Of a DNA stretch of 64,000 nt, positions 1 to 64,000 are shown one piece after another. The DNA is from Pseudomonas wenzhouensis (GTDB lineage: Bacteria > Pseudomonadota > Gammaproteobacteria > Pseudomonadales > Pseudomonadaceae), in assembly GCF_021029445.1 (NCBI RefSeq), contig NZ_CP072610.1:4092001-4156000 (forward strand), in the 5' to 3' direction. The notes under the pieces were generated by a model that saw only the letters and a list, made by a program, of their open reading frames with translations, did not search any database and was not told the origin of the DNA. The number at the start of each line of letters is the position of its first letter. Within the stretch, counting starts at the first letter, position 1. Position numbers and translations under genes: made by a program.

Positions 1-1
1 G

Positions 2-727
2 TGGACTTACGGCCCGCCGAAGCTGGCGCGCTATAACGGCGTCTCGGCGGTGGAAATCCTCGGTGCGCCGGCGCCCGGCTATAGCACCGGTGATGCCATG
101 GCCGCCGTCGAGGAAATCGCCTCGCAACTGCCGCAGGGCGTCGGCTACTCCTGGACCGGTCTGTCCTACGAAGAGCGCCTGGCCGGCTCGCAGACCACGG
201 CATTGTTCGTGATCTCGGCCATCGTCGTGTTCCTCTGCCTGGCAGCGCTGTACGAGAGCTGGTCGATCCCGTTCTCGGTGATGCTGGTGGTGCCGCTGGG
301 GATCATCGGCGCGCTGGCCTTCACCGAGCTGCGCGGGCTGTCCAACGACGTGTTCTTCAAGGTCGGCCTGCTCACCACCATCGGGTTGTCGGCGCGTAAC
401 GCGATTCTGATCGTCGAGTTCGCCAAGGCGCAGTACGAACAGGGCATGAGCCTCGCCGAGGCTGCCATCGAAGCCTGTCGTATGCGCCTGCGGCCGATCA
501 TCATGACCTCGCTGGCCTTCATCCTCGGCTGCCTGCCGCTGGCCATCGCCACGGGTGCCGGCGCCGGCAGCAAGCACGCCATCGGCACCGGAGTGATCGG
601 CGGCATGCTCAGCGCGATGATCCTGGCGATCTTCTGGATTCCGCTGTTCTACGTCGTGGTCTGCTCGCTGTTCGAGAAAAAGCGCCCCGAGCCGGCCCGT
701 GAAAACGAGAAGGAGGCACTGCAATGA
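2..727 (+). CDS. mexB: RND multidrug efflux transporter, MexB/AcrB type (3' end only)
   Basis: The reading frame is open from the first bases of the window, so this is the C-terminal ~241 residues of a protein that normally has about 1,045. The visible part covers the last periplasmic stretch and the C-terminal membrane half, including [38 protein letters not shown] and [15 protein letters not shown], all typical of HAE1 proton-driven RND pumps such as MexB, TtgB and AcrB. It would sit in the inner membrane and export drugs and solvents through a tripartite complex. Its stop overlaps the start of the OprM-type gene in an ATGA junction, so the two are translationally coupled. The membrane-fusion partner (MexA type) is expected just outside the window. 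The MexB rather than MexF/TtgB name rests on the adjacent OprM. Confidence 0.85.
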
Positions 728-2157
728 GGCAGTCCCTGTTGTCCCTGGCCGTGGCCGCCGCTCTGCTCAGCGGCTGCAGCCTGATCCCTGACTATCAGCG
801 CCCGGATGCGCCCGTGGCGGCTGACTGGCCGCAGGGCGAGGCCTATGGCAGCGCCGCCACGGAAGGCAGCCGCGCTGCGGCTGACCTGCAATGGCGCGAG
901 TTCTTCCGCGACCCGGCGCTGCAGCAACTGGTGCAGGTGGCGCTGGAAAACAACCGCGACCTGCGCGTCGCCGCGCTGAACGTCGAAGCCTACCGCGCGC
1001 TGTACCGCATCCAGCGCGCCGATCTGCTGCCCTCGGTGGCCGCCGACGGCAGCGGCAGCCGCCAGCGCATGCCCGGTGATCTGAGCCAGACCGGCGAAGC
1101 CCGTACCAGCGGCCAGTACAGCGCCACCCTGGGCGTCAACGCCTGGGAGCTGGACTTCTTCGGCCGCATTCGCAGCCTCAGCGAGCAGGCGTTGCAGGAG
1201 TACCTGGCTACCGAACAGGCCGCGCGCAGCACGCAGATCAGCCTGGTCGCCAGCGTGGCCAGCGCCTACCTGCAATGGCAGGCCGATCTGGCCCTGCTGC
1301 AGCTGACCCAGGACACCCTGAAAACCTTCGAGGAAAGCTATCAGCTGACCCAGCGCAGCTTCGACGTCGGCGTCGCCGATGCCCTGGCCCTGAGTCAGGC
1401 ACGCAGCTCGGTGGACAGCGCGCGCGTCAGCCTGGCGCAGTACCAGCGCCTGGTCGCCCAGGATCGCAACGCCCTGATCCAACTGCTCGGCACCGGTCTG
1501 CCGGCCGACCTGCCGCAGGGGCTGAAGCTCAATGCCGATCTGCTGGAACAGGTTCCCGCCGGCCTGCCCGCCGACCTGTTGCAGCGCCGCCCCGACCTGC
1601 TGCATGCCGAGTACCGGCTCAAGGCCGCCAACGCCAACATCGGCGCGGCGCGTGCGGCGTTCTTCCCCAGCATCAGCCTGACGGCCAATGCCGGCACCGC
1701 CAGCAGCCAGTTGTCCGGCCTGTTCGACGGCGGCTCTGGTACCTGGCTGTTCCAGCCGCAGATCAGCCTGCCGATCTTCAATGCCGGCCGTCTGCGCGCC
1801 AACCTCGACTATGCCGAGCTGCAAAGCGATATCCGCGTCGCCGAGTACGAGAAGGCCATCCAGGTGGCCTTCCAGGAAGTTGCCGACCGCCTTGCCGCGC
1901 GCACCACCTATCGTCAGCAACTGGATGCCCAGCGCGCCCTGCTGGAAACCACCGAAACCTACTATGAACTGGCCGAGCGCCGTTACCGCACCGGTGTCGA
2001 CAGCTACCTGACCCTGCTCGACGCCCAACGCCAGCTGTTCAGCGTGCGCCAGCAACTGATCATCGACCGCCTGGCCCAGCTCAGCAGCGAAGTGGAGCTG
2101 TACAAGGCGCTGGGGGGTGGCTGGAGCGCTACAGGGGGCAACGCCTCGCAGGATTAA
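724..2157 (+). CDS. oprM: Outer membrane efflux channel lipoprotein OprM
   Basis: A 477-residue outer membrane factor of the TolC/NodT family. It has a lipoprotein signal ending LLSGC (acylated Cys at residue 18), then SLIPDYQRP, and two repeated OEP domains (about residues 60-260 and 270-465). Stretches such as [38 protein letters not shown] and [13 protein letters not shown] are very close to remembered OprM of P. aeruginosa, including the ending YKALGGGW. It forms the trimeric outer membrane and periplasmic tunnel for the RND pump encoded just upstream, with which it overlaps by 4 bases. A rho-independent terminator follows about 40 bases after the stop, so this is the last gene of the operon. 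Confidence 0.92.
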
Positions 2158-2194
2158 GCGCACCCCGCGTCAAGGACGATTGCTCCAACACACC

Positions 2195-2225
2195 GCCCCC
2201 GCAGTTTTGCGGGGCCGTTTTTTTG
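2195..2225 (+). terminator. Rho-independent terminator after oprM
   Basis: A GC stem (CCCCGC / GCGGGG) around an AGTTTT-type loop is followed by a run of seven T residues. It lies shortly downstream of oprM and ends the efflux operon. Confidence 0.85.
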
Positions 2226-2253
2226 TGCGGATAAAAAGGGGGGAAACCGTTCA

Positions 2254-2275
2254 GTAGCCCGGATGAAATCCGGGG
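2254..2275 (+). repeat. REP element (GTAGCCCGGAT family)
   Basis: A single REP unit reading GTAGCCCGGATGAAATCCGG, able to fold as CCCGGAT/ATCCGGG. The same family recurs at 7482, 9063, 10705 and 40084, in several cases as inverted pairs. Confidence 0.8.
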
Positions 2276-2302
2276 CAGTGAGCGCAGCCAGGATATTCGT
2301 GC

Positions 2303-2896
2303 TCAGCCCAACCCCGCCAACAGTTGCGCACAATCGCGCGCATGCAACTCGGTCAGCTCCGGCCAGGGATTGTCCGGCAGATTGACCAGCACGCCGCGCG
2401 CCCCGGCAGCCTGGGCGCACTCCAGATCGAAGCGGTAATCGCCGACCATCACCAACGTCTGCGGTTTGACCGCCCAGCGCTCGGCCAAGTGCAGCAAACC
2501 ACCCGGATGCGGTTTGGGCGGCGCCTCGTCACGGCCGAGGATGTCATCAATCGCGAAACAATCCTCCAGGCCGATGGCCTCCAGCGTCAGCAGGGCCAGC
2601 GGATGAGCATTGCGCGTCAGAATGCCGAGCTGACAGCCGCGCTCGCGCAGGGCGCGTACCAGGTCGATGGCACCCGGCGCCGGACGCGAGGCCAGGGCCA
2701 GTTCGCGCTCATGCTCCAGCAGCCAGGCATGCTTGGCGGCGGCCTCATCCGCCGGTAGCGCGGCCAGGTGATGGAGGATGTCGTCCTCTTCGGGGATGTC
2801 CAAGGCACGCTTGATCGCGACAAAATCATGCACGGCCAGGGTCAGGGTGCCGTCCATGTCGAACACCCAATGACGTGCTTCGCGCAGTGTATTCAC
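2303..2896 (-). CDS. HAD-superfamily hydrolase (phosphoglycolate-phosphatase-like)
   Basis: 197 residues with all four HAD motifs: DMDGT (D13, D15) as nucleophile and acid, ILTRN with T94, a lysine at about 128 in PPKPHPGG, and GDYRFD at about 152-157 for Mg2+ binding. A helical cap is inserted after motif I, which is the HAD-IA layout of small-molecule phosphatases such as Gph and YjjG. The substrate cannot be read from the sequence. Its start overlaps the tesB stop by 4 bases, so the two genes form a leftward operon with tesB first. Confidence 0.8.
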   Translation of the reverse strand: MNTLREARHWVFDMDGTLTLAVHDFVAIKRALDIPEEDDILHHLAALPADEAAAKHAWLLEHERELALASRPAPGAIDLVRALRERGCQLGILTRNAHPLALLTLEAIGLEDCFAIDDILGRDEAPPKPHPGGLLHLAERWAVKPQTLVMVGDYRFDLECAQAAGARGVLVNLPDNPWPELTELHARDCAQLLAGLG

Positions 2897-3762
2897 TTCC
2901 AGTCCTCGCGCACGCGGGTCAGGCCTTCCTGCGCGGCCGAGGCCACCAGCTCGCCCTGGCGGTTGTAGATGCTGGCGCGGGAGAAACCACGGGCATTGCC
3001 GGCCCAGGGGCTGTCCATGGCGTAGAGCAGCCAGTCGTCCATGCGCAAGTTACGATGGAACCACAGCGAATGGTCGAGGCTGGCCACCTGCATGAATTTC
3101 TGGAACACCGACACACCATGCGGCTGCATCGAGGTGGTCAGCAGGTTGAAGTCACTGGCATAGGCCAGCAGGTACTTGTGCAGTTGCGGGTCATCCGGCA
3201 ACTCGCCTGCCGCGCGGAACCACACGTACTTGACCGGCTCGCAGGGCTGCGGGGCGAAGGGGTTGATCAGCGTCACCGGACGAATCTCGATCGGCTTGTC
3301 GCTGATGGCGCGCTCGCGCAGGCGTTCGGGAATCATCGGCGCCACCATGCGCGCCAGTTCGGTTTCCGATTTCAGATCCTCGGGGCCGGGCACATCCGGC
3401 ATCTGGTTCTGGTGATGAAAGCCTTCCTCGTCGTACTGGAAGGAGGCACTGCAGAAGAAGATGGGATGGCCCTTCTGCACCGCCACCACACGACGGGTGC
3501 TGAAACTGCCGCCATCGCGGGTGCGCTCGACCTGATAGACCACCGGCAAACTGGCATCACCGGGGCGCAGGAAATAACCGTGCATGGAGTGCACATGACG
3601 CGCCTCCTCGACCGTCTGGCTGGCCGCAGAGATGCATTGGCCAAGCACCTGGCCACCGAACAGTTGACGAAAACCGAGATCCTGGCTGCGGCCACGGAAC
3701 AGGTTTTCCTCGATCTGCTCCAGGCTGAGCAGCGCGACCAGATCATCGAGCACCTGGGTCAT
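2893..3762 (-). CDS. tesB: Acyl-CoA thioesterase II
   Basis: 289 residues, the usual TesB length, with two hot-dog domains. It hydrolyses medium- and long-chain acyl-CoA to free acid and CoA in the cytoplasm. Characteristic stretches are FRGRSQDLGFRQLFGGQVLG near the N-terminus, the GGSFSTRRVVAVQ segment, and LDHSLWFHR in the second domain, the family signature near the catalytic Asp-Thr-Gln set. The ATG at 3762 lies behind a GAGGAGA-type ribosome site. The downstream HAD gene overlaps its stop, suggesting co-expression. Confidence 0.92.
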   Translation of the reverse strand: MTQVLDDLVALLSLEQIEENLFRGRSQDLGFRQLFGGQVLGQCISAASQTVEEARHVHSMHGYFLRPGDASLPVVYQVERTRDGGSFSTRRVVAVQKGHPIFFCSASFQYDEEGFHHQNQMPDVPGPEDLKSETELARMVAPMIPERLRERAISDKPIEIRPVTLINPFAPQPCEPVKYVWFRAAGELPDDPQLHKYLLAYASDFNLLTTSMQPHGVSVFQKFMQVASLDHSLWFHRNLRMDDWLLYAMDSPWAGNARGFSRASIYNRQGELVASAAQEGLTRVREDWK

Positions 3763-3970
3763 GGAGTCTCTCCTCGTGCAGGGGTAGTGGGAATGCAGGG
3801 TGTGCGATGGTAAAGAATTTGGCGGCCACTGTCGGCATCTGGCGTGCCATTAACGTGCAATCAGTCGCGCAATGCCTACCCGTCACTAGGCGGGAAGCTT
3901 CGCGCCGGGGCATGGCGATTGTCTCGCCAGGCTGCGACCATAGAACGTCGCCTTGATGAGTATTGAGTGT

Positions 3971-4891
3971 ATGCCGTTACCGCTGGTCTACCACGAGGAT
4001 TACAGTCCGCCCTTCCCCAGCGGACATCGTTTCCCCATGGAGAAATTCCGCCTGCTGCGCGATCACCTGGTCGACAGCGGCCTGACCACGGATGCCGAGT
4101 TGCAACGCCCCGCACTGTGCCCGGCGGACATTCTCGCCCTGGTGCATTGCCCGGACTACATCGCCCGCTACATGGCCGGCGAGTTGTCTTATGAACACCA
4201 GCGCCGCCTAGGCCTGCCCTGGAGCGAAGCACTGGCCCAGCGCACCATACGCGCCGTGGGCGGCTCGCTGCTGACCGCCGAACTGGCACTGCGTCATGGC
4301 CTGGCCTGCCACCTGGCGGGCGGCACGCACCATGCGCACTACGATTTTCCTTCCGGCTTCTGCATCTTCAACGACCTGGCGGTGATCGCCCGCTACCTGC
4401 TCGAAGCCGGACGCGTGCAGCGCGTGTTGATCTTCGACTGCGACGTGCACCAGGGCGACGGCACCGCACGGCTACTGGAAAACGAACCCGATGCCGTCAC
4501 CGTATCCCTGCACTGCGAGCAGAATTTCCCGGCACGCAAGGCGCAGAGCGACTGGGATATTCCCCTGCCACGCGGCATGGGCGATGCCGATTATCTCAAG
4601 GTGGTCAACGACAGCCTCGGCTACCTGCTGGCGCTCTACCAGCCGGACCTGGTGCTCTACGACGCCGGTGTCGATGTGCACAAGGACGATGCCCTGGGCT
4701 ACCTGCAACTGACCGATGCAGGCCTGGCGGCACGTGACGAAGCCGTGCTGAACCACTGCCTGGGCCGTGACATTCCGGTGCTGGGGGTGATCGGCGGCGG
4801 CTACTCCAAGGACCACGCCGCCCTCGCCCGCCGCCACGGCATCCTCCATCACAGCGCCGCAAGGGTGTGGGCGGCGCGAGGGTTGCGTTGA
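3971..4891 (+). CDS. Histone deacetylase family protein (class II-like deacetylase)
   Basis: About 306 residues of the arginase/deacetylase fold. Zinc and catalytic motifs are present in order: HRFPMEKF near the N-terminus, the His pair in GGTHHAHYDFPSGFC at about 120, the metal ligands in FDCDVHQGDGT at about 156-165, YDAGVDVHKDDALG, and the C-terminal GVIGGGY. The family removes acyl groups from lysines or polyamine-type amides, and the substrate here is unknown. Upstream in-frame starts exist at 3953 (TTG) and 3956 (ATG). I prefer 3971 because family members start near MPLPLVYH, but no strong ribosome site decides it. It is monocistronic and convergent with the aminotransferase gene, the stops being 3 bases apart. 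Confidence 0.85.
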   Translation: MPLPLVYHEDYSPPFPSGHRFPMEKFRLLRDHLVDSGLTTDAELQRPALCPADILALVHCPDYIARYMAGELSYEHQRRLGLPWSEALAQRTIRAVGGSLLTAELALRHGLACHLAGGTHHAHYDFPSGFCIFNDLAVIARYLLEAGRVQRVLIFDCDVHQGDGTARLLENEPDAVTVSLHCEQNFPARKAQSDWDIPLPRGMGDADYLKVVNDSLGYLLALYQPDLVLYDAGVDVHKDDALGYLQLTDAGLAARDEAVLNHCLGRDIPVLGVIGGGYSKDHAALARRHGILHHSAARVWAARGLR

Positions 4892-4894
4892 GGA

Positions 4895-6025
4895 TCAGCC
4901 CAGCACCTTGTCCAATGCCTGCTCCAGCGTCTTCACCGTGCGGTCGATGTTGCCCAGCTTGTCCAGCCCGAACAGACCCAGGCGGAAGGTCTGGAAGTCC
5001 GCCGGCTCGTCGCACTGCAGCGGCACACCGGCGGCAATCTGCAGGCCGATGGCGGCGAACTTGGCGCCGGTCTTGATCTGCGCATCGTCGGTGTAGCAGA
5101 CCACCACACCCGGCGCCTCGAAGCCCTTGGCGGCGACGCTCTTGAAGCCGCGTGCGGCCAGCAGTGCGCGCACCCTATCACCGAGTTCCTGCTGTTGCTC
5201 GCGCACCTTGGCGAAGCCGATGGCCTTGGCCTCCAGCATGGCGTCGCGGAAACGCGCCAGGGCATCGCTGGGCATGGTGGCGTGGTAGGCATGGCCGCCC
5301 TGCTCGTAGGCCTGCATGATCTGCAGCCACTTTTTCAGGTCACAGGCGAAGCTGCTGCTCTGGGTGGCTTCGACGCGCGCCTGAGCCGCCTCACTGAGCA
5401 TCACCAGGGCGCAACAGGGCGATGCGCTCCAGCCCTTCTGCGGGGCGCTGATCAGCACGTCGATGCCGCAGGCCTGCATGTCCACCCAGAGCGTGCCGGA
5501 GGCGATGCAGTCGAGCACGAACAGACCACCGACGGCATGCACCGCGTCGCTCACCGCGCGCAGGTAGTCGTCCGGCAGGATCATGCCCGAGGAGGTTTCC
5601 ACGTGCGGGGCGAACACCACCTGCGGTTTCTCGGCGGCGATGGTCGCCAGCACCTCGTCCAGTGGCGCCGGGGCGAAGGCGGCCTGCGGGCCGTCGGCGA
5701 CCGGGCGCGCCTTGAGCACATGGGCTTCAGCAGGAATCCGGCCCATGTCGAAGATCTGCGTCCAGCGGTAGCTGAACCAGCCGTTGCGCAGCACCAGGCA
5801 CTTCTGCCCGGTGGCCAACTGGCGCGCCACCGCCTCCATGCCATAGGTGCCGCTGCCAGGCACTACTGCCACGGCATGGGCGTTATAGACTTGTTTCAGG
5901 GTGGCAGAGATATCGCGCATCACGCCCTGGAACGACTGCGACATATGGTTCAGCGAGCGGTCGGTGTAGACCACCGAATATTCGAGCAGGCCATCGGGAT
6001 CGATATCGGGGCAGATCTGGGACAT
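4895..6025 (-). CDS. Class V aminotransferase (alanine-glyoxylate/serine-pyruvate family)
   Basis: 376 residues, PLP fold type I. VVPGSGTYGMEA (about 55-66) is the phosphate-binding loop, FVLDCIASGTLW contains the PLP-ring Asp, and the lysine in ISAPQKGWSASP is the Schiff-base residue. The enzyme should move an amino group between a small amino acid such as Ala or Ser and an oxoacid such as glyoxylate, but specificity cannot be read. The frame stays open upstream to 6157, yet that extension lacks family features and runs into the start region of the divergent flavoprotein gene. ATG 6025 (MSQICPDIDPDG) is the likely start. Confidence 0.85.
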   Translation of the reverse strand: MSQICPDIDPDGLLEYSVVYTDRSLNHMSQSFQGVMRDISATLKQVYNAHAVAVVPGSGTYGMEAVARQLATGQKCLVLRNGWFSYRWTQIFDMGRIPAEAHVLKARPVADGPQAAFAPAPLDEVLATIAAEKPQVVFAPHVETSSGMILPDDYLRAVSDAVHAVGGLFVLDCIASGTLWVDMQACGIDVLISAPQKGWSASPCCALVMLSEAAQARVEATQSSSFACDLKKWLQIMQAYEQGGHAYHATMPSDALARFRDAMLEAKAIGFAKVREQQQELGDRVRALLAARGFKSVAAKGFEAPGVVVCYTDDAQIKTGAKFAAIGLQIAAGVPLQCDEPADFQTFRLGLFGLDKLGNIDRTVKTLEQALDKVLG

Positions 6026-6138
6026 AACGGGCTCCAGCCAAAAAGGTTCGGACAGAACCTGCCGCAACCCCAGGCAAATGACAAGGCCGCAAGGCACTCG
6101 GGTAGAATGCGCAGCCTTTCTCGGATCGTTCCGCCACC

Positions 6139-7377
6139 ATGACCACACGCACGTCACCCAACGCTTATCACGTCGCCATCATCGGCGGCGGCCCTGCTGG
6201 GCTGATGGCTGCCGAAGTGCTGGCGCAAGGCGGCGTGCGCGTGGAGCTGTTCGATGCCATGCCCTCGGTGGGGCGCAAGTTCCTGCTGGCCGGTGTCGGT
6301 GGCATGAACATCACCCACTCCGAGCCCAAGGACGCTTTCATCGGTCGTTACGGCGAGCGCCAGGCCGAGGTCGCGGCGCTGCTGCGCGAGTTCGACGCCG
6401 ACGCCCTGCGCCAATGGATTCATGGCCTGGGCATCGACACCTTCGTCGGCACCTCCGGCCGTGTGTTCCCCACTGACATGAAAGCCGCGCCGCTGCTGCG
6501 CGCCTGGCTGCGCCGCCTGCGCGAGCTGGGCGTGATGATCCACACCCGCAGCCGCTGGCTGGGCTGGAACGCCGATGGCAGCCTGCGCATCGCCAGCGCG
6601 GACGGCGAGCGCGCCCTGGCCGCCGATGCCTGCCTGTTGGCGTTGGGCGGTGGCAGCTGGGCGCGACTGGGCTCGGATGGCGCCTGGGTGCCGCTGCTGC
6701 AGGCGCGTGGTATCGAGGTCGCGGCGCTGAAACCGAGCAACTGCGGCTTCGAAGTGGCCGGCTGGAGCGACTATCTCAGGGCAAAATTCGCCGGGGCGCC
6801 GCTGAAAAACGTCGCCCTCAGCCTACCCGGCCAGCCTGCACGCATCGGCGAGTTCGTGCTGACTGCTAGCGGTATCGAAGGCAGCCTGGTGTACGCCTTT
6901 TCCGCCGATATCCGCCGTGTCATCGAGGCCGACGGCCAGGCGCTGATCCACCTCGACCTGCTGCCGCAGATGCCGCTGGCCAGGCTGCAGCAGGCACTGG
7001 CCAAGCCGCGCGGCAAGCACTCGATGGCCAAGCACCTGCATCGCCAGGCGGGCCTCGATGGCGTCAAGGCCGCTCTGTTGCGCGAGCTGGCGCCGGCCGC
7101 AGCCTTTGCCGAACCAGCCGATCTGGCGCCTTGGATCAAGGCGCTGCCCATCACCCTGTTGCGCACCCGGCCGCTGGATGAAGCGATCAGCAGTGCCGGT
7201 GGCGTGCCCTTCGCCCCGCTGGATGACGGCCTGATGCTCAAGGCGTTGCCCGGCGTGTTCTGCGCCGGCGAAATGCTCGACTGGGAAGCACCCACCGGTG
7301 GCTACCTGCTCACCGCCTGTTTCGCCAGTGGCCGGGTCGCGGCGCAGGGCGTACTCGACTGGTTGCAAGCCTTGTAG
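6139..7377 (+). CDS. TIGR03862-type FAD-dependent flavoprotein (HI0933/YhiN family)
   Basis: 412 residues. The N-terminus carries the dinucleotide-binding GGGPAGLMAAEVLAQGG (about 15-31), followed by GRKFLLAGVGGMNITHSEP, the hallmark of the HI0933/BaiN-like flavoproteins. The C-terminus has PGVFCAGEMLDWEAPTGGY, which completes the FAD site. Family members are soluble NAD(P)/FAD oxidoreductases, and no substrate can be assigned. It is transcribed divergently from the aminotransferase, stands alone, and is followed by REP repeats. Confidence 0.85.
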   Translation: MTTRTSPNAYHVAIIGGGPAGLMAAEVLAQGGVRVELFDAMPSVGRKFLLAGVGGMNITHSEPKDAFIGRYGERQAEVAALLREFDADALRQWIHGLGIDTFVGTSGRVFPTDMKAAPLLRAWLRRLRELGVMIHTRSRWLGWNADGSLRIASADGERALAADACLLALGGGSWARLGSDGAWVPLLQARGIEVAALKPSNCGFEVAGWSDYLRAKFAGAPLKNVALSLPGQPARIGEFVLTASGIEGSLVYAFSADIRRVIEADGQALIHLDLLPQMPLARLQQALAKPRGKHSMAKHLHRQAGLDGVKAALLRELAPAAAFAEPADLAPWIKALPITLLRTRPLDEAISSAGGVPFAPLDDGLMLKALPGVFCAGEMLDWEAPTGGYLLTACFASGRVAAQGVLDWLQAL

Positions 7378-7379
7378 TT

Positions 7380-7505
7380 TTAGGGTGGATCGGGCGGCGC
7401 CCCGCTTCAGCCCGCCCAGGCTGGCCGCTGTCGGTGGGCTAAAGCCCACCCTACGGACTGAAGCCCACCCTACGGATTGCCGTAGCCCGGATGCAATCCG
7501 GGGAA
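7380..7505. repeat. Cluster of palindromic repeats and one REP
   Basis: The stretch holds two copies of an AAGCCCACCCTACGGA unit (7441-7474), an inverted partner GTGGGCT just before them, and a GTAGCCCGGATGCAATCCGG REP at 7482-7503. It fills most of the gap between the flavoprotein and response-regulator genes. Confidence 0.75.
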
Positions 7506-7611
7506 CATCGCGCCATGCCCCCTACGCCTGAAAAATCTGAAACCGCTGTGACGTCGCTTTGCATGCAGCTATGCTCAGTCTCAGCGCTCCCCACACAGGT
7601 AATCTCCCGCC

Positions 7612-8613
7612 GTGATCCCGCTGCTGGTCTGCGACGACTCCAACATGGCGCGCAAGCAATTGATCCGCGCGCTGCCGGCTGAATGGCCGGTTACCCTCAG
7701 CCAGGCGAGCAATGGCGAGGAAGCGCTGGCCCTGATCCGTCAGGGGCAGGGCCAGGTCATGTTGCTCGACCTGACCATGCCGGTACTCGACGGCTACCAG
7801 ACACTCGCCGCACTGAAGGCCGAAGGGCTGAACACCCAGGTCATCGTGGTTTCCGGTGATGTACAGGACGAAGCCGTGCGCCGCGTGCGCGAACTCGGCG
7901 CGCTGGCCTTTATCAAGAAACCGGCCGACCCCGAGCTCCTGCGCCAGACGCTGATCGAGCTGGGCCTGTTCAATCCCCAGTCCCGCCCTGCGGCCCCCCC
8001 TCCGGCCGTTGCATTGCCAGAGCTGAAGGTGAGCTTTCGCGATGCGCTGCGCGAGGTGACCAACGTCGCCATGGGCCGCGCTGCCGCGCTGCTGGCCAAG
8101 GTGCTCGGGGTGTTCGTGCAGCTCCCTGTACCACAGGTGAACATCTTCGAGGTTAGCGAGCTGCACATGACCCTGGTCGACGCCCAGCGCGGCGAGCGCT
8201 TCAGCGCCATCTGCCAGGGTTTTATCGGCGAGGCCATCGCCGGTGAGGCGCTGTTGCTGTTCCATGATTCGGAAGTGAACGACATGGCGCGCCTGCTCGG
8301 CTGGCAGCCGAAGAACGAGGCCGAAACCTCGGAGATGCTCCTGGATCTGGCCAGCATCCTCATCGGCGCCTGCCTGGCCGGTATCGCCGAACAGCTCGAC
8401 CTGCGCTTCTCCCAGGGCCACCCGCAACTGCTCGGCCAGCACGCCAGCCTCGATCAGTTGGTGCAGGTCAACAGCAAACGCTGGCGCAAGACCCTGGCCG
8501 TGGAAATCAGCTACAGCCTGGAGGACCATGACATCCACTTCGACCTGTTGCTGCTGTTCACCGAAGACTCGATCAAACGCCTGACCGCCAAGATCGGCTA
8601 CCTGATGGAGTAA
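7612..8613 (+). CDS. Response regulator with C-terminal CheC/CheX-like domain
   Basis: 333 residues from a GTG start. Residues 1-120 form a receiver domain with the acidic pair CDDSN, the phospho-acceptor Asp53 in LLDLTMP, and Lys in FIKKPAD. After a Pro/Ala linker (about 123-137) comes a CheC/CheX-type domain. LREVTNVAMG keeps the E-x-x-N pair used by CheY-P phosphatases, while the second site reads LDLASILIG without the Asn. The protein therefore looks like a receiver fused to a phosphatase-type domain that may act on itself or on another receiver. A PAS protein gene follows 4 bases after the stop, so the two probably work together. Confidence 0.82.
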   Translation: MIPLLVCDDSNMARKQLIRALPAEWPVTLSQASNGEEALALIRQGQGQVMLLDLTMPVLDGYQTLAALKAEGLNTQVIVVSGDVQDEAVRRVRELGALAFIKKPADPELLRQTLIELGLFNPQSRPAAPPPAVALPELKVSFRDALREVTNVAMGRAAALLAKVLGVFVQLPVPQVNIFEVSELHMTLVDAQRGERFSAICQGFIGEAIAGEALLLFHDSEVNDMARLLGWQPKNEAETSEMLLDLASILIGACLAGIAEQLDLRFSQGHPQLLGQHASLDQLVQVNSKRWRKTLAVEISYSLEDHDIHFDLLLLFTEDSIKRLTAKIGYLME

Positions 8614-8617
8614 GGCC

Positions 8618-9055
8618 ATGCCCGCGCAGATCGATATCAAGGAAGTCCACTGGCTGCTGGACATCGTCCAGTGCATCGACGTCGGCGTGGTGGTGCTCGA
8701 CCGCCAGTACCGCGTCGAGGTGTGGAACGCCTTCATGGAGAACCATTCCGGGCTGGGGCCGGACCAGGCGCAGGGGCGCTCGTTGTTCGAGCTGTTCCCC
8801 GAGATCGACCGGCCCTGGCTGGAGCGCAAGGTGGAAAGCGTGGTGCAACTGGGCACCCGCGCCTTCAGCCTGTGGCAACAGCGCCCGTACCTGATGCGCT
8901 TCAAGAGCTACCAGCCGATCACCGGCCAGGCCGACTTCATGTACCAGAACGTCACCCTGCTGCCGCTGGCCGGCCAGCCGGTGGAGCATGTGTGCCTGGT
9001 GATCTATGATATGACCGCTGCAGCCGTGGCGGCGCAGGCAAACTCCAGGACTTGA
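8618..9055 (+). CDS. Small single-domain PAS protein
   Basis: 145 residues consisting of essentially one PAS domain: IVQCIDVGVVVLDRQYRVEVW, then ENHSGLGPDQAQGRSLFELFPEI, and a C-terminal VCLVIYDMTAAAV strand. There is no kinase, GGDEF or DNA-binding part. It follows the CheC-type response regulator by 4 bases and probably supplies sensing or partner binding to it. A diverged copy of its last 12 codons lies beyond the next repeat at 9126-9164. Confidence 0.78.
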   Translation: MPAQIDIKEVHWLLDIVQCIDVGVVVLDRQYRVEVWNAFMENHSGLGPDQAQGRSLFELFPEIDRPWLERKVESVVQLGTRAFSLWQQRPYLMRFKSYQPITGQADFMYQNVTLLPLAGQPVEHVCLVIYDMTAAAVAAQANSRT

Positions 9056-9062
9056 GGCTGTC

Positions 9063-9120
9063 GTAGCCCGGCTGCAATCCGCGACCGGGGCCAGATGCTC
9101 CCTGATTTCATCCGGGCTAC
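9063..9120. repeat. REPIN: inverted pair of GTAGCCCGG REPs
   Basis: A left arm GTAGCCCGGCTGCAATCC and a right arm ATTTCATCCGGGCTAC are separated by about 20 bases. This is the doublet form typical of RAYT-dispersed REPINs. Confidence 0.8.
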
Positions 9121-9125
9121 CGTTC

Positions 9126-9164
9126 TACGACATGACCGCTGCAACCGTGGCGACGCAGGCTTGA
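9126..9164 (+). pseudogene. Remnant of a second PAS-gene 3' end
   Basis: These bases read YDMTAATVATQA and a TGA stop. They match the real PAS gene end at 9005-9040 (YDMTAAAVAAQA), with two synonymous and a few replacement differences. The remnant starts right after the REPIN. It looks like the leftover tail of a tandem paralogue or of an alternative gene end displaced by the repeat. Confidence 0.55.
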
Positions 9165-9175
9165 TCAGCTAAGCC

Positions 9176-9237
9176 GTAGGGTGCGCCATGCGCACCAGCC
9201 AACCCCTTCTGAGTTCGGTGCGCATGGTGCACCCTAC
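9176..9237. repeat. Inverted repeat pair, GTAGGGTGCGC family
   Basis: GTAGGGTGCGCCATGCGCAC at the left and GTGCGCATGGTGCACCCTAC at the right form a doublet. Relatives lie at 31179, 39135 and 63848, and inside the start of bioC near 56501. It ends at the stop of the helicase gene. Confidence 0.8.
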
Positions 9238-10577
9238 TTTTTTCCGCCCTTGGGCTTGCTGCCGAAGCTCGGCACCTTGCGTACCGCCTTGACCTTGGGC
9301 TTGGCGTCTTCTTCCTCGAACCAGCGGCCGAGGTGGATATTGCCCTTGCCAGCCGGTTTGCCCGCACCGGGGATCAGCTTCTGCTTGGGCTTCTTCGGTT
9401 TTTTCAACACCTGGCCGCCGACCGCCGTCAGCGGTACGCGATGATCAGGGATAAAGTCCGGTTCATCGACACGCTTGATCAATTGCTGGGTCAGGTTCTC
9501 GATCGCCGCCAACTGGTCGACTTCATCGGCGCACACCAGCGAGATCGCCTCGCCGGTACTGCCGGCACGGCCGGTACGGCCGATGCGGTGCACGTAGTCT
9601 TCGGCGTTGATCGGCAGATCGAGGTTGACCACCAGTGGCAGGTCGTCGATATCCAGTCCACGCGCCGCCACGTCGGTGGCCACCAGAATCTGCACCTCGC
9701 CGGCCTTGAAGCGTTCCAGTGCGCGCAGGCGACTCGGCTGTGACTTGTCGCCGTGAATCGAATCGGCAGCGACGCCCATGGCCAGTAGCTCCTGCTCCAG
9801 CTGGTCGACGCCCTTGCGCGTCTTGGCGAACACCAGCACCTGGCCCCAGCGTTTTTCCTGCAACAGATGCAGGAACAGCTCGCTCTTGCGCTTCTTGTCC
9901 ACCGGGATCAGCCACTGCTTTACGGTTTTTGCCGCCGCATTGCGCGGGCTGACTTCGACCGACAGCGGATCGCGCAGCAACTCGCCGGCCATCTGCCGGA
10001 TGACGTCGGAGAAGGTGGCGGAGAACAGCAGGGTCTGGCGCTTTTTCGGCAGCGCGCTGAACAGCTCATCCAGCTCGCGGGCGAATCCCAGGTCGAGCAT
10101 GCGATCCGCTTCGTCGAGCACCAGGGTCTGCAACTGGGCGAACTTCACCGCGTTCTGCCGGTACAGGTCGAGCAGCCGGCCTGGCGTGGCCACCAGCACG
10201 TCGACGCCCTTGCGCAGGGCCATCATCTGCGGGTTGATGCTGACCCCGCCGTACACCGCGTAGCTGGTCAGCGGCAGGTTCTGGCCGTAAGCCTGGAAGC
10301 TCTGCAGCACCTGCTCGGCCAGCTCGCGGGTTGGCGCCAGCACCAGGGCACGCACCGAATTGCTCGCCACCTGCGGGCCTTCCAGGGTCAGACGCTGCAA
10401 CAGCGGCAGGGCGAAACCGGCAGTCTTGCCGGTGCCGGTTTGCGCCGCCGCCATCAGGTCGCGGCCCTTGAGCACGGCCGGAATGGCCTGGGTCTGCACC
10501 GGGGTCGGCGTCTGGTAGTCGAAATCGGCGAGGGTGCGCAGCAGCGGCTCGATCAAACCGAGGGAGGCGAAGGTCAT
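9234..10577 (-). CDS. rhlE: DEAD-box ATP-dependent RNA helicase, RhlE type
   Basis: 447 residues with the full motif series: Q-motif TPVQTQAIP, motif I AQTGTGKT, PTRELAEQ, TPGRLLDL, motif II DEADRMLD, motif III SATF, then HGDKSQ, ATDVAARGLD and HRIGRTGRAG. The last ~80 residues are rich in Lys and Pro, an RNA-binding tail as in RhlE proteins. It should unwind or remodel structured RNA, for example in ribosome assembly or decay. The start ATG at 10577 follows a short leader with no partner gene. Other Pseudomonas DEAD-box paralogues are similar, so the exact rhlE copy is not certain. Confidence 0.85.
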   Translation of the reverse strand: MTFASLGLIEPLLRTLADFDYQTPTPVQTQAIPAVLKGRDLMAAAQTGTGKTAGFALPLLQRLTLEGPQVASNSVRALVLAPTRELAEQVLQSFQAYGQNLPLTSYAVYGGVSINPQMMALRKGVDVLVATPGRLLDLYRQNAVKFAQLQTLVLDEADRMLDLGFARELDELFSALPKKRQTLLFSATFSDVIRQMAGELLRDPLSVEVSPRNAAAKTVKQWLIPVDKKRKSELFLHLLQEKRWGQVLVFAKTRKGVDQLEQELLAMGVAADSIHGDKSQPSRLRALERFKAGEVQILVATDVAARGLDIDDLPLVVNLDLPINAEDYVHRIGRTGRAGSTGEAISLVCADEVDQLAAIENLTQQLIKRVDEPDFIPDHRVPLTAVGGQVLKKPKKPKQKLIPGAGKPAGKGNIHLGRWFEEEDAKPKVKAVRKVPSFGSKPKGGKK

Positions 10578-10704
10578 GGGGCAACCGAATCGGAAAGGAA
10601 ACAGGCGCGCAGTTTAACCTGTCCCCCTGCCGAGCGCCTTCAACCTCGGTAAAGATCGCCGCTGAAGTGCCTCCCACAGATGTCCAACCGCGCTGCAGAC
10701 CCAC

Positions 10705-10763
10705 GTAGCCGGGATGCAATCCGGGGCCACTGTCACCGTTTCCCCGGATTGCATCCGGGCTAC
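10705..10763. repeat. REPIN (GTAGCCGGGATGCAATCC pair)
   Basis: Two REP arms face each other around a short centre (GTAGCCGGGATGCAATCC and GGATTGCATCCGGGCTAC). With the element at 10834 it fills most of the 337-base gap between the helicase and exonuclease genes; I see nothing else in that gap. Confidence 0.8.
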
Positions 10764-10833
10764 CACTGCGCAAGAGCGGCTTCAGCCGAGAAATTCCTCC
10801 GGCGTACCACTCACCAATGAAGCCTGGGGCTTC

Positions 10834-10875
10834 GTGGGAGGGGCTTTAGCCGCGATAAGAGCTCGCGGCTGAAGC
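10834..10875. repeat. Degenerate palindromic repeat
   Basis: GTGGGAGGGGCTTTAGCCGC is followed by CTCGCGGCTGAAGC. This resembles the GGGCTTTAGCCC-type Pseudomonas palindromes but has decayed arms. Confidence 0.5.
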
Positions 10876-10914
10876 GCAATGCCGCCCAGCCGCTCCGACA
10901 GGGACGAGGCCAGC

Positions 10915-11517
10915 TCAGCAAGCGCTGGCCAGCAGCGCACGCACCTTGGCGGCGGAGAGGTTCTGCAATTGGCAGAGAAAGGCATGGTCGGCCTGCTGCC
11001 GGCCATGGCGCTCGCGCAGCAGGCTAAACAGGTGCAACGTCAGATTCGCGGCCATCTCGGCGTCGGCCAGGGCGCGGTGAGCGCGGCCGGTATCCGGCAG
11101 GCCGGCCCAGGCGTTGAGGTTGCCCAGCTTGTGGCTCGGCGCCTCGGGCAGCAGACGGCGCGACAGCAGCAGCGAACAGGCAAACGGCTGCAAGCGGCGA
11201 CGGCGCACCCGCGCCAGTTCGGCATCCCAGAACTTCTGGTCGAAAGAGGCGTTGTGCGCCAACAGCGGCCGCCCGCCGATGAAATCGGCCACCTCGTTCA
11301 TCACCTGATCCGACGGCGGCGCCTTGCGCAGCATGGCGTTGCTGATGCCGGTGAGCTGCTCGATGAACGGCGGCACCCAGGCGCCGCTGTTCATCAGGCT
11401 CTGATAACGGTCGACGATGCGTCCGTCCTCGATGATCGCTACGCCGATTTCGGTGGCGCGCGCCTGGGTCGGCGATACGCCAGTGGTTTCGAAGTCGATG
11501 ACGGCGATGGATTCCAC
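10915..11517 (-). CDS. DnaQ-like 3'-5' exonuclease (DEDDh family)
   Basis: About 200 residues. IAVIDFETTG at the N-terminus supplies the first Asp and Glu, a central LLAHNASFDQKFW the second Asp, and HRALADAEMAANL the final His/Asp pair, which is the DEDDh order. It is a soluble DNA or RNA exonuclease of the PolC/DnaQ epsilon-like group, without a polymerase domain. The frame is open further upstream to 11685, but that part is unlike the family. GTG at 11517, just before the first motif, is preferred. Confidence 0.82.
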   Translation of the reverse strand: MESIAVIDFETTGVSPTQARATEIGVAIIEDGRIVDRYQSLMNSGAWVPPFIEQLTGISNAMLRKAPPSDQVMNEVADFIGGRPLLAHNASFDQKFWDAELARVRRRRLQPFACSLLLSRRLLPEAPSHKLGNLNAWAGLPDTGRAHRALADAEMAANLTLHLFSLLRERHGRQQADHAFLCQLQNLSAAKVRALLASAC

Positions 11518-11644
11518 GTAAAACCTCAGAACGGGTGAAGTCGTCGCGTGCGATGGCAGGAAGCGTTTCGCCGACGCGCCGCAAGCGGAGTGTATGGAAA
11601 GACCTGAGCATGGCGAGCACAGCAGTGAACCTGCTGACAGCGTC

Positions 11645-12124
11645 TCAGTGATTGCGCAGCAACAATTCACCCTCGATGGGCACATACAGGCTCGCCGCGC
11701 GGATCAGCGACTGCGCCGTCAGCCCCGGCACGCCGAAGGCAATTGCCGCCACACCCTGGCTGCGCACGCGCTCGAGCAACAGGTCGAAGTCGCCATCACC
11801 GGAGGCCAGGACGATCTCGTCGACCCGCGCGGCGGCATCCAGTACGTCGATGGTGATGCCTACGTCCCAGTCACCCTTGGCCGAGCCGTCGGCACGCTGG
11901 ATATAGGGCTTGAGCTTCACGGTGAAGCCCAACTTGCGCAGGATCTGCTGGAACTGCTGCTGCTTGGCGTCGCCACGATCGATGGCGTAGGCGTAGGCCT
12001 CGACGATCACGCCACGGCGGCTGACCTCGGCCCACAGCACGCTGTAGTCGAAATGGCAGCCATGCACCTGACGCACCGTGTAGTAGAGGTTCTGCACATC
12101 GGCGAATACGGCGATCTTCTTCAC
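11645..12124 (-). CDS. NYN-domain ribonuclease-like protein (LabA/DUF88 family)
   Basis: About 159 residues with a PIN/NYN fold. IAVFADVQNLYY at the start holds the first metal Asp, KGDWDVGITIDVL the middle acidic cluster, and VLASGDGDFDLLL the third. Such proteins are predicted metal-dependent RNases or RNA-binding proteins. The GTG start at 12124 lies 7 bases after a GAGGA ribosome site, and the longer frame to 12340 overlaps the divergent membrane-protein leader. It is a single gene with no obvious partner. Confidence 0.8.
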   Translation of the reverse strand: MKKIAVFADVQNLYYTVRQVHGCHFDYSVLWAEVSRRGVIVEAYAYAIDRGDAKQQQFQQILRKLGFTVKLKPYIQRADGSAKGDWDVGITIDVLDAAARVDEIVLASGDGDFDLLLERVRSQGVAAIAFGVPGLTAQSLIRAASLYVPIEGELLLRNH

Positions 12125-12354
12125 CGGGAATCCTCGGGGGCAACGAAGGCGCCAGTATGCCAGAGCCTGGCCGATGATGCGTCGGGCTGGCCCGGGCACG
12201 CGCCAGCCCCTATCCTTGCGGCAACGCCCCCAGCCTGAGCGCCTGCGCACGCTGCCCCCGTTGCGGCACCTGACAGGCAGCGCCAGTGGGAGCCCCTGAA
12301 CCTGGCCCGGCCACTCACCCCGTGGCTGCTGCCCCGACACTTGGTAACCTGCCG

Positions 12355-13023
12355 ATGAGTCCGTTTTCCATCCTGCGTGATGCCTGGTTCTTCTCCAGCC
12401 ACAACCTGGCGGCCATCGCCCGCCTGACCCTGCCCCTGCTGCTGCTCGAAGCCATCGCCCAGGCGTTACTGGCTGCGCAGCTTGGCGAGGATGCCAATCC
12501 GGCCTATGCCGTGCTGCTTGGCATTCTGGTCTACCCGCTGTATGCCGCGCCGCTGATCCTCTTCCTGCATGCCCGCAGCCTCGGGCAGGCGCCCGGCAAC
12601 GCGCAGTTGTTCGCCGCCGGCCTGCAACTGTGGCCCACCTTCGCCCTGATGGCGGGTTTGAGCACCCTGGCGATCATGCTCGGGCTGTCGCTGTTCATCG
12701 TGCCGGGTATCTGGATCATGATGCGCCTGGCCTTCGCCGAAATACTCCTGGTGCTGCGTCAGGAGCCGCCCCTGCGTGCGCTGCAGGGTAGCTTCGCACT
12801 GACCGAGGGGCGTTTCTGGCCGGTATTCGCCTGCCTGGCCAACGTGCTGGTGCCGCTGTGGCTGCTCGACTGGTGGACGCAACCCAGCCAGGGCGACACC
12901 CTGCTGTGGGTGGTGCATCAGGCCGGCAATGGCTTCCTGCAACTGTTCGCCATCGTCGTGCTGTTCCGCCTGTTCATGCTGCTGGAGCCGGAGCAGGCGA
13001 CAAACAGCGAGAACAGTGACTAG
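12355..13023 (+). CDS. YciC-like (UPF0259) inner membrane protein
   Basis: About 222 residues and strongly hydrophobic, with five to six membrane segments (for example at residues 20-40, 50-72, 88-112, 115-140 and 190-212). The N-terminal SPFSILRDAWFFSSHNL and the amphipathic LRALQGSFALTEGRFWPV loop are typical of the YciC/UPF0259 family, whose function is unknown. The ATG at 12355 is chosen because the upstream in-frame extension to 12286 is Pro/Ala rich and not family-like. It is divergent from the NYN gene. Confidence 0.75.
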   Translation: MSPFSILRDAWFFSSHNLAAIARLTLPLLLLEAIAQALLAAQLGEDANPAYAVLLGILVYPLYAAPLILFLHARSLGQAPGNAQLFAAGLQLWPTFALMAGLSTLAIMLGLSLFIVPGIWIMMRLAFAEILLVLRQEPPLRALQGSFALTEGRFWPVFACLANVLVPLWLLDWWTQPSQGDTLLWVVHQAGNGFLQLFAIVVLFRLFMLLEPEQATNSENSD

Positions 13024-13056
13024 GCTTGCAGCGTTGACCCGAGCAAGGAGCGCGTC

Positions 13057-13491
13057 ATGAGCGAAAGCAACCCCAGCATCCTGTCTCACGTATCCATCGG
13101 CACCAACGATTTCGAGGCTGCCAGCGCCTTCTACGCCAAGGTGCTGGCCACCCTCGGTTGCCGGGAAATCATGCGTCATCCCGCAGCGGTGGCCTTCGGC
13201 CGCCAATACCCGGAATTCTGGGTGCAGACGCCGATCAACGGTCAGCCGGCGACACTCGGCAACGGCAGCCACTTCGGCTTCGTCGCCCCGGACAAGGCCT
13301 CGGGGCATGCCTTTCACCAGGCGGCGCTGGCGGCCGGGGGCCAGGACGAAGGCCAACCAGGGCCGCGCCCGGAGTATGGCGCGCCCTATTACGGCTGCTT
13401 CGTCAGGGATCTCGACGGCCACAAGATCGAAGCGGCCTTCTGGGACATGGCGCTGATGCTGGCCGATGCGGCGCAGCACGAACACGGCTGA
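13057..13491 (+). CDS. VOC-family (glyoxalase/dioxygenase-fold) protein
   Basis: 144 residues forming one VOC module of two beta-alpha-beta-beta-beta units. It begins ILSHVSIGTNDFEAASAFYAKVLATLG and ends YGCFVRDLDGHKIEAAFW, with the usual His and Glu positions of metal-binding VOC proteins. Substrate and reaction are unknown. An AAGGAG ribosome site precedes ATG 13057. Confidence 0.82.
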   Translation: MSESNPSILSHVSIGTNDFEAASAFYAKVLATLGCREIMRHPAAVAFGRQYPEFWVQTPINGQPATLGNGSHFGFVAPDKASGHAFHQAALAAGGQDEGQPGPRPEYGAPYYGCFVRDLDGHKIEAAFWDMALMLADAAQHEHG

Positions 13492-13501
13492 AACAGCTCA
13501 G

Positions 13502-14245
13502 CTAATGACGCGCAACCACCGGCTGATAGCGCAGCGCGGCATGGGCGAGCCAGCCCTCGCGAAACAGCTCATCGAGCGCGGCCGCCAGTGCCGGCAGGTG
13601 CGTCAGACGCTTGCGTGAGAAGCCGATAAACAACGCTGTACGCGCCTGCGGCTGATAGGCCGCCTTGACGATGCGACCGGCCAGTTCGGGGGCCAGCAAG
13701 GCATAGTCGACCTGGCAATCGGTGCCAACCAGCACATCGATACGCCCGCGCACCAGCATCTCCAGCAGTTGTTTCTCGTTGCTGACGCCGACCTTGTCCA
13801 GCGACTTGTCAGCGTCGAACGGCTGAAAGTACACCGACTCCAGTACGTAGCCGATGCGCAGCCCGCGCAGCGATGCGTAATCGTTCAGCAGCATGGCCTG
13901 TGCCGGGCCGGCATAGAAACGTGGCGAACAGGCGTAATAAGGCGTGTCCAGATAGCGAATGTAGCGCTCGCGTTCGGGCGTTCTGGCCAAACCGGTCATC
14001 AGGTCTGCGCTGCCCTGCTCCAGCGCCGTCAACCCTCGAGCCCAGGGCGCGCGCTGCACCTCGAAGCGCAGACCGGTACGGCGTGACAATTAATTGAGCA
14101 GATCAATGTCCAGCCCCTGCAACTGGCCATTCTCGCCCTCCATGCGAAAGGGCGGCCAGAGGTCGGTCATCACCCGCAAGGGTTCGCCATCAGCGGCGCG
14201 GCACAGCGGCGCCAGCATCAACAGCACATACAGCCAGTAGCGCAT
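13502..14245 (-). pseudogene. Periplasmic solute-binding protein family 3, broken by an in-frame TAA
   Basis: Translated from ATG 14245, the first 51 codons give a signal peptide (MRYWLYVLLMLAPLCRAA) and LRVMTDLWPPFRMEG...LDIDLLN. A TAA follows at 14092-14090. After it, in the same frame, come SRRTGLRFEVQRAPWARGL and a further ~190 residues of a complete SBP_bac_3 fold. Only one codon is altered, so this looks like a recent nonsense change. The start overlaps the SDR stop in TGATG, so the two genes would be coupled. A TTG just past the stop could in theory restart translation, but without the signal peptide. Readthrough or a sequencing error are the alternatives. Confidence 0.75.
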
Positions 14246-15090
14246 CAACGGCGTCCCGAGTCCTGCGGGCGCAACCCGGACAGTCGCGGCAACAGCACAC
14301 GCTCGAAGACCCTCGGGAAGAAGCGCGCCAGCACCCGTGCGCGCCAGTCGACATTCGACAACACCAGCAAGCGCCGGCGTTTGAGCGCGCCCTGGTAGAT
14401 GGCATTGGCGACATCCTGCGGCGAGGCGACCTTGCCCATCGCCAGCGGTGCCTGCGCGGCCACCGAGCCGTCACCGACCAGGGCGTTCTTGCGCAGATCG
14501 GTGGCAGTGAAGCCGGGGCACACCAGCATCACGTTCACCCCCGAGCCCTTGAGTTCAAAGCGCAAGGTCTCGAACAGGCCATGCAGCGCATGCTTGCTGG
14601 CGTTGTAGGCGCTGCGATAAAGCAGGGGCGCAATGCCCGACAGCGAGCTGAGCACGATGATCTGCCCGCGCCGGGCGATCAGGCTCGGCAGCGCCGCCTG
14701 GGTGCAGTGCAAGGCACCGAAATAGTTGACCGCCATGACCCGCTGAAAGACCTCCAGGCTGGTCTCGGCAAAGGTGCTGCGGTGGGTGATGCCGGCATTG
14801 TTGACCAGCACGTCGATACCGCCGAAACGCTCCAGCGCAAGGGCCATGGCACGTTGCACGGCCTCGGCATCGGCAACGTCGCACAGCAGGCCCAGCGCCT
14901 CGGCGTTGTGGTGATCGGCCAGGTGCTGCACCAGGCTGTCCAGCGCCGCCTGGTTGAGATCGAAAATCACCAGGCGCGCGCCTGCCTGCGCCAGGCGCAT
15001 GGCCAGGGCCCGGCCAATACCCGCACAACCACCGGTGATCAGCACCACCTTGCGGTCGAATACCTTGCTGGCGAACACCTTGCGATACAT
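14245..15090 (-). CDS. Short-chain dehydrogenase/reductase
   Basis: About 281 residues of classical SDR layout: TGGCAGIG cofactor loop (about 18-25), NNAG (about 96), the catalytic Ser in VLSSLSG, Y-x-x-x-K as YNASK at about 166, then PGFTATDL. It should oxidise or reduce an alcohol/ketone with NAD(P)(H), and the substrate is unknown. The C-terminus is extended (LLVLSNVDWRARVLARFFP), as in membrane-associated SDRs of lipid metabolism. ATG 15090 has an AGGAG site 6-7 bases upstream. The next gene (the broken binding protein) starts within its stop. Confidence 0.85.
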   Translation of the reverse strand: MYRKVFASKVFDRKVVLITGGCAGIGRALAMRLAQAGARLVIFDLNQAALDSLVQHLADHHNAEALGLLCDVADAEAVQRAMALALERFGGIDVLVNNAGITHRSTFAETSLEVFQRVMAVNYFGALHCTQAALPSLIARRGQIIVLSSLSGIAPLLYRSAYNASKHALHGLFETLRFELKGSGVNVMLVCPGFTATDLRKNALVGDGSVAAQAPLAMGKVASPQDVANAIYQGALKRRRLLVLSNVDWRARVLARFFPRVFERVLLPRLSGLRPQDSGRR

Positions 15091-15242
15091 ACGTGACTCC
15101 TGCTGCCCTGACCGTGCCGACACTACAACCTGTTATCGCATCTGTCGCAACAGATGACGTGCGCTCGCCCGCTCAGGTGTCTGGGCCGACGCACCGGTCT
15201 CGGTTATCCTCGGCTGTTTTCAGCATAGCCGCCCGCGTCGTC

Positions 15243-16334
15243 ATGTCCCTGTCCCGTCCGCTTCGTCTGCTTCTATTGCTCGTGCTGGCGTTGCTCGCGC
15301 TGCTCGTCGTGCTGGTCTACAGCCTGACCTGGCGACCGCAGCCACGCGAAGACGCACCCGTGGCCTGCACGGGCCAGGCGGCGCAGTTGCAACCGGGCCA
15401 GGCGCTCAAGGTGATGACCTGGAACGTGCAGTACCTGGCCGGTAAGCGCTATGTGTTCTGGTACGACCTGCCCGGCGGCGATGGCCCGGACGAGCGCCCG
15501 AGCAGCGAAGACCTTGCCCTGACGCTGGATGAAGTGGTGCGCATCCTGCGCGACGAAAAGCCCGACGTGGTGCTGCTGCAGGAGCTGCACGATAACGCCA
15601 GGGCCAGCGACCACCAGGATCAACTGGCCCTGCTGCAGGCACGCCTGGGCGACCTCTACCCCTGCAGCAGCCAGGCGTTCTACTGGAAGGCCGCGTTCGT
15701 CCCGCATCTGCGCATTCTCGGCAGCGTCGGTATGAAGCTGGGCACCCTCAGCCGCTTCCAGATCGCCCGCGCCGAACGCCTGCAACTGCCCATGCTCGAA
15801 ACGGATCTGCTGAGCCGCCAGTTCCAGCTCAAGCGCGCGCTGCTGGTCAGCTACCTGCCTATCCGTGGCGGCGAGGAACTGGTGGCGATCAACACCCATT
15901 TCGATGCCTTTGCTCTGGGCCAGAACACCATGCAACGCCAGGTGCAGATGACCGATGCCCTGCTCCAGCAGCTACAGGATGCAGGCAAGACCTGGGTGCT
16001 GGGTGGCGACCTCAACCTGCTGCCACCGGGTCAGTTCCAGCGTCTGCCGGAAGATCAGCGCAGCTGGTACGCCGCCGACAGCGAACTGCAGGACCTGGCC
16101 CGTCGCTACCCGATGATCCCCAGCCTGCAGCAGGCCAGCGGCGCCGAACAGGCACAGTGGTACACCCACTACCCCAACGACCCGGCCGCAAACGGCCCGG
16201 ATCGCACCATCGACTACCTGTTCTACAGCCCGCGTCTGACGCCCTTCGCCAGCCAGGTGCGCCAGCACGACACCCTGAGCATTTCCGACCACCTGCCGGT
16301 GATCGGGCGCTTCTTCCTGCCCAGTCAGGAATGA
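15243..16334 (+). CDS. Membrane-anchored endonuclease/exonuclease/phosphatase-family hydrolase
   Basis: About 363 residues. One N-terminal membrane segment (LRLLLLLVLALLALLVVLVYSL) is followed by an EEP domain: MTWNVQYL, LLQELHD (catalytic Glu), VAINTHFDAF, GGDLNLLP, and the final SDHLPV with the catalytic His. The domain would face the periplasm. EEP enzymes cut phosphodiesters in nucleic acids or lipids, and the target is unknown. I choose ATG 15243. The open frame back to 15093 covers the SDR promoter region and is not hydrophobic or conserved-looking. Confidence 0.8.
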   Translation: MSLSRPLRLLLLLVLALLALLVVLVYSLTWRPQPREDAPVACTGQAAQLQPGQALKVMTWNVQYLAGKRYVFWYDLPGGDGPDERPSSEDLALTLDEVVRILRDEKPDVVLLQELHDNARASDHQDQLALLQARLGDLYPCSSQAFYWKAAFVPHLRILGSVGMKLGTLSRFQIARAERLQLPMLETDLLSRQFQLKRALLVSYLPIRGGEELVAINTHFDAFALGQNTMQRQVQMTDALLQQLQDAGKTWVLGGDLNLLPPGQFQRLPEDQRSWYAADSELQDLARRYPMIPSLQQASGAEQAQWYTHYPNDPAANGPDRTIDYLFYSPRLTPFASQVRQHDTLSISDHLPVIGRFFLPSQE

Positions 16335-16420
16335 ACCGGGCTGGACAAGCCAACCCGGTTTTGTCCATGCTCGCCGGGTATTACAAAAAAAAGACAAGAC
16401 GGCCAATCGCCGCGATCCAA

Positions 16421-17155
16421 ATGCCAAGACGTTTCTGCCTGCTACTCATCGCCCTGCTCTGGCTGCCGGCTCTCTGCACTGCCGAGGCCAGGCCACGCAT
16501 TCATGTGGGTTACTACGAGTTTCCGCCCTTTTCCTATACCGACGCCCAGGGGCAGCCCAGCGGCTCAGGGCTGGAACTCACCGCGCGCCTGCTCGAGGCG
16601 GCAGGCTATGAAGCCGACTTTCGCTCCTACCCCGGCGCCCGCCTCTACAGTGGCCTGCTCGATGGCAGCATCCAGCTCTGGGCTGGCGCATCCGGCAAAC
16701 CGCAGTTGGCCGGGCACACCCTCGAGAGTCGGCATCTGCTGGGCGAAATCACCCTCAACCTGTACTTCCGACAGGACACACCCGCGCCCACCATTCCTGA
16801 CGATCTGACAGGTCGCGGGGTGATTCTGATCACGGGCTACAGCTACTGGCAGAACGTCAACCAATGGCTGGAAGACCCGGCACGCAATATCTCCCTTCAC
16901 CGCACCCGCAGCCATATCTCGGCACTGGAGATGCTCCAGCGCCGACGTGGCGACTACCTGCTGGACTACCAGGCGCCCGTCGAACAGGCCATGCGCACGC
17001 TGGACATGGCTGAACTGCCCTTCGTCGAAGTGCAACGCCTGCCGCTGCGGCTGATCTATTCGCGCCACGCCCCGAATGCCGAGCGTCTGCGCGATGATCT
17101 GGACCAGGCCTATCAGCGCTTGCAGGATGCCGGCGAGGATCTGCAGCTGTACTGA
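16421..17155 (+). CDS. Periplasmic solute-binding protein family 3-like
   Basis: About 244 residues with a signal peptide (RRFCLLLIALLWLPALCTAEA) and an SBP_bac_3-like domain starting IHVGYYEFPPFSYTDAQGQ and GLELTARLLEAAGYEADF. There is no adjacent permease or ATPase gene, so it may be an orphan binding or sensory protein rather than part of a full ABC importer. It resembles the broken gene at 13502-14245 in layout. The ribosome site is weak at 16421; 16367 (MLAGYYKKK) is a possible alternative start. Confidence 0.72.
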   Translation: MPRRFCLLLIALLWLPALCTAEARPRIHVGYYEFPPFSYTDAQGQPSGSGLELTARLLEAAGYEADFRSYPGARLYSGLLDGSIQLWAGASGKPQLAGHTLESRHLLGEITLNLYFRQDTPAPTIPDDLTGRGVILITGYSYWQNVNQWLEDPARNISLHRTRSHISALEMLQRRRGDYLLDYQAPVEQAMRTLDMAELPFVEVQRLPLRLIYSRHAPNAERLRDDLDQAYQRLQDAGEDLQLY

Positions 17156-17159
17156 CCCT

Positions 17160-17966
17160 TCAATCGCCGCGCAGCCTGGCCAGCGCACGCTCCAGGCTGG
17201 CGTGCGACAGCTCGCCGAGATGGCTGCCGACCTGCCGCCCTTCGCCATCGTAGAACAGCGTCGTCGGCAAGGCGCGTGAGCCGACCAGCTGCCCCAACTT
17301 GACCTGCTCGTCGAGCAGCAGATGATCCAGGCTCAGGTGCTGCGTGGCGAGAAAATCAGCCACCAACGCGGCACTTTCGCCCTGATTGACGAAGAGCATG
17401 GTGATGGCCGACTCACGCTGCTGCGCCTGCATCAGCACCGGCATCTCACGCCGACACGGCGGGCACCAGGTCGCCCACAGATTGACCACCAACGGCTGAC
17501 CGGCGTAATCACGCAGGTTCACCGGGCGGCCCTGCATGTCGCGCACCTGCAGATCAGGCAAGCGCGTGCCCTGCTCCAGCGCGTGCAGCATCAGGTTGCC
17601 AGCGAGCCACAGCGTCAGGCCAACGGCCATCGCCACGCCCAGCGGCCGGCGCATCCGCGCCTGGCGCCAGCAATACCAGACACCCATTGCCAGCCCGGCA
17701 AGTACACCCGGCCAGGCGATGAAACCACCGTCGCGGATATCCAGGGCACGCCAGGGCGCATCGCGGTAGAACTCGGCATACACCAGCACGAAGGCCAGGC
17801 GCGCCACCAGCAGCCCGACCAGCAGTGCGCGGAACAGCTGGCGTTCGGGGTTGCAACCGTGCCGACGCCCGATCAACCAGCCGACCAGGGTCGCCAGCAG
17901 CAAGCTGGCAAGCAGCAGCACATGGGTGACACCCAGGGCCAGCGGCCCGACGTTCAGCGTCAGCAT
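17160..17966 (-). CDS. TlpA-like thioredoxin with N-terminal Lgt-like membrane domain
   Basis: 268 residues. Residues 1-128 carry four membrane segments and the phrase RDGGFIAWPGVLAG, which recalls prolipoprotein diacylglyceryl transferase (Lgt). Residues 135-268 form a TlpA/ResA thioredoxin fold with the redox motif WCPPC at 167-171 and the cis-proline in ALPTTLF. The thioredoxin part should face the periplasm and reduce or isomerise disulfides. The Lgt-like part is far shorter than a real Lgt, so it is more likely an anchor or electron relay. It is convergent with the binding-protein gene and lies 8 bases downstream of hrpB. Confidence 0.78.
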   Translation of the reverse strand: MLTLNVGPLALGVTHVLLLASLLLATLVGWLIGRRHGCNPERQLFRALLVGLLVARLAFVLVYAEFYRDAPWRALDIRDGGFIAWPGVLAGLAMGVWYCWRQARMRRPLGVAMAVGLTLWLAGNLMLHALEQGTRLPDLQVRDMQGRPVNLRDYAGQPLVVNLWATWCPPCRREMPVLMQAQQRESAITMLFVNQGESAALVADFLATQHLSLDHLLLDEQVKLGQLVGSRALPTTLFYDGEGRQVGSHLGELSHASLERALARLRGD

Positions 17967-17973
17967 TCACGCC

Positions 17974-20511
17974 TCACTTTCTTGGTTTGGCGCGCGCAGT
18001 GGGTTCGGCAATCAAGGGATCATCCGGCCAGTAATGCTTGGGATAGCGGCCTTTCAAATCCTTCTTCACCTCGGCGTAGGTATTGGCCCAGAAGCTGGCC
18101 AGATCCTGGGTCACCTGCACCGGGCGGCGGGCCGGTGACAGCAAATGCAGCTTGAGGCCGAGGCGTCCGCCGGCGATGCGCGGTGTGGCGGCCAGACCGA
18201 ACAGCTCCTGCAGGCGCACGGCGAGCACCGGCGGGTTTTCCGTGTAGTCGATGGCGATGCGCGAGCCGGACGGCACGTTCAGTGCGCGCGGCGCCAGCTC
18301 GTCGAGGCGTTGCGGCAGCGGCCAGGGCAGCAGCGTCTGCAGGATCGCCGGCAAGTCGAGATTGGCGAAATGACTGAGCCGGTTGACCTTGCCCAGGAAG
18401 GGCGTCAGCCAGTGTTCGAGGCTGGCCAGCAGCGCAGCATCGGACAAGTCCTGCCAGTCGCTCTGTCCCTGCTGTTGCAAATCCAGCTCGCGCAGCAGCG
18501 CCACGCGCGCCTGCCACTGACGCAGTTCGGACGTCCAGGGCAGCAATTGCAACCCCTTGCGCCGCACCAGACCGACCAGCGCCCGACAGCGGCTGTCTTC
18601 ATCCAGGGTAGCCAACGCCTGGCGCTCGAGCAGCAACTCGCCGACTTTGCGCTGGCGCTCGGCGCGCAGCACGCCTTCGCGCTCGTCCCAGTCGAGCACC
18701 TCCACAGCCTGTACCTGCTCGGCCAGCTCACGCTCGAACAGTGCCGGGTCAAGATCGGCGGCGAGATAGATGCGTTCCTCGCGCTGGCCCTGACGGCTGC
18801 CCAGGTCGGCCACCACCAGCCATTCGTGCTTCATCAGCGCATCACTTTCAGCAAACTGCGCGGCGCGGCCATTGGCCAGGCGGTAGTCGGCACCACCAGC
18901 GCGGCGCTGCTGGGCGATGCGATCCGGGTAGGCGAAGGCCAGCAGGCCGCCGAGCCAGCGCGGATGTTCGCGGTCGCTCACCGCCTGAGTGATCGGCCGA
19001 TGCCTGATCAACCCATGAAACTGTTTCGCCAGTTGCCGCGCACGCTGCACGCCGCCTTGGGCCGAGCGAGTGGCGCGGCTTTCGCCACTGAGCAGGGCCA
19101 GGCGACCCTGCAGATCCGCGCCGCCGCCGCGCAGAATGTCGCGCTCGGCCAGCAGCGCCGCCAGGTCGCAGGCCAGCGTACCGAGGCCCAGCGTCTGGCC
19201 GCGCAACAGCAAATGGGCGATGCGTGGATGGCTGGGCAGTTCGGCCATGGCCTGGCCGTGGGCATTGAGCGCGCCACACTCGTCCAGCGCGCCGAGGCGG
19301 CCGAGCAGATCCAACGCCTGGGCATAGGCCGCTGACGGTGGCACATCGAGCCAGCTCAGCTCCTGCGGCGTCACGCCCCAGCGCAGCAGTTGCAGGGCCA
19401 GGCCGGCGAGGTCGGCCTGCAGGATTTCCGCACTGGAATAGGCGCTGAGCTGTTCGTGCTGCGCCTGCGACCACAAGCGATAGCAGACGCCCGGCTCCAG
19501 GCGTCCGGCACGACCGGCACGCTGGGTGGCGGACGCACGGGAGATACGCTGAGTGTCGAGGCGGGTCATGCCGCTGGCCGGATCGAAGCGCGGCACCCGT
19601 GCCAGGCCGGCATCGATGACCACGCGCACACCGTCGATGGTCAGGCTGGTCTCGGCGATATTGGTCGCCAGCACCACCTTGCGTTTGCCTGCTGGGGCCG
19701 GCTCGATGGCCGCACGCTGGGCAGCCAGGTCCAGTTCGCCGTGCAGCGGGCAGACCAGCACATCCGGCCGATTGCCGAGCGCCTCCTGCAACTGCTCGGC
19801 CACCCGGCGAATCTCGGCCTGGCCCGGCAGGAATACCAGCAGGCTGCCGGATTCATCAGCCAACGCCTGCTGCACCGTCTGCAATACACGCGGCTCGACC
19901 CACTCACCCGCCTGGAACGGCGCGCCCCAGCGGATATCCACCGGGAACATGCGCCCCTCGCTGCGCAGCACCGGCGCCTCGCCCAGCAGCGCGGCCAGGC
20001 GCTCGCCTTCGAGGGTGGCGGACATCAGCAGCACCTTGAGCGGCGCCTCGCCACTGTCTGCGCCGCGGAACATGGCGCGGCCATTGAGCGTCAGCGCCAG
20101 GGCCAGGTCGGCATCCAGGCTGCGCTCATGAAATTCATCGAAGATCACCAGGCCAACGCCGTCCAGCGCCGGGTCGTCCTGCAGGCGGCGGGCGAGAATG
20201 CCTTCGGTGACCACCTCGATGCGCGTGTTCGGCCCGACCTTGCTGTCCAGGCGAATGCGGTAGCCGACCGTCTCGCCGACCCGTTCACCCAGTTCGCTGG
20301 CCAGGCGCTCGGCGGCAGCACGAGCGGCCAATCGGCGTGGTTCGAGCATGAGGATCTTCTGCCCGGCCAGCCAGGGCGCATCCAGCAGTGCCAGCGGTAC
20401 GCGGGTGGTCTTGCCGGCGCCGGGCGGCGCCTCCAGCACGACTTCGTGACGGGCGGACAAGGCATCGCGCAGGGCGGGCAGCAGCGAATCGATCGGCAGG
20501 GTATTCATCAT
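17974..20511 (-). CDS. hrpB: ATP-dependent helicase HrpB
   Basis: 845 residues, the usual HrpB size. The DEAH-type motor has EAPPGAGKTTRVPL (Walker A), DEFHERS (motif II), SATL (III), and QRAGRAGR (VI), followed by the HA2 and HrpB_C regions ending in SPARRPVQVTQDLASFWANTYAEVKKDLKGRYPKH, a family signature cited here in parts. It is an RNA/DNA helicase of poorly known role. The TlpA-like gene follows after 8 bases. Confidence 0.93.
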   Translation of the reverse strand: MMNTLPIDSLLPALRDALSARHEVVLEAPPGAGKTTRVPLALLDAPWLAGQKILMLEPRRLAARAAAERLASELGERVGETVGYRIRLDSKVGPNTRIEVVTEGILARRLQDDPALDGVGLVIFDEFHERSLDADLALALTLNGRAMFRGADSGEAPLKVLLMSATLEGERLAALLGEAPVLRSEGRMFPVDIRWGAPFQAGEWVEPRVLQTVQQALADESGSLLVFLPGQAEIRRVAEQLQEALGNRPDVLVCPLHGELDLAAQRAAIEPAPAGKRKVVLATNIAETSLTIDGVRVVIDAGLARVPRFDPASGMTRLDTQRISRASATQRAGRAGRLEPGVCYRLWSQAQHEQLSAYSSAEILQADLAGLALQLLRWGVTPQELSWLDVPPSAAYAQALDLLGRLGALDECGALNAHGQAMAELPSHPRIAHLLLRGQTLGLGTLACDLAALLAERDILRGGGADLQGRLALLSGESRATRSAQGGVQRARQLAKQFHGLIRHRPITQAVSDREHPRWLGGLLAFAYPDRIAQQRRAGGADYRLANGRAAQFAESDALMKHEWLVVADLGSRQGQREERIYLAADLDPALFERELAEQVQAVEVLDWDEREGVLRAERQRKVGELLLERQALATLDEDSRCRALVGLVRRKGLQLLPWTSELRQWQARVALLRELDLQQQGQSDWQDLSDAALLASLEHWLTPFLGKVNRLSHFANLDLPAILQTLLPWPLPQRLDELAPRALNVPSGSRIAIDYTENPPVLAVRLQELFGLAATPRIAGGRLGLKLHLLSPARRPVQVTQDLASFWANTYAEVKKDLKGRYPKHYWPDDPLIAEPTARAKPRK

Positions 20512-20636
20512 TTCTCCACAGCAGGCTGGCGATTATAACGGCGAACCGCCTGCCAACTTGCTGGTCTGAAACAGCGCGCTGCAGTTTTGCAATCATCGCC
20601 TTGCTATAGTTGCGCCACGTTTTTATGGAGGTGCTC

Positions 20637-21056
20637 ATGCGCACGAAATCCCGCGTTATCGCCGGCGTTGTCGCCGCAACCCTGCTCACTCAACTGACGG
20701 CCTGCGGCTCGATTTTCTACCCGGATCGTCGTGGCCAGATCGAAGGCAAGATCGACCCGGTGATCGCCGGCGCCAACGCCATCGGCATCCTGTTCTACGT
20801 GATTCCGGGCCTGATCGCCTTTGCCGTGGACTTCGCCACCGGCGCCATCTACCTGCCTGAAGGCAAGACCGCTCAGGTCGATCCGCAACAGCTCAAGCAA
20901 CTGATCGGCGCCGACGGCAAGGTCGACCAGTACGCGCTGAAAACGCTGATCGAGACCAGCACTGGGCATCAACTGCCGCTCGACGATCCGCGTCTGATCC
21001 AGCACAGCGGCAGCGCCGAGCAACTGGCCGCCTACGGCCTGCGCCCGGCTGCCTGA
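20637..21056 (+). CDS. Small putative lipoprotein
   Basis: 139 residues. A lipoprotein signal ends LLTQLTAC, with Cys about 20, followed by GSIFYPDRRGQIEGKIDPVI. A hydrophobic stretch (ANAIGILFYVIPGLIAFAVDFATGAIYLP) suggests a second membrane contact. The C-terminal third is soluble. No function is known to me. ATG 20637 is chosen because GGAGG lies 5 bases upstream. A CDF transporter gene starts 4 bases after the stop, so the two form an operon. Confidence 0.75.
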   Translation: MRTKSRVIAGVVAATLLTQLTACGSIFYPDRRGQIEGKIDPVIAGANAIGILFYVIPGLIAFAVDFATGAIYLPEGKTAQVDPQQLKQLIGADGKVDQYALKTLIETSTGHQLPLDDPRLIQHSGSAEQLAAYGLRPAA

Positions 21057-21059
21057 CCC

Positions 21060-21941
21060 ATGCACACACCCCAGCACGCCAGGCTGATGCGCCTGGCCAC
21101 CCGGTCAGCGCTGACCGTAGCGCTGACCCTGGTACTGGCCAAGGCCATTGCCTGGTGGCTGAGCGGGTCGGTCAGCCTGCTGGCGGGTCTCACCGATTCG
21201 CTGCTCGACAGCGCCGCCTCGCTGATCAATCTGATCGCCGTGCATTTCGCCCTGCGCCCGGCCGACGAAGATCACCGCTACGGCCATGGCAAGGCTGAAG
21301 CACTGGCGGGGCTCGGCCAGGCGCTGTTCATCGGCATCAGTGCCGTGCTCATCGGCGTGCAAGGCGTCGAGCGTCTGCAGTCGCCACAGCCGCTGGCAGC
21401 AGAAGGTATCGGCATCGTGGTGATGCTGCTGTCGCTGGCGCTGACCGTCGCTCTGCTGGCGTTCCAGCGCAAGGTAGTGCGGGAAACCGGCTCCACGGCC
21501 ATCCATGCCGATTCGCTGCACTATCGCTCCGATATCCTACTCAACAGCAGCATCCTGCTTGCCCTGCTGCTGACCCGCTTCGGCTGGTTGCAGATGGATG
21601 CGCTGTTCGCCATCGGCATCGCCTTCTACATCTTCTGGAGCGCCCTGAGCATCGTGCGCGGCGCAATTGGCGTGCTGATGGACGAGGAACTGCCCGGCGA
21701 AACCACCCAGCACATGTACGCGCTGGCCACAGCCGTACCGGGCGTGCTTGGCGCCCACGACCTGCGTACGCGCATCTCCGGCACGCGCTGGTTCGTCCAG
21801 CTGCATCTGGAACTGCCGGGCGAGATGAGCCTGTCGCAGGCCCACGCCCATTGCGTCGCCGTGGAGAAGGCCATCCACGCGCACTATCCACGTGCCGAGG
21901 TACTGGTACACGCCGACCCGCAGGAAGTGATCCAGCACTGA
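21060..21941 (+). CDS. fieF: Cation diffusion facilitator exporter, FieF/YiiP type
   Basis: 293 residues with six membrane segments and a cytosolic C-terminal domain. The metal site is visible as D-x-x-x-D in LTDSLLDSAAS (TM2) and H-x-x-x-D in HADSLHYRSD (TM5), the DD-HD set that handles Zn2+ and Fe2+. HRYGHGKAEALAG is a family marker. It should exchange metal for protons to lower cytosolic Zn/Fe. It follows the small lipoprotein gene by 3 bases and is ended by the terminator at 22113. Confidence 0.88.
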   Translation: MHTPQHARLMRLATRSALTVALTLVLAKAIAWWLSGSVSLLAGLTDSLLDSAASLINLIAVHFALRPADEDHRYGHGKAEALAGLGQALFIGISAVLIGVQGVERLQSPQPLAAEGIGIVVMLLSLALTVALLAFQRKVVRETGSTAIHADSLHYRSDILLNSSILLALLLTRFGWLQMDALFAIGIAFYIFWSALSIVRGAIGVLMDEELPGETTQHMYALATAVPGVLGAHDLRTRISGTRWFVQLHLELPGEMSLSQAHAHCVAVEKAIHAHYPRAEVLVHADPQEVIQH

Positions 21942-22040
21942 GCGCTGCCTTGATCAAGAAAGCCCAGCCATGCTTGCAGCCGTCGCCTACGTTTTTAGAG
22001 GCGCCCTAACGGGTCATGCCGATCAAATAAGGCTTGTCAC

Positions 22041-22114
22041 TGTAAGAGCGAATTTATTCGCAATTTTGTTCGGGCATGAAGCCAAACTCTATCGCGAATA
22101 AATTCGCTCCTACA
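22041..22114. repeat. REPIN with GAGCGAATTTATTCGC arms
   Basis: Outer arms TGTAAGAGCGAATTTATTCG and CGAATAAATTCGCTCCTACA face each other across about 32 bases. This is a separate REP family from the GTAGCCCGG one. Confidence 0.8.
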
Positions 22115-22135
22115 GCCCCCTAACGGGGCTTTTTC
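22113..22135 (+). terminator. Rho-independent terminator after the CDF gene
   Basis: AGCCCC/GGGGCT stem with a short CTAAC centre and then TTTTT. It sits between the CDF exporter and the convergent zeta-like gene. Confidence 0.75.
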
Positions 22136-22138
22136 ACT

Positions 22139-22882
22139 TCAAGCGCTTGGCGTAGTCACCCGCTCAACGTAGGCAGTGAAGAACCATTCAGGAATCTCTT
22201 CGGTTCGGTACTCCAGAGATGTGCCATCGGTGATCTCGGCCAACCAAACGGACTCGTCTGCAGAGTTGTCGAAAATGTAGGCACGATTCGAGGCAGCTAC
22301 AGCAGATGGCAGCAGAGCCAGTGTCTTGTGATAGCGCTTGATGATCTTGTCAGTGTCGACATCATGGCCATCTTCTTCGACCCTGATGGCCACCCGGTTG
22401 ATGTTGATCTTCGGATCTTCAGTGGCGACGAAATACAGGTAGGTTCGGTAGCCACGCTGCTGAGCCTCGCGCATAAACTCGACCTTGCTCTCGTGAGACA
22501 TCACGGTTTCAAAAGTGAACGATTTCTTCTGTTCAAGCAGCCGTTGCCTGATGAAGTCTGCAAGCACCGACGCATGATAGGAATTGATGTTCGCAATCTT
22601 GCGGAAATCTACCCGCCCCTGATCCATCACCAAGAGTCGAGACTCTGCCAAGAGCCCTTCCTTGACGGTGAGGTGGTGCCGTTCAAAGAACGCTTGAAGA
22701 GCCTCAGTAGTCGAAACGATACCGTATGCAGAGAGATCGACGAAGCCAGTTTCTCTGGCGGCCTTCTCGATCTCGTCGGCGTTGACGTAAATGTTGATCA
22801 ATGCGACTGGAATGAGCGCCTTGATGGTGCTTTTGCCTGACCCATTCGGGCCTGCGAATACGCGAAGTCTAGGAGTTTCCAC
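22139..22882 (-). CDS. Zeta-toxin-like P-loop kinase (COG4185 type)
   Basis: 247 residues from a GTG start. FAGPNGSGKST (about 9-19) is the Walker A motif. YVNADEIEKAARE (Asp about 36) and FETVMSHESK (about 120) match the zeta-toxin and UDP-sugar-kinase-like group. Zeta toxins phosphorylate UDP-N-acetylglucosamine and block wall synthesis, but many COG4185 proteins are untested. GC content is clearly lower than in neighbouring genes, suggesting transfer. It lies 11 bases downstream of a small Lys-rich gene at 22894-23145, in the order antitoxin-then-toxin. Function as a toxin is inference. Confidence 0.75.
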   Translation of the reverse strand: METPRLRVFAGPNGSGKSTIKALIPVALINIYVNADEIEKAARETGFVDLSAYGIVSTTEALQAFFERHHLTVKEGLLAESRLLVMDQGRVDFRKIANINSYHASVLADFIRQRLLEQKKSFTFETVMSHESKVEFMREAQQRGYRTYLYFVATEDPKININRVAIRVEEDGHDVDTDKIIKRYHKTLALLPSAVAASNRAYIFDNSADESVWLAEITDGTSLEYRTEEIPEWFFTAYVERVTTPSA

Positions 22883-22893
22883 CGGCGAAAGGC

Positions 22894-23145
22894 CTAGCCC
22901 ATGCGCTGCACGGTGACAACTTGCCCTACGGTGACTTTCCGACGCGGCTTGACCTTGCCGACGACTCGGACGCTGCCATCGGCGCTAGTTTCAACTAGAT
23001 CCTGGCCCTGAACGCCCATTACGGCCATGCCTGTGGAAAGGGCACGGAAATGCGCGGATCGGGTTGCACTGACCGCGACGCCTGGGATCATGTTCTCCAG
23101 CTTCGCAATTTCCTTCTCACTGAGGGCTTTCTTCTTCGCCGGCAT
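22894..23145 (-). CDS. Small Lys/Arg-rich protein, candidate antitoxin partner of the zeta-like gene
   Basis: 83 residues (MPAKKKALSEKEIAKLENMI... ending KVKPRRKVTVGQVVTVQRMG). No catalytic motif is seen. The basic ends and its position directly before the zeta-like gene suggest a partner or antitoxin. It does not resemble the classical epsilon antitoxin in any way I can see. Longer in-frame starts exist at 23157 and 23244; ATG 23145 is preferred, as it follows GGAGACGTGT. Confidence 0.65.
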   Translation of the reverse strand: MPAKKKALSEKEIAKLENMIPGVAVSATRSAHFRALSTGMAVMGVQGQDLVETSADGSVRVVGKVKPRRKVTVGQVVTVQRMG

Positions 23146-23269
23146 ACACGTCTCCATAGACCTATCAGGGGCAGGAACAGTCGCTGGCTCATAATAGCGC
23201 TCCCTAGGCGTCTTCAAAAGGTTTCCTGCCATGGTAGCTAGCATGTGATAGCACTTCAGGTAAGAGCCA

Positions 23270-23490
23270 CTGAGAAGAGATAAAAAGAAAAGGGGCCTTG
23301 CGGCCCCCTCGGGAAATCTGTCCGGTGCTGGCGATGCTGTCGCCGCTTTCGTCGCCCGCCTGGTTGGGCAGTGCGGACCCGGGTGCCGAGGCGATCCGGT
23401 AAGGATCGTCGGCGCCGGCTCACCTGGTTGGGCGAGGCCGGTAGGACTTGTCGTCCGGGCCGTGAAACTGAGATAAAGCTTACGCCTGGC
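23270..23490 (-). ncRNA. Candidate small RNA upstream of and divergent from the Lrp-family gene
   Basis: On the minus strand a GC-rich stretch of about 200 bases ends in a strong terminator: GGGGCCGCAAGGCCCC, then TTTTCTTTTT at about 23299-23275. The stretch holds two CCCAACCAGG copies and two (T)CCT(T)ACCGG copies, a two-unit repeat that could fold. No coding sequence is convincing; the open frame here is arginine-rich and unlike known proteins. The 5' end is not defined and an AT-rich promoter zone lies near 23500-23550. The 449-base gap between the antitoxin-like gene and the Lrp gene otherwise holds only this promoter zone. Confidence 0.5.
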
Positions 23491-23502
23491 ACGCCGAAAT
23501 AA

Positions 23503-23575
23503 GATTGCTAATATTGCTTACAAATTTACCAATTGCGCAATTAACACCCAAAGTAGCACTATTTAGCGCAATTCA
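23503..23575. promoter_or_regulatory. AT-rich divergent control region with palindromes
   Basis: This segment contains ATTGCTAATATTGC, the perfect palindrome AATTGCGCAATT at 23532-23543, and a further GCGCAATT near 23566. Its base composition is far from the GC-rich surroundings. It is the natural promoter zone of the Lrp-family gene and possibly an autoregulatory site. Confidence 0.5.
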
Positions 23576-23594
23576 ATCTTTAGCCGGTTAGAAA

Positions 23595-24074
23595 ATGGAC
23601 AAACTCGACCGTTACGACCTGAATATTCTTGCCGAATTGCAGCGCAACGCTGCCCTGTCCAATCAGGAGCTGGCCGAACGCATCGGCCTGTCACCCTCGC
23701 CCTGCTCGCGTCGCGTCAAGCAACTGGAAGACGACGGCTATATCACCGGCCAGGTGGCCCTGCTGGATCGCAAGAAGCTCGGCCTGAGCCTGACCGCCTA
23801 CGTGCTGATCGGTATGGACCGGCACACGCCCGAGCGTTTCGAGCACTTTCAGGACGAGATCCGCAAGTGCCCCGAAGTGCTGGAGTGCTGCCTGGTAACC
23901 GGGATGGATGCCGACTACCAGCTCAAGGTGGTGGTGCCGGATATGGATCATTACCAGAAGCTGCTACTCGGCACCCTGACGCGCATCGACGGGGTTTCCA
24001 GCGTGCGTTCGAGCTTCGTGCTGCAGCAGATTCTGTCCAGCACGCAGTTGCCCTTGCAGCATCTGCGCGACTGA
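23595..24074 (+). CDS. Lrp/AsnC-family transcriptional regulator
   Basis: 159 residues. The N-terminal helix-turn-helix is LDRYDLNILAELQRNAALSNQELAERIGLSPSP (shown only as a landmark at residues 3-35), followed by CSRRVKQLEDDGYI. The C-terminal RAM domain has VLECCLVTGMDADYQLKVV and the ending GVSSVRSSFVLQQI. It should bind an amino acid and control amino acid metabolism genes, often including its own. No target operon is adjacent, and the upstream divergent transcript is the candidate small RNA. The ligand is unknown. Confidence 0.88.
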   Translation: MDKLDRYDLNILAELQRNAALSNQELAERIGLSPSPCSRRVKQLEDDGYITGQVALLDRKKLGLSLTAYVLIGMDRHTPERFEHFQDEIRKCPEVLECCLVTGMDADYQLKVVVPDMDHYQKLLLGTLTRIDGVSSVRSSFVLQQILSSTQLPLQHLRD

Positions 24075-24164
24075 AAGTCGCAGGGTGAACCCGATCATGC
24101 CGCGCACCAGGCCGGGGCGCGTATAATTTTCGCCCTGCGTTTTCCCTGCGAATCACGAGGTACC

Positions 24165-24383
24165 ATGGAAACCGAACAATTCGAAGCCCTGATGATGTAC
24201 GTCCTGGTGGGCGGCCTGATGCTGTTCATGTTCTTCATCATCTGGGATCTGGCGAAGAAGTCCAAGGCCGGTCGCCTCGGCACCGCCATCCTGTTCCTTG
24301 GCCTGGGGCTGTGCCTGTTCGCCTTCCTGGCCAAGCCAATCATTACCTATATCATCGAGACCGCGCGCGGCATTCACGGCTGA
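24165..24383 (+). CDS. DUF2788-type small membrane protein
   Basis: 72 residues with two membrane segments (about 9-27 and 40-62) separated by LAKKSKAGRLG. It matches the DUF2788 family of small Pseudomonas inner membrane proteins of unknown role. An ACGAGG site precedes ATG 24165. Confidence 0.75.
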   Translation: METEQFEALMMYVLVGGLMLFMFFIIWDLAKKSKAGRLGTAILFLGLGLCLFAFLAKPIITYIIETARGIHG

Positions 24384-24449
24384 CCCGGCCAGCGTAATCG
24401 ATACATGGCCGCTGTATTCGCGGCCTGCTGCCCTTCCAAGGAGTGACAC

Positions 24450-24842
24450 ATGAGCGCCGCCAATACGGTGATGCAGAGCTACGGCCGCTGCTGCGCCAGC
24501 CCGGATTTCTTCGACAGTTTCTACCGCCACTTCCTCGCCAGCTCGCCGCTGATTCGCGAGAAGTTCGTCGACACCGACATGAGTGCGCAGAAACAGCTGT
24601 TACGCCAGGGCATTCTCAACCTGGTCATGCACGCCCGTGGCATGCCCGATACCAAGCTGCGCGCTCTGGGTGAATCGCACTCGCGCCAGCATCTGGACAT
24701 CCGCCCCGAGCTCTACGACCTGTGGCTCGACGCGCTGCTGCTGACCATCAGCGAACACGACAAGGAGTGCGACGCGGATGTGCGTCAGGCCTGGCGTGAA
24801 GTGCTGAACAAAGGTATCGCCGTGATCAAGGCCGGTTATTGA
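24450..24842 (+). CDS. Globin-family haem protein
   Basis: 130 residues forming a single globin domain (SPDFFDSFYRHFLASSPLIREKF at the front, truncated here as a landmark at 17-39). The His in the LVMHARGMP / LGESHSRQHLDI region can serve as the proximal haem ligand. It has no reductase domain, so it is a single-domain bacterial globin or sensor-like globin, possibly for O2 or NO handling. GGAG precedes the ATG. Confidence 0.75.
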   Translation: MSAANTVMQSYGRCCASPDFFDSFYRHFLASSPLIREKFVDTDMSAQKQLLRQGILNLVMHARGMPDTKLRALGESHSRQHLDIRPELYDLWLDALLLTISEHDKECDADVRQAWREVLNKGIAVIKAGY

Positions 24843-24890
24843 CTCAGGTCATGTTCGCCAGGGCCGCCCCCTGCGACAAAACGCCTGATC

Positions 24891-25511
24891 TCAATCCAGC
24901 CTGGCCGGCACCTCGCGCCACTGCCCCGGCGGCAAGCCATCGAGCCGCCAGGGGCCGATGGCCACACGCACCAGACGCAGCGTGGGCAAACCGACGGCGG
25001 CCGTCATGCGCCGCACCTGGCGGTTGCGCCCTTCGCGGATCACCAGCTCCAGCCAGCGCGTGGGCACGCTCTTGCGAAAGCGCACCGGCGGATTTCTATC
25101 CCACAGCTGCGGCTCGTCCAGCAGACGCGCTTCGGCCGGCAGGGTCGGGCCGTCATTGAGCGTCACGCCCGCGCGTAACTGCTGCAATTGTTCCTCGCTC
25201 GGCTCGCCCTCGACCTGCACCCAGTAGGTCTTCGCCAGCTTGTGCCTGGGGTCGGCGATACGCGCCTGCAAGCGGCCGTCGTTGGTCAGCAACAACAGGC
25301 CTTCGCTGTCACGATCCAGGCGCCCGGCCGGGTAGACACCGGGCACATCGACGAAATCCTTGAGCGTCGCGCGGCCCTGCTCGTCATTGAACTGGGTGAG
25401 CACGTCGAACGGTTTGTTCAGCAGTAGCAGGCGCGGCTGCGCAGGTGGCGCCTTGGCCACACGACGCGGGGCTGCGGGACGGCGACTGGCAGGAGGACGA
25501 GGGCGTGACAT
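24891..25511 (-). CDS. rluE: 23S rRNA pseudouridine synthase, RluE type
   Basis: About 206 residues of the RsuA/RluB/E/F group, without the S4 domain and with a basic N-terminal tail ([16 protein letters not shown]). The catalytic Asp is in [17 protein letters not shown]. The C-terminus has [23 protein letters not shown] with the first half a family landmark. RluE modifies U2457 of 23S rRNA in E. coli. ATG 25511 is chosen because the upstream frame to 25580 is unlike the family. Confidence 0.85.
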
Positions 25512-25633
25512 GCAACGATCTTCGCTCAGACAGGGCTGCGCAGTGTAACGCACGATAAACGTCACTGATGGTGCTTCCACGCCCGGCCAGAGCGACTAAG
25601 CTGCAGGTTTACCCCTGCATTCAGGAGCCACCG

Positions 25634-26665
25634 ATGAGCAACAACGCCGAACTCGCCACCTTCACCGGCTGGGCCGCCACCACGCCCGGGGCGCCATTGG
25701 AGCGTTTGAGCTACGACCCCGGCCCGCTGGGCGCCGAAGACGTCGAGATCGCCGTGGAATACTGCGGTATCTGCCACTCCGACCAGTCGATGATCGACAA
25801 CGAATGGGGCAACGCCCGTTACCCCTTCATTCCCGGCCATGAAGTGGTTGGCACCATCGTCCGCCTCGGCGAGCAGGCGCGCGGGCTCAAGCTCGGCCAG
25901 CGGGTTGGCATCGGCTGGTACAAGGGCAGCTGCATGCATTGCGGCTCCTGCATGGAAGGCTCGCACCAGCTGTGTCGCTCGGTGAAACCGACCATCGTCG
26001 GCAGCCACGGCGGTTTCGCCGACCGCCTGCGCTCGCACTGGGCCTGGGCCGTACCGCTGCCAGACGGCCTCGACCCAGCCCTGGTCGGCCCGCTGTTCTG
26101 CGCCGGTTCGACGGTGTTCAGCCCGCTGCTGGAATACGACATCAAGCCCACCGACCGCGTCGGCGTGGTCGGCATCGGCGGCCTCGGCCACCTGGCGCTG
26201 CGTTTTCTCAATGCCTGGGGCTGCGAGGTGACGGCCTTCACCTCGTCGCTGAACAAGCAGGACGAAGCCAAACGCCTGGGCGCGCACAATGTCGTGGCCT
26301 CCACCGACAGCGCGGCACTGAAGGCAATAGCCGGCACCCTGGATTTTCTCCTGGTGACCGCCAGCGCCGATCTGGACTGGCAGGGGCTGATCGCCACCCT
26401 GCGCGGCAAGGGCCGCCTGCATTTCGTCGGCATCGTGCCCAGCGCCATCCCGGTGCACGTGTTCAACCTGATCCCGCAGCAAAAGAGCCTGTCCGGCTCG
26501 CCGGTAGGCTCGCCGAAAACCATGGCGACCATGCTCGAGTTCTGCGCGCGGCACCAAATTTTGCCGCAGGTCGAGCACTTCCCCATGAGCCAGGTGAACG
26601 CGGCCATCGATCACCTGCGCAGCGGCAAGGCGCGCTACCGCGTGGTGCTCGACGCCAGCCAATGA
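25634..26665 (+). CDS. Zinc-dependent NADP(H) alcohol/aldehyde dehydrogenase (YahK/CAD type)
   Basis: 343 residues. Catalytic zinc ligands are in CGICHSD and GHEVVG. The structural zinc motif is C-x2-C-x2-C-x7-C in CMHCGSCMEGSHQLC, and the cofactor loop is GIGGLGH at about 180. The layout is that of the cinnamyl-alcohol-dehydrogenase/YahK group, which reduce many aldehydes with NADPH. An AGGAG ribosome site precedes ATG 25634. The insertion sequence begins about 35-45 bases after the stop. Confidence 0.86.
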   Translation: MSNNAELATFTGWAATTPGAPLERLSYDPGPLGAEDVEIAVEYCGICHSDQSMIDNEWGNARYPFIPGHEVVGTIVRLGEQARGLKLGQRVGIGWYKGSCMHCGSCMEGSHQLCRSVKPTIVGSHGGFADRLRSHWAWAVPLPDGLDPALVGPLFCAGSTVFSPLLEYDIKPTDRVGVVGIGGLGHLALRFLNAWGCEVTAFTSSLNKQDEAKRLGAHNVVASTDSAALKAIAGTLDFLLVTASADLDWQGLIATLRGKGRLHFVGIVPSAIPVHVFNLIPQQKSLSGSPVGSPKTMATMLEFCARHQILPQVEHFPMSQVNAAIDHLRSGKARYRVVLDASQ

Positions 26666-26782
26666 CAGCAAGGGCGAAAGCTATCGGCGTCACTTGAGTG
26701 TAATTACATGGACTCGCCCACGCCGAGGCGTCAATGCGCCACGGTGGCAGTCTAAGAAGCCAACGGCAGCGAGGGCGAGTCA

Positions 26783-27886
26783 ATGAAAAAGCATACAGCA
26801 ACTAATCAATCCCAGGCCTTAAACGATCTATCGGCCTGCACGACAGTGGCAGTCGATCTTGCCAAGCGGGTCTTTCAGGTGGCGGGAGAAGACGTTCTTG
26901 GTCAGGTGCGTTACGAGGCGCGGATCAAGTCGCGTGAGGCGTTCTACGAGTTTCTGTGCAAGTTGCCGCCGAGTGTCGTCGTGCTGGTTGAAACTGGCCC
27001 AGGTGCTCAGGCGTGGGCACGGCAGCTACAGGGGCAAGGCAACCTGGCGCGGATTCTTCCGGCTCGTCTCGTCGAGGGTCACCGCAGCGGTGCGAAGAAT
27101 GATCGTAACGATGCCCTGTCGATCTTGCGCGCCGGTCGCGATAGCAAGATTTCAGCCGTGCCCATCAAAAGCGCTGCCTCGCTGGCCATGCAGGCGCTGC
27201 ATCGCGCTCGGCAGGGTTATGTGCGTCGGCGTACGGCGATGAGTAATCAGATGCGCGGTTTGCTGCTGGAGCACGGCGTGGCTCTGGCGCAAGGCGATGC
27301 GGCTATCAGCCACGTGATACCGAGGGTGCTGGAAGATGCAACGCAGCCACTGCCGGAGATACTGCGGGAGTTGATCGACGAATTGCTGGGTGAATGGCGG
27401 CAATTGGGCGAACGCATCAACGTCTTGAGCGGGCGCTTGGAAGCTGCTGCGAACGCGGACAAGACCGCGAAACGACTGATGACGGTGCGCGGAGTCGGCC
27501 CGATCATCGCCACCGCGCTGCTGGCCAAGCAAACCGAACCTGAACGTTTCGCCAATGCCCGCTTATATGCGGCTTACTTCGGCATGGTGCCTGATCAGCA
27601 CAGCAGCGGAGAAAAGATCCGCCTGGGCAAGATGAGCAAGCGAGGCGATGGCTACATGCGCAGCCTGATGATCCAGGGCGCGCATGCGGTCCTCCGACAA
27701 CTACGGCCTGATTCGCAGCAACCGGATGATCGCCGCTTGCTGGGCTGGCTGAGTCGCCTGGGGCGCAAAGAGGCGGCGGTGAGGTTAGCCAACCGCAACC
27801 TACGGATCGCCTGGGTGCTGCTACAGAATGAACAGACTTATCAACGCCAGCCAGTTAATGACAGGCAGGCGGAAATGAGTCACTGA
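26783..27886 (+). CDS. IS110/IS1111-family transposase (DEDD recombinase)
   Basis: 367 residues, full length. The N-terminal RuvC-like domain shows VAVDLAKRVFQVA (D25), VLVETGPG (E70) and GAKNDRNDA (D107, D110), the DEDD set. The C-terminal Tnp_20 domain has MTVRGVGPIIATALLA and YMRSLMIQGAHAVL with the likely catalytic Ser. No stop or frameshift is seen, so the enzyme looks active. IS110-type recombinases use an RNA encoded by the element itself to choose donor and target DNA. Confidence 0.93.
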   Translation: MKKHTATNQSQALNDLSACTTVAVDLAKRVFQVAGEDVLGQVRYEARIKSREAFYEFLCKLPPSVVVLVETGPGAQAWARQLQGQGNLARILPARLVEGHRSGAKNDRNDALSILRAGRDSKISAVPIKSAASLAMQALHRARQGYVRRRTAMSNQMRGLLLEHGVALAQGDAAISHVIPRVLEDATQPLPEILRELIDELLGEWRQLGERINVLSGRLEAAANADKTAKRLMTVRGVGPIIATALLAKQTEPERFANARLYAAYFGMVPDQHSSGEKIRLGKMSKRGDGYMRSLMIQGAHAVLRQLRPDSQQPDDRRLLGWLSRLGRKEAAVRLANRNLRIAWVLLQNEQTYQRQPVNDRQAEMSH

Positions 27887-27889
27887 TCC

Positions 27890-28124
27890 ACCGAGTTCTG
27901 CCACCGGGGCGCGAAGTCGCTCCAACCTCTGCTAGAAAACATTGACCCCAGGTAAGACCGTTGCGGATTGATGCCTTGGCTCCTACTGGCCTTCGAGGTC
28001 TGAATGTAATAGGCATACCGCAAGCTCACACAATGTTGGCCAGAAGCTGATGACAGCTTCCTCGAATAGGCCTGATACATAGATGCAGCCGGGTAGCAGT
28101 GTTGAAAAGCAGGTTTGACAGTGG
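27890..28124 (+). ncRNA. Probable bridge-RNA region of the IS1111-type element
   Basis: This 235-base stretch between the transposase stop and the right inverted repeat has no convincing gene. IS1111-group elements encode their bridge RNA at this place. At 28075-28092 it contains ATACATAG followed by ATGCAGCCGG. The predicted junction at 28135-28149 reads ATACATAG then GAGCCGG, so the region carries a near copy of the end-plus-target sequence. RNA boundaries and loops are not defined. Confidence 0.5.
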
Positions 28125-28139
28125 GGGCGAGTCCATACA

Positions 28140-28200
28140 TAGGAGCCGGCTTGCCGGCGATCATAGGCCTGGAAGGATCGCCCGCAAGCGGGCTCCCACC
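28140..28200. repeat. REP pair adjoining the insertion sequence
   Basis: TAGGAGCCGGCTTGCCGGCG on the left and GCCCGCAAGCGGGCTCCCAC on the right form an inverted doublet of the GTAGGAGCC family (also at 58441 and, in a related form, 35641). Confidence 0.78.
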
Positions 28201-28323
28201 TGTCGCGGGTGTTGCGCTCCAGGAATAAATCCGCAGGGTTGAGAAGCCTTGAGACACGCAACCGACGGGTATACTCCGCCCCCGTTTGCCTGCCTCGCCT
28301 ACGTTTTTCAACGGCCTGTTAGC

Positions 28324-28761
28324 ATGCTGATTCTCGACACACCCGCCGACACCGAACTGCCTGTACTGGAAGAAATCTGGGAGGCTGCCGTGCGCGCAAC
28401 CCATCACTTCCTGCCAGCAACCGATCTGCAGGTGATCAAGCCACTGCTGCGCACACAGTATTTTCCGGCCGTGCACTTGACCTGCGCGCGCGATGAGTCA
28501 GGGCGAATACTGGGCTTTCTCGGCACCCGCGAAGGCATGGTGGAGATGCTCTTCGTCGATCCGGCCTGCCATGGTCAGGGCGTAGGCACGCGACTGATGC
28601 GCCATGCCATCGACGAGCTGGGCGCCACGCGCGTCGACGTCAACGAGCAGAACCCGCAAGCCGTGGTTTTCTACCAGCGCCTGGGTTTCCTGGTGACCGG
28701 CCGCTCGCGCCTGGATGGCGGCGGGCGGCCGTTTCCGATTCTGCATCTATCGCTGGGCTAG
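28324..28761 (+). CDS. GNAT N-acetyltransferase, YjaB-like
   Basis: 145 residues of one GNAT domain: the motif A phrase MLFVDPACHGQGVGTRLM (acetyl-CoA pyrophosphate loop), and VNEQNPQAVVFYQRLGF near the C-terminus. YjaB-like members acetylate unknown small molecules or peptides. ATG 28324 is preferred over the frame start at 28249, which lies in unrelated flanking sequence. Its stop overlaps the stop of the convergent MocR gene by 4 bases. Confidence 0.82.
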   Translation: MLILDTPADTELPVLEEIWEAAVRATHHFLPATDLQVIKPLLRTQYFPAVHLTCARDESGRILGFLGTREGMVEMLFVDPACHGQGVGTRLMRHAIDELGATRVDVNEQNPQAVVFYQRLGFLVTGRSRLDGGGRPFPILHLSLG

Positions 28762-30098
28762 ACAGGCCAGGCCGCGACAATCCCTGCCAATGCCCGCTTG
28801 AGTTCGACCCGGCTAACCGCCGCCGCAAGACTGATACGCACGGCATGCCCCGGATTGGCCTCGACCGCGAACACCTCGGCTGGCACCACCTCCACACCGC
28901 TGTGCCAACACGCCGCGACCAGCCCCACAGGCGGCGCGCCATCGAGCCACAGATGCGGCGCCACTGCCCTGCCCTGCGGCATGCGCGGGCCGAGCACACG
29001 CGCGGCCAGGCGCCAGCGCTGTTGCAGCTCGTCGATCTGCCAGGCCAGGCGCTGTTCGGCGATACCGTTTTCGATCCACTCACAGGCCAGCGCCAGACTC
29101 AGCGGCGTCACCGCCCAGCGCGTGGCCTGCGCTTCAGGGTCGATGCGTTCGAGCAGCTCCGGCGCACCCGCGATAAAGCCCAGGCGCAGGCCGGGCGCAA
29201 CGCTCTTGGACAGGCTGCTGATCAGCAGGCAACGCTCCGGCGCCTGCACTGCCAGCGGCGCCTCGCTGCCGAGCACGCCGTAGACATCGTCCTCGACGAT
29301 CCACAAGCCACGGCGCCGCGCCACCTCGGCAATGGCCGCGCGGCGCTCGGCGTCCAGGCTGGCGCCGGTGGGATTCTGCAAACAGGGCGTCAGCACCGCC
29401 ACGCGCGCCCCGGTAGCACGGGCCTGGCGGTCGAGGTCATCGGGCAGGATGCCGTGTGCGTCCATCGCCACGCCATGCAGCGGCAAACGCAACTGGCGTG
29501 CGGCGGCCTTGATCCCCGGTGCGGTGTAGCGCTCGACCAGAATCGGCTCGCCCGCTTCGCACAGCGCCAGCAACGCCGCAGACACGCCCTGCTGGGCACC
29601 CGCGCTGAGTAGCAGACCGCCCGGCGCCAGCTCCAGGCCACGCCGACGCAGCCAGGTCGCGCCGGCCAGATGCGCACGCTCGACCAGTGCCGCCGACGGG
29701 TAGGCCTGCAACACATCCAGCTCACCGCGCGAAATCAGCTCGGCAAGACTGGCCGACAGGTCGCGATTGTCCGGGTCATGCACCGGCACATTGGTCGACA
29801 GGTCGATCAGTTCGCCCTGCGCGGCCGGTTGCTTGAGGCGGAACAGGCTCGCTTCGCGGCTGCCGGCCAGCACGTAGGTGCCACGCCCGACCTCGCCGGA
29901 CACCAGATGCCGGCGCGCCGCCTCGCGGTAAGCGAGCATCACCGTGCTCGGGTTGATACCCAGCGCCCAGGCCAGACGGCGCTGCGGCGGCAGGCGCTCG
30001 CCGGGCTTGAGTTCGCCACGGCCGATGGCCGCCGCGATGGCCTCGACCAGTGCCAGGTACGTTGGCAGAGCGCTGTCTTGCAGATCAGGAAGCCACAT
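28758..30098 (-). CDS. MocR-type (GntR plus aminotransferase fold) regulator
   Basis: About 446 residues. The N-terminal winged helix is IGRGELKPGERLPPQRRLAW with INPSTVMLAYREA (about 15-60). The rest is a PLP fold type I domain with AGAQQGVSAALLAL, LQNPTGASLD, VEDDVYG and the PLP lysine in ISSLSKSVAPGLRLG. Such proteins bind PLP and an amino acid or amine and switch neighbouring genes. Here the divergent gene is a threonine-dehydratase-like enzyme, a likely target. ATG 30098 is preferred because the longer frame to 30236 crosses the shared promoter. The effector is unknown. Confidence 0.86.
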   Translation of the reverse strand: MWLPDLQDSALPTYLALVEAIAAAIGRGELKPGERLPPQRRLAWALGINPSTVMLAYREAARRHLVSGEVGRGTYVLAGSREASLFRLKQPAAQGELIDLSTNVPVHDPDNRDLSASLAELISRGELDVLQAYPSAALVERAHLAGATWLRRRGLELAPGGLLLSAGAQQGVSAALLALCEAGEPILVERYTAPGIKAAARQLRLPLHGVAMDAHGILPDDLDRQARATGARVAVLTPCLQNPTGASLDAERRAAIAEVARRRGLWIVEDDVYGVLGSEAPLAVQAPERCLLISSLSKSVAPGLRLGFIAGAPELLERIDPEAQATRWAVTPLSLALACEWIENGIAEQRLAWQIDELQQRWRLAARVLGPRMPQGRAVAPHLWLDGAPPVGLVAACWHSGVEVVPAEVFAVEANPGHAVRISLAAAVSRVELKRALAGIVAAWPV

Positions 30099-30104
30099 TG
30101 CTTG

Positions 30105-30134
30105 CCATGCAATATAAAGATTTACCCATACAAT
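30105..30134. promoter_or_regulatory. Direct repeats CCATGCAAT / CCATACAAT, candidate MocR operator
   Basis: Two 9-base copies differing at one position start 21 bases apart, about two helical turns, in the 80-base gap between the MocR gene and its divergent neighbour. MocR regulators are known to use direct repeats on one face of DNA. A TATAAA between the copies may be a -10 box. Confidence 0.5.
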
Positions 30135-30178
30135 GCGCCGCACTAGCATCCGGGTCAACGCCACCCGGAGTGCCCGCC

Positions 30179-31150
30179 ATGTTCGACCTCGCCCAACTGC
30201 GCCAGAGCGCTGCACTGGTTCACCGCCACATGGCACCGACGCCGCAACTGAGCTGGCCGCTGCTGGCGCAGCGCACCGCCTGCGAGGTCTGGGTCAAGCA
30301 CGAGAACCACGCCCCGACTGCTGCCTTCAAGGTACGCGGCGGGCTGGTCTATATCGACGCCCTGCTACGCCGCGAGCCGCAGGTGCGTGGGCTGGTCACC
30401 GCCACCCGTGGCAATCACGGCCAGAGCCTGGCGCTGGCCGCGCGCCAGGCCGGCCTGGCGATCCGTATTGTGGTGCCGCACGGCAATGCCCGCGAAAAGA
30501 ACGCGGCGATGCGCGCCCTCGGCGCCGAGGTGATCGAACATGGCCGCGACTTCGACGAAGCCCGCGCCGAAGCCGCACGCATTGCCGAGCGCGATGGCCT
30601 GCATGGGGTGCCTTCACTGCACGAGGATCTGGTGCGCGGCGTGGCCACCTATGCCCTGGAACTGCTGGAAGCGGTGCCGAATCTGCGCCGGGTGTACGTA
30701 CCCATCGGTCTCGGTTCGGGCATCTGCGGCATGATCCGCACCCGCGACCTGCTCGGCCTCGACACCGAGATCATTGGCGTGGTCGCCAGCGGCGCCGACG
30801 CCTACGCGCAGAGTTTCGAGCAGGGTCGCCTGGTACAGACCGAACGCGCCGACACCCTGGCCGACGGCATGGCCTGTCGCCAGCCGCAGCAGTTGGCACT
30901 GGACATGCTGCGTGCCGGCGCTGCACGCATCGTGCGGGTGAGCGATGACGAGATCCGCGCGGCCATCCGCGCCTATCACGAAGACACCCACAACCTCGCC
31001 GAAGGCGCCGGTGCAGCGGCGCTGGCCGCCCTGATACAGGAGCGCCAGCTCAATGCCGGCCAGCGCGTGGCGGTGGTGCTCAGCGGCGCCAACATCGACC
31101 GCGCAGCGCTGGCCGAGCTGCTGCGTGACGAAACCCCGGCAGCAGCCTGA
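30179..31150 (+). CDS. Threonine dehydratase-like PLP enzyme (fold type II)
   Basis: 323 residues, catalytic domain only, without the ACT-like regulatory part of IlvA. The PLP lysine is in HAPTAAFKVRGGL (about 52-53), the substrate loop in TRGNHGQSLA, and the phosphate loop in GLGSGICG. It should deaminate threonine, serine or a related hydroxy amino acid (for instance hydroxyaspartate) to an oxoacid. It is divergent from a MocR regulator. The exact substrate is not decidable from sequence. Confidence 0.83.
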   Translation: MFDLAQLRQSAALVHRHMAPTPQLSWPLLAQRTACEVWVKHENHAPTAAFKVRGGLVYIDALLRREPQVRGLVTATRGNHGQSLALAARQAGLAIRIVVPHGNAREKNAAMRALGAEVIEHGRDFDEARAEAARIAERDGLHGVPSLHEDLVRGVATYALELLEAVPNLRRVYVPIGLGSGICGMIRTRDLLGLDTEIIGVVASGADAYAQSFEQGRLVQTERADTLADGMACRQPQQLALDMLRAGAARIVRVSDDEIRAAIRAYHEDTHNLAEGAGAAALAALIQERQLNAGQRVAVVLSGANIDRAALAELLRDETPAAA

Positions 31151-31178
31151 GCTACGCCTACCAGCGGTGGCTGAAGGT

Positions 31179-31199
31179 GTAGGGTGCGCTGTGCGCACC
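31179..31199 (+). repeat. Single GTAGGGTGCGC-family repeat
   Basis: GTAGGGTGCGCTGTGCGCAC, a single arm of the family found as a doublet at 9176 and 39135. Confidence 0.75.
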
Positions 31200-31254
31200 A
31201 CTGGCAAACAGCAACCTGCTGACCCCGTTCAAGCCTTCACCACTGGATTGCCCA

Positions 31255-32733
31255 TCAGCGGAACGGCGGCTCGTCGAAGCTGCGCAGCTTGCGCGAGTGC
31301 AGCGAGTTGAGCTGGCTGCGCATCAGCTCCAGCGCGGCGATGCCGATGTGCAGATGCTGGGTCACCGCACGTTCGTAGAAGGCACCGGCCGCGCCGGGCA
31401 GCTTGATCTCGCTGTGCAGGGGTTTGTCCGACACGCACAGCAGCGTGCCGTAGGGCACCCGCAGACGATAGCCTTGCGCGGCAATGGTGCCGCTTTCCAT
31501 GTCCACCGCCACCGCACGCGACAGGTTGATCAGCGGCCGCTCCTGCGCCCAACGCAGCTCCCAGTTGCGGTCGTCGTAAGTCAGCACGGTGCCGGTACGC
31601 AGGCGCTTCTTCAGCTCATCGCCTTGCTCGCCCGTCACTTGCTTGGCCGCCTCCTGCAGCGCCTGCTGCACTTCGGCCAGCGCCGGCAGCGGAATGTGCG
31701 GCGGCAGTACGCGGTCGAGAATGCCGTCGCGGCGCATGTAGGCGTGGGCCAGCACGTAGTCACCAATGGTCTGCGACTGACGCAGGCCGCCACAGTGGCC
31801 GATCATCAGCCAGCAGTGCGGGCGCAGCACGGCGAGGTGGTCGGTGATGTTCTTGGCGTTGGACGGGCCGACGCCGATGTTGACCAGGGTGATGCCGTGG
31901 CCATCATTGGCCTGCAGGTGGTAGGCCGGCATCTGGTAACGGTGCCAGACCACGTTCTCGATGATCGCCTGCATTTCGCCTTCAGCCATGCCGCGCTCGA
32001 CCACCACGTTGCCCGGCAGCACCATGCGGGTGAAGCGTGAGTCGTTCACCAGCATGTCCAGGCCATGGCGGATGAACTGGTCGACGTAGCGGTGGTAGTT
32101 GGTCAGCAGGATCCACGGCTGTACATGACGCCAGTCGCTGCCGGTGTAGTGCTGGATGCGCTTGAGCGAAAAGTCGGTGCGCGCCGCGTCGAACAGCGCC
32201 AGCGGCAGCGGGTCGATGTTCTCCCAGTCGTACAGGCCATCGGCGGTACCGTCGGTGGCGGCGGACAGGTCAGTGCTGGGGAACACACGCGCCAGCTCGG
32301 CGGCAGTCACGCCACTGCCAGCCAGCTCATCGCCGCCCTCGACCACGTACGGGTAAGGGATGTTCTGCTGGCTGCGGCCGACCTCGACACGCAAGGTGAA
32401 GTCATTCATCAGCGGGCGCAGCTGCTCCAGCAGGTATTTACGGAAGGCCGCTGGCTGGGTCACGGTGATGGCGTAGGTGCCTGGCACCTGTACCTTGGCA
32501 TAGGCGCGCACGGTGGTCGGCACCTCGCCCTGGCACAGGTAGGTCAGGCGCAATTCGGGGTAGCGGAACAGGCAGTGTTCGCTGGCATCCGGGCGGATGC
32601 GTTCCTTGAGGTAGCGCTTGAGTGCGTGGCTCAGGGCGCCGGTGGCTTCCTGATGCAGCGCGGCAAGGCGGTCGACCGCCTCTTCGGGGGTGTTGGCAAT
32701 GATGAAATCATCGGAGCAGGCTTTCACAGGCAT
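31255..32733 (-). CDS. amn: AMP nucleosidase
   Basis: 492 residues, the usual Amn length. An N-terminal Amn-specific domain (to about 200) is followed by a purine nucleoside phosphorylase-like domain with the phrases NIGVGPSNAKNITDHLAVLRPHCW (cited as a landmark in two halves: NIGVGPSNAKN and LRPHCWLMIGHCGG) and AVDMESGTIAAQGYRLRVPYG. It hydrolyses AMP to adenine and ribose 5-phosphate, adjusting the adenylate pool. It stands alone, with no neighbour in purine metabolism. Confidence 0.93.
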   Translation of the reverse strand: MPVKACSDDFIIANTPEEAVDRLAALHQEATGALSHALKRYLKERIRPDASEHCLFRYPELRLTYLCQGEVPTTVRAYAKVQVPGTYAITVTQPAAFRKYLLEQLRPLMNDFTLRVEVGRSQQNIPYPYVVEGGDELAGSGVTAAELARVFPSTDLSAATDGTADGLYDWENIDPLPLALFDAARTDFSLKRIQHYTGSDWRHVQPWILLTNYHRYVDQFIRHGLDMLVNDSRFTRMVLPGNVVVERGMAEGEMQAIIENVVWHRYQMPAYHLQANDGHGITLVNIGVGPSNAKNITDHLAVLRPHCWLMIGHCGGLRQSQTIGDYVLAHAYMRRDGILDRVLPPHIPLPALAEVQQALQEAAKQVTGEQGDELKKRLRTGTVLTYDDRNWELRWAQERPLINLSRAVAVDMESGTIAAQGYRLRVPYGTLLCVSDKPLHSEIKLPGAAGAFYERAVTQHLHIGIAALELMRSQLNSLHSRKLRSFDEPPFR

Positions 32734-32823
32734 CTTCCTGGCAGAACGAACGCCCCCATCTTGCCTGCATCCTCATGGCAAAACCTAGCGCGGCGACCGA
32801 ACCAGCGGCCACCGCGCACTGCA

Positions 32824-33507
32824 TCAGACCGCCGCCTGGTGCAGACGCACGTTGAACAGCGGCCCCTGACTGAAACGCGCCAGCGCCTTGGCAGCGGCCA
32901 GCACGCCCAGGTCGACCAGCGGTTCGATCAGGATCACGCTCATGTAAGCCAGGCCGAAGCTGCCCACAGCGGCCAGGTTATCGCTGGTGAAGCCATGGCC
33001 ATAGAAGGCCCAGAAGCCGACCCAGGCAACAATGCCGCCCTGGTAGGCGGTCGACAGCGCCAACGCCTGCTTGTAGGACAGGTCGACGTAGGCGGTGCCC
33101 GGCGCAACGATACGCTTGGCCAACACACTGATGGCCCACAGCGGTACCAGCAGGGTGGTGACGTTCATGCCGTACTGCGGCAGATCGAACGGCGCGAACA
33201 ACAAGCCCTGCAACAGCAAGCCAGCCGCCAGACCGACGGCCGTGGCCCCCGCGCCGAACAGCAGGAGCAAGGTCGAACCGAGGATCAGATGCACCTCGGA
33301 AACCCCCACCGCATGATGCGGCAACACCTCGAAGAAGCAGAACACCAGCGCGGTGGTCAGCAGGCTGCGCAGCGCCAGGGCGGTCGCCCCGCCGTTGTCG
33401 CGAATGGCATCACGCGCCAGTTTGGCGGTCAGGCCAAAGGCACCGACTGCGGTTGCGTAGCTGAGGAAGATCTTGGCGCCTTCGACGACACCGGGTTCGA
33501 TATGCAT
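32824..33507 (-). CDS. CbiM-like cobalt/ECF transporter substrate-specific membrane protein
   Basis: 227 residues and six or seven membrane segments. MHIEPGVVEGAKIFLSYATA is the CbiM-type N-terminus with a metal-binding His2, and the central HHAVGVSEVHLILGSTLLLL is a family landmark, given here with its His residues. In ECF transporters this subunit recognises cobalt or nickel. No CbiN, CbiQ or CbiO gene is next to it, so it may act alone or with components elsewhere. A cobalamin riboswitch directly upstream supports a role in cobalt supply for B12. ATG 33507 is chosen from the MHIEPG motif. Confidence 0.82.
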   Translation of the reverse strand: MHIEPGVVEGAKIFLSYATAVGAFGLTAKLARDAIRDNGGATALALRSLLTTALVFCFFEVLPHHAVGVSEVHLILGSTLLLLFGAGATAVGLAAGLLLQGLLFAPFDLPQYGMNVTTLLVPLWAISVLAKRIVAPGTAYVDLSYKQALALSTAYQGGIVAWVGFWAFYGHGFTSDNLAAVGSFGLAYMSVILIEPLVDLGVLAAAKALARFSQGPLFNVRLHQAAV

Positions 33508-33549
33508 GCAAGTTCCTTGATCGCGCCCACCGCGCGACGAGTTGGAGGA

Positions 33550-33745
33550 TCGATGGATTCGATGGCAGGTCTCCTGGCTCACGGCTTGGCACTTCGCCCG
33601 CCTTCCCGACCGAAGTCAGTGGCATCCGGGCATCGTTCGCCGCTTACAGTTGCGGGGGCAGCCAGGGAATTGGCGAGACTCGCCGCACCCTGTTCCCTTT
33701 TCATCCGCACGCACGTGCGGGCGGAACCATCGGCGGCAACCTTAC
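33550..33745 (-). promoter_or_regulatory. Cobalamin (AdoCbl) riboswitch
   Basis: Read on the minus strand, the conserved blocks appear in order: GGGAACAGGGTGCGG, CCCCGCAACTGTAAGCGG, GCCACTG near GGTCGGGAAGGCGGG, and the B12-box-like AGCCAGGAGACCTGCC. This is a standard cobalamin riboswitch placed about 45 bases before the CbiM-like gene, which it should shut off when B12 is abundant. Confidence 0.92.
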
Positions 33746-33941
33746 TCCGCCGTTCTGACAAAAGACAGCGCTCGCCCTCGAGTCGCTACCCGACCTTGAT
33801 CGCAGACCCTGGCAGATCCGTCCATTGATCCCCAACACAGAGATCGCCTGCCTACGACGCCAGCACAATCCAGCAGGACCATAACGGCGAACCCCAGGCA
33901 AAACGAAACAGCGCTCTAATTCTGCGCCTCATAAATTCCAA

Positions 33942-33997
33942 TTTCCTGGACAGAATTTCGCCCTTGCATTCCAAGATATCGGAATAAGTCCAGAAAA
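33942..33997. promoter_or_regulatory. Dyad sites, candidate enhancer for the GntP promoter
   Basis: TTTCCTGGAC (33942-33951) and GTCCAGAAAA (33988-33997) are inverted copies with one mismatch. Between them ATTCC-AAGATATC-GGAAT forms a second dyad. They lie about 110-165 bases upstream of a -24/-12 promoter, the usual place for a bacterial enhancer-binding protein. The rest of the ~700-base gap between the CbiM-like and GntP genes shows only the riboswitch and this promoter. Confidence 0.5.
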
Positions 33998-34105
33998 ATG
34001 GACAACCACTCAACACCGCAACAGCCACGCCGAACCCGTCATAAACCGCTGCGCCCCTTTATCCACAGGCCTTAGCGCACTTTCCAAGAGGGCCCAACCG
34101 CGCAC

Positions 34106-34121
34106 TGGCACGACTCTCGCT
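34106..34121 (+). promoter_or_regulatory. Sigma-54 (-24/-12) promoter before the GntP-family gene
   Basis: TGGCACGACTCTCGCT fits TGGCACG-N4-TTGCW with one mismatch, and the essential GG and GC are 10 bases apart. It lies 90 bases before the permease ATG. In P. aeruginosa a related hydroxybutyrate gene set is, as I recall, RpoN-dependent. Confidence 0.65.
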
Positions 34122-34209
34122 CTGTAAACCTCAGAGGCGCGCTGGTGTATCCGCGCGCTCACGATAGAACGGCCCTGAGCCGCTAGAACAACAACAAAAG
34201 GAACCAGCC

Positions 34210-35595
34210 ATGGGTACCCTCGGTATTCTGATTTCCCTCGCACTGTTGATGTACCTCGCCTATCGCGGCATCAACGTCCTGATCCTCGCCCCACTGCTGG
34301 CTCTGCTAGCGTTGCTGTTCGCCGGTGATGTCGGCCTGCTGCTGCTCACCTACACCCAGGTGTTCATGAAGGCCATGGGCGGCTACGTGATTCAGTTCTT
34401 CCCGTTGTTCCTGCTCGGTGCGCTGTTCGGCAAGTTGATGGACGATTCGGGGTCGGCCCGCGCCATCGCCCAGGGCATCGTCGCGAAAGTGGGCAGCGAG
34501 CGCGCGATCCTGGCCATCGTGCTGGCCTGCGGCATCCTCACTTACGGCGGCGTCTCGCTGTTCGTGGTGGCCTTCGCCGTGTACCCGATCGGCGCCGCGC
34601 TGTTCCGCGAGGCGGGCATTCCCAAGCGCCTGATCCCCGGTGCCATCGCCCTTGGCTCGTTCACCTTCACCATGACCGCGCTGCCCGGCACCCCGGCGAT
34701 TCAGAACGCCATCCCCAACCCCTTCTTCGGCACCGACGCCTTCGCCGCGCCAGGTCTGGGGGTGATTGGCGGGCTGATCATGTTCGGCCTCGGTACCTGG
34801 TGGCTCACCGCGCAGTCACGCAAGATGATGGCCGCTGGTGAAGGCTACGGCGAACACCGTGACGACCCAGTCAGCGAGGAGCGCGGCAACATTCCCGGCT
34901 TCTGGCTGGCACTGCTGCCGATCTTCGTGGTGATCGCGCTGAACTTCCTGATGGCCAAGCAGATTCTGCCGAGCGTCGACACCAGCTACCTGGCCAAACC
35001 GGAATACGGCGGCCTGCAGGACGCCAAATCGCTGATCGGTATCTGGTCGATCATCGTCGCCCTCGGCGCCGCCATCGTGCTGCTGATCGCCATGCACTGG
35101 AAGCGCTGGATGGATCTGAAGAAGAGCGTCAACGACGGCGCCTTCGGCTCCATGCTGCCGATTCTCAACACCGCCGCCGAGGTGGGTTACGGCACGGTGA
35201 TCGCCTCGCTGGCCGGTTTCGTGATCATCCGTGACCTGGTGCTGGGCGTCTCCAGCAACCCGCTGATCTCCGAAGCGGTGGCGGTGAACATCCTCGCCGG
35301 CATCACCGGCTCGGCCTCTGGTGGCATGTCCATCGCGCTGAAGACCCTCGGCGAGCAGTACCTGGAAATGGCCAATGCTGCCGGCATCAGCCCCGAGCTG
35401 CTGCATCGCGTCGCCGCCATGGCCTCGGGCTGCATGGACACCCTGCCGCACAACGGCGCGGTAATTTCGCTGCTGGCGATCTGCAAGCTCACTCACCGCG
35501 AATCGTACAAATTCATCTTCGTCAACACCGTGGCCTTCCCGCTGCTGGCACTGGCGGTGGTGATCACCCTGGGCACGCTGTTTGGAAGCTTCTAA
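34210..35595 (+). CDS. GntP-family permease (probable hydroxybutyrate/short-acid importer)
   Basis: 461 residues with about 12 membrane segments. The family phrases [35 protein letters not shown] and [14 protein letters not shown] are present. GntP members carry gluconate or short hydroxy and keto acids. The next gene encodes a CoA-transferase, which suggests a short-chain acid such as 3-hydroxybutyrate or acetoacetate. It lies behind a sigma-54-type promoter and AGGAACC ribosome site. No hydroxybutyrate dehydrogenase gene is in the window. Confidence 0.85.
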
Positions 35596-35640
35596 GCCAT
35601 AAGAGCCTTCCAGACGCTGCGCTTTCGCTCAGCAAAAGGT

Positions 35641-35703
35641 GTAGGCGCCAGCTTGCTGGCGATGCTTTGAACCGCATGGATCGCCAGCAAGCCGGCGCCT
35701 ACA
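35641..35703. repeat. REPIN between the permease and CoA-transferase genes
   Basis: GTAGGCGCCAGCTTGCTGGC and GCCAGCAAGCCGGCGCCTAC face each other within a likely operon. The frame of the following gene runs open through it, which is chance. Confidence 0.82.
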
Positions 35704-35729
35704 TGACCCCTTCGTCACGAGTACCCGCA

Positions 35730-37283
35730 ATGAGCAAGATCATGACCGCCGCCGCCGCCGTGGCGCGCATCCCGGACAACGCCAACCTGGCCAGCGGCGG
35801 CTTCGTCGGCATCGGCTTCGCCGAGCAGATCGCCATCGCCCTGGAACAACGCTTCGTGGCTGAACAGACGCCGCGTGACCTCACGCTGGTGTATGCCGCC
35901 GGCCAAGGCGACGGCAAGGGTCGCGGCCTCAACCACCTGGCCCATGAAGGCCTGGTACGCCGGGTGATCGGTGGCCACTGGGGGCTGGTGCCGGGCCTGC
36001 AGAAGCTGGCAGTGGATAACCGCATCGAGGCCTACAATCTGCCGCAGGGGGTGATCTCCCAGCTGTTCCGCGATATCGCTGCCGGCAAACCGGGGCAGCT
36101 GTCGCGCGTCGGTCTGGGCACCTACGTCGACCCGCGCCATGGCGGCGGCAAACTCAACGCGCGCACCACCACCGATCTGGTGCGACTGATGCCCATCGAT
36201 GGCGAAGACTACCTGTTCTACCCGACCTTCCCGATCCACGTCGGCATCGTCCGCGCCACCAGCAGTGATCCCGATGGCAACCTCAGTTTCGAGCGCGAGG
36301 CGCTGACCATCGAGAGCCTGGCCATCGCCATGGCCGCGCGCAACTCTGGCGGGCTGGTGATCGCCCAGGTCGAGCGGATCGTCGAGCGCGGCTCGCTGAA
36401 TGCGCGCCAGGTGAAGATTCCCGGCATCCTGGTGGACTGTGTGGTGCTGGCCGAACCCGATAATCACCAGCAAACCTTCGCCACGGCCTACAACCCCGCC
36501 TTCGCCGCCGAAACCCGCGTGCCGGTGGACAGCCTGACGCCGATGCCGCTGGACGTGCGCAAGCTGATCGCCCGTCGCGCGGCGCTGGAGCTGAAGAGCG
36601 GCGCGGTGGTCAATCTCGGCATCGGCATGCCTGAAGGCGTCGCGGCGGTGGCCGCCGAGGAAGGCGTGATCGAGCGCCTGACCCTGACCGCCGAACCGGG
36701 CGTGATCGGCGGCGTACCGGCCTCGGGCCTGGACTTCGGCGCGGCGAGCAACCACAGCGCCCTGCTCGACCAGCCTTATCAATTCGACTTCTACGACGGC
36801 GGCGGTCTGGACATCGCATTTCTCGGTCTGGCCCAGGCCGATGCGGCAGGCAACCTCAACGTCTCCAGGTTCGGCAGTCGCCTGGCCGGCGCTGGCGGTT
36901 TCATCAACATCAGCCAGAACGCCAAGCAGGTGGTGTTCGTCGGTACCTTCAGTGCCGGCAAACAGGACATCCGCATCGAAGACGGCCAGTTGCGCATCAT
37001 CCAGGACGGCGACGTGCGCAAGTTCGTCAGTGAGGTGGAGCACCGCACCTTCTCCGGCCGCCTGGCTGCCGAGCGCGGCCAGCCGGTGCTCTACGTCACT
37101 GAACGCTGCGTGCTGCGCCTGACGACCGAAGGGCTGGAGCTGATCGAAGTGGCGCAGGGCGTGGATATCCAGCGCGACATCCTCGCGCGCATGGACTTCG
37201 TACCCATCGTGCGTGAACCGAAGCTAATGGATACGCGGCTGTTCCAGCCCGAACGCATTGGCCTGGGGCAATGCCTGGACTGA
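35730..37283 (+). CDS. Fused acyl-CoA:carboxylate CoA-transferase (YdiF/Pct type)
   Basis: About 517 residues, equal to the alpha and beta halves of family I CoA-transferases joined in one chain. The N-terminal half has [16 protein letters not shown] and [14 protein letters not shown]. The C-terminal half has [13 protein letters not shown] and [18 protein letters not shown], the region where the catalytic Glu is expected. It should move CoA between acyl-CoA and a short acid (acetate, acetoacetate, propionate). It follows the GntP permease, so uptake and activation of one acid is the likely joint role. ATG 35730 is preferred, since the longer frame includes the REPIN. Confidence 0.88.
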
Positions 37284-37311
37284 TGGCAGGTCAATTATTT
37301 AGCGTGAACTT

Positions 37312-37338
37312 ACGGGCCTGAACAGGCCCGTTTTTTTG
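37312..37338 (+). terminator. Rho-independent terminator after the CoA-transferase gene
   Basis: ACGGGCCTG / CAGGCCCGT stem with an AA loop, then seven T residues. Confidence 0.9.
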
Positions 37339-37471
37339 TATCTGCCGGCGCAGCGGGAGCTGGCTAGCGATAACGCATCCAAGTTCCTGATGATGTCCAG
37401 GCACGGCACCTGCTGAAACATCCGGGGTCTATAGTGGTTGTTCCTTCCTCACTACAGCTTCTGGAGTTCAT

Positions 37472-38029
37472 ATGAGCAAGACCTACAAGGTCGCCGTGCT
37501 GGTCGGCAGCCTGCGCAAGGCCTCCATCAACCGCAAGCTGGCCCTGGCGCTGGCTGATCTGGCACCGCCCTCGCTGAAGCTGGAAATCGTCGAGATCGGT
37601 GACCTGCCGCTGTACAACGAAGACGCCGACGGCGACAGCGCTCCGGCCGCCTACGCGCCGTTTCGCAATGCGCTCAAGGCGGCTGACGCGGTGCTGTTCA
37701 TCACCCCCGAATACAACCGCTCGATCCCCGGCGCGATGAAAAACGCCATCGACGTCGGTTCGCGCCCTTACGGCCAGAGCGGTTTCAGCGGCAAGCCGGG
37801 CGCCGTGCTCAGCGCCTCGCCAGGTGCCATCGGCGGTTTCGGTGCCAACCATCACCTGCGCCAGTGCCTGGTGTTCCTCGACGTACAGGTGCTGCAGCAG
37901 CCGGAGGCTTATCTGGGCGGCGCCGGCAATTTCTTCGACGACAACGGCGTACTCAGCGACGGCATCAAGCCGTTCCTGCAGAAGTTCATCGAGGCCTATG
38001 CGGCGTGGGTGGCCAAGCACGCCGGATGA
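37472..38029 (+). CDS. NADPH-dependent FMN reductase (ChrR/azoreductase-like)
   Basis: 185 residues of a flavodoxin-like fold: VGSLRKASINRKLA (FMN phosphate loop, about 11-24), TPEYNRSIPGAMKNAIDV and SPGAIGGFGA. Family members are soluble quinone, chromate or azo-dye reductases that protect against oxidative stress. It is a single gene. The Rsm sRNA terminator points towards it from the other side. Confidence 0.87.
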   Translation: MSKTYKVAVLVGSLRKASINRKLALALADLAPPSLKLEIVEIGDLPLYNEDADGDSAPAAYAPFRNALKAADAVLFITPEYNRSIPGAMKNAIDVGSRPYGQSGFSGKPGAVLSASPGAIGGFGANHHLRQCLVFLDVQVLQQPEAYLGGAGNFFDDNGVLSDGIKPFLQKFIEAYAAWVAKHAG

Positions 38030-38110
38030 ATACAGACCCTGGCGCCGTACCGGCTGAAAACCGTGCGGCGTCGACTGTGTATCTGGCGTTGGCGCTCCGG
38101 GCGGCTGCCC

Positions 38111-38137
38111 AAAAAAGAAAACCCCGCGATTGCGGGG
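38111..38137 (-). terminator. Terminator of the Rsm-type sRNA
   Basis: On the minus strand: CCCCGC-AATC-GCGGGG then TTTTCTTTTTT. Confidence 0.88.
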
Positions 38138-38236
38138 CCTGCAGACTGTTGTCCTGACATCCTTGATCTGCTCACCATCCAGGTGGCTGTCCAGCGTGTC
38201 CCTGTTCGTCTAGGCGCTTCCTGCGCTGAATCCATG
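38111..38236 (-). ncRNA. Rsm-family regulatory sRNA (RsmX/RsmY/RsmZ type)
   Basis: On the minus strand about 125 bases carry seven GGA motifs: ATGGA, CAGGA, AGGGA, CTGGA twice, AAGGA and CAGGA. These include the hairpin GCGC-AGGAA-GCGC, the form seen in RsmY, and the RNA ends in a strong terminator. Such RNAs bind RsmA/CsrA dimers and free target mRNAs. A perfect GacA box lies about 65 bases upstream of the predicted start. The neighbours (FMN reductase, EndA-like gene) are not those I recall for rsmY (dnr) or rsmZ (rpoS/fdxA) in P. aeruginosa, so it may be an extra, RsmX-like copy. The 5' end is estimated from a TACTCT -10 box at 38248-38243. Confidence 0.85.
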
Positions 38237-38292
38237 GGCGCAAGAGTACGCTCGTACCTGATCACCTCACAGTAGCGATACTCGCCACATCC

Positions 38293-38310
38293 TGTAAGCC
38301 ATGGCTTACA
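38293..38310. promoter_or_regulatory. GacA box (upstream activating sequence)
   Basis: TGTAAGCCATGGCTTACA matches the known TGTAAG-N6-CTTACA site perfectly and is a full palindrome. It is placed to activate the minus-strand Rsm RNA. The FMN reductase to EndA-like gap of 414 bases holds this box, the sRNA and little else. Confidence 0.9.
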
Positions 38311-38443
38311 CACTCCATCATCCATGGCATGGCGCCGGGAAGAATCTCATCGACTATGTTTTTTGTAAGGTGCGCCTTGCTAGACTCAGTCGCGAACGAC
38401 AAAAACAACAGACCCCCGATCACGGCGGTCACGAGGCTAGAGT

Positions 38444-39103
38444 ATGCGCGTAGTTACCCTGCTTCTCGGTTGCCTGGCAACCTGCATTGGCACGACTGCC
38501 CTGGCTGGCGGCCAGAGCCAACTGGGCAACGTCAAACAGGCCATCGACCAGGTGTTCTGGCAGGATCTGTACGGTAACGGCGGCACCACACTGTATTGTG
38601 GCCAGCCCTTTACCCGCGTCAGCGGCAACCTGGCGGCCAGCCCGATCTACAGCAGCAAACAGCTCAAGAGTGCGTTGCGCTGCGTTACCGACCGCCAATG
38701 CACCATCATGAACCCGCGCTACCCCTACATCGCTTCCGACCTGCATAACCACTACCCGGCGCTGGCGAGGGTTGAGCTGATACGGCGTAATTCGCAGTTC
38801 AGCGAACAGGTCGAGGATGGACCAAGCAAATTCGCCGATATCGGCTGTGACCTTAAAGCCAGCTTCCAACTGCTCAACCCGCGCGACGAAGCCAAGGGCA
38901 ATATCGCCCGGGCGATCTTCTACATGCATGTCGAATACGACCTGCCCATCGTCGGCCTGGTACCGATGTACAAGAACTGGCACCGCATGGATCCGCCCGA
39001 TGCCGAGGAAAAGGCGCGCAATGACAAAATCGAAGCACTGCAGGGCACACGCAATCGCTTTATCGACGATCCGTCACTGGTGGATCAGTTGATCGCTGAT
39101 TGA
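38444..39103 (+). CDS. Endonuclease I (EndA/Vvn) family protein lacking catalytic residues
   Basis: 219 residues with a signal peptide (to about 22, TTALA). Much of the EndA fold is clear: LYGNGGTTLYCGQPF, ASDLHNHYPALARV, GNIARAIFYMHVEYDLP, NWHRMDPPDAEEKARND and the end LQGTRNRFIDDP. The usual EHVYP or EHVVP stretch with the metal Glu and general-base His is replaced by ASPIYSSKQ, and the Asn after the DLHN helix (VN in active enzymes) is Glu (RVELIRR). All three key residues of Vvn-type nucleases therefore seem lost. It would be a periplasmic or secreted protein with a non-nuclease role, or a decaying gene with an intact frame. Confidence 0.78.
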   Translation: MRVVTLLLGCLATCIGTTALAGGQSQLGNVKQAIDQVFWQDLYGNGGTTLYCGQPFTRVSGNLAASPIYSSKQLKSALRCVTDRQCTIMNPRYPYIASDLHNHYPALARVELIRRNSQFSEQVEDGPSKFADIGCDLKASFQLLNPRDEAKGNIARAIFYMHVEYDLPIVGLVPMYKNWHRMDPPDAEEKARNDKIEALQGTRNRFIDDPSLVDQLIAD

Positions 39104-39134
39104 GGTCTCGCTGCTTTCGATATCGCGACGCCGA

Positions 39135-39205
39135 GTAGGGTGCGCCGTGCGCACCGAATCTGTCTGCTGAACTACAGCGTGCTTGGTGCGCACAGCGCAC
39201 CCTAC
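39135..39205. repeat. Inverted repeat pair, GTAGGGTGCGC family
   Basis: GTAGGGTGCGCCGTGCGCAC and GTGCGCACAGCGCACCCTAC across a 31-base centre, between the EndA-like gene and hutC. Confidence 0.82.
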
Positions 39206-39213
39206 CAATCGCC

Positions 39214-39927
39214 CTACGCTCTGCGCTTGTGCAGTGAACGTAGCTTGTAGCGGTCGCCGGGATGGATCAGTCGTGCATAGCTGATCAGGTGATCGTCCGA
39301 CCAGGTGCGGCGGATCACGCTCAGGCAGGGCATGGTCGGGTCGATCTGCAGCAGCTCGGCGGTGCGTGCATCCACCCGCACCGCTTCGACCACATGTTCG
39401 ACATCCGAGATCGGGCAACTGGCGACCAGCACCTCGTTGGGCGTGACCCGGGTGAAATCGCTTTGCAGGTAATGCGGCACCCAGCGCGGGTTGACGAAGC
39501 GGTCCTCGAGCTGGATCGGCAGGCCGTCCTGCAGGTGCACGAGGATGCTGTGAAACACCTCGGCGCCCAGGCGCAGCCCCAGACGTAGAGCCACTTCGTC
39601 ATCGGCGGCGATGGCCTCGCAGCGCACCACATCGTTGCTGTAGGCATGGCCGCGACCGCGCACTTCACTGGCGATGTTCATCACCTCATGCAGCGACGAC
39701 TCTGCCTTGCGGTCGGTGACGAAGGTGCCAAGCCCGGCTTGACGCACCAGGTAGCCCTTCTGCACCAGGTTCTGGATCGCCTTGTTGGCGGTCATGCGGC
39801 TGACCGAGAAATCGCGCGCCAGTTGCTCCTCGGGCGGAATCTGATGATTGACCGGATAGGCGCCGCCGTGAATGCGCTCGAGGAGGAAATCCTCGATGGC
39901 CTTGTAGCGCGGGGTGGGACTGGTCAC
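39214..39927 (-). CDS. hutC: Histidine utilisation repressor HutC
   Basis: About 237 residues of the HutC/FarR branch of GntR regulators. The winged helix is QIPPEEQLARDFSVSRMTAN with KAIQNLVQKGYLVRQAGLG (about 32-72). The C-terminal UTRA domain has HSILVHLQDGLPIQLEDRFV (cited as landmark) and ISYARLIHPGDRYKLRS. It binds TGTATATACA-type sites and is released by urocanate. The GTG at 39927 follows AAGGAG at a good distance. It lies downstream of hutH, separated by two REP doublets. Confidence 0.92.
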   Translation of the reverse strand: MTSPTPRYKAIEDFLLERIHGGAYPVNHQIPPEEQLARDFSVSRMTANKAIQNLVQKGYLVRQAGLGTFVTDRKAESSLHEVMNIASEVRGRGHAYSNDVVRCEAIAADDEVALRLGLRLGAEVFHSILVHLQDGLPIQLEDRFVNPRWVPHYLQSDFTRVTPNEVLVASCPISDVEHVVEAVRVDARTAELLQIDPTMPCLSVIRRTWSDDHLISYARLIHPGDRYKLRSLHKRRA

Positions 39928-39985
39928 GGCTGCTCCTTGGAAATGCCCGGTGCGCGGATGATACATCAGCCATACGCGTGATCTC

Positions 39986-40074
39986 GTAGGAGCCCCGCCC
40001 CGGGGCGAAGCGGTTGTGGCCACTCAGCACATTCTGCGGCGTACCCACCATTCGCCGTGGGGCGCGGCGCCTAC
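39986..40074. repeat. Degenerate GTAGGAGCCC repeat pair
   Basis: GTAGGAGCCCCGCCCCGGGG at the left and GGGGCGCGGCGCCTAC at the right, with decayed centres, between hutC and hutH. Confidence 0.6.
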
Positions 40075-40083
40075 ACCAAGACC

Positions 40084-40142
40084 GTAGCCCGGATGAAATC
40101 CGGGAGCCTCGAAATCAAGGCCCCGGATTGCATCCGGGCTAC
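40084..40142. repeat. REPIN (GTAGCCCGGATGAAATCC pair)
   Basis: GTAGCCCGGATGAAATCCGG and CCGGATTGCATCCGGGCTAC in inverted orientation, directly after the hutH stop. Confidence 0.85.
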
Positions 40143-40147
40143 GCAGT

Positions 40148-41683
40148 TCAGCTCACGGAAGGCAACATGCCGGCCGGCAGCAACGGCGTCAGCACGCGCT
40201 CGGCGAGCAGGGCGTTGGCAGCGGCGATGTCCGGGGCGAAGAAGCGATCCTCGACGTAGTACGGCACCTTGGCGCGCAGCGCCTGACGCGCCTGCTCCAG
40301 CGCCGGCGTGCTCTTCAGGCCTTCACGGAAGTCCAGGCCCTGGCAGGCACCTAGCCATTCCACAGCGAGGATGCCGCGGGTGTTATCGGCCATGTCCCAC
40401 AGGCGTTTGCCGGCGTTCGGCGCCATCGACACATGGTCTTCCTGGTTGGCCGAGGTGGGCAGGCTGTCGACGCTGTGCGGGTGAGACAGCGCCTTGTTGT
40501 CGCTGGCCAGAGCCGCAGCAGTGACCTGGGCGATCATGAAGCCGGAGTTGACCCCACCATTGGCCACCAGGAACGGCGGCAGTTGCGACATGTGCTTGTC
40601 CATCATCAGCGAGATACGCCGCTCGGACAGCGAGCCAATCTCGGCGATGGCCAGGGCGATGTTGTCGGCAGCCATGGCCACGGGTTCTGCGTGGAAGTTG
40701 CCACCGGAAATCACCTCGCCTTCGGCGGCGAACACCAGCGGGTTATCGGAAACCGCGTTGGCCTCGACCCCAAGCACCTCAGCAGCCTGGCGCAGTTGGG
40801 TCAGGCATGCGCCCATGACCTGCGGCTGGCAGCGCAGCGAATACGGATCCTGCACCTTGTCACAGGCGGCGTGAGAACTACCGATTTCGCTGCTGGCGCC
40901 GAGCAGATGGCGGAAGGCAGCCGCCGCGTCGATCTGCCCACGCTGGCCGCGTGCGGCATGGATGCGCGCATCGAAGGGCGAACGCGAACCGAGCAGCGCC
41001 TCGACGCTGAGCGCGCCGCAGACGCTGGCGGCAGCGTACAGGTCTTCACCCTCGAACAGCCCGCGCAGGGCGTAGGCGGTGGACACCTGGGTGCCGTTGA
41101 GCAGCGCCAGGCCCTCCTTGGCGGCCAGAGTCATCGGCTCCAGACCGGCGATGGCCAGCGCCTCGCTGGCCGGCAGCCATTGGCCGTTGTGGCGCGCCTG
41201 GCTTTCGCCGAGCAGCACCAGCGACATATGGGCCAGTGGCGCCAGGTCACCGGAGGCGCCGACCGAGCCTTTCAGCGGAATGTGTGGATAAACCTCGGCG
41301 TTGACCAGGGCGATCAGCGCGTCGATCACCTGACGGCGAATACCGGAGAAACCGCGCGCCAGGCTGTTGATCTTCAGCAGCATGATCAGCCGCACCATGG
41401 CGTCATCCAGCGGCTCACCGAAACCGGCGGCATGGGACAGCACCAGCGAGCGCTGCAGCTTTTCCAGGTCATCGTTGGCGATGCGGGTCGAGGCCAGCAT
41501 GCCGAAACCGGTGTTGATGCCGTAGGCGGTGCGGCCCTCGGCGATGATCTGGTTGACACAGGCGACGCTGGCGTCGATGGCCTGATGGGCGCTGGCGTCC
41601 AGAGTCAGGTGCACGGGCGCCTGGTAGGCGGCGCGCAGGTCGGCCAGGATCAGATGGCCAGGTTTCAGGTTAAGCGTATTCAT
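40148..41683 (-). CDS. hutH: Histidine ammonia-lyase
   Basis: 511 residues. [15 protein letters not shown] contains the Ala-Ser-Gly that cyclises into the MIO cofactor (about residues 143-145). [22 protein letters not shown]-type (here [13 protein letters not shown]) and the C-terminal NQEDHVSMA follow, as in all HutH enzymes. It removes ammonia from L-histidine to give urocanate, the first step of the pathway. ATG 41683 has GGAAG 8 bases upstream; the TTG extension is rejected. An inverted-repeat element sits between it and hutU. Confidence 0.96.
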
Positions 41684-41699
41684 CAAGTGTTCTTCCAAA

Positions 41700-41840
41700 G
41701 AGCGTGTTCAAAGTCTCGCGAGCTAGAGCCAAACGGTGGCGCAAATGGCTGAGGACGCGGAGTTTACGAGCTGTAAATGAGCAGTCCGAAGTCGTTTGCA
41801 ACGCCGTTTGGCCGACGCGCAGCAGACTTTGGACATGCTC
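41700..41840. repeat. 141-base inverted-repeat element inside the hut operon
   Basis: Ends GAGCGTGTTCAAAGTCT and AGACTTTGGACATGCTC pair with two mismatches out of 17. The interior (AAACGG / CCGTTT and GTTTACGAGCTGTAAAT parts) adds further symmetry. It fills exactly the hutU-hutH gap and its last base touches the hutU stop. It looks like a MITE-like or large palindromic Pseudomonas repeat with no coding capacity. Confidence 0.7.
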
Positions 41841-43505
41841 TCAGCCGATCATCGGCAGATTCAAACCCTGCTCCTTGGCGCAATCGATGGCGATCTGGTA
41901 ACCGGCATCGGCGTGACGCATCACCCCGGTGCCCGGGTCGTTGGTCAGCACGCGGGCAATGCGGGCAGCGGCTTCATCGGTGCCATCGCAAACGATGACC
42001 ATACCCGAATGCTGGGAGAAGCCCATGCCCACGCCACCACCGTGGTGCAGCGACACCCAGGTGGCGCCGCTGGCGGTGTTGAGCAGGGCGTTGAGCAGCG
42101 GCCAGTCGGACACGGCGTCGGAGCCGTCCTGCATCGCCTCGGTCTCGCGGTTGGGGCTGGCCACCGAGCCGCTGTCCAGGTGGTCGCGGCCGATCACCAC
42201 CGGCGCCGACAGTTCGCCGCTGCGCACCATCTCGTTGAAGGCCAGGCCGAGCTTGGCGCGCTGGCCCAGGCCGACCCAGCAGATACGCGCCGGCAGGCCT
42301 TGGAACGAGATGCGCTCGCGGGCCATGTCCAGCCAGCGGTGCAGGTGGGCGTCGTCGGCGATCAGTTCCTTGACCTTGGCGTCGGTCTTGTAGATGTCCT
42401 CGGGGTTGCCGGACAGCGCCGCCCAGCGGAACGGGCCGATGCCACGGCAGAACAGCGGGCGGATGTAGGCCGGGACGAAGCCAGGGAAGTCGAAGGCATT
42501 GCTCACGCCTTCTTCCTTGGCCATCTGGCGGATGTTGTTGCCGTAGTCGAAGGTCGGCACGCCCATCTTCTGGAAGTCGAGCATGGCCTGCACATGCACG
42601 GCCATGGACTGCTTGGCGGCCTTGACCACACCTGCCGGGTCGGTGGCTGCGCGATCCTTGTACTCGGCCCAGCTCCAGCCGATCGGCAGGTAGCCGTTGA
42701 GCGGGTCGTGGGCGCTGGTCTGGTCGGTGACCATATCCGGGCGCACGCCACGGCGTACCAGCTCCGGCAGGATCTCGGCGGCATTGCCCAGCAGGGCGAC
42801 GGAGATGGCCTTGCCTCCGGAGGTGTACTTGGCGATACGCGCCAGGGCGTCGTCCAGATCGGTGGCCTGCTCGTCGACGTAACGGCTGCGCAGGCGGAAA
42901 TCGATGCTGCTCTGCTGGCATTCGATATTCAGCGAGCAGGCGCCGGCCAGGGTGGCGGCCAGCGGCTGGGCGCCGCCCATGCCACCGAGGCCTGCGGTCA
43001 GTACCCAGCGGCCCTTGAGGTTGCCGGCGTAGTGCTGGCGACCGGCTTCGACGAAGGTTTCATAAGTGCCCTGGACGATGCCCTGGCTGCCGATGTAGAT
43101 CCAGCTACCGGCAGTCATCTGGCCGTACATGGCCAAACCCTTGGCATCCAGCTCGTTGAAGTGCTCCCAGCTCGCCCAGTGCGGCACCAGGTTGGAGTTG
43201 GCGATCAGCACGCGCGGCGCGTTGCTGTGGGTCTTAAACACGCCGACCGGCTTGCCGGACTGCACCAGCAGGGTCTCGTCGTCATTCAGGTTGGTCAGGC
43301 TCTCGACGATTTTGTCATAGCACTCCCAGTTGCGCGCGGCGCGGCCAATGCCGCCGTACACCACCAGCTCCTTGGGTTTCTCGGCCACGTCCGGGTCGAG
43401 GTTGTTCATCAACATGCGCAGCGGCGCTTCGGTCAGCCAGCTCTTGGCGGTGAGCGTGGTGCCGCGCGGGGCGCGGATTTCGATATCGCGGTATTTGGAG
43501 GTCAC
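41841..43505 (-). CDS. hutU: Urocanate hydratase (urocanase)
   Basis: 554 residues, the family length. [18 protein letters not shown] at the start, [12 protein letters not shown] (NAD loop), the active-site region with [12 protein letters not shown], and [23 protein letters not shown] near the end identify urocanase. It uses NAD as electrophile to turn urocanate into imidazolone propionate. GTG at 43505 follows GAGGAAACC; the longer frame to 43769 overlaps hutG. Confidence 0.96.
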
Positions 43506-43531
43506 AGCGGTTTCCTCTTGTTGTTCGGCGC

Positions 43532-44467
43532 TCAGAGGCTGAGCAGATGAATCAGCCGCGCCGCCACCTTGGCGGTGCGGTTGTCGATGTCGTATTCGGG
43601 GTTGTGCTCGGCCAGGTCGGCCAGGCGCAGCTTGCCGCTGGCCTTGAGCCGTTCGAGCAGCGGCTCCAGCTGCTCCAGGCGCACGCCACGGGCGGCCGGC
43701 GCGCTGACGCCCGGCGCTTCGCAGGCCGGCAGCACGTCGATGTCGATGGTCAGGTAGAGCGCGTCGCACTCGGCGGTGAAGGCGTCCAGCTCGGCGCCGA
43801 TGGCATCGAGGGTCGACTCACGAATTTCATGATCCTCGCGCACCAGCACGCCCAGCTCGGCGGCCTTGGCGAACAGCGCACGGGTGTTGCTGGCGCGACT
43901 GACGCCCAGGCAGGCATAGCGGAACGGCCAGCCGCGTGCAGCGCATTGCTCGGCGATCTGCGCGAAGGGCGTGCCGGAGGAATGCACATGGGTCGGGTCG
44001 CGCAGGTCGAAGTGGGCGTCGAAGTTGACGATGCCGATACGAGGCGCAGGATTACCGGACAGATGCTCGGCCAGGCCCGACCAGCTACCGAAGGCGACTT
44101 CATGCCCGCCACCGATCACCAGCGGCAGATGGCCGGCGTCCAGCAGCGCGCAGACGTTTTGACCAAGGCGCGCCTGGGCGGCTTCCAGGTCGCCGTCTTC
44201 GCAGACCACGTCACCGGCGTCATAGGCTGGCGCCTGACGATGCCAGGCCAGGTTGGCCAACGCCTTGCGCACGCTCTGCGGCGCTGCGGCGGCGCCGACA
44301 CGGCCATGGTTGCGGCGCACACCTTCATCGCAGGCAAAACCCAGCAGCGCCAGGCCCGGCTGGCTGTCTTCGACCAGCGAACGGATGCGCTGGTGCCAGC
44401 GCGCGCTGTCGGTTTCCGGGTCGGTACGACCGCTCCAGGCGGCCATGCTGTGACGATCAGCGAGCAT
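43532..44467 (-). CDS. hutG: Formimidoylglutamase (arginase family HutG)
   Basis: 311 residues of the ureohydrolase fold. Manganese ligands are in [18 protein letters not shown] and [20 protein letters not shown]. The enzyme splits N-formimidoyl-L-glutamate to glutamate and formamide, the one-step branch. This differs from the HutF plus N-formylglutamate deformylase route also found in pseudomonads. No hutF is in the window. The start overlaps hutI by 11 bases; a second ATG at 44446 would remove the overlap. Confidence 0.93.
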
Positions 44468-45674
44468 AGGTCACGACTCCATTGAATACGCGCTGGCGCA
44501 GGCGCCCGGCCTGCACCGCGTAGGCCAGTTCGGCCGGTTGCTGGATATCCCAGACGCAGAGATCCGCAGGTGCACCGACGGCGATGCGGCCGAGGTCGGG
44601 CAGACCCAATGCACGGGCGCCATGGGCGGTCATGCCGGCCAGGGCTTCGCGCGGGGTGAGGCGAAACAGGGTGCAGGCCAGGTTGGCCATCAGCGTCGGC
44701 ATGCAGATCGGCGAGGTGCCGGGGTTGGCATCGCTGGCCACCGCCATCGGCACGCCGTACTGGCGCAGCAGTTCGATGGGCGGCAGCTGGGTTTCGCGCA
44801 GCACGTGGAAGGCGCCGGGCAACAGCACGGCAACCGTGCCGGCCTCGGCCATGGCGCGCACGCCAGCCTCGTCGAGGTATTCGATATGGTCGGCGGACAG
44901 GGCGCCGTAACGGGCAGCCAATTCACTGCCACCCAGGTTGGACAGTTGCTCGGCATGGGCCTTGATCGCCAGACCGTGGGCCTGTGCTGCCTGGTAGATG
45001 CGCTCGCACTGCGCCGGGGAAAAACCGATGCCTTCGCAGAACACGTCCACCGCATCGGCCAGCCCTTCACGGGCGGCAGCCGGGATCATCTCGTCGCAGA
45101 GCAGGCTCACGTAGTCGTCGGCGCGGCCGGCGTATTCCGGCGGCAGAGCATGGGCACCGAGCAGCGTGGTGATCACCCGCACCGGGCGCAGCTGGCCGAG
45201 GTGGCGGGCCACGCGCAGCATCTTCAACTCGCTTTCGACAGTCAGGCCGTAGCCGGACTTGATTTCCAGCGTGGTCACGCCATCGGCCAGCAGCGCATCT
45301 AGACGCGGCAGGCTGGCGGCGATCAGCTCGTCCTCGCTGGCGGCACGGGTGGCACGCACGCTGCTGAGAATACCGCCGCCGTTGCGGGCGATGGTTTCGT
45401 AGCTGACGCCTTCCAGGCGCTGCTCGAACTCGCCTGCGCGGTTGCCGGCGTAGACCAGGTGGGTGTGGCAATCGACCAGCCCCGGAGTCATCACGCCGCC
45501 ACGCTCAGCTTCGACTGCTCCCTGAACCAGCGCCTCGTCGAAAGTGCGCGAAGGCCACAGGCCGGCAATGCGACCGCCCTCGACCAGCACGTTCATCGCC
45601 TCGTCCAGCTGCGCCAGGCCATCGAAGACCTGCACATCGCGCCAGAGCTGTTTCGAGGGGGATTGCATCGGCAT
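44457..45674 (-). CDS. hutI: Imidazolonepropionase
   Basis: 405 residues of the amidohydrolase superfamily. [13 protein letters not shown] holds the metal His pair, [17 protein letters not shown] the family signature, and [11 protein letters not shown] and [10 protein letters not shown] the later metal sites. It opens the imidazolone ring to give N-formimidoyl-glutamate. It is the first gene of the leftward hut operon, with a HutC-type operator about 20-30 bases before its ATG. An alternative ATG lies 2 codons in. Confidence 0.96.
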
Positions 45675-45693
45675 GGGATTCTCCCGGCTTGTT

Positions 45694-45705
45694 TTGTATA
45701 TACAA
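45694..45705. promoter_or_regulatory. HutC operator before hutI
   Basis: TTGTATATACAA is a perfect 12-base palindrome whose TGTATATACA core fits the known HutC site. It lies 20 bases before hutI. Confidence 0.85.
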
Positions 45706-45866
45706 TATGGATAGATCGAATCGTCGTCAAGTCAGAGACAAAAGCCTTACACAGCCGCTTCAGGCCACAACAAGACGCGTGAGATTCAGCTGTAGAGCGC
45801 AGGAACGCTCAAGCTGGAGAGGACAGAATTAAGGCAAGCACTTGAGCCGTTCGTCGCCCAATCATT

Positions 45867-45878
45867 ATGTATATACAT
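45867..45878. promoter_or_regulatory. HutC operator before hutD
   Basis: ATGTATATACAT has the same TGTATATACA core and lies right before the GGAGG ribosome site of hutD. HutC bound here would block promoter or early transcription of hutD. Confidence 0.82.
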
Positions 45879-45889
45879 TTGGAGGCTTC

Positions 45890-46417
45890 ATGCCCTGCAC
45901 CCTGCTCGATCCCGCGACAGCCATTGCGATGCCCTGGAAGAACGGCGGCGGCACGACGCTGGAACTGGTCATTGCACCGCGCGGTGCCAGCCTGGAGGAT
46001 TTCGCCTGGCGTATCAGCAGTGCTCAGGTGGCGGTGGATGGCGCCTTTTCCAGCTTCCCCGGCGTCGACCGCAGCCTGGCCGTGCTCGCCGGCAACGGCT
46101 TGCGCCTGCACCGAGAGGATGGGCGGGTCGAGACGCTACATCGCGATGGCGCCATCGCGGTGTTCGGCGGAGAAGAAACGATCAGCGCACAACTGCTGGA
46201 CGGCCCGATCACCGACCTCAACCTGATGACCCGGCGAGGCCTCTGGACGCATCGGGTGCAGGTGCTGAAATGGCAGGGAACCCAGGGGCTGGAGAACGAC
46301 GCGGCGGTACTGCTGCTGTGGAATGCTGCCCAGAGCGCAGTCGACGTGAATGCTGGCGGCGCGATGCACCCGCTAGCAGCGGGCAATGGCCTACTGATCG
46401 AGAACGAACCTGGCTAA
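45890..46417 (+). CDS. hutD: HutD-family protein (Ves/HutD cupin)
   Basis: About 175 residues. AMPWKNGGGTTLELVIAP and FAWRISSAQVAVDGAFSSFPGVDR (landmark) are the HutD/Ves signatures of a bicupin fold. HutD is thought to limit hut expression or buffer intermediates rather than act as a pathway enzyme. ATG 45890 follows GGAGG. It is divergent from hutI and under the second HutC operator. Confidence 0.92.
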   Translation: MPCTLLDPATAIAMPWKNGGGTTLELVIAPRGASLEDFAWRISSAQVAVDGAFSSFPGVDRSLAVLAGNGLRLHREDGRVETLHRDGAIAVFGGEETISAQLLDGPITDLNLMTRRGLWTHRVQVLKWQGTQGLENDAAVLLLWNAAQSAVDVNAGGAMHPLAAGNGLLIENEPG

Positions 46418-46489
46418 TTGCACCTGCACGCACAACGACCCGCCCTGCTCTACGTGGCCAGGCTGAACCCGTGCGCCCCCTGAAATGAA

Positions 46490-46521
46490 AAGCCCCGGCA
46501 CGCGGGCCGGGGCTCATTTTT
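46490..46521. terminator. Bidirectional terminator between hutD and a fadE-like gene
   Basis: AGCCCCGGC/GCCGGGGCT stem with TTTTT on the plus side and, read on the minus strand, TTTTCATTT. It serves the convergent genes on both sides. Confidence 0.85.
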
Positions 46522-46535
46522 GCGCTGCAGCGTGA

Positions 46536-48314
46536 TCAGAACTGCGCAGCATCCAGCAGATACAGCGACTCGCTACCGGCCTTGACCGACGCACTCAGCG
46601 AGTGGATACGCGGCAGCAGGCGGGCGAAGTAGAAGCGCGCGGTGCCCAGCTTGCTGGCGTAGAACTCGTCCTGCGCCTCCTTGCCCAGCGCGGCGCGCGC
46701 CATCAAGGCCCACATGTAGGCATAGGCGGTGTAGCCGAAGGCCTGCAGGTACTCGACCGAAGCCGCGCCGATTTCATTGGGATTGCGCTTGGCGTTATCC
46801 AGCACCCAGGCCGTCAGCGCGTCGAGGTTCTCCACGGCAGCCGCCAGCGGCTGGGTGAATTCGGCCAGCGAGGCATCGGCCGAGGCGACGAAGGCTTTGA
46901 TCTCGTCAGCGAAGTGCTTGTAGTAGCTGCCACCACTGCCGACGATCTTGCGCCCGACCAGATCCAGCGACTGGATGCCGTTGGTGCCTTCGTAGATCTG
47001 AGTGATGCGGCAGTCGCGCACCAACTGCTCCTGACCCCACTCGCGGATGAAGCCGTGGCCGCCGAAGATCTGCTGGCCGTGCACGGTGGTTTCCAGGGCC
47101 ATGTCGGTGAGGAAAGCCTTGGCTACCGGGGTCAGCAGGGCGACCAGTTCGTCGGCGCGCTGGGCGGTGGCCTTGTCCTCGCTGTACTTGGCGGTATCGA
47201 GTTGCATGGCGACGTAGCTGGAGAAGGCGCGACCGCCCTCGTTCAGCGCCTTCATGGTCAGCAGCATGCGGCGCACGTCCGGATGCACGATGATCGGGTC
47301 AGCGGCTTTGTCCTTGGCCACCGGGCCGGTCGGCGCGCGGCTCTGGATACGCTCGCGGGCGTACTCGATGGCGCTCTGGTAGCTGCGCTCACCGAGGGAC
47401 AAGCCCTGGATGCCAACACCCAGGCGCTCGTAGTTCATCATGGTGAACATCGCCGCCAGGCCCTTGTTCACTTCGCCGATCAGGTAGCCGGTGGCACCGT
47501 CGAAGTTCATCACGCAGGTGGCCGAGGCCTTGATGCCCATCTTGTGCTCGATGGAACCACAGCCCAGGGCGTTCTTCTCGCCCAGCGAGCCGTCGGCGTT
47601 GACCATCACCTTCGGCACCAGGAACAGCGAGATGCCTTTCGGGCCCGCCGGTGCGTCCGGCAGCTTGGCCAGCACCAGATGGATGATGTTCTCGGTCAGG
47701 TCGTGCTCGCCGCCGGTGATGAAGATCTTGGTGCCGGAAATCTTGTAGCTGCCATCGGCCTGCGGTTCGGCCTTGGTGCGGATGATGCCCAGGTCGGTAC
47801 CGGCATGCGGCTCGGTCAGGCACATGGAACCGGCCCAGACGCCGGCGTACATGTTCGGCAGGTACTGCGCCTTGAGCTCTTCACTGGCGTGATTGAGGAT
47901 CGACAGGCAGGCGCCGGAGGTGAGCATCGGGTACAGGCCGAAGGACAGGCTGGCCGAGTTGACCATCTCCTCGACCTGGGCGCCGATCACCTTGGGCATG
48001 CCCATACCGCCGAACTCCGGCGCGCCACCGACACCGACCCAGCCGCCTTCGGCGTAGGTACGGTAGGCCTCGGGGAAGCCGGCCGGGGTCTTCACCACGC
48101 CGTTGTCCCAGGAGCAGCCCTCCTCGTCGCCGCTGCGGTTCAGCGGGGCGATGCTGCCAGCAGTGACCTTGCCGGCTTCTTCGAGAATGGCATTGGCGGT
48201 TTCTTCATCCACCACCTCGGCCAGGGCCGGCAGCTCGGCCCACAACTTGGAGACTTCGAATACTTCATTGAGCACGAAGCGCATGTCGCGCAGGGGGGCT
48301 TTGTAATCGGCCAT
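46536..48314 (-). CDS. Acyl-CoA dehydrogenase, FadE-like (copy 1)
   Basis: 592 residues, longer than the ~390 of classic medium-chain enzymes, with an added C-terminal helical domain as in the PA0506-PA0508 type. LTEPHAGTDLGIIRTKA is the FAD/substrate loop, [13 protein letters not shown] follows, and the catalytic Glu is in IYEGTNGIQSLDL (about 430). It catalyses the first oxidation of fatty acyl-CoA in beta-oxidation. It ends the three-copy cluster and the bidirectional terminator follows. Chain-length preference is unknown. Confidence 0.9.
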   Translation of the reverse strand: MADYKAPLRDMRFVLNEVFEVSKLWAELPALAEVVDEETANAILEEAGKVTAGSIAPLNRSGDEEGCSWDNGVVKTPAGFPEAYRTYAEGGWVGVGGAPEFGGMGMPKVIGAQVEEMVNSASLSFGLYPMLTSGACLSILNHASEELKAQYLPNMYAGVWAGSMCLTEPHAGTDLGIIRTKAEPQADGSYKISGTKIFITGGEHDLTENIIHLVLAKLPDAPAGPKGISLFLVPKVMVNADGSLGEKNALGCGSIEHKMGIKASATCVMNFDGATGYLIGEVNKGLAAMFTMMNYERLGVGIQGLSLGERSYQSAIEYARERIQSRAPTGPVAKDKAADPIIVHPDVRRMLLTMKALNEGGRAFSSYVAMQLDTAKYSEDKATAQRADELVALLTPVAKAFLTDMALETTVHGQQIFGGHGFIREWGQEQLVRDCRITQIYEGTNGIQSLDLVGRKIVGSGGSYYKHFADEIKAFVASADASLAEFTQPLAAAVENLDALTAWVLDNAKRNPNEIGAASVEYLQAFGYTAYAYMWALMARAALGKEAQDEFYASKLGTARFYFARLLPRIHSLSASVKAGSESLYLLDAAQF

Positions 48315-48429
48315 GACACATCCTCGGAAACGGACTTACTTGAGAGCCACGAGCTTAATACAACAACAAGATAGACACATAGGGTCGTGTTGTGACCAAT
48401 AATTCATGAAAAGTCTGCACTCACCACCA

Positions 48430-48457
48430 GGAAAAAGGCCCGCAAACATGCGGGCCT
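48430..48457 (-). terminator. Terminator after the second fadE-like gene
   Basis: On the minus strand AGGCCCGC-ATGTTT-GCGGGCCT runs into TTTTTCC. Confidence 0.8.
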
Positions 48458-48506
48458 GGGATTCGCGGCGGAGTGCCGCGCCTATACATGCCAAACACCT
48501 GAGCAC

Positions 48507-50297
48507 TTAGAAGGCAAAGTGCTCCGCCGCCAGCTCCATGGTACTGGCGCTGCCGGCGCCCATCGCCAGACGATGTGCCTCGGTGCGCGGCAGGATGCGC
48601 TGGAAATAGAAGGCACATGTCGTCAGCTTGGCCTGATGGAAACCGTTGTCAGCACCGGCCGCCAGCTTCTCCTGGGCAACCACCGCCATGCGCAGCCAGA
48701 AATAGGCCAGGGTGACGTAACCGGAGAACATCAGGTAGTCGACGGAGGCCGCGCCCACTTCGTCCGGGTTCTTCATTGCCGCCATGCCAATCTGCTGGGT
48801 CAGCTCGCCCCATTGCTTGTTCAGTGCAGCCAACTGAGCCACCTGGGCAGCCAGTTGCGGATGCGCCGCCTGCGCCTGGCAGAACTTGTGTACCAGACGG
48901 GTGAAGCCCAGCAGCAGCTTGCCCTGGCTGCCCAGCACCTTGCGCCCGAGCAGGTCGAGCGCCTGGATGCCGTTGGTGCCTTCGTAGATCAGGGCGATGC
49001 GGCAATCGCGCACCAGTTGCTCCATGCCCCACTCGCGAATGTAGCCATGCCCGCCGAATACCTGCATGCCATGGTTGGTGGCCTCCAGGCCGGTCTCGGT
49101 CATGAAGGCTTTACAGATCGGCGTGAGGAAGGCCAGCAGATTCTCGGCCTCCTGGCGTGCCTCGGCGCTCTCGGCACGGTGCGCGGTGTCGATCAGTTGC
49201 GCGGTGAAATAGGCCAGCGCACGGTTACCCTCGTTGAAGGCCTTCATGGTCAACAGCATGCGCCGCACGTCCGGGTGCACAATGATCGGATCGGCCGCCT
49301 TGTCCGGCGCCTTGGCGCCGGTCAGCGCGCGCATCTGCAGGCGCTCGCGGGCATAGCGCAGGGCGCCCTGGTAGCTGGTTTCACCCAGGCAAAGCCCCTG
49401 CATACCGGTGCCCAGACGCGCGTGGTTCATCATGGTGAACATGCAGGCCAGGCCCTTGTTGGCCTCTCCGATCAGGTAACCGGTGGCGCCGTCGAAGTTG
49501 ATCACGCAGGTGGCCGAGGCCTTGATACCCATCTTGTGCTCGATGGAGCCGCAACTCACAGCATTGCGCGCACCGATGCCATCCCCTTCGGGCATGAACT
49601 TGGGCACGATGAACAGGGAAATACCCTTGGTGCTGGCCGGCGCATCCGGCAACTTGGCCAGCACCAGATGCACGATGTTCTCGCTCATGTCGTGCTCGCC
49701 GGCGGAAATGAAGATCTTCGTCCCGCTGATCGCGTAGCTGCCATCGGCCTGTGGCACGGCGCGGGTCTTGATGATGCCCAGGTCGGTGCCGCAATGCGGC
49801 TCGGTCAGGCACATGGTGCCGGTCCAGCGCCCTTCGGTGAGACGGGTCAGGTAGGTCTGTTTCTGCTCCTCGCTGCCGTGCGCATGAATGGCCGACATCG
49901 CCCCCTGAGTCAGGCCCGGATACATGCCCCAGGAAAGGTTGGCCGAGCCGACCATCTCGCTGAAGATCAGCCCAAGCGACTCCGGCAACCCCTGACCGCC
50001 ATAGACAGGGTCGGCCGCCAGCCCCATCCAGCCGCCCTCGGCGTATTGGGCGAAGGCTTCCTTGAAGCCCTTGGGCGTGGTCACCACGCCATTGTCGAAG
50101 TGACAACCTTCTTCGTCACCACTGTGGTTGAGCGGCGCCAGCACCTGCTCGCAGAACTTCGCGCCCTCCTCGAGAATCGCCGCCACCATATCCGGACTGG
50201 CTTCGTGGGCGCCCAGCGATTGGTAATGAGCAGAAAAATCGAAGACATCGTCGATCAGAAAGCGCATGTCGCGCTGGGGAGCCTTGTACTCAGGCAT
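48507..50297 (-). CDS. Acyl-CoA dehydrogenase, FadE-like (copy 2)
   Basis: 596 residues with the same plan as its neighbours: N-terminal [53 protein letters not shown], and the catalytic Glu in [17 protein letters not shown]. It carries a C-terminal extension of about 120 residues. It is an FAD enzyme of beta-oxidation. A terminator follows, so it is probably transcribed apart from copy 1. ATG 50297 is chosen because the short upstream extension (to 50336) is unlike the paralogues. Confidence 0.9.
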   Translation of the reverse strand: MPEYKAPQRDMRFLIDDVFDFSAHYQSLGAHEASPDMVAAILEEGAKFCEQVLAPLNHSGDEEGCHFDNGVVTTPKGFKEAFAQYAEGGWMGLAADPVYGGQGLPESLGLIFSEMVGSANLSWGMYPGLTQGAMSAIHAHGSEEQKQTYLTRLTEGRWTGTMCLTEPHCGTDLGIIKTRAVPQADGSYAISGTKIFISAGEHDMSENIVHLVLAKLPDAPASTKGISLFIVPKFMPEGDGIGARNAVSCGSIEHKMGIKASATCVINFDGATGYLIGEANKGLACMFTMMNHARLGTGMQGLCLGETSYQGALRYARERLQMRALTGAKAPDKAADPIIVHPDVRRMLLTMKAFNEGNRALAYFTAQLIDTAHRAESAEARQEAENLLAFLTPICKAFMTETGLEATNHGMQVFGGHGYIREWGMEQLVRDCRIALIYEGTNGIQALDLLGRKVLGSQGKLLLGFTRLVHKFCQAQAAHPQLAAQVAQLAALNKQWGELTQQIGMAAMKNPDEVGAASVDYLMFSGYVTLAYFWLRMAVVAQEKLAAGADNGFHQAKLTTCAFYFQRILPRTEAHRLAMGAGSASTMELAAEHFAF

Positions 50298-50402
50298 GTT
50301 GATTCTCCGTTCGGGTTGGCGGTCAGGTGTCACCACGCTACTGCCATGCGCGAACCGGCAACAATCATCGTTGGCGGCCTGAATGCGGCGCCATAAACCG
50401 GC

Positions 50403-51691
50403 TCAGTCGGCAGCGCTGGCAACCTTGACCGCGCCACGCCGTTGCGCGGCACTGCGTAGGCAGTTACGCCCGGCAGCCTTGGCGCTGTAGAGCGCCTTGT
50501 CCGCCTCCTTGATCACCTCCTGTGGCGTGCGCTGCTCGGCCTGGCGCTCGGCCACCCCCATGCTGACGGTCACCGACACCTCGCTGGCAGCCTTGCCGGC
50601 ACGGCGCTGCCTGCCTTGCTGGTCATCGCGCGGACGGCTCTGCGAGTCACGCAGCTGCATGCGGTACTGCTCGATGGCCAGACGCACCATATCCAGATGC
50701 GGCATGCACTGCTCCACGCTTTTGCCGGGAAACAGCAGGGTGAATTCCTCACCGCCGTAACGGTAGGCCTTGCCGCCACCACCGACCTTGCGCAACTGGC
50801 TGGCGACCAGGCGCAGCACCTGATCGCCTACGTCATGACCATGGGTGTCGTTGAATTTCTTGAAATGATCGACGTCGACCATGGCAATCACATAGTCGCG
50901 CCCCAGACGCTGCAGGCGCTCGTTGAGCGCGCGCCGCCCCGGCAGCCCGGTGAGCTCGTCGCGAAAAGCCATCTGGTAGGCCTCGTGCGCCACAGCGGCG
51001 ACCAGCATGAGCATGACTATGCTGATCATCACCTGCAGCGCATTGGCCAGAATGAACACCTGCGGCAGCATCCACAGCAGCCCGAACAAGCCCACCACTT
51101 GCGCTGCATGCAACGGCCTGGGCCGACGCAGGTATTGCACGGACAGGACGATGAAGGCCAGGGCAAACAGCAGATAACCCAGCTGCGCCAGGCTCATCCA
51201 GGCGCCGTACAGCGCCGGCCAGTGAATCTGCGCCAGCCACCGGCGATCCCCTGCGGATAGCGCCGTGCCAGGCCGAACGCCACGGCACTGACGGCCAGCA
51301 GCACCAGGCCACGGGCGAGCATGTCCTGAGCCAGATGCGAGCGTTCCTCCCAGCAACCGTAGAGGGCATACAGCAGCGGCAACAGCAGGCAAAGCAAATG
51401 AAAGACCAGCGCCGCATCGGCACGCACCTGGCCATGACCACGATAGTGGTCGACCTGGATATCCAGCAGGAAGTAGCCGACATACAGCGCCAGCAGCAGA
51501 AACACTTCGCGCTGACGGCCATAGACCAGACAGAACGCCCCACCGAGCAATAACAGCAAGGTCGGCAACACATTGAACAGGGAGATGAAAAACTCGCTGA
51601 GCACCGGCAGCCGCGCAGCCACGACCCCACCGACCAGCAAGGGCAGCGAGGAAAAGAAGTGACTGAAACGCAGAGCGGCCGGACGGATCAC
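50403..51691 (-). pseudogene. Membrane diguanylate cyclase (GGEEF), split by a frameshift
   Basis: The first part (from about 51691, GTG, after an AGGAT site) encodes several membrane segments such as LFNVLPTLLLLLGGAFCLVYG and VFLLLALYVGYFLLDIQ. Its frame runs past a CCCC run at 51248-51251 (GGGG in the mRNA). From there a second frame continues with RRWLAQIHWPALYGAWMSLA, more membrane helices, and a GGDEF domain reading RYGGEEF. One missing G in the run would explain the split. The catalytic domain itself is intact, but the usual RxxD inhibition site is not evident (RKVGGGG instead). Sequencing error, true loss and slippage are all possible. Confidence 0.72.
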
Positions 51692-51783
51692 GTGGGCATC
51701 CTGAGGAGTGATGAAGGCATTCTGCCTGCTTGACCCACTTAAAACAGCGACAGGATGCGCCATTCTCTGCAGTGCCCGGCGCA

Positions 51784-51816
51784 AAAACGACAACGCCGCC
51801 CAGAGGGCGGCGTTGT
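51784..51816 (-). terminator. Terminator after the third fadE-like gene
   Basis: On the minus strand ACAACGCCGCC-CTCTG-GGCGGCGTTGT, then CGTTTTTGC. Confidence 0.8.
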
Positions 51817-51849
51817 GATTCAACCGAAAGAGATGGCTCAGAGCCAGTC

Positions 51850-53655
51850 TTAGAAGCCCAGAGCGAAGTGCTCTTCTTCCATCTCCATCAGGTTGCTGGC
51901 GCCCGACAGCATGGCTTCGACATGCATGCGGGTACGCGGCAGGATGCGCGCGAAGTAGAAGCGCGCGGTCTGCAGCTTGGCCTTGTAGAACGCCTCGTCT
52001 TCGGTACCGGCGGCCAGCTTCTCGGCAGCCAGGCGCGCCATGTCGGCCCAGAAGTAGGCCAGGCAAGCGTAACCGGAGTACATCAGGTAATCCACCGAAG
52101 CGGCACCGACTTCCTCGCGATCCTTCATCGCCGCCATGCCGATCTTCATGGTGACGTCGCCCCACTCCTTGTTCAGTTTGGCCAGCGGCTCGACGAATTC
52201 CTTGACGGCATCGTTGCCTTCGTTGGCCTGGCAGAACTTGTGCACGATCTTGGTGAAGTTCTTCAGCGCGCCGCCCTGGGTCATCAGTACCTTGCGGCCC
52301 AGCAGGTCGAGGGCCTGAATGCCGGTGGTGCCTTCGTACATCATCGAGATGCGGCAGTCGCGAACGTTCTGCTCCATGCCCCACTCGGCGATGAAACCGT
52401 GGCCACCGTAGATCTGCATGCCGTGGGAAGCAGCTTCGAAGCCCACTTCGGTCATGAAGGCCTTGGCGATCGGCGTGAGGAAGGCCAGCAGTTCGTCAGC
52501 GGCTTTCTTCTCTTCGGCGTCCTGGCTGTACTTGACGATATCCACCTGCTTGGCGGTGAAGTAGACCATGGCACGGTTGCCTTCGGCGAACGCCTTCATG
52601 GTCAGCAGCATGCGGCGTACGTCCGGGTGCACGATGATCGGGTCAGCGGCTTTTTCCGGCGCTTTCGGGCCAGTCAGCGAACGCATCTGCAGACGCTCGC
52701 GAGCATACTTGATGCCACCCTGGAAACCGACTTCAGCGTGGGCCAGGCCTTGCAGCGCAGTGCCCAGACGAGCGGTGTTCATGAAGGTGAACATGCAGTT
52801 CAGGCCTTTGTTGGCCGGGCCAATCAGGAAGCCGGTGGCACCGTCGAAGTTCATCACGCAGGTGGCGTTGCCGTGGATGCCCATCTTGTGTTCGATGGAA
52901 CCGCAGGAAACAGCGTTGCGCTGACCTACGCCGCCTTCGGCATTGGGCAGGAACTTCGGCACGATGAACAGCGAGATCCCCTTGGTACCGGCCGGGGCAT
53001 CGGGCAGGCGGGCCAGGACAATATGGACGATGTTGTCGGCCATGTCGTGCTCACCGGCGGAGATGAAGATCTTGGTGCCGGAAACCTTGTAGGTGCCGTC
53101 GGCCTGCGGTTCGGCCTTGGTACGCAGCATGCCCAGGTCGGTGCCGCAGTGCGGCTCGGTCAGGCACATGGTGCCGGTCCACTCGCCGGACACCAGCTTG
53201 GTCAGGTAGGTGTGCTTCTGCTCGTCGGTGCCATGTTCGCTCAGGGTGTTCATCGCACCATGGGACAGGCCCGGGTACATGCCCCAGGACCAGTTGGCCG
53301 AGCCGACCATCTCGCTGATGGCCAGGCCGAGCGATTCCGGCAGGCCTTGGCCGCCGTGCTCGACGTCATGCGCCAGGCTCGGCCAGCCGCCTTCGACGAA
53401 CTGCTGATACGCCTCTTTGAAGCCGGTCGGGGTCTTCACGCCGGATTCACTCCAGGTGCAGCCCTCGATGTCACCCACACGATTCAGCGGAGCCAGAACC
53501 TGCTCGCAGAACTTGGCGCCTTCTTCGAGGATGGCGTCGACCATGTCCGGCGTGGCGTCCTGACAGCCTGGCAGGCTCTGGTAGTGAGCTTCATAGCCCA
53601 GCAGCTCGTCACGAACGAAACGAATGTCACGCAAGGGGGCCTTGTAGTCAGGCAT
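51850..53655 (-). CDS. Acyl-CoA dehydrogenase, FadE-like (copy 3)
   Basis: 601 residues. [20 protein letters not shown] at the start, [36 protein letters not shown], and [17 protein letters not shown] with the catalytic Glu. It is the copy most distant from the others in the C-terminal domain. Together with copies 1 and 2 it matches the three-gene fadE set I recall at PA0506-PA0508. It should oxidise long- or medium-chain acyl-CoA, passing electrons to ETF. The gene has its own terminator. Confidence 0.9.
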
Positions 53656-53825
53656 AACGGTAAACCTCTGCGGTGGATTCCTAGTAGTTGGGGTGACCGG
53701 CTTTGGCGGTCGATTTCCGGATCAATCCCGGCTGCCTGGCCACGAGGCTGCGGCCGAAGCAATCAAACAGGCGTTTGAAACATACGTTTACGCCACCCCC
53801 TTGTCAAGCGCTGCCAATCGGCCGG

Positions 53826-54560
53826 TTACGCGACCAGATCGATGCGCGATTCAGGCGCTGACAGTTCGCCCAGACGCCGATACAGATCAAGATTAGGCGC
53901 TGGTGGCAGTGTCTGCTGCGACTGCTCGGCGGGCTGGTCCTCAGCCTCACGTGCCTCGTCGCGGGCTTTGCGCGCCTCGACGGCGGTGACGGCCTCTTCT
54001 CGGCGCTGCTCGGCCAGTTCGACCCGCGCCTGCGCCGCCTGCGCCTGGGCCAGGGCGGCGACGCGCAGATCCTGCGGGGAAGGCTCAACGGGGGCGAGCG
54101 CCGCGCGCAGGACGATCTCCATCTTGCGCAACGTGGCGGCGGGATCATTGGGAACGGGAGCCGTGTCGATGCTGACTTCGCCGGAAACGGCATAGCGCTG
54201 CCCGTCCGGGCCGCGTTTGAAACTGTATGTCGGCGCACCGGCGTACTGGCCACCTACGGCAGCGTGCGCCTGTTCGTGAGTACGCACTTCGCGGTCACGT
54301 TGCGCCAGCTCGGTGATTTCCAGTTGCTGCTGGCGCTGCTCCCGAGGGCTGGGTTCGGATTTGTCAGCACTTGTTGCAGCGCTATCGCGATCACCCTCTT
54401 CGCGTCCGGAGGCTGGTGAGTCGGCCTGCTGTTCCTGCGGCGCCGCTAAGGGTGCCTGGTCGGCACGGGCAATGTCAGGAGAAACTTCGGGCGGCAGTGA
54501 CCGGGCCGAACTGGCGGACGGCGCGGGAAGGAAAGGTGGCAGGCTGCTGCCAATCTGCAT
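53826..54560 (-). CDS. SprA-family putative metalloprotease/catalase-like protein
   Basis: 244 residues. The middle (about 75-160) has RDREVRTHEQAHAAVGGQYA, with a zinc-type H-E-x-x-H (HEQAH), followed by GAPTYSFKRGPDGQRYAVSG and VSIDTAPVPNDPAATLRKME (landmarks). This is the SprA-related domain of unknown function. The flanks are low-complexity Gln/Ala/Glu-rich and may be disordered or coiled. No signal peptide is clear. The gene lies next to the flagellar-rod-like gene on the same strand. Confidence 0.72.
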   Translation of the reverse strand: MQIGSSLPPFLPAPSASSARSLPPEVSPDIARADQAPLAAPQEQQADSPASGREEGDRDSAATSADKSEPSPREQRQQQLEITELAQRDREVRTHEQAHAAVGGQYAGAPTYSFKRGPDGQRYAVSGEVSIDTAPVPNDPAATLRKMEIVLRAALAPVEPSPQDLRVAALAQAQAAQARVELAEQRREEAVTAVEARKARDEAREAEDQPAEQSQQTLPPAPNLDLYRRLGELSAPESRIDLVA

Positions 54561-54612
54561 GTGCGCCCTCCTGCCCCCTTGCCGGCAGCGAGGGCGGCCG
54601 GGGTGGAACTGC

Positions 54613-54912
54613 TTACGCGCGGGTATCGATCAGCGTACCCAACACCTCATCGGCGGTGTCAACGACGCGCGCATTGGCACGCACTTCGTTTTCAGCGGCA
54701 CGCAATGTCACCAGGCTTTCGGTCAGATCGGGACGGCTGCGCTCGGCAACCTGCGAGCTGGGGTTGACCTGATTCTGCGGCGGGGTCTGCGTCGCCTGCT
54801 GCGCCGGATTGACGGTGCTGCTGGCAATATCGGCAGCAGCCTGATCGGCACGGCGTTGGCCGGACTGGATACCGTTCAGACCCGACCGGAATGCGTTGGC
54901 AGAGATTTCCAT
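54613..54912 (-). CDS. Small flagellar-rod/hook-like protein (FlgC/FlgG-type ends)
   Basis: About 99 residues. The N-terminus MEISANAFRSGLNGIQSGQR with RADQAAADIASSTVN resembles the first helix of flagellar rod/hook proteins. The C-terminus LTESLVTLRAAENEVRANAR and VVDTADEVLGTLID resembles their final helix. The large middle domain is missing, so it is a mini axial-protein-like chain with no flagellar genes nearby. ATG 54912 is preferred to the TTG at 54918. Confidence 0.65.
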   Translation of the reverse strand: MEISANAFRSGLNGIQSGQRRADQAAADIASSTVNPAQQATQTPPQNQVNPSSQVAERSRPDLTESLVTLRAAENEVRANARVVDTADEVLGTLIDTRA

Positions 54913-55011
54913 CGTCAACCCCCTGGGGGATGTAGAACCTAGACGCGCCCATTGAAGCAGAAACCGGCTAAAAAACGTACAGGCAAATGGCTATGGTCAG
55001 TTTACTGTTTA

Positions 55012-55698
55012 TTACCAGTCTGCCAGTAACTCGAGATTCAGGTGCGCCGCCACGGCGGCTGCGTTCGCCTGAGCCAGGTGCGGCACACGCCCCAGACAGG
55101 GCGCCGGCAGGCGCTCGCAGAGAGTGGCGAGATTCTCTTCCAGGCGGGCGGTTTTCGGCTCGAAGATATTGGCCACCCAGCCGGCCAGTGGCAACCCGTC
55201 ACGCGCAATGGCTTCAGCACTCAGCAGCGCGTGATTGATACACCCAAGGCGTACGCCCACCACCAGAATCACCGGCATGCCGAGGGCAATGGCCAGATCC
55301 GAGAGGTTTTCCTCGCCGGCCAGGGGCACACGCCAGCCACCGGCGCCTTCCACCAGCGAGAAATCTGCGCCCTTGGCCAGGATCGCCTGCACCGCCGGCA
55401 TCAGACTGGCGACATCCAGTCTGATGCCGGCCTCACGGGCCGCCAGATGCGGGGCAATGGCCGGCGCGAAGGCAAATGGGTTGACCTCTTCATAACGCAG
55501 CGGCAACGAGCACTGGGCGAGCAAGGCCAGCGCGTCGTCGTTGCGCAAACCGTCGACGGTGCGCCTGCAACCGGAGGCGACCGGCTTGGCCGCTGCTGTA
55601 CTCAAACCCTGCAGACGCGCGGCATGCAGCAGGCCTGCGGCGATGGTGGTCTTGCCGATTTCGGTATCCGTACCGGTAACGAAGTAGGCTTGGCTCAT
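55012..55698 (-). CDS. bioD: Dethiobiotin synthetase
   Basis: 228 residues. GTDTEIGKTTIAAGLL (about 8-23) is the P-loop, KPVASGC the diaminopelargonate-binding part, EGAGGWRVPL the second metal loop. It forms the ureido ring of dethiobiotin from DAPA, CO2 and ATP. It is the last biosynthetic gene of the leftward bio cluster. Confidence 0.95.
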   Translation of the reverse strand: MSQAYFVTGTDTEIGKTTIAAGLLHAARLQGLSTAAAKPVASGCRRTVDGLRNDDALALLAQCSLPLRYEEVNPFAFAPAIAPHLAAREAGIRLDVASLMPAVQAILAKGADFSLVEGAGGWRVPLAGEENLSDLAIALGMPVILVVGVRLGCINHALLSAEAIARDGLPLAGWVANIFEPKTARLEENLATLCERLPAPCLGRVPHLAQANAAAVAAHLNLELLADW

Positions 55699-55712
55699 GG
55701 CTGATATTCCAC

Positions 55713-56552
55713 TCAATACAGGCTCGACGGTTTGTGCAACACGCCATACACCACCTGATAGGTGGCTGGCAGCCCGTGCGGCTGGCGAAAACCTTCGTAG
55801 GCCTCGATCAACGCGCGAATGCGCGAGGGCCCGGTCAATCCGCCGGGTCGCCCCGGGTTGAGGTTGTGTGCACCGAGTTCCTTCAGCGACGTGGTCAGGC
55901 TGCGTAGATCGGGAAAATGCAGCACCTCAGCCTCGCGCTGCAGCGTCAATACCTGCAAGCCACTGGCCGCGCACAGCTGCTGATAATCCTCGAAATGGCG
56001 AAAACGATTGACGTGCACCAGGCCATCGACCGCCTGCCAACTGTCCCGCAGCTCCTGCAGCGTGCCCACGCACAGGCTGGAGAACGCCAGCACGCCGCCG
56101 GGACGCAACACCCGCTGCGCTTCACTCAACACGCGCGGGAAATCGCCGCACCATTGCAGCGCCAGGCTGGAGAACAGCAGATCGATGCTCGCGCCCTGCA
56201 GCGGCAGGGCTTCGGCATCGCCAGCGATAAAGTGTGCAGCGCCGCCCTGCGGCCTGGCATGGCGCAGCATGCCCTCGGCGATATCCAGCGCCAGCCCTTC
56301 GCCCTGCGCATAGCGCCCGGCCAGGACACGGGTGAAGTGGCCCGTACCGCAGCCCAGGTCCAGCCAGCGCTGCACCGGCAATTCGGCCGGCACGCGCGCC
56401 AGCAACTGCGTACCAACACTGCGCTGCAGCTCGGCCACCGCGTCATAGCTGGCTGCCGCGCGGGAAAAGGAAGCGGCGACCTGACGCTTGTCCGGCAGCG
56501 CATAGGGTGCGCCGTGCACAGCAGAAGACGGACACGCACACATCTCAGGCAT
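55713..56552 (-). CDS. bioC: Malonyl-ACP O-methyltransferase
   Basis: About 279 residues. [20 protein letters not shown] is the BioC start motif, [15 protein letters not shown] the SAM loop, and [22 protein letters not shown] the later core. It methylates malonyl-ACP so that the fatty acid pathway can build pimeloyl-ACP. The annotated N-terminus overlaps bioH by 8 bases. About 7 codons of it (VHGAPYA) lie in a GTGCGCACGGCGCACCCTAC-type repeat, so the natural start may have been altered by the repeat. Confidence 0.93.
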
Positions 56553-57267
56553 CACAGGCCTCGCGGATAAAATCGAGCATCAGGGTCGCCAGCGCATCGG
56601 CCTGTTCAAGCACGAAGGCATGACCGCAGTCCTCCAGCACATCCACCTCACCTGCTGGCAGCAGCGCCAGCAGCTCAGAAGCAACGGCGGCCGGCACCAG
56701 CGCGTCCTGTTCGGCCAGCAGGTGCAGTTGCGGCCCGCTGAACGCCGTCAGCGCCGCGCGGTTGTCCAGGCTGGCCAACAGGCGTAGCCCGGCCAGCAGG
56801 GCCGGCTCGTCGCCGGTCGCCAGATGGCCTTGCAGCTGTCGTGACAGGGCGCGCACATCAGCACCACCCTGGGCGCAGAGCATGGCGAAACGCTTGAGGG
56901 TGGCGCTGCCGTTGTGCTGACAGCCTTCATGGAAGGCGGCATGGGTCTGCGCCGACATCGCCGTCGGCCAGGCATCACTGGCAACGAAGCAGGCATTGCT
57001 TGCCAGGCTGATCAGGCCACGACAACGCGCGCCGCGCCGCGCCGCCAGGGCAGCAGCCAACATGCCACCCAGCGACCAGCCGGCCAGCCAGCAGTCCAGC
57101 GGCAGGCGTGTATCCAACTCGTCGAGCCAGTCGGCAACGGCGGCACTGTTCAGTCGCGGCAGGGTCGGCACCTGCACATTCAGCTCAGCCCCCAGCGCTT
57201 CGGCCAATGGCTGCAACACGGCACCATCCAGGCCCCAGCCCGGCAGCAGTATCAGGGTCTCACGCAT
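56545..57267 (-). CDS. bioH: Pimeloyl-ACP methyl ester carboxylesterase
   Basis: 240 residues of alpha/beta-hydrolase fold. [11 protein letters not shown] is the oxyanion region, GWSLGG the nucleophile elbow (Ser about 81), [10 protein letters not shown] the acid and [10 protein letters not shown] the His. It removes the methyl ester to release pimeloyl-ACP for BioF. The ATG at 57267 overlaps the bioF stop, and bioC starts within its end, so bioF-bioH-bioC are tightly coupled. Confidence 0.92.
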
Positions 57268-58429
57268 CGGTTTGCACCTGCGGCCAGCACTCGGCCAATG
57301 CCTCGAGCAAACGCTCAAGCTGTGCATCGCTATGCGCGGCAGACAGCGTCACACGTAACCGCGCGCTGCCAGCCGGCACGGTGGGCGGGCGGATGGCTCC
57401 GACCAGCAGGCCACGCGCCTTGAGCAACGCCGACAGCTTGAGCGCACGTGCGCTGTCACCGACCAGAATCGGCTGAATCGGCGTGGGGCTGTCCATCAGA
57501 CTCAGGCCGATCTCGGCGGCGCCCTGCCGAAAGCGCGTGATCAGCCGCTGCAGGTGTTCGCGGCGCCAGTGTTCGCTGCGCAGCAGCTCCAGGCTTTTCA
57601 ACGTGGCGCAGGCCACCGCCGGCGGCTGGCTGGTGGTGTAGATATAGGGACGGGCGAACTGGATCAGCGTCTCGATCAGTTCCTCGCTGCCGGCGACGAA
57701 GGCGCCAGCGGTACCAAAGGCCTTGCCCAGGGTGCCGACCAGCACCTGCACGTCATCCTGACCCAGGCCGAAGTGCTCGACGATACCGCCGCCCGTGGCG
57801 CCCAGCGGGCCGAACCCGTGAGCATCGTCGACCATCACCCAGGCCTGCGCGGCACGCGCCTCGGCGCACAGAACCGGTAGATCGGCCAGGTCGCCGTCCA
57901 TGCTGAACACGCCATCGGTGACCACCAGGCAATTGCCGTGGGCCTTGCGCAGACGATTGGCCAGACTCACCGCATCATTGTGCAGGTAGCGTGAAAACCG
58001 CGCGCCCGAGAGCAGCCCGGCATCGAGTAGCGAAGCATGGTTGAGGCGATCCTGCAGCACGCTGTCGCCCTGCCCGACCAGTGCAGTGACCACCGCCAGG
58101 TTGGCCATGTAACCGGTGGAGAACAACAGCGCGCGCGGCCGACCGGTAAAGGCAGCCAGTGCTTCTTCCAGCTCATGATGCGGCGTGCTGTGGCCGCTCA
58201 CCAGGTGCGAGGCACCGCCGCCGACACCCCACTTTTCCGCGCCCTGCTGCAGCGCAGCGATGACGTCGGGGTGATTGGCCAGACCGAGGTAGTCGTTGGA
58301 ACAGAAGGCCAGCAGACGCCGACCATCGACCTGTACCTGCGGCCCTTGCGGGCTGTCCAGCAAGGGCCGAAGGCGGAACAAGTCGGCAGCCTGGCGTTCG
58401 GCGAGGCGGGCGGATAAATCGAAAGGCAT
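57260..58429 (-). CDS. bioF: 8-amino-7-oxononanoate synthase
   Basis: 389 residues of the alpha-oxoamine synthase family: [45 protein letters not shown], and the PLP lysine in [13 protein letters not shown] (about 240). It joins pimeloyl-ACP and alanine. ATG 58429 has AAGG 7 bases upstream. The frame further upstream runs through a REP and is rejected. Confidence 0.95.
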
Positions 58430-58440
58430 ATACATACCTT

Positions 58441-58500
58441 GTGGAGCCCGCTTGCCGGCGATTAGCGGCAGTCGCAATCACCAGCAAGCTGGCTCCTACA
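58441..58500. repeat. REPIN between bioB and bioF
   Basis: GTGGAGCCCGCTTGCCGGCG and CCAGCAAGCTGGCTCCTACA facing each other inside the bio operon. Confidence 0.82.
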
Positions 58501-58511
58501 TAAACAGCGGT

Positions 58512-59570
58512 TTAGGCCGAAGCGGCGTTGTAGAACAGCTGGGAATCGCGCTGCTCGATCAGCGCCTGCTCGATGGCCGCCTGGTGCACCTCATCGGCAT
58601 GCTCTTCGCGCTCTTCGGGTTTGATGCCCAGGCGCTTGAACAGGGCCATGTCCTTGTCCGCCTGCGGGTTGGCGGTGGTCAGCAACTTCTCGCCGTAGAA
58701 GATCGAGTTGGCGCCGGCCATAAAGGCCAGGGCCTGCATCTGCTCGTTCATCTGCTCGCGACCGGCAGACAGGCGAACGTGGGATTTCGGCATCATGATC
58801 CGCGCCACGGCCAGGGTGCGGATGAAGTCGAAGGGGTCGACGTCCTTCTCCTCGGCCAGCGGCGTGCCCTTGACCTTGACCAGCATGTTGATCGGCACCG
58901 ATTCCGGGTGTTCCGGCAGGTTGGCCAGTTGGATCAGCAGCCCGGCGCGATCATCCACCGATTCGCCCATGCCGAGGATGCCGCCGGAGCAGATTTTCAT
59001 CCCCGCCTCGCGCACGTAGGCCAGAGTCTGCAGGCGCTCGCCGTAGGTGCGGGTGGTGATGATGTTGCCGTAGAACTCCGGCGAGGTATCGAGGTTGTGG
59101 TTGTAGTAATCCAACCCTGCTTCGGCCAGCGCCTGGGTCTGCTCCTGATCGAGGCGACCGAGGGTCATGCAGGTCTCCAGGCCGAGTTTCTTCACGCCTT
59201 TGACCATCTCCAGCACGTAGGGCATGTCCTTGGCCGATGGGTGCTTCCACGCCGCGCCCATGCAGAAACGGGTGGAGCCGATGGCCTTGGCCTCGGCGGC
59301 CGCCTCCAGCACCTTCTGCACCTCCATCAGCTTTTCCTTGTCCAGGCCGGTGTTGTAGTGGCCGGACTGCGGGCAGTACTTGCAGTCTTCCGGGCAGGCG
59401 CCGGTCTTGATCGACAAAAGCGTCGAGACCTGCACGCGGTTCGGGTCGAAGTGCTGACGATGGACGCTCTGCGCCTGGAACAGCAGGTCGTTGAACGGCT
59501 GCTCGAACAGCGCGCGAACCTCGGCGAGGCTCCAGTCGTGACGGGGGGTGATTGCGGCGGTTGCGCTCAT
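58512..59570 (-). CDS. bioB: Biotin synthase
   Basis: 352 residues, radical [15 protein letters not shown] gives the C-x3-C-x2-C cluster motif, [10 protein letters not shown] and [12 protein letters not shown] the second-cluster and substrate region. It inserts sulfur into dethiobiotin. It is first in the leftward bio cluster, with a strong promoter and BirA-type operator upstream. Confidence 0.97.
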
Positions 59571-59637
59571 CTGGGAAGTCCTTCGACGCTGGGTGGCATC
59601 TGTTGTCAGGCCCGCGCGGGGCATTCAGGCTTTGGCC

Positions 59638-59665
59638 ATCATAAGTGGCGATTGGATGCTGTCAA
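59638..59665 (-). promoter_or_regulatory. Sigma-70 promoter of bioB
   Basis: On the minus strand TTGACA (59665-59660), a 16-base spacer, and TATGAT (59643-59638). Confidence 0.75.
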
Positions 59666-59689
59666 CCACAACAAAGACACAGGTTTACA
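59660..59689. promoter_or_regulatory. BirA-like operator overlapping the bioB -35 box
   Basis: TGTCAACC-N14-GGTTTACA fits the proteobacterial BirA consensus TTGTAAACC-N14/15-GGTTTACAA with few changes. The left half contains the -35 box of bioB, so BirA bound with biotinyl-AMP would block the promoter. Confidence 0.65.
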
Positions 59690-59766
59690 TCTGATCAAAT
59701 AACAACCAATAGAACTTATGGCATGGCACAAGGCCCAATGCTTACCTCTTCAACAGGATGTTCTGC

Positions 59767-60060
59767 ATGCAGGTAGAAGGCTTTTTCGAAGGGCTCGGCG
59801 AAGCGCTGGGGCGCTTCATTCGCTTTATCGTCGACATGCTCTCCGGCGTGCTGGGCGCCATGGCCGATGCCATCGACGACTTCCTCCAGGGGCTGGCCAG
59901 GGCCATCGGCATGGACGTGTCGATCTTCAGCATCATCCTGCTGATCATCGGCCTGCTGTTTCTGGTCAATGGCATACGCGCGCTGCTGCGACGCTCGATC
60001 ATCGGTGGGGTGATCTGGCTGCTGCTGGGGTTGATGGTCATGGGCTGGCTGATTCGCTGA
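59767..60060 (+). CDS. Small membrane protein, two-segment
   Basis: 97 residues. An amphipathic N-terminal part (VEGFFEGLGEALGRFIRFIV) is followed by ILLIIGLLFLVNGIRALL and GGVIWLLLGLMVMGWLI membrane segments. I do not recognise a function. The ATG at 59767 has AGGA 8 bases upstream; ATG 59758 is a possible alternative. It is divergent from bioB and precedes comF by 43 bases. Confidence 0.7.
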   Translation: MQVEGFFEGLGEALGRFIRFIVDMLSGVLGAMADAIDDFLQGLARAIGMDVSIFSIILLIIGLLFLVNGIRALLRRSIIGGVIWLLLGLMVMGWLIR

Positions 60061-60103
60061 CGCCGGCTAGACTTCAGGCACCACCGCTCATGGATGAGCC
60101 GCC

Positions 60104-60844
60104 ATGCCCGCGTTCGATCTCACCTCACTGCGTCACTTGCCCTGGCTACGGCCGCGCCGTCACTGCCAACTCTGTGACGAACCCACGGATCACCCCGCAC
60201 ACAACATCTGCACCGCCTGCGAGGCCGAGCTGCCCTGGCTCGGCGCACACTGCCAGTGCTGTGCGCTGCCCTTGCCGGTACCCGGCATGATCTGCGGCGC
60301 CTGCCAGAACAAGCCGCCGAGTTTCAGCCGCGTGGAAGCGCCCTGGCGCTATGCCTTCCCGGTCGACAACCTGATCACCCGCTTCAAGCACCAGGCGCAG
60401 TGGCCGCACGGGCATCTGCTTGCCGAACTCTTGAGCGAGCATCTGCGCCACGCCTTCGATGAAGGTCTGCCGCGCCCCCAGGCATTGCTACCCGTGCCGC
60501 TGGCGCGCAGACGACAACGGCAACGCGGCTTCAACCAGGCACAGATGCTCGCCGACTGGCTGGGCAGCAGCCTCGATCTGCCCGTCAGGCATGACTGGCT
60601 CCTGCGCCACCTCGACACGCCCGCGCAGCAAGGCCTGGACGCCGCGACACGCAAGCGCAACCTGCGCCAGGCCTTCAGCCTGAAACAGCCCGCACAGGTA
60701 GCCGGTGCACACCTGGCGCTGGTCGACGACGTGCTCACTACGGGCGCCACCGCCGGCATGCTCGCGCAATTGCTGCGTCGGGCCGGCGCCCTGCGCGTCG
60801 ATGTCTACTGCCTGGCACGTACGCCGCGACCGGGCGATACCTGA
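60104..60844 (+). CDS. comF: ComF-family phosphoribosyltransferase-like protein
   Basis: 246 residues. The N-terminal zinc-type cysteines C-x2-C (HCQLCDEP), ICTACE and HCQCC, CGACQNK, then a PRT domain with RGFNQAQMLA and the PRPP loop LALVDDVLTTGATA. ComF-type proteins take part in DNA uptake in competent bacteria. The role in this strain is unproven. Confidence 0.86.
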   Translation: MPAFDLTSLRHLPWLRPRRHCQLCDEPTDHPAHNICTACEAELPWLGAHCQCCALPLPVPGMICGACQNKPPSFSRVEAPWRYAFPVDNLITRFKHQAQWPHGHLLAELLSEHLRHAFDEGLPRPQALLPVPLARRRQRQRGFNQAQMLADWLGSSLDLPVRHDWLLRHLDTPAQQGLDAATRKRNLRQAFSLKQPAQVAGAHLALVDDVLTTGATAGMLAQLLRRAGALRVDVYCLARTPRPGDT

Positions 60845-60905
60845 CTTGACGCGCCTGGTGCAGTCACGCACCGTGCCCGGCATTCTCCCTGACCAGGCCT
60901 GAATC

Positions 60906-61670
60906 ATGTCGCAGCTCGATGCCCTTGCCCAACTGCTCAGCCGCCGCCCGAAACGCCTGGCCCTGCTCGAACAGATCGCCGAGCAGGGCTCCATCACCCG
61001 CGCCGCCAAGGCTGCCGGGCTGAGCTACAAGGCCGCCTGGGACGCCATCGACGAGCTGAACAACCTCTCGGAGCAGCCCCTGGTCAGCCGCAGCGTCGGC
61101 GGCAAAGGCGGCGGCGGCGCGCGCCTGACGCCAGCGGGCGAGCGCCTGCTGGCGTTGCAACAACGCCTGCAGGCGCTGCAGGTGCAACTGCTGCAGGCGG
61201 CCGGTGACGACGCCGACCTGGAACTGCTCGGTCGCCTGATGCTGCGCACCAGTGCGCGCAACCAGCTCACCGGCCGTGTGCGCGCGATTCACGCCCACGG
61301 CCACAACGACCTGATCGACATCGAACTGCCCGGCGGCAGCCGCCTGCAGGCGCAGATTACCCATGACAGCACGGAAAACCTGCAATTAAGCGAAGGCAGC
61401 AGCGTGGTCGCGCTGATCAAAGCAGGCTGGCTGGAGTTGCAACCGCTACAGGCTCCCCGCACAGCACAGCACAACACACTCGAAGGCCATATCGAACAGA
61501 TTCTGCCGGCCAGCGATGGCCCCAGCGAAGTACGCGTGAGCCTGAGCAACGGCCAGACCTTGTGCGCATCGATCGAACCCGAGCGCCTGGCAGCCCTGAG
61601 GCTGGCGGTGGGCGATCCGGTGCGTGCGCAGTTCGCTGCCAGTCAGGTGCTGCTCGGTACTCAGTTATAA
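60906..61670 (+). CDS. modE: ModE-type molybdate-dependent regulator
   Basis: 254 residues. The N-terminal winged helix GSITRAAKAAGLSYKAAWDA with IDELNNL, then GKGGGGARLT, is ModE. Two TOBE/Mop modules follow (about 120-185 and 190-252, starting SARNQLTGRV and HNTLEGHI). It binds molybdate and represses molybdate uptake genes, which are not in the window. Confidence 0.9.
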   Translation: MSQLDALAQLLSRRPKRLALLEQIAEQGSITRAAKAAGLSYKAAWDAIDELNNLSEQPLVSRSVGGKGGGGARLTPAGERLLALQQRLQALQVQLLQAAGDDADLELLGRLMLRTSARNQLTGRVRAIHAHGHNDLIDIELPGGSRLQAQITHDSTENLQLSEGSSVVALIKAGWLELQPLQAPRTAQHNTLEGHIEQILPASDGPSEVRVSLSNGQTLCASIEPERLAALRLAVGDPVRAQFAASQVLLGTQL

Positions 61671-61671
61671 G

Positions 61672-61718
61672 GGCGGGATAAACCGCCAATACGCTGACGG
61701 CGGGTTACACCCGCCCCA
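61672..61718. repeat. Inverted repeat GGGCGGGATAAACCGCC / GGCGGGTTACACCCGCCC
   Basis: Two imperfect inverted arms around a short centre, directly after the modE stop. It could act as a weak terminator but lacks a T run. Confidence 0.6.
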
Positions 61719-61767
61719 GGTGTGGCGCAAGCCGGTAGACTGAGCGCCCAATCATGCGGAGCCGTTC

Positions 61768-62742
61768 ATGAGCCATCCTTTTGCCACCCTCACCCCGGAT
61801 CTGGTGCTCGATGCCGTGGAGAGCCTTGGCTACCTCAGCGACGCGCGCGTATTGGCACTCAACAGTTACGAGAACCGCGTCTATCAGGTGGGCATCGAAG
61901 GCGAAACGCCGTTGATCGCCAAGTTCTATCGCCCGGATCGCTGGAGCGATGCGGCGATCCGCGAGGAGCACAGTTTCAGCGCCGAGCTGGCCGAGCACGA
62001 AGTCCCGGTGGTGGCGCCGCTGGCGCGCGATGGCGAGACGTTGTTCGAGCACGGCGGTTTTCGCTTCGCCCTGTTCCCGCGTCGCGGTGGCCGGGCACCG
62101 GAGCCAGGCAATCTCGACCAGCTGTATCGCCTGGGGCAGTTGCTCGGGCGTATGCATGCGATTGGCGCCAGCCGTCCGTTCGCACACCGCGAAAGCCTGA
62201 CTGTGGACAACTTCGGCCACGCCGCCCTGGCCTCGCTGCTCGAAGGCGGCTTCGTTCCGCGCAGCCTGCTGCCTGCCTACGAGTCGGTCGCGCGCGATCT
62301 GCTCGCGCGCCTGGATGAATTGTTCGCCCGCGTGCGCTATACACCGATTCGCCTGCACGGCGACTGCCACCCGGGTAACCTGCTGCACCGCGATGACGCC
62401 TTCCATATGGTCGACCTCGACGACTGCCGCATGGGCCCGGCGGTACAGGACCTGTGGATGATGCTGGCCGGCGAGCGTCACGAGCGCCTGGGTCAGCTGG
62501 CCGAGCTGATCGACGGTTACCAGGAATTCCATGACTTCGCCGCCCGCGAGCTGCCGCTGATCGAAGGCCTGCGCGCCCTGCGCCTGATGCATCACAGCGC
62601 CTGGATCGCCAAGCGTTGGGACGACCCGGCCTTCCCCCTGGCCTTCCCCTGGTTCGCCGGCGAGCGCTACTGGGGCGACCAGATTCTCGCCCTGCGCGAA
62701 CAGCTGGCGGCTCTGGACGAGGAGCCACTGCGGCTGTTCTGA
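61768..62742 (+). CDS. srkA: Stress response kinase A (YihE/SrkA)
   Basis: 324 residues of the aminoglycoside-phosphotransferase kinase fold. HGDCHPGNLLHRDD (catalytic Asp) and DLDDCRMGPAVQDLWM (metal Asp) are present, and NSYENRVYQVG at the N-terminus is the SrkA glycine-poor loop. SrkA counters stress-induced death in E. coli and phosphorylates proteins on Ser/Thr. Confidence 0.92.
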   Translation: MSHPFATLTPDLVLDAVESLGYLSDARVLALNSYENRVYQVGIEGETPLIAKFYRPDRWSDAAIREEHSFSAELAEHEVPVVAPLARDGETLFEHGGFRFALFPRRGGRAPEPGNLDQLYRLGQLLGRMHAIGASRPFAHRESLTVDNFGHAALASLLEGGFVPRSLLPAYESVARDLLARLDELFARVRYTPIRLHGDCHPGNLLHRDDAFHMVDLDDCRMGPAVQDLWMMLAGERHERLGQLAELIDGYQEFHDFAARELPLIEGLRALRLMHHSAWIAKRWDDPAFPLAFPWFAGERYWGDQILALREQLAALDEEPLRLF

Positions 62743-62767
62743 GCCGATGACATCCGGGCGCGCAGTT

Positions 62768-62786
62768 CCCGGATTGCCTCCGGGGC
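62768..62786 (+). repeat. Decayed REP of the CCCGGATTGC family
   Basis: CCCGGATTGCCTCCGGGGC with a changed loop, in the srkA-rarD gap. Confidence 0.5.
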
Positions 62787-62947
62787 GTCAGGCCCGCGTA
62801 CCCATACAGTTGCGCGCACCGCGTAAAGTTTGCCTTACGACTTTGCCGGCGTTTCGGTATGCATAAAAAGCTGAACGAACAGACAAGGCAGAGGCCAGAG
62901 CGCTAGAATTTCGCGGCAACCGTTAGCTGCCTAACCAAGGATTTTCG

Positions 62948-63841
62948 ATGGCCACCGCCAACCCGCAACGCGGGTACGTTCTGGGTCTTACCGCCTACAT
63001 CATCTGGGGCCTGTTCCCGCTCTACTTCAAAGCCCTGCAAAGCATCCCGGCGATGGAGATCATCGTCCATCGCGTGCTTTGGTCGGCACTGTTCGGCAGT
63101 CTGCTGCTGCTTGTCTGGAAGCACCCCGGCTGGTGGCGTGAACTGCGCGACAACCCCAAGCGTCTGGCGGTGCTGGCCGGTTGCGGGTTGCTGATCGCGA
63201 CCAACTGGCTGGTGTACGTGTGGGCGGTGAACAACGACCGCATGCTTGAGGCCAGCCTGGGCTACTACATCAACCCGCTGATCAACGTATTGCTCGGCCT
63301 GCTGATTCTCGGCGAGCGCCTGCGTCGCCTGCAGTGGCTGGCTGTCGGCCTGGCCGTGGTTGGCGTGGCGCAGCAGGTCTGGCAGGTGGACAGCCTGCCC
63401 TGGGTGTCGCTGGTGCTGGCGCTGACCTTCGGTTTCTATGGACTGATCCGCAAACAGGCTCCCGTGGCGGCGCTGCCCGGCCTGGTGGTGGAAACCTGGC
63501 TGCTGCTACCGGTGGCGCTGGCCTGGCTGGCGCTGCATCCCGCCGCCATGAGCAGCCAGACCAGTTTCTGGAGCAGCAGCGAAGCACTGTGGCTGGTGGC
63601 CGCCGGGCCGATCACCCTGGTGCCGCTAGTGTGCTTCAATGCCGCCGCACGGCATCTGCCCTACACCACGCTGGGCTTCCTGCAATACCTGGCACCGACC
63701 CTGGTGCTGCTGCAGGCCATCTTGCTGTTCGATGAGCACTTCTCGCCGAGCACCCTGTTGGCCTTCGCCTGCATCTGGGCCGGGCTGTTTGTATACAGCC
63801 TGGATATCTGGCTGCACCTGCGCAAGCGCTCGACGCAGTAA
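62948..63841 (+). CDS. rarD: EamA-family transporter RarD
   Basis: 297 residues and ten membrane segments in two EamA halves. GYVLGLTAYIIWGLFPLYFK, LQSIPAMEIIVHRVLWSALF and LGYYINPLINVLLGLLILGE are RarD signatures. It is an inner membrane drug/metabolite-type carrier whose substrate is not firmly known. The order rarD-srkA-modE-comF agrees with other Pseudomonas. Confidence 0.92.
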   Translation: MATANPQRGYVLGLTAYIIWGLFPLYFKALQSIPAMEIIVHRVLWSALFGSLLLLVWKHPGWWRELRDNPKRLAVLAGCGLLIATNWLVYVWAVNNDRMLEASLGYYINPLINVLLGLLILGERLRRLQWLAVGLAVVGVAQQVWQVDSLPWVSLVLALTFGFYGLIRKQAPVAALPGLVVETWLLLPVALAWLALHPAAMSSQTSFWSSSEALWLVAAGPITLVPLVCFNAAARHLPYTTLGFLQYLAPTLVLLQAILLFDEHFSPSTLLAFACIWAGLFVYSLDIWLHLRKRSTQ

Positions 63842-63847
63842 AAGGCT

Positions 63848-63868
63848 GGTGCGCACAGCGCACCCTAC
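63848..63868 (-). repeat. Single GTAGGGTGCGC-family repeat
   Basis: GGTGCGCACAGCGCACCCTAC after rarD, the complement orientation of the copy at 31179. Confidence 0.75.
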
Positions 63869-63964
63869 GCGGGTCGCAGACACCTCAGGGTGTCGCGGGG
63901 CAGCCCAGGTTGTGCGCCGGGGCTCCCCAGTTACCCACAGGCTGACCCACGCTCGTCGTGGATA

Positions 63965-64000
63965 TCACTCCTCGGCGCGCAGATTCAGCTCCACCATCAG
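63965..64000 (-). CDS. C-terminal end of an unidentified leftward gene
   Basis: Read on the minus strand the last bases give LMVELNLRAEE and a TGA stop. Codon use fits a real gene, and the gene runs beyond the window. It is too short to identify. Confidence 0.4.
   Translation of the reverse strand: MMVELNLRAEE

Follow-up and report, generated by a model that had tools for sequence, protein, structure and literature searches.

The GacS/GacA system activates the small RNAs RsmX, RsmY and RsmZ, which in turn titrate RsmA, as set out in the accessible text of PMC2375449. The rsmY gene of P. fluorescens SS101 is 118 bp long and carries the box TGTAAGCATTCTCTTACA, according to the accessible part of PMC4353343. 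For rsmX, the accessible part of PMC7911923 describes pairs in tandem and, in P. syringae, as many as five copies, and gives TATAGCGAAACGCTTACA as the site reported for P. brassicacearum.

We analysed a 64,000-nucleotide stretch of the Pseudomonas wenzhouensis genome (contig NZ_CP072610.1, positions 4,092,001 to 4,156,000), hereafter the window, in which an earlier note had pointed to an sRNA of the Rsm type preceded by a perfect GacA box. This claim is borne out, as the minus strand holds a match to the RsmY model of Rfam that scores 105 bits against a gathering score of 57 (E 3.2e-24) and covers positions 1-121 of the 121 of the model (Table 1). Searching with the RsmX, RsmY and RsmZ covariance models, the check proposed in that note, brings only the RsmY model over its threshold at the locus; the rsmX model reaches 16.2 bits against a cut-off of 56, and the RsmZ model finds no match here at E values up to 10. 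Over the respective cut-offs, the genome encodes, at separate loci, this one RsmY, one RsmZ (1634917-1635049, 106 bits) and two rsmX genes (1439761-1439868 and 112908-113012, with 83.1 and 72.0 bits to the rsmX model), and a second RsmY over the cut-off is absent from the whole 4.45-Mb genome. The score of 105 bits is lower than in the matches listed for the genus sample, which reach about 123-134 bits, and 44 named relatives with an RsmY at the same position score 84.5-116.9 bits. No plasmid match was obtained with a 221-base query. Judged by its sequence, the gene is real, canonical and of an already known kind, and we regard it as almost certainly the orthologous RsmY sRNA gene of the Pseudomonas mendocina/oleovorans/alcaliphila group, which would act as a GacA-activated sponge for RsmA.

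Table 1. Coordinates of the features discussed; positions are those of the window unless a locus or genome handle is given.
Feature	Position	Strand	Basis
RsmY sRNA (Rfam RF00195)	38118..38235	minus	match over the full model, seven GGA
GacA box (upstream activating sequence), perfect 18-bp palindrome	38293..38310	no strand	pattern search
5' hairpin GCGC-AGGAA-GCGC, GGA in loop	38214..38226	minus	Rfam alignment, fold
Intrinsic terminator hairpin, then U run	38112..38140 (boundaries approximate)	minus	Rfam alignment, fold
Putative -10 element TACTCT	38243..38248	minus	by eye; TA.TCT columns in at least 90% of 45 rows
EndA-like (Endonuclease I family) gene, divergent; conserved neighbour outside the sRNA gene	38444..39103	plus	PF04231, E 2.8e-19
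NADPH-dependent FMN reductase gene, converging on rsmY; neighbour only	37472..38029	plus	PF03358, E 2.6e-39
P24 Pseudomonas sRNA	23290-23540	minus	Rfam 118.2 bits, gathering 100
Cobalamin riboswitch	33547-33746	minus	Rfam 126.4 bits, gathering 31.5
rsmX array L150	G373:C2:97800-100300		
rsmX array L151	G359:C1:1081900-1084200		
rsmX array L152	G408:C1:2734000-2736200		
Group II intron-part match, L004 (own-genome rsmX)	1692-1976		
Group II intron-part match, L087	2269-2565		
Group II intron-part match, L089	1480-1776		

The motifs reported earlier for the minus strand, namely seven GGA motifs, a hairpin with AGGAA between GCGC arms and a terminator, are all present. The GGA motifs begin at 38233, 38221, 38201, 38192, 38180, 38162 and 38154, and such a density is uncommon in the window: among 127,750 windows of 125 bases, taken from both strands, 47 contain at least seven GGA; of these, 44 overlap rsmY and the other three lie at 39834-39960 on the plus strand. 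The 13-base core of the hairpin is present in all 45 rows of an alignment of the window with the 44 named relatives. The fold energy of the RNA is not unusually stable (z -1.23, with 21 of 200 shuffles folding at least equally well), and the identification is therefore carried by the match to the RsmY family.

Upstream of the minus-strand gene lies the box TGTAAGCCATGGCTTACA, which is the only exact match to TGTAAGN6CTTACA in the whole genome and is listed on both strands since its half-sites are palindromic; the reversed control pattern has no match in the genome. The box begins 75 bases before the start of the RsmY model. Its distance from the RNA had been put at about 65 bases, and the arrangement stands with a shorter gap of 57 bases if the RNA starts at 38235, where the Rfam match does. 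Spacing is conserved: the start of the box and the hairpin are separated by 84 bases in 42 of the 45 rows, by 83 in two and by 85 in one. The box itself is exact in 37 of the 44 named relatives, with one mismatch in six and two mismatches in one. Across the 45 rows, the commonest base has an average share of 0.94 in the box and 0.89 in the RNA; the two spacers that flank the box reach 0.54-0.67, and the downstream stretch 0.56. The other Rsm genes of the genome carry boxes of their own, with TATGGC-N6-CTTACA starting at -74 in both rsmX genes, which resembles the P. brassicacearum site (PMC7911923, accessible part), and TGTAAGTGATTGCTCACA starting 168 bases upstream of RsmZ. We also observe that in one metagenome-assembled genome (L122) the box is replaced by TGTCAG-N6-CTGACA, which starts 196 bases before the EndA-like gene; both arms are altered symmetrically, such that the palindrome is retained.

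Of 298 genomes sampled from the genus, 293 have an RsmY that exceeds the cut-off, as do 108 of the 148 genomes of the family sample. A match at E 1e-4 is present in 141 of these 148; 40 of the 148 have none over the cut-off, and the RsmY model therefore misses some relatives. The earlier note had correctly named the neighbours of the RNA as an FMN reductase and an EndA-like gene and had considered the locus unfamiliar. The second of these neighbours is in fact the rule among relatives. Named genomes scanned with the EndA-like protein yielded 45 loci (42 from Pseudomonas and one each from a Pseudomonadaceae bacterium, a Gammaproteobacteria bacterium and an alphaproteobacterial metagenome-assembled genome with 32% identity), and 44 of them have RsmY upstream of the EndA-like gene, the exception being the alphaproteobacterial one. 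The best matches to the protein are from P. alcaliphila (89%), Pseudomonas sp. 8O (86%), and P. chengduensis and P. oleovorans (84%); against NCBIfam NF011716, deoxyribonuclease I, it scores 53.9 bits, under the cut-off of 372. The pairing of rsmY with the EndA-like gene is the normal arrangement in relatives of P. mendocina, P. oleovorans and P. alcaliphila. In a wider set made of the 58 other best-scoring RsmY loci of the genus and family samples (L023-L080), the exact GacA box is present at 47 loci; a neighbour search at E 1e-5 over about 1.5 kb on either side finds an EndA-like match at 11 and an FMN reductase at none of the 58, so that the latter neighbour is not conserved. In some other pseudomonads (L060, L069, L071), a LysR regulator or acyl-CoA dehydrogenase gene is found near RsmY. 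Neighbours of rsmY vary between Pseudomonas groups, and neighbourhood is a poor guide to the type of an Rsm RNA.

Two protein partners of the pathway are encoded in the same genome, where a regulator of the GacA family (314.5 bits against a cut-off of 280) lies directly before uvrC and a single gene encodes CsrA/RsmA (89.2 bits, cut-off 27). Direct observation covers these genes, the family to which the RNA belongs, and the box with its conservation and spacing. By analogy with known RsmY, phosphorylation of GacA by GacS would lead GacA to bind the palindrome and switch on minus-strand transcription that starts at about 38236; the resulting RNA of about 120 nucleotides would offer several GGA motifs and titrate the single RsmA, and repression of the target mRNAs would thereby be relieved.

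The notion that motifs of this kind were assembled by chance, with GGA motifs, a terminator and a palindrome but no RNA gene, could draw on the unremarkable fold energy; it is contradicted by the Rfam E value, the genus-wide occurrence and the fixed spacing of the box, and its probability is practically negligible. The earlier suggestion that this is an additional Rsm RNA, or an RsmX-like one, separate from the rsmY of the genome, had some basis in the neighbours, given that transcriptional regulators (pqqH/cynR3/dnr) adjoin rsmY in the accessible part of PMC4353343 and that LysR regulator and acyl-CoA dehydrogenase genes adjoin RsmY at L060, unlike the neighbours in the window. We reject it as highly improbable, since no other RsmY of the genome exceeds the cut-off and the rsmX score of this locus lies under the rsmX cut-off; this score also stands against those of the two rsmX genes, and the two-sided box of rsmY is unlike their TATGGC...CTTACA boxes. 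Seven of the sub-threshold matches elsewhere in the genome (588k, 2545k, 3325k, 3396k, 3202k, 352k and 389k) were likewise set aside. Six have 0-2 GGA and that at 389k has three. In the 150 bases upstream, the best site of each has at least five mismatches to the two-sided box, against four for the true rsmX genes; they therefore look like terminator look-alikes.

A different proposal concerns the box and leaves the identity of the RNA as it is, namely that the palindrome has a double role and activates the divergent EndA-like nuclease gene as well as rsmY, such that Gac signalling would couple the RsmA sponge to DNA turnover, through degradation or uptake. The two genes have one common intergenic region in 44 of the 45 named loci, the symmetry of the box fits shared use, and the promoter and leader on the EndA side are conserved (0.85 and 0.81). 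Against this, the start of the box lies at a variable 110-231 bases from the EndA start (a range that leaves out L124, where the EndA match is partial and lies 38 bases away), while its spacing to rsmY is fixed, and the exact box also occurs at RsmY loci where no EndA match is present. A candidate second box at 38364-38381 was rejected, as it has two mismatches in the window and is not kept in the 44 named relatives, where the corresponding place has four mismatches or falls outside the two best sites per locus. With the distance variable and this half-site not kept, there is therefore no good sign of GacA driving the EndA-like gene; co-control is at best weakly suggested, and we consider it quite unlikely that the box serves both genes. 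Among the matches listed in a literature search on GacA, rsmY, endonuclease I and EndA, no title deals with co-regulation.

The leader of the EndA-like gene has a conserved stretch of its own, ACAAAAACAACAG, at 38399-38411. In the window, the first base of AANAANAA within this leader lies 43 bases ahead of the start codon, and the motif is found within 80 bases of the EndA-like start in 41 of 44 named loci; we take it to resemble the Hfq/Crc 'CA motif'.

Several further observations concern Rsm RNA genes in relatives. Class C introns insert just after terminators. Matches to parts of group II introns start 85-88 bases past the end of the terminator of an Rsm RNA gene at three loci, which are an rsmX gene of this genome, rsmY of P. 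mendocina EF27 and rsmY of P. indoloxydans; these positions fit insertion in the class C manner. In another genus of the family (g6), three of 13 genomes have head-to-tail rsmX arrays of five, five and four copies with a period of 226-229 bases, and a separate box of the TATGGC or GATGGC type precedes every copy at -70 to -72. Similarity among the copies is 97-100% in L150 and L151, and the fourth copy of L152 compares at 0.30 without gaps. Each of three further g6 genomes (G380, G388 and G401) gives seven matches to the rsmX model at E 1e-6, most of them on separate contigs, and 8-11 to the RsmY model at E 1e-4. In an Rfam scan of five g6 stretches, three have rsmX or RsmY over the cut-off, with four genes in total; nifH over the cut-off is found in none of the 13 g6 genomes. 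No rsmX array longer than tandem pairs was found in the accessible part of PMC7911923.

The locus has little weight as a discovery, being an ordinary RsmY, and its value lies in placing the canonical Gac/Rsm set (two rsmX, RsmY, RsmZ, one RsmA and GacA) in this genome. Among known RNAs, PrrB/RsmZ (RF00166) belongs to the same Rfam clan as RsmY and is present here in one copy, but its model has no match at the rsmY locus down to E 10. The rsmX family (RF02144) also shares the clan and has the same expected function, but differs in its sub-threshold score at this locus and in the boxes of its two copies elsewhere in the genome. From SS101 rsmY, the gene differs in having seven GGA motifs against the eight stated in the accessible part of PMC4353343, and in having the EndA-like and FMN reductase genes as neighbours against the regulator genes described there. 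With RsmY of Pseudomonas it shares a full-length covariance match over about 118 nucleotides, the repeated GGA motifs, the GCGC-AGGAA-GCGC 5' hairpin, the terminator and the GacA box upstream.
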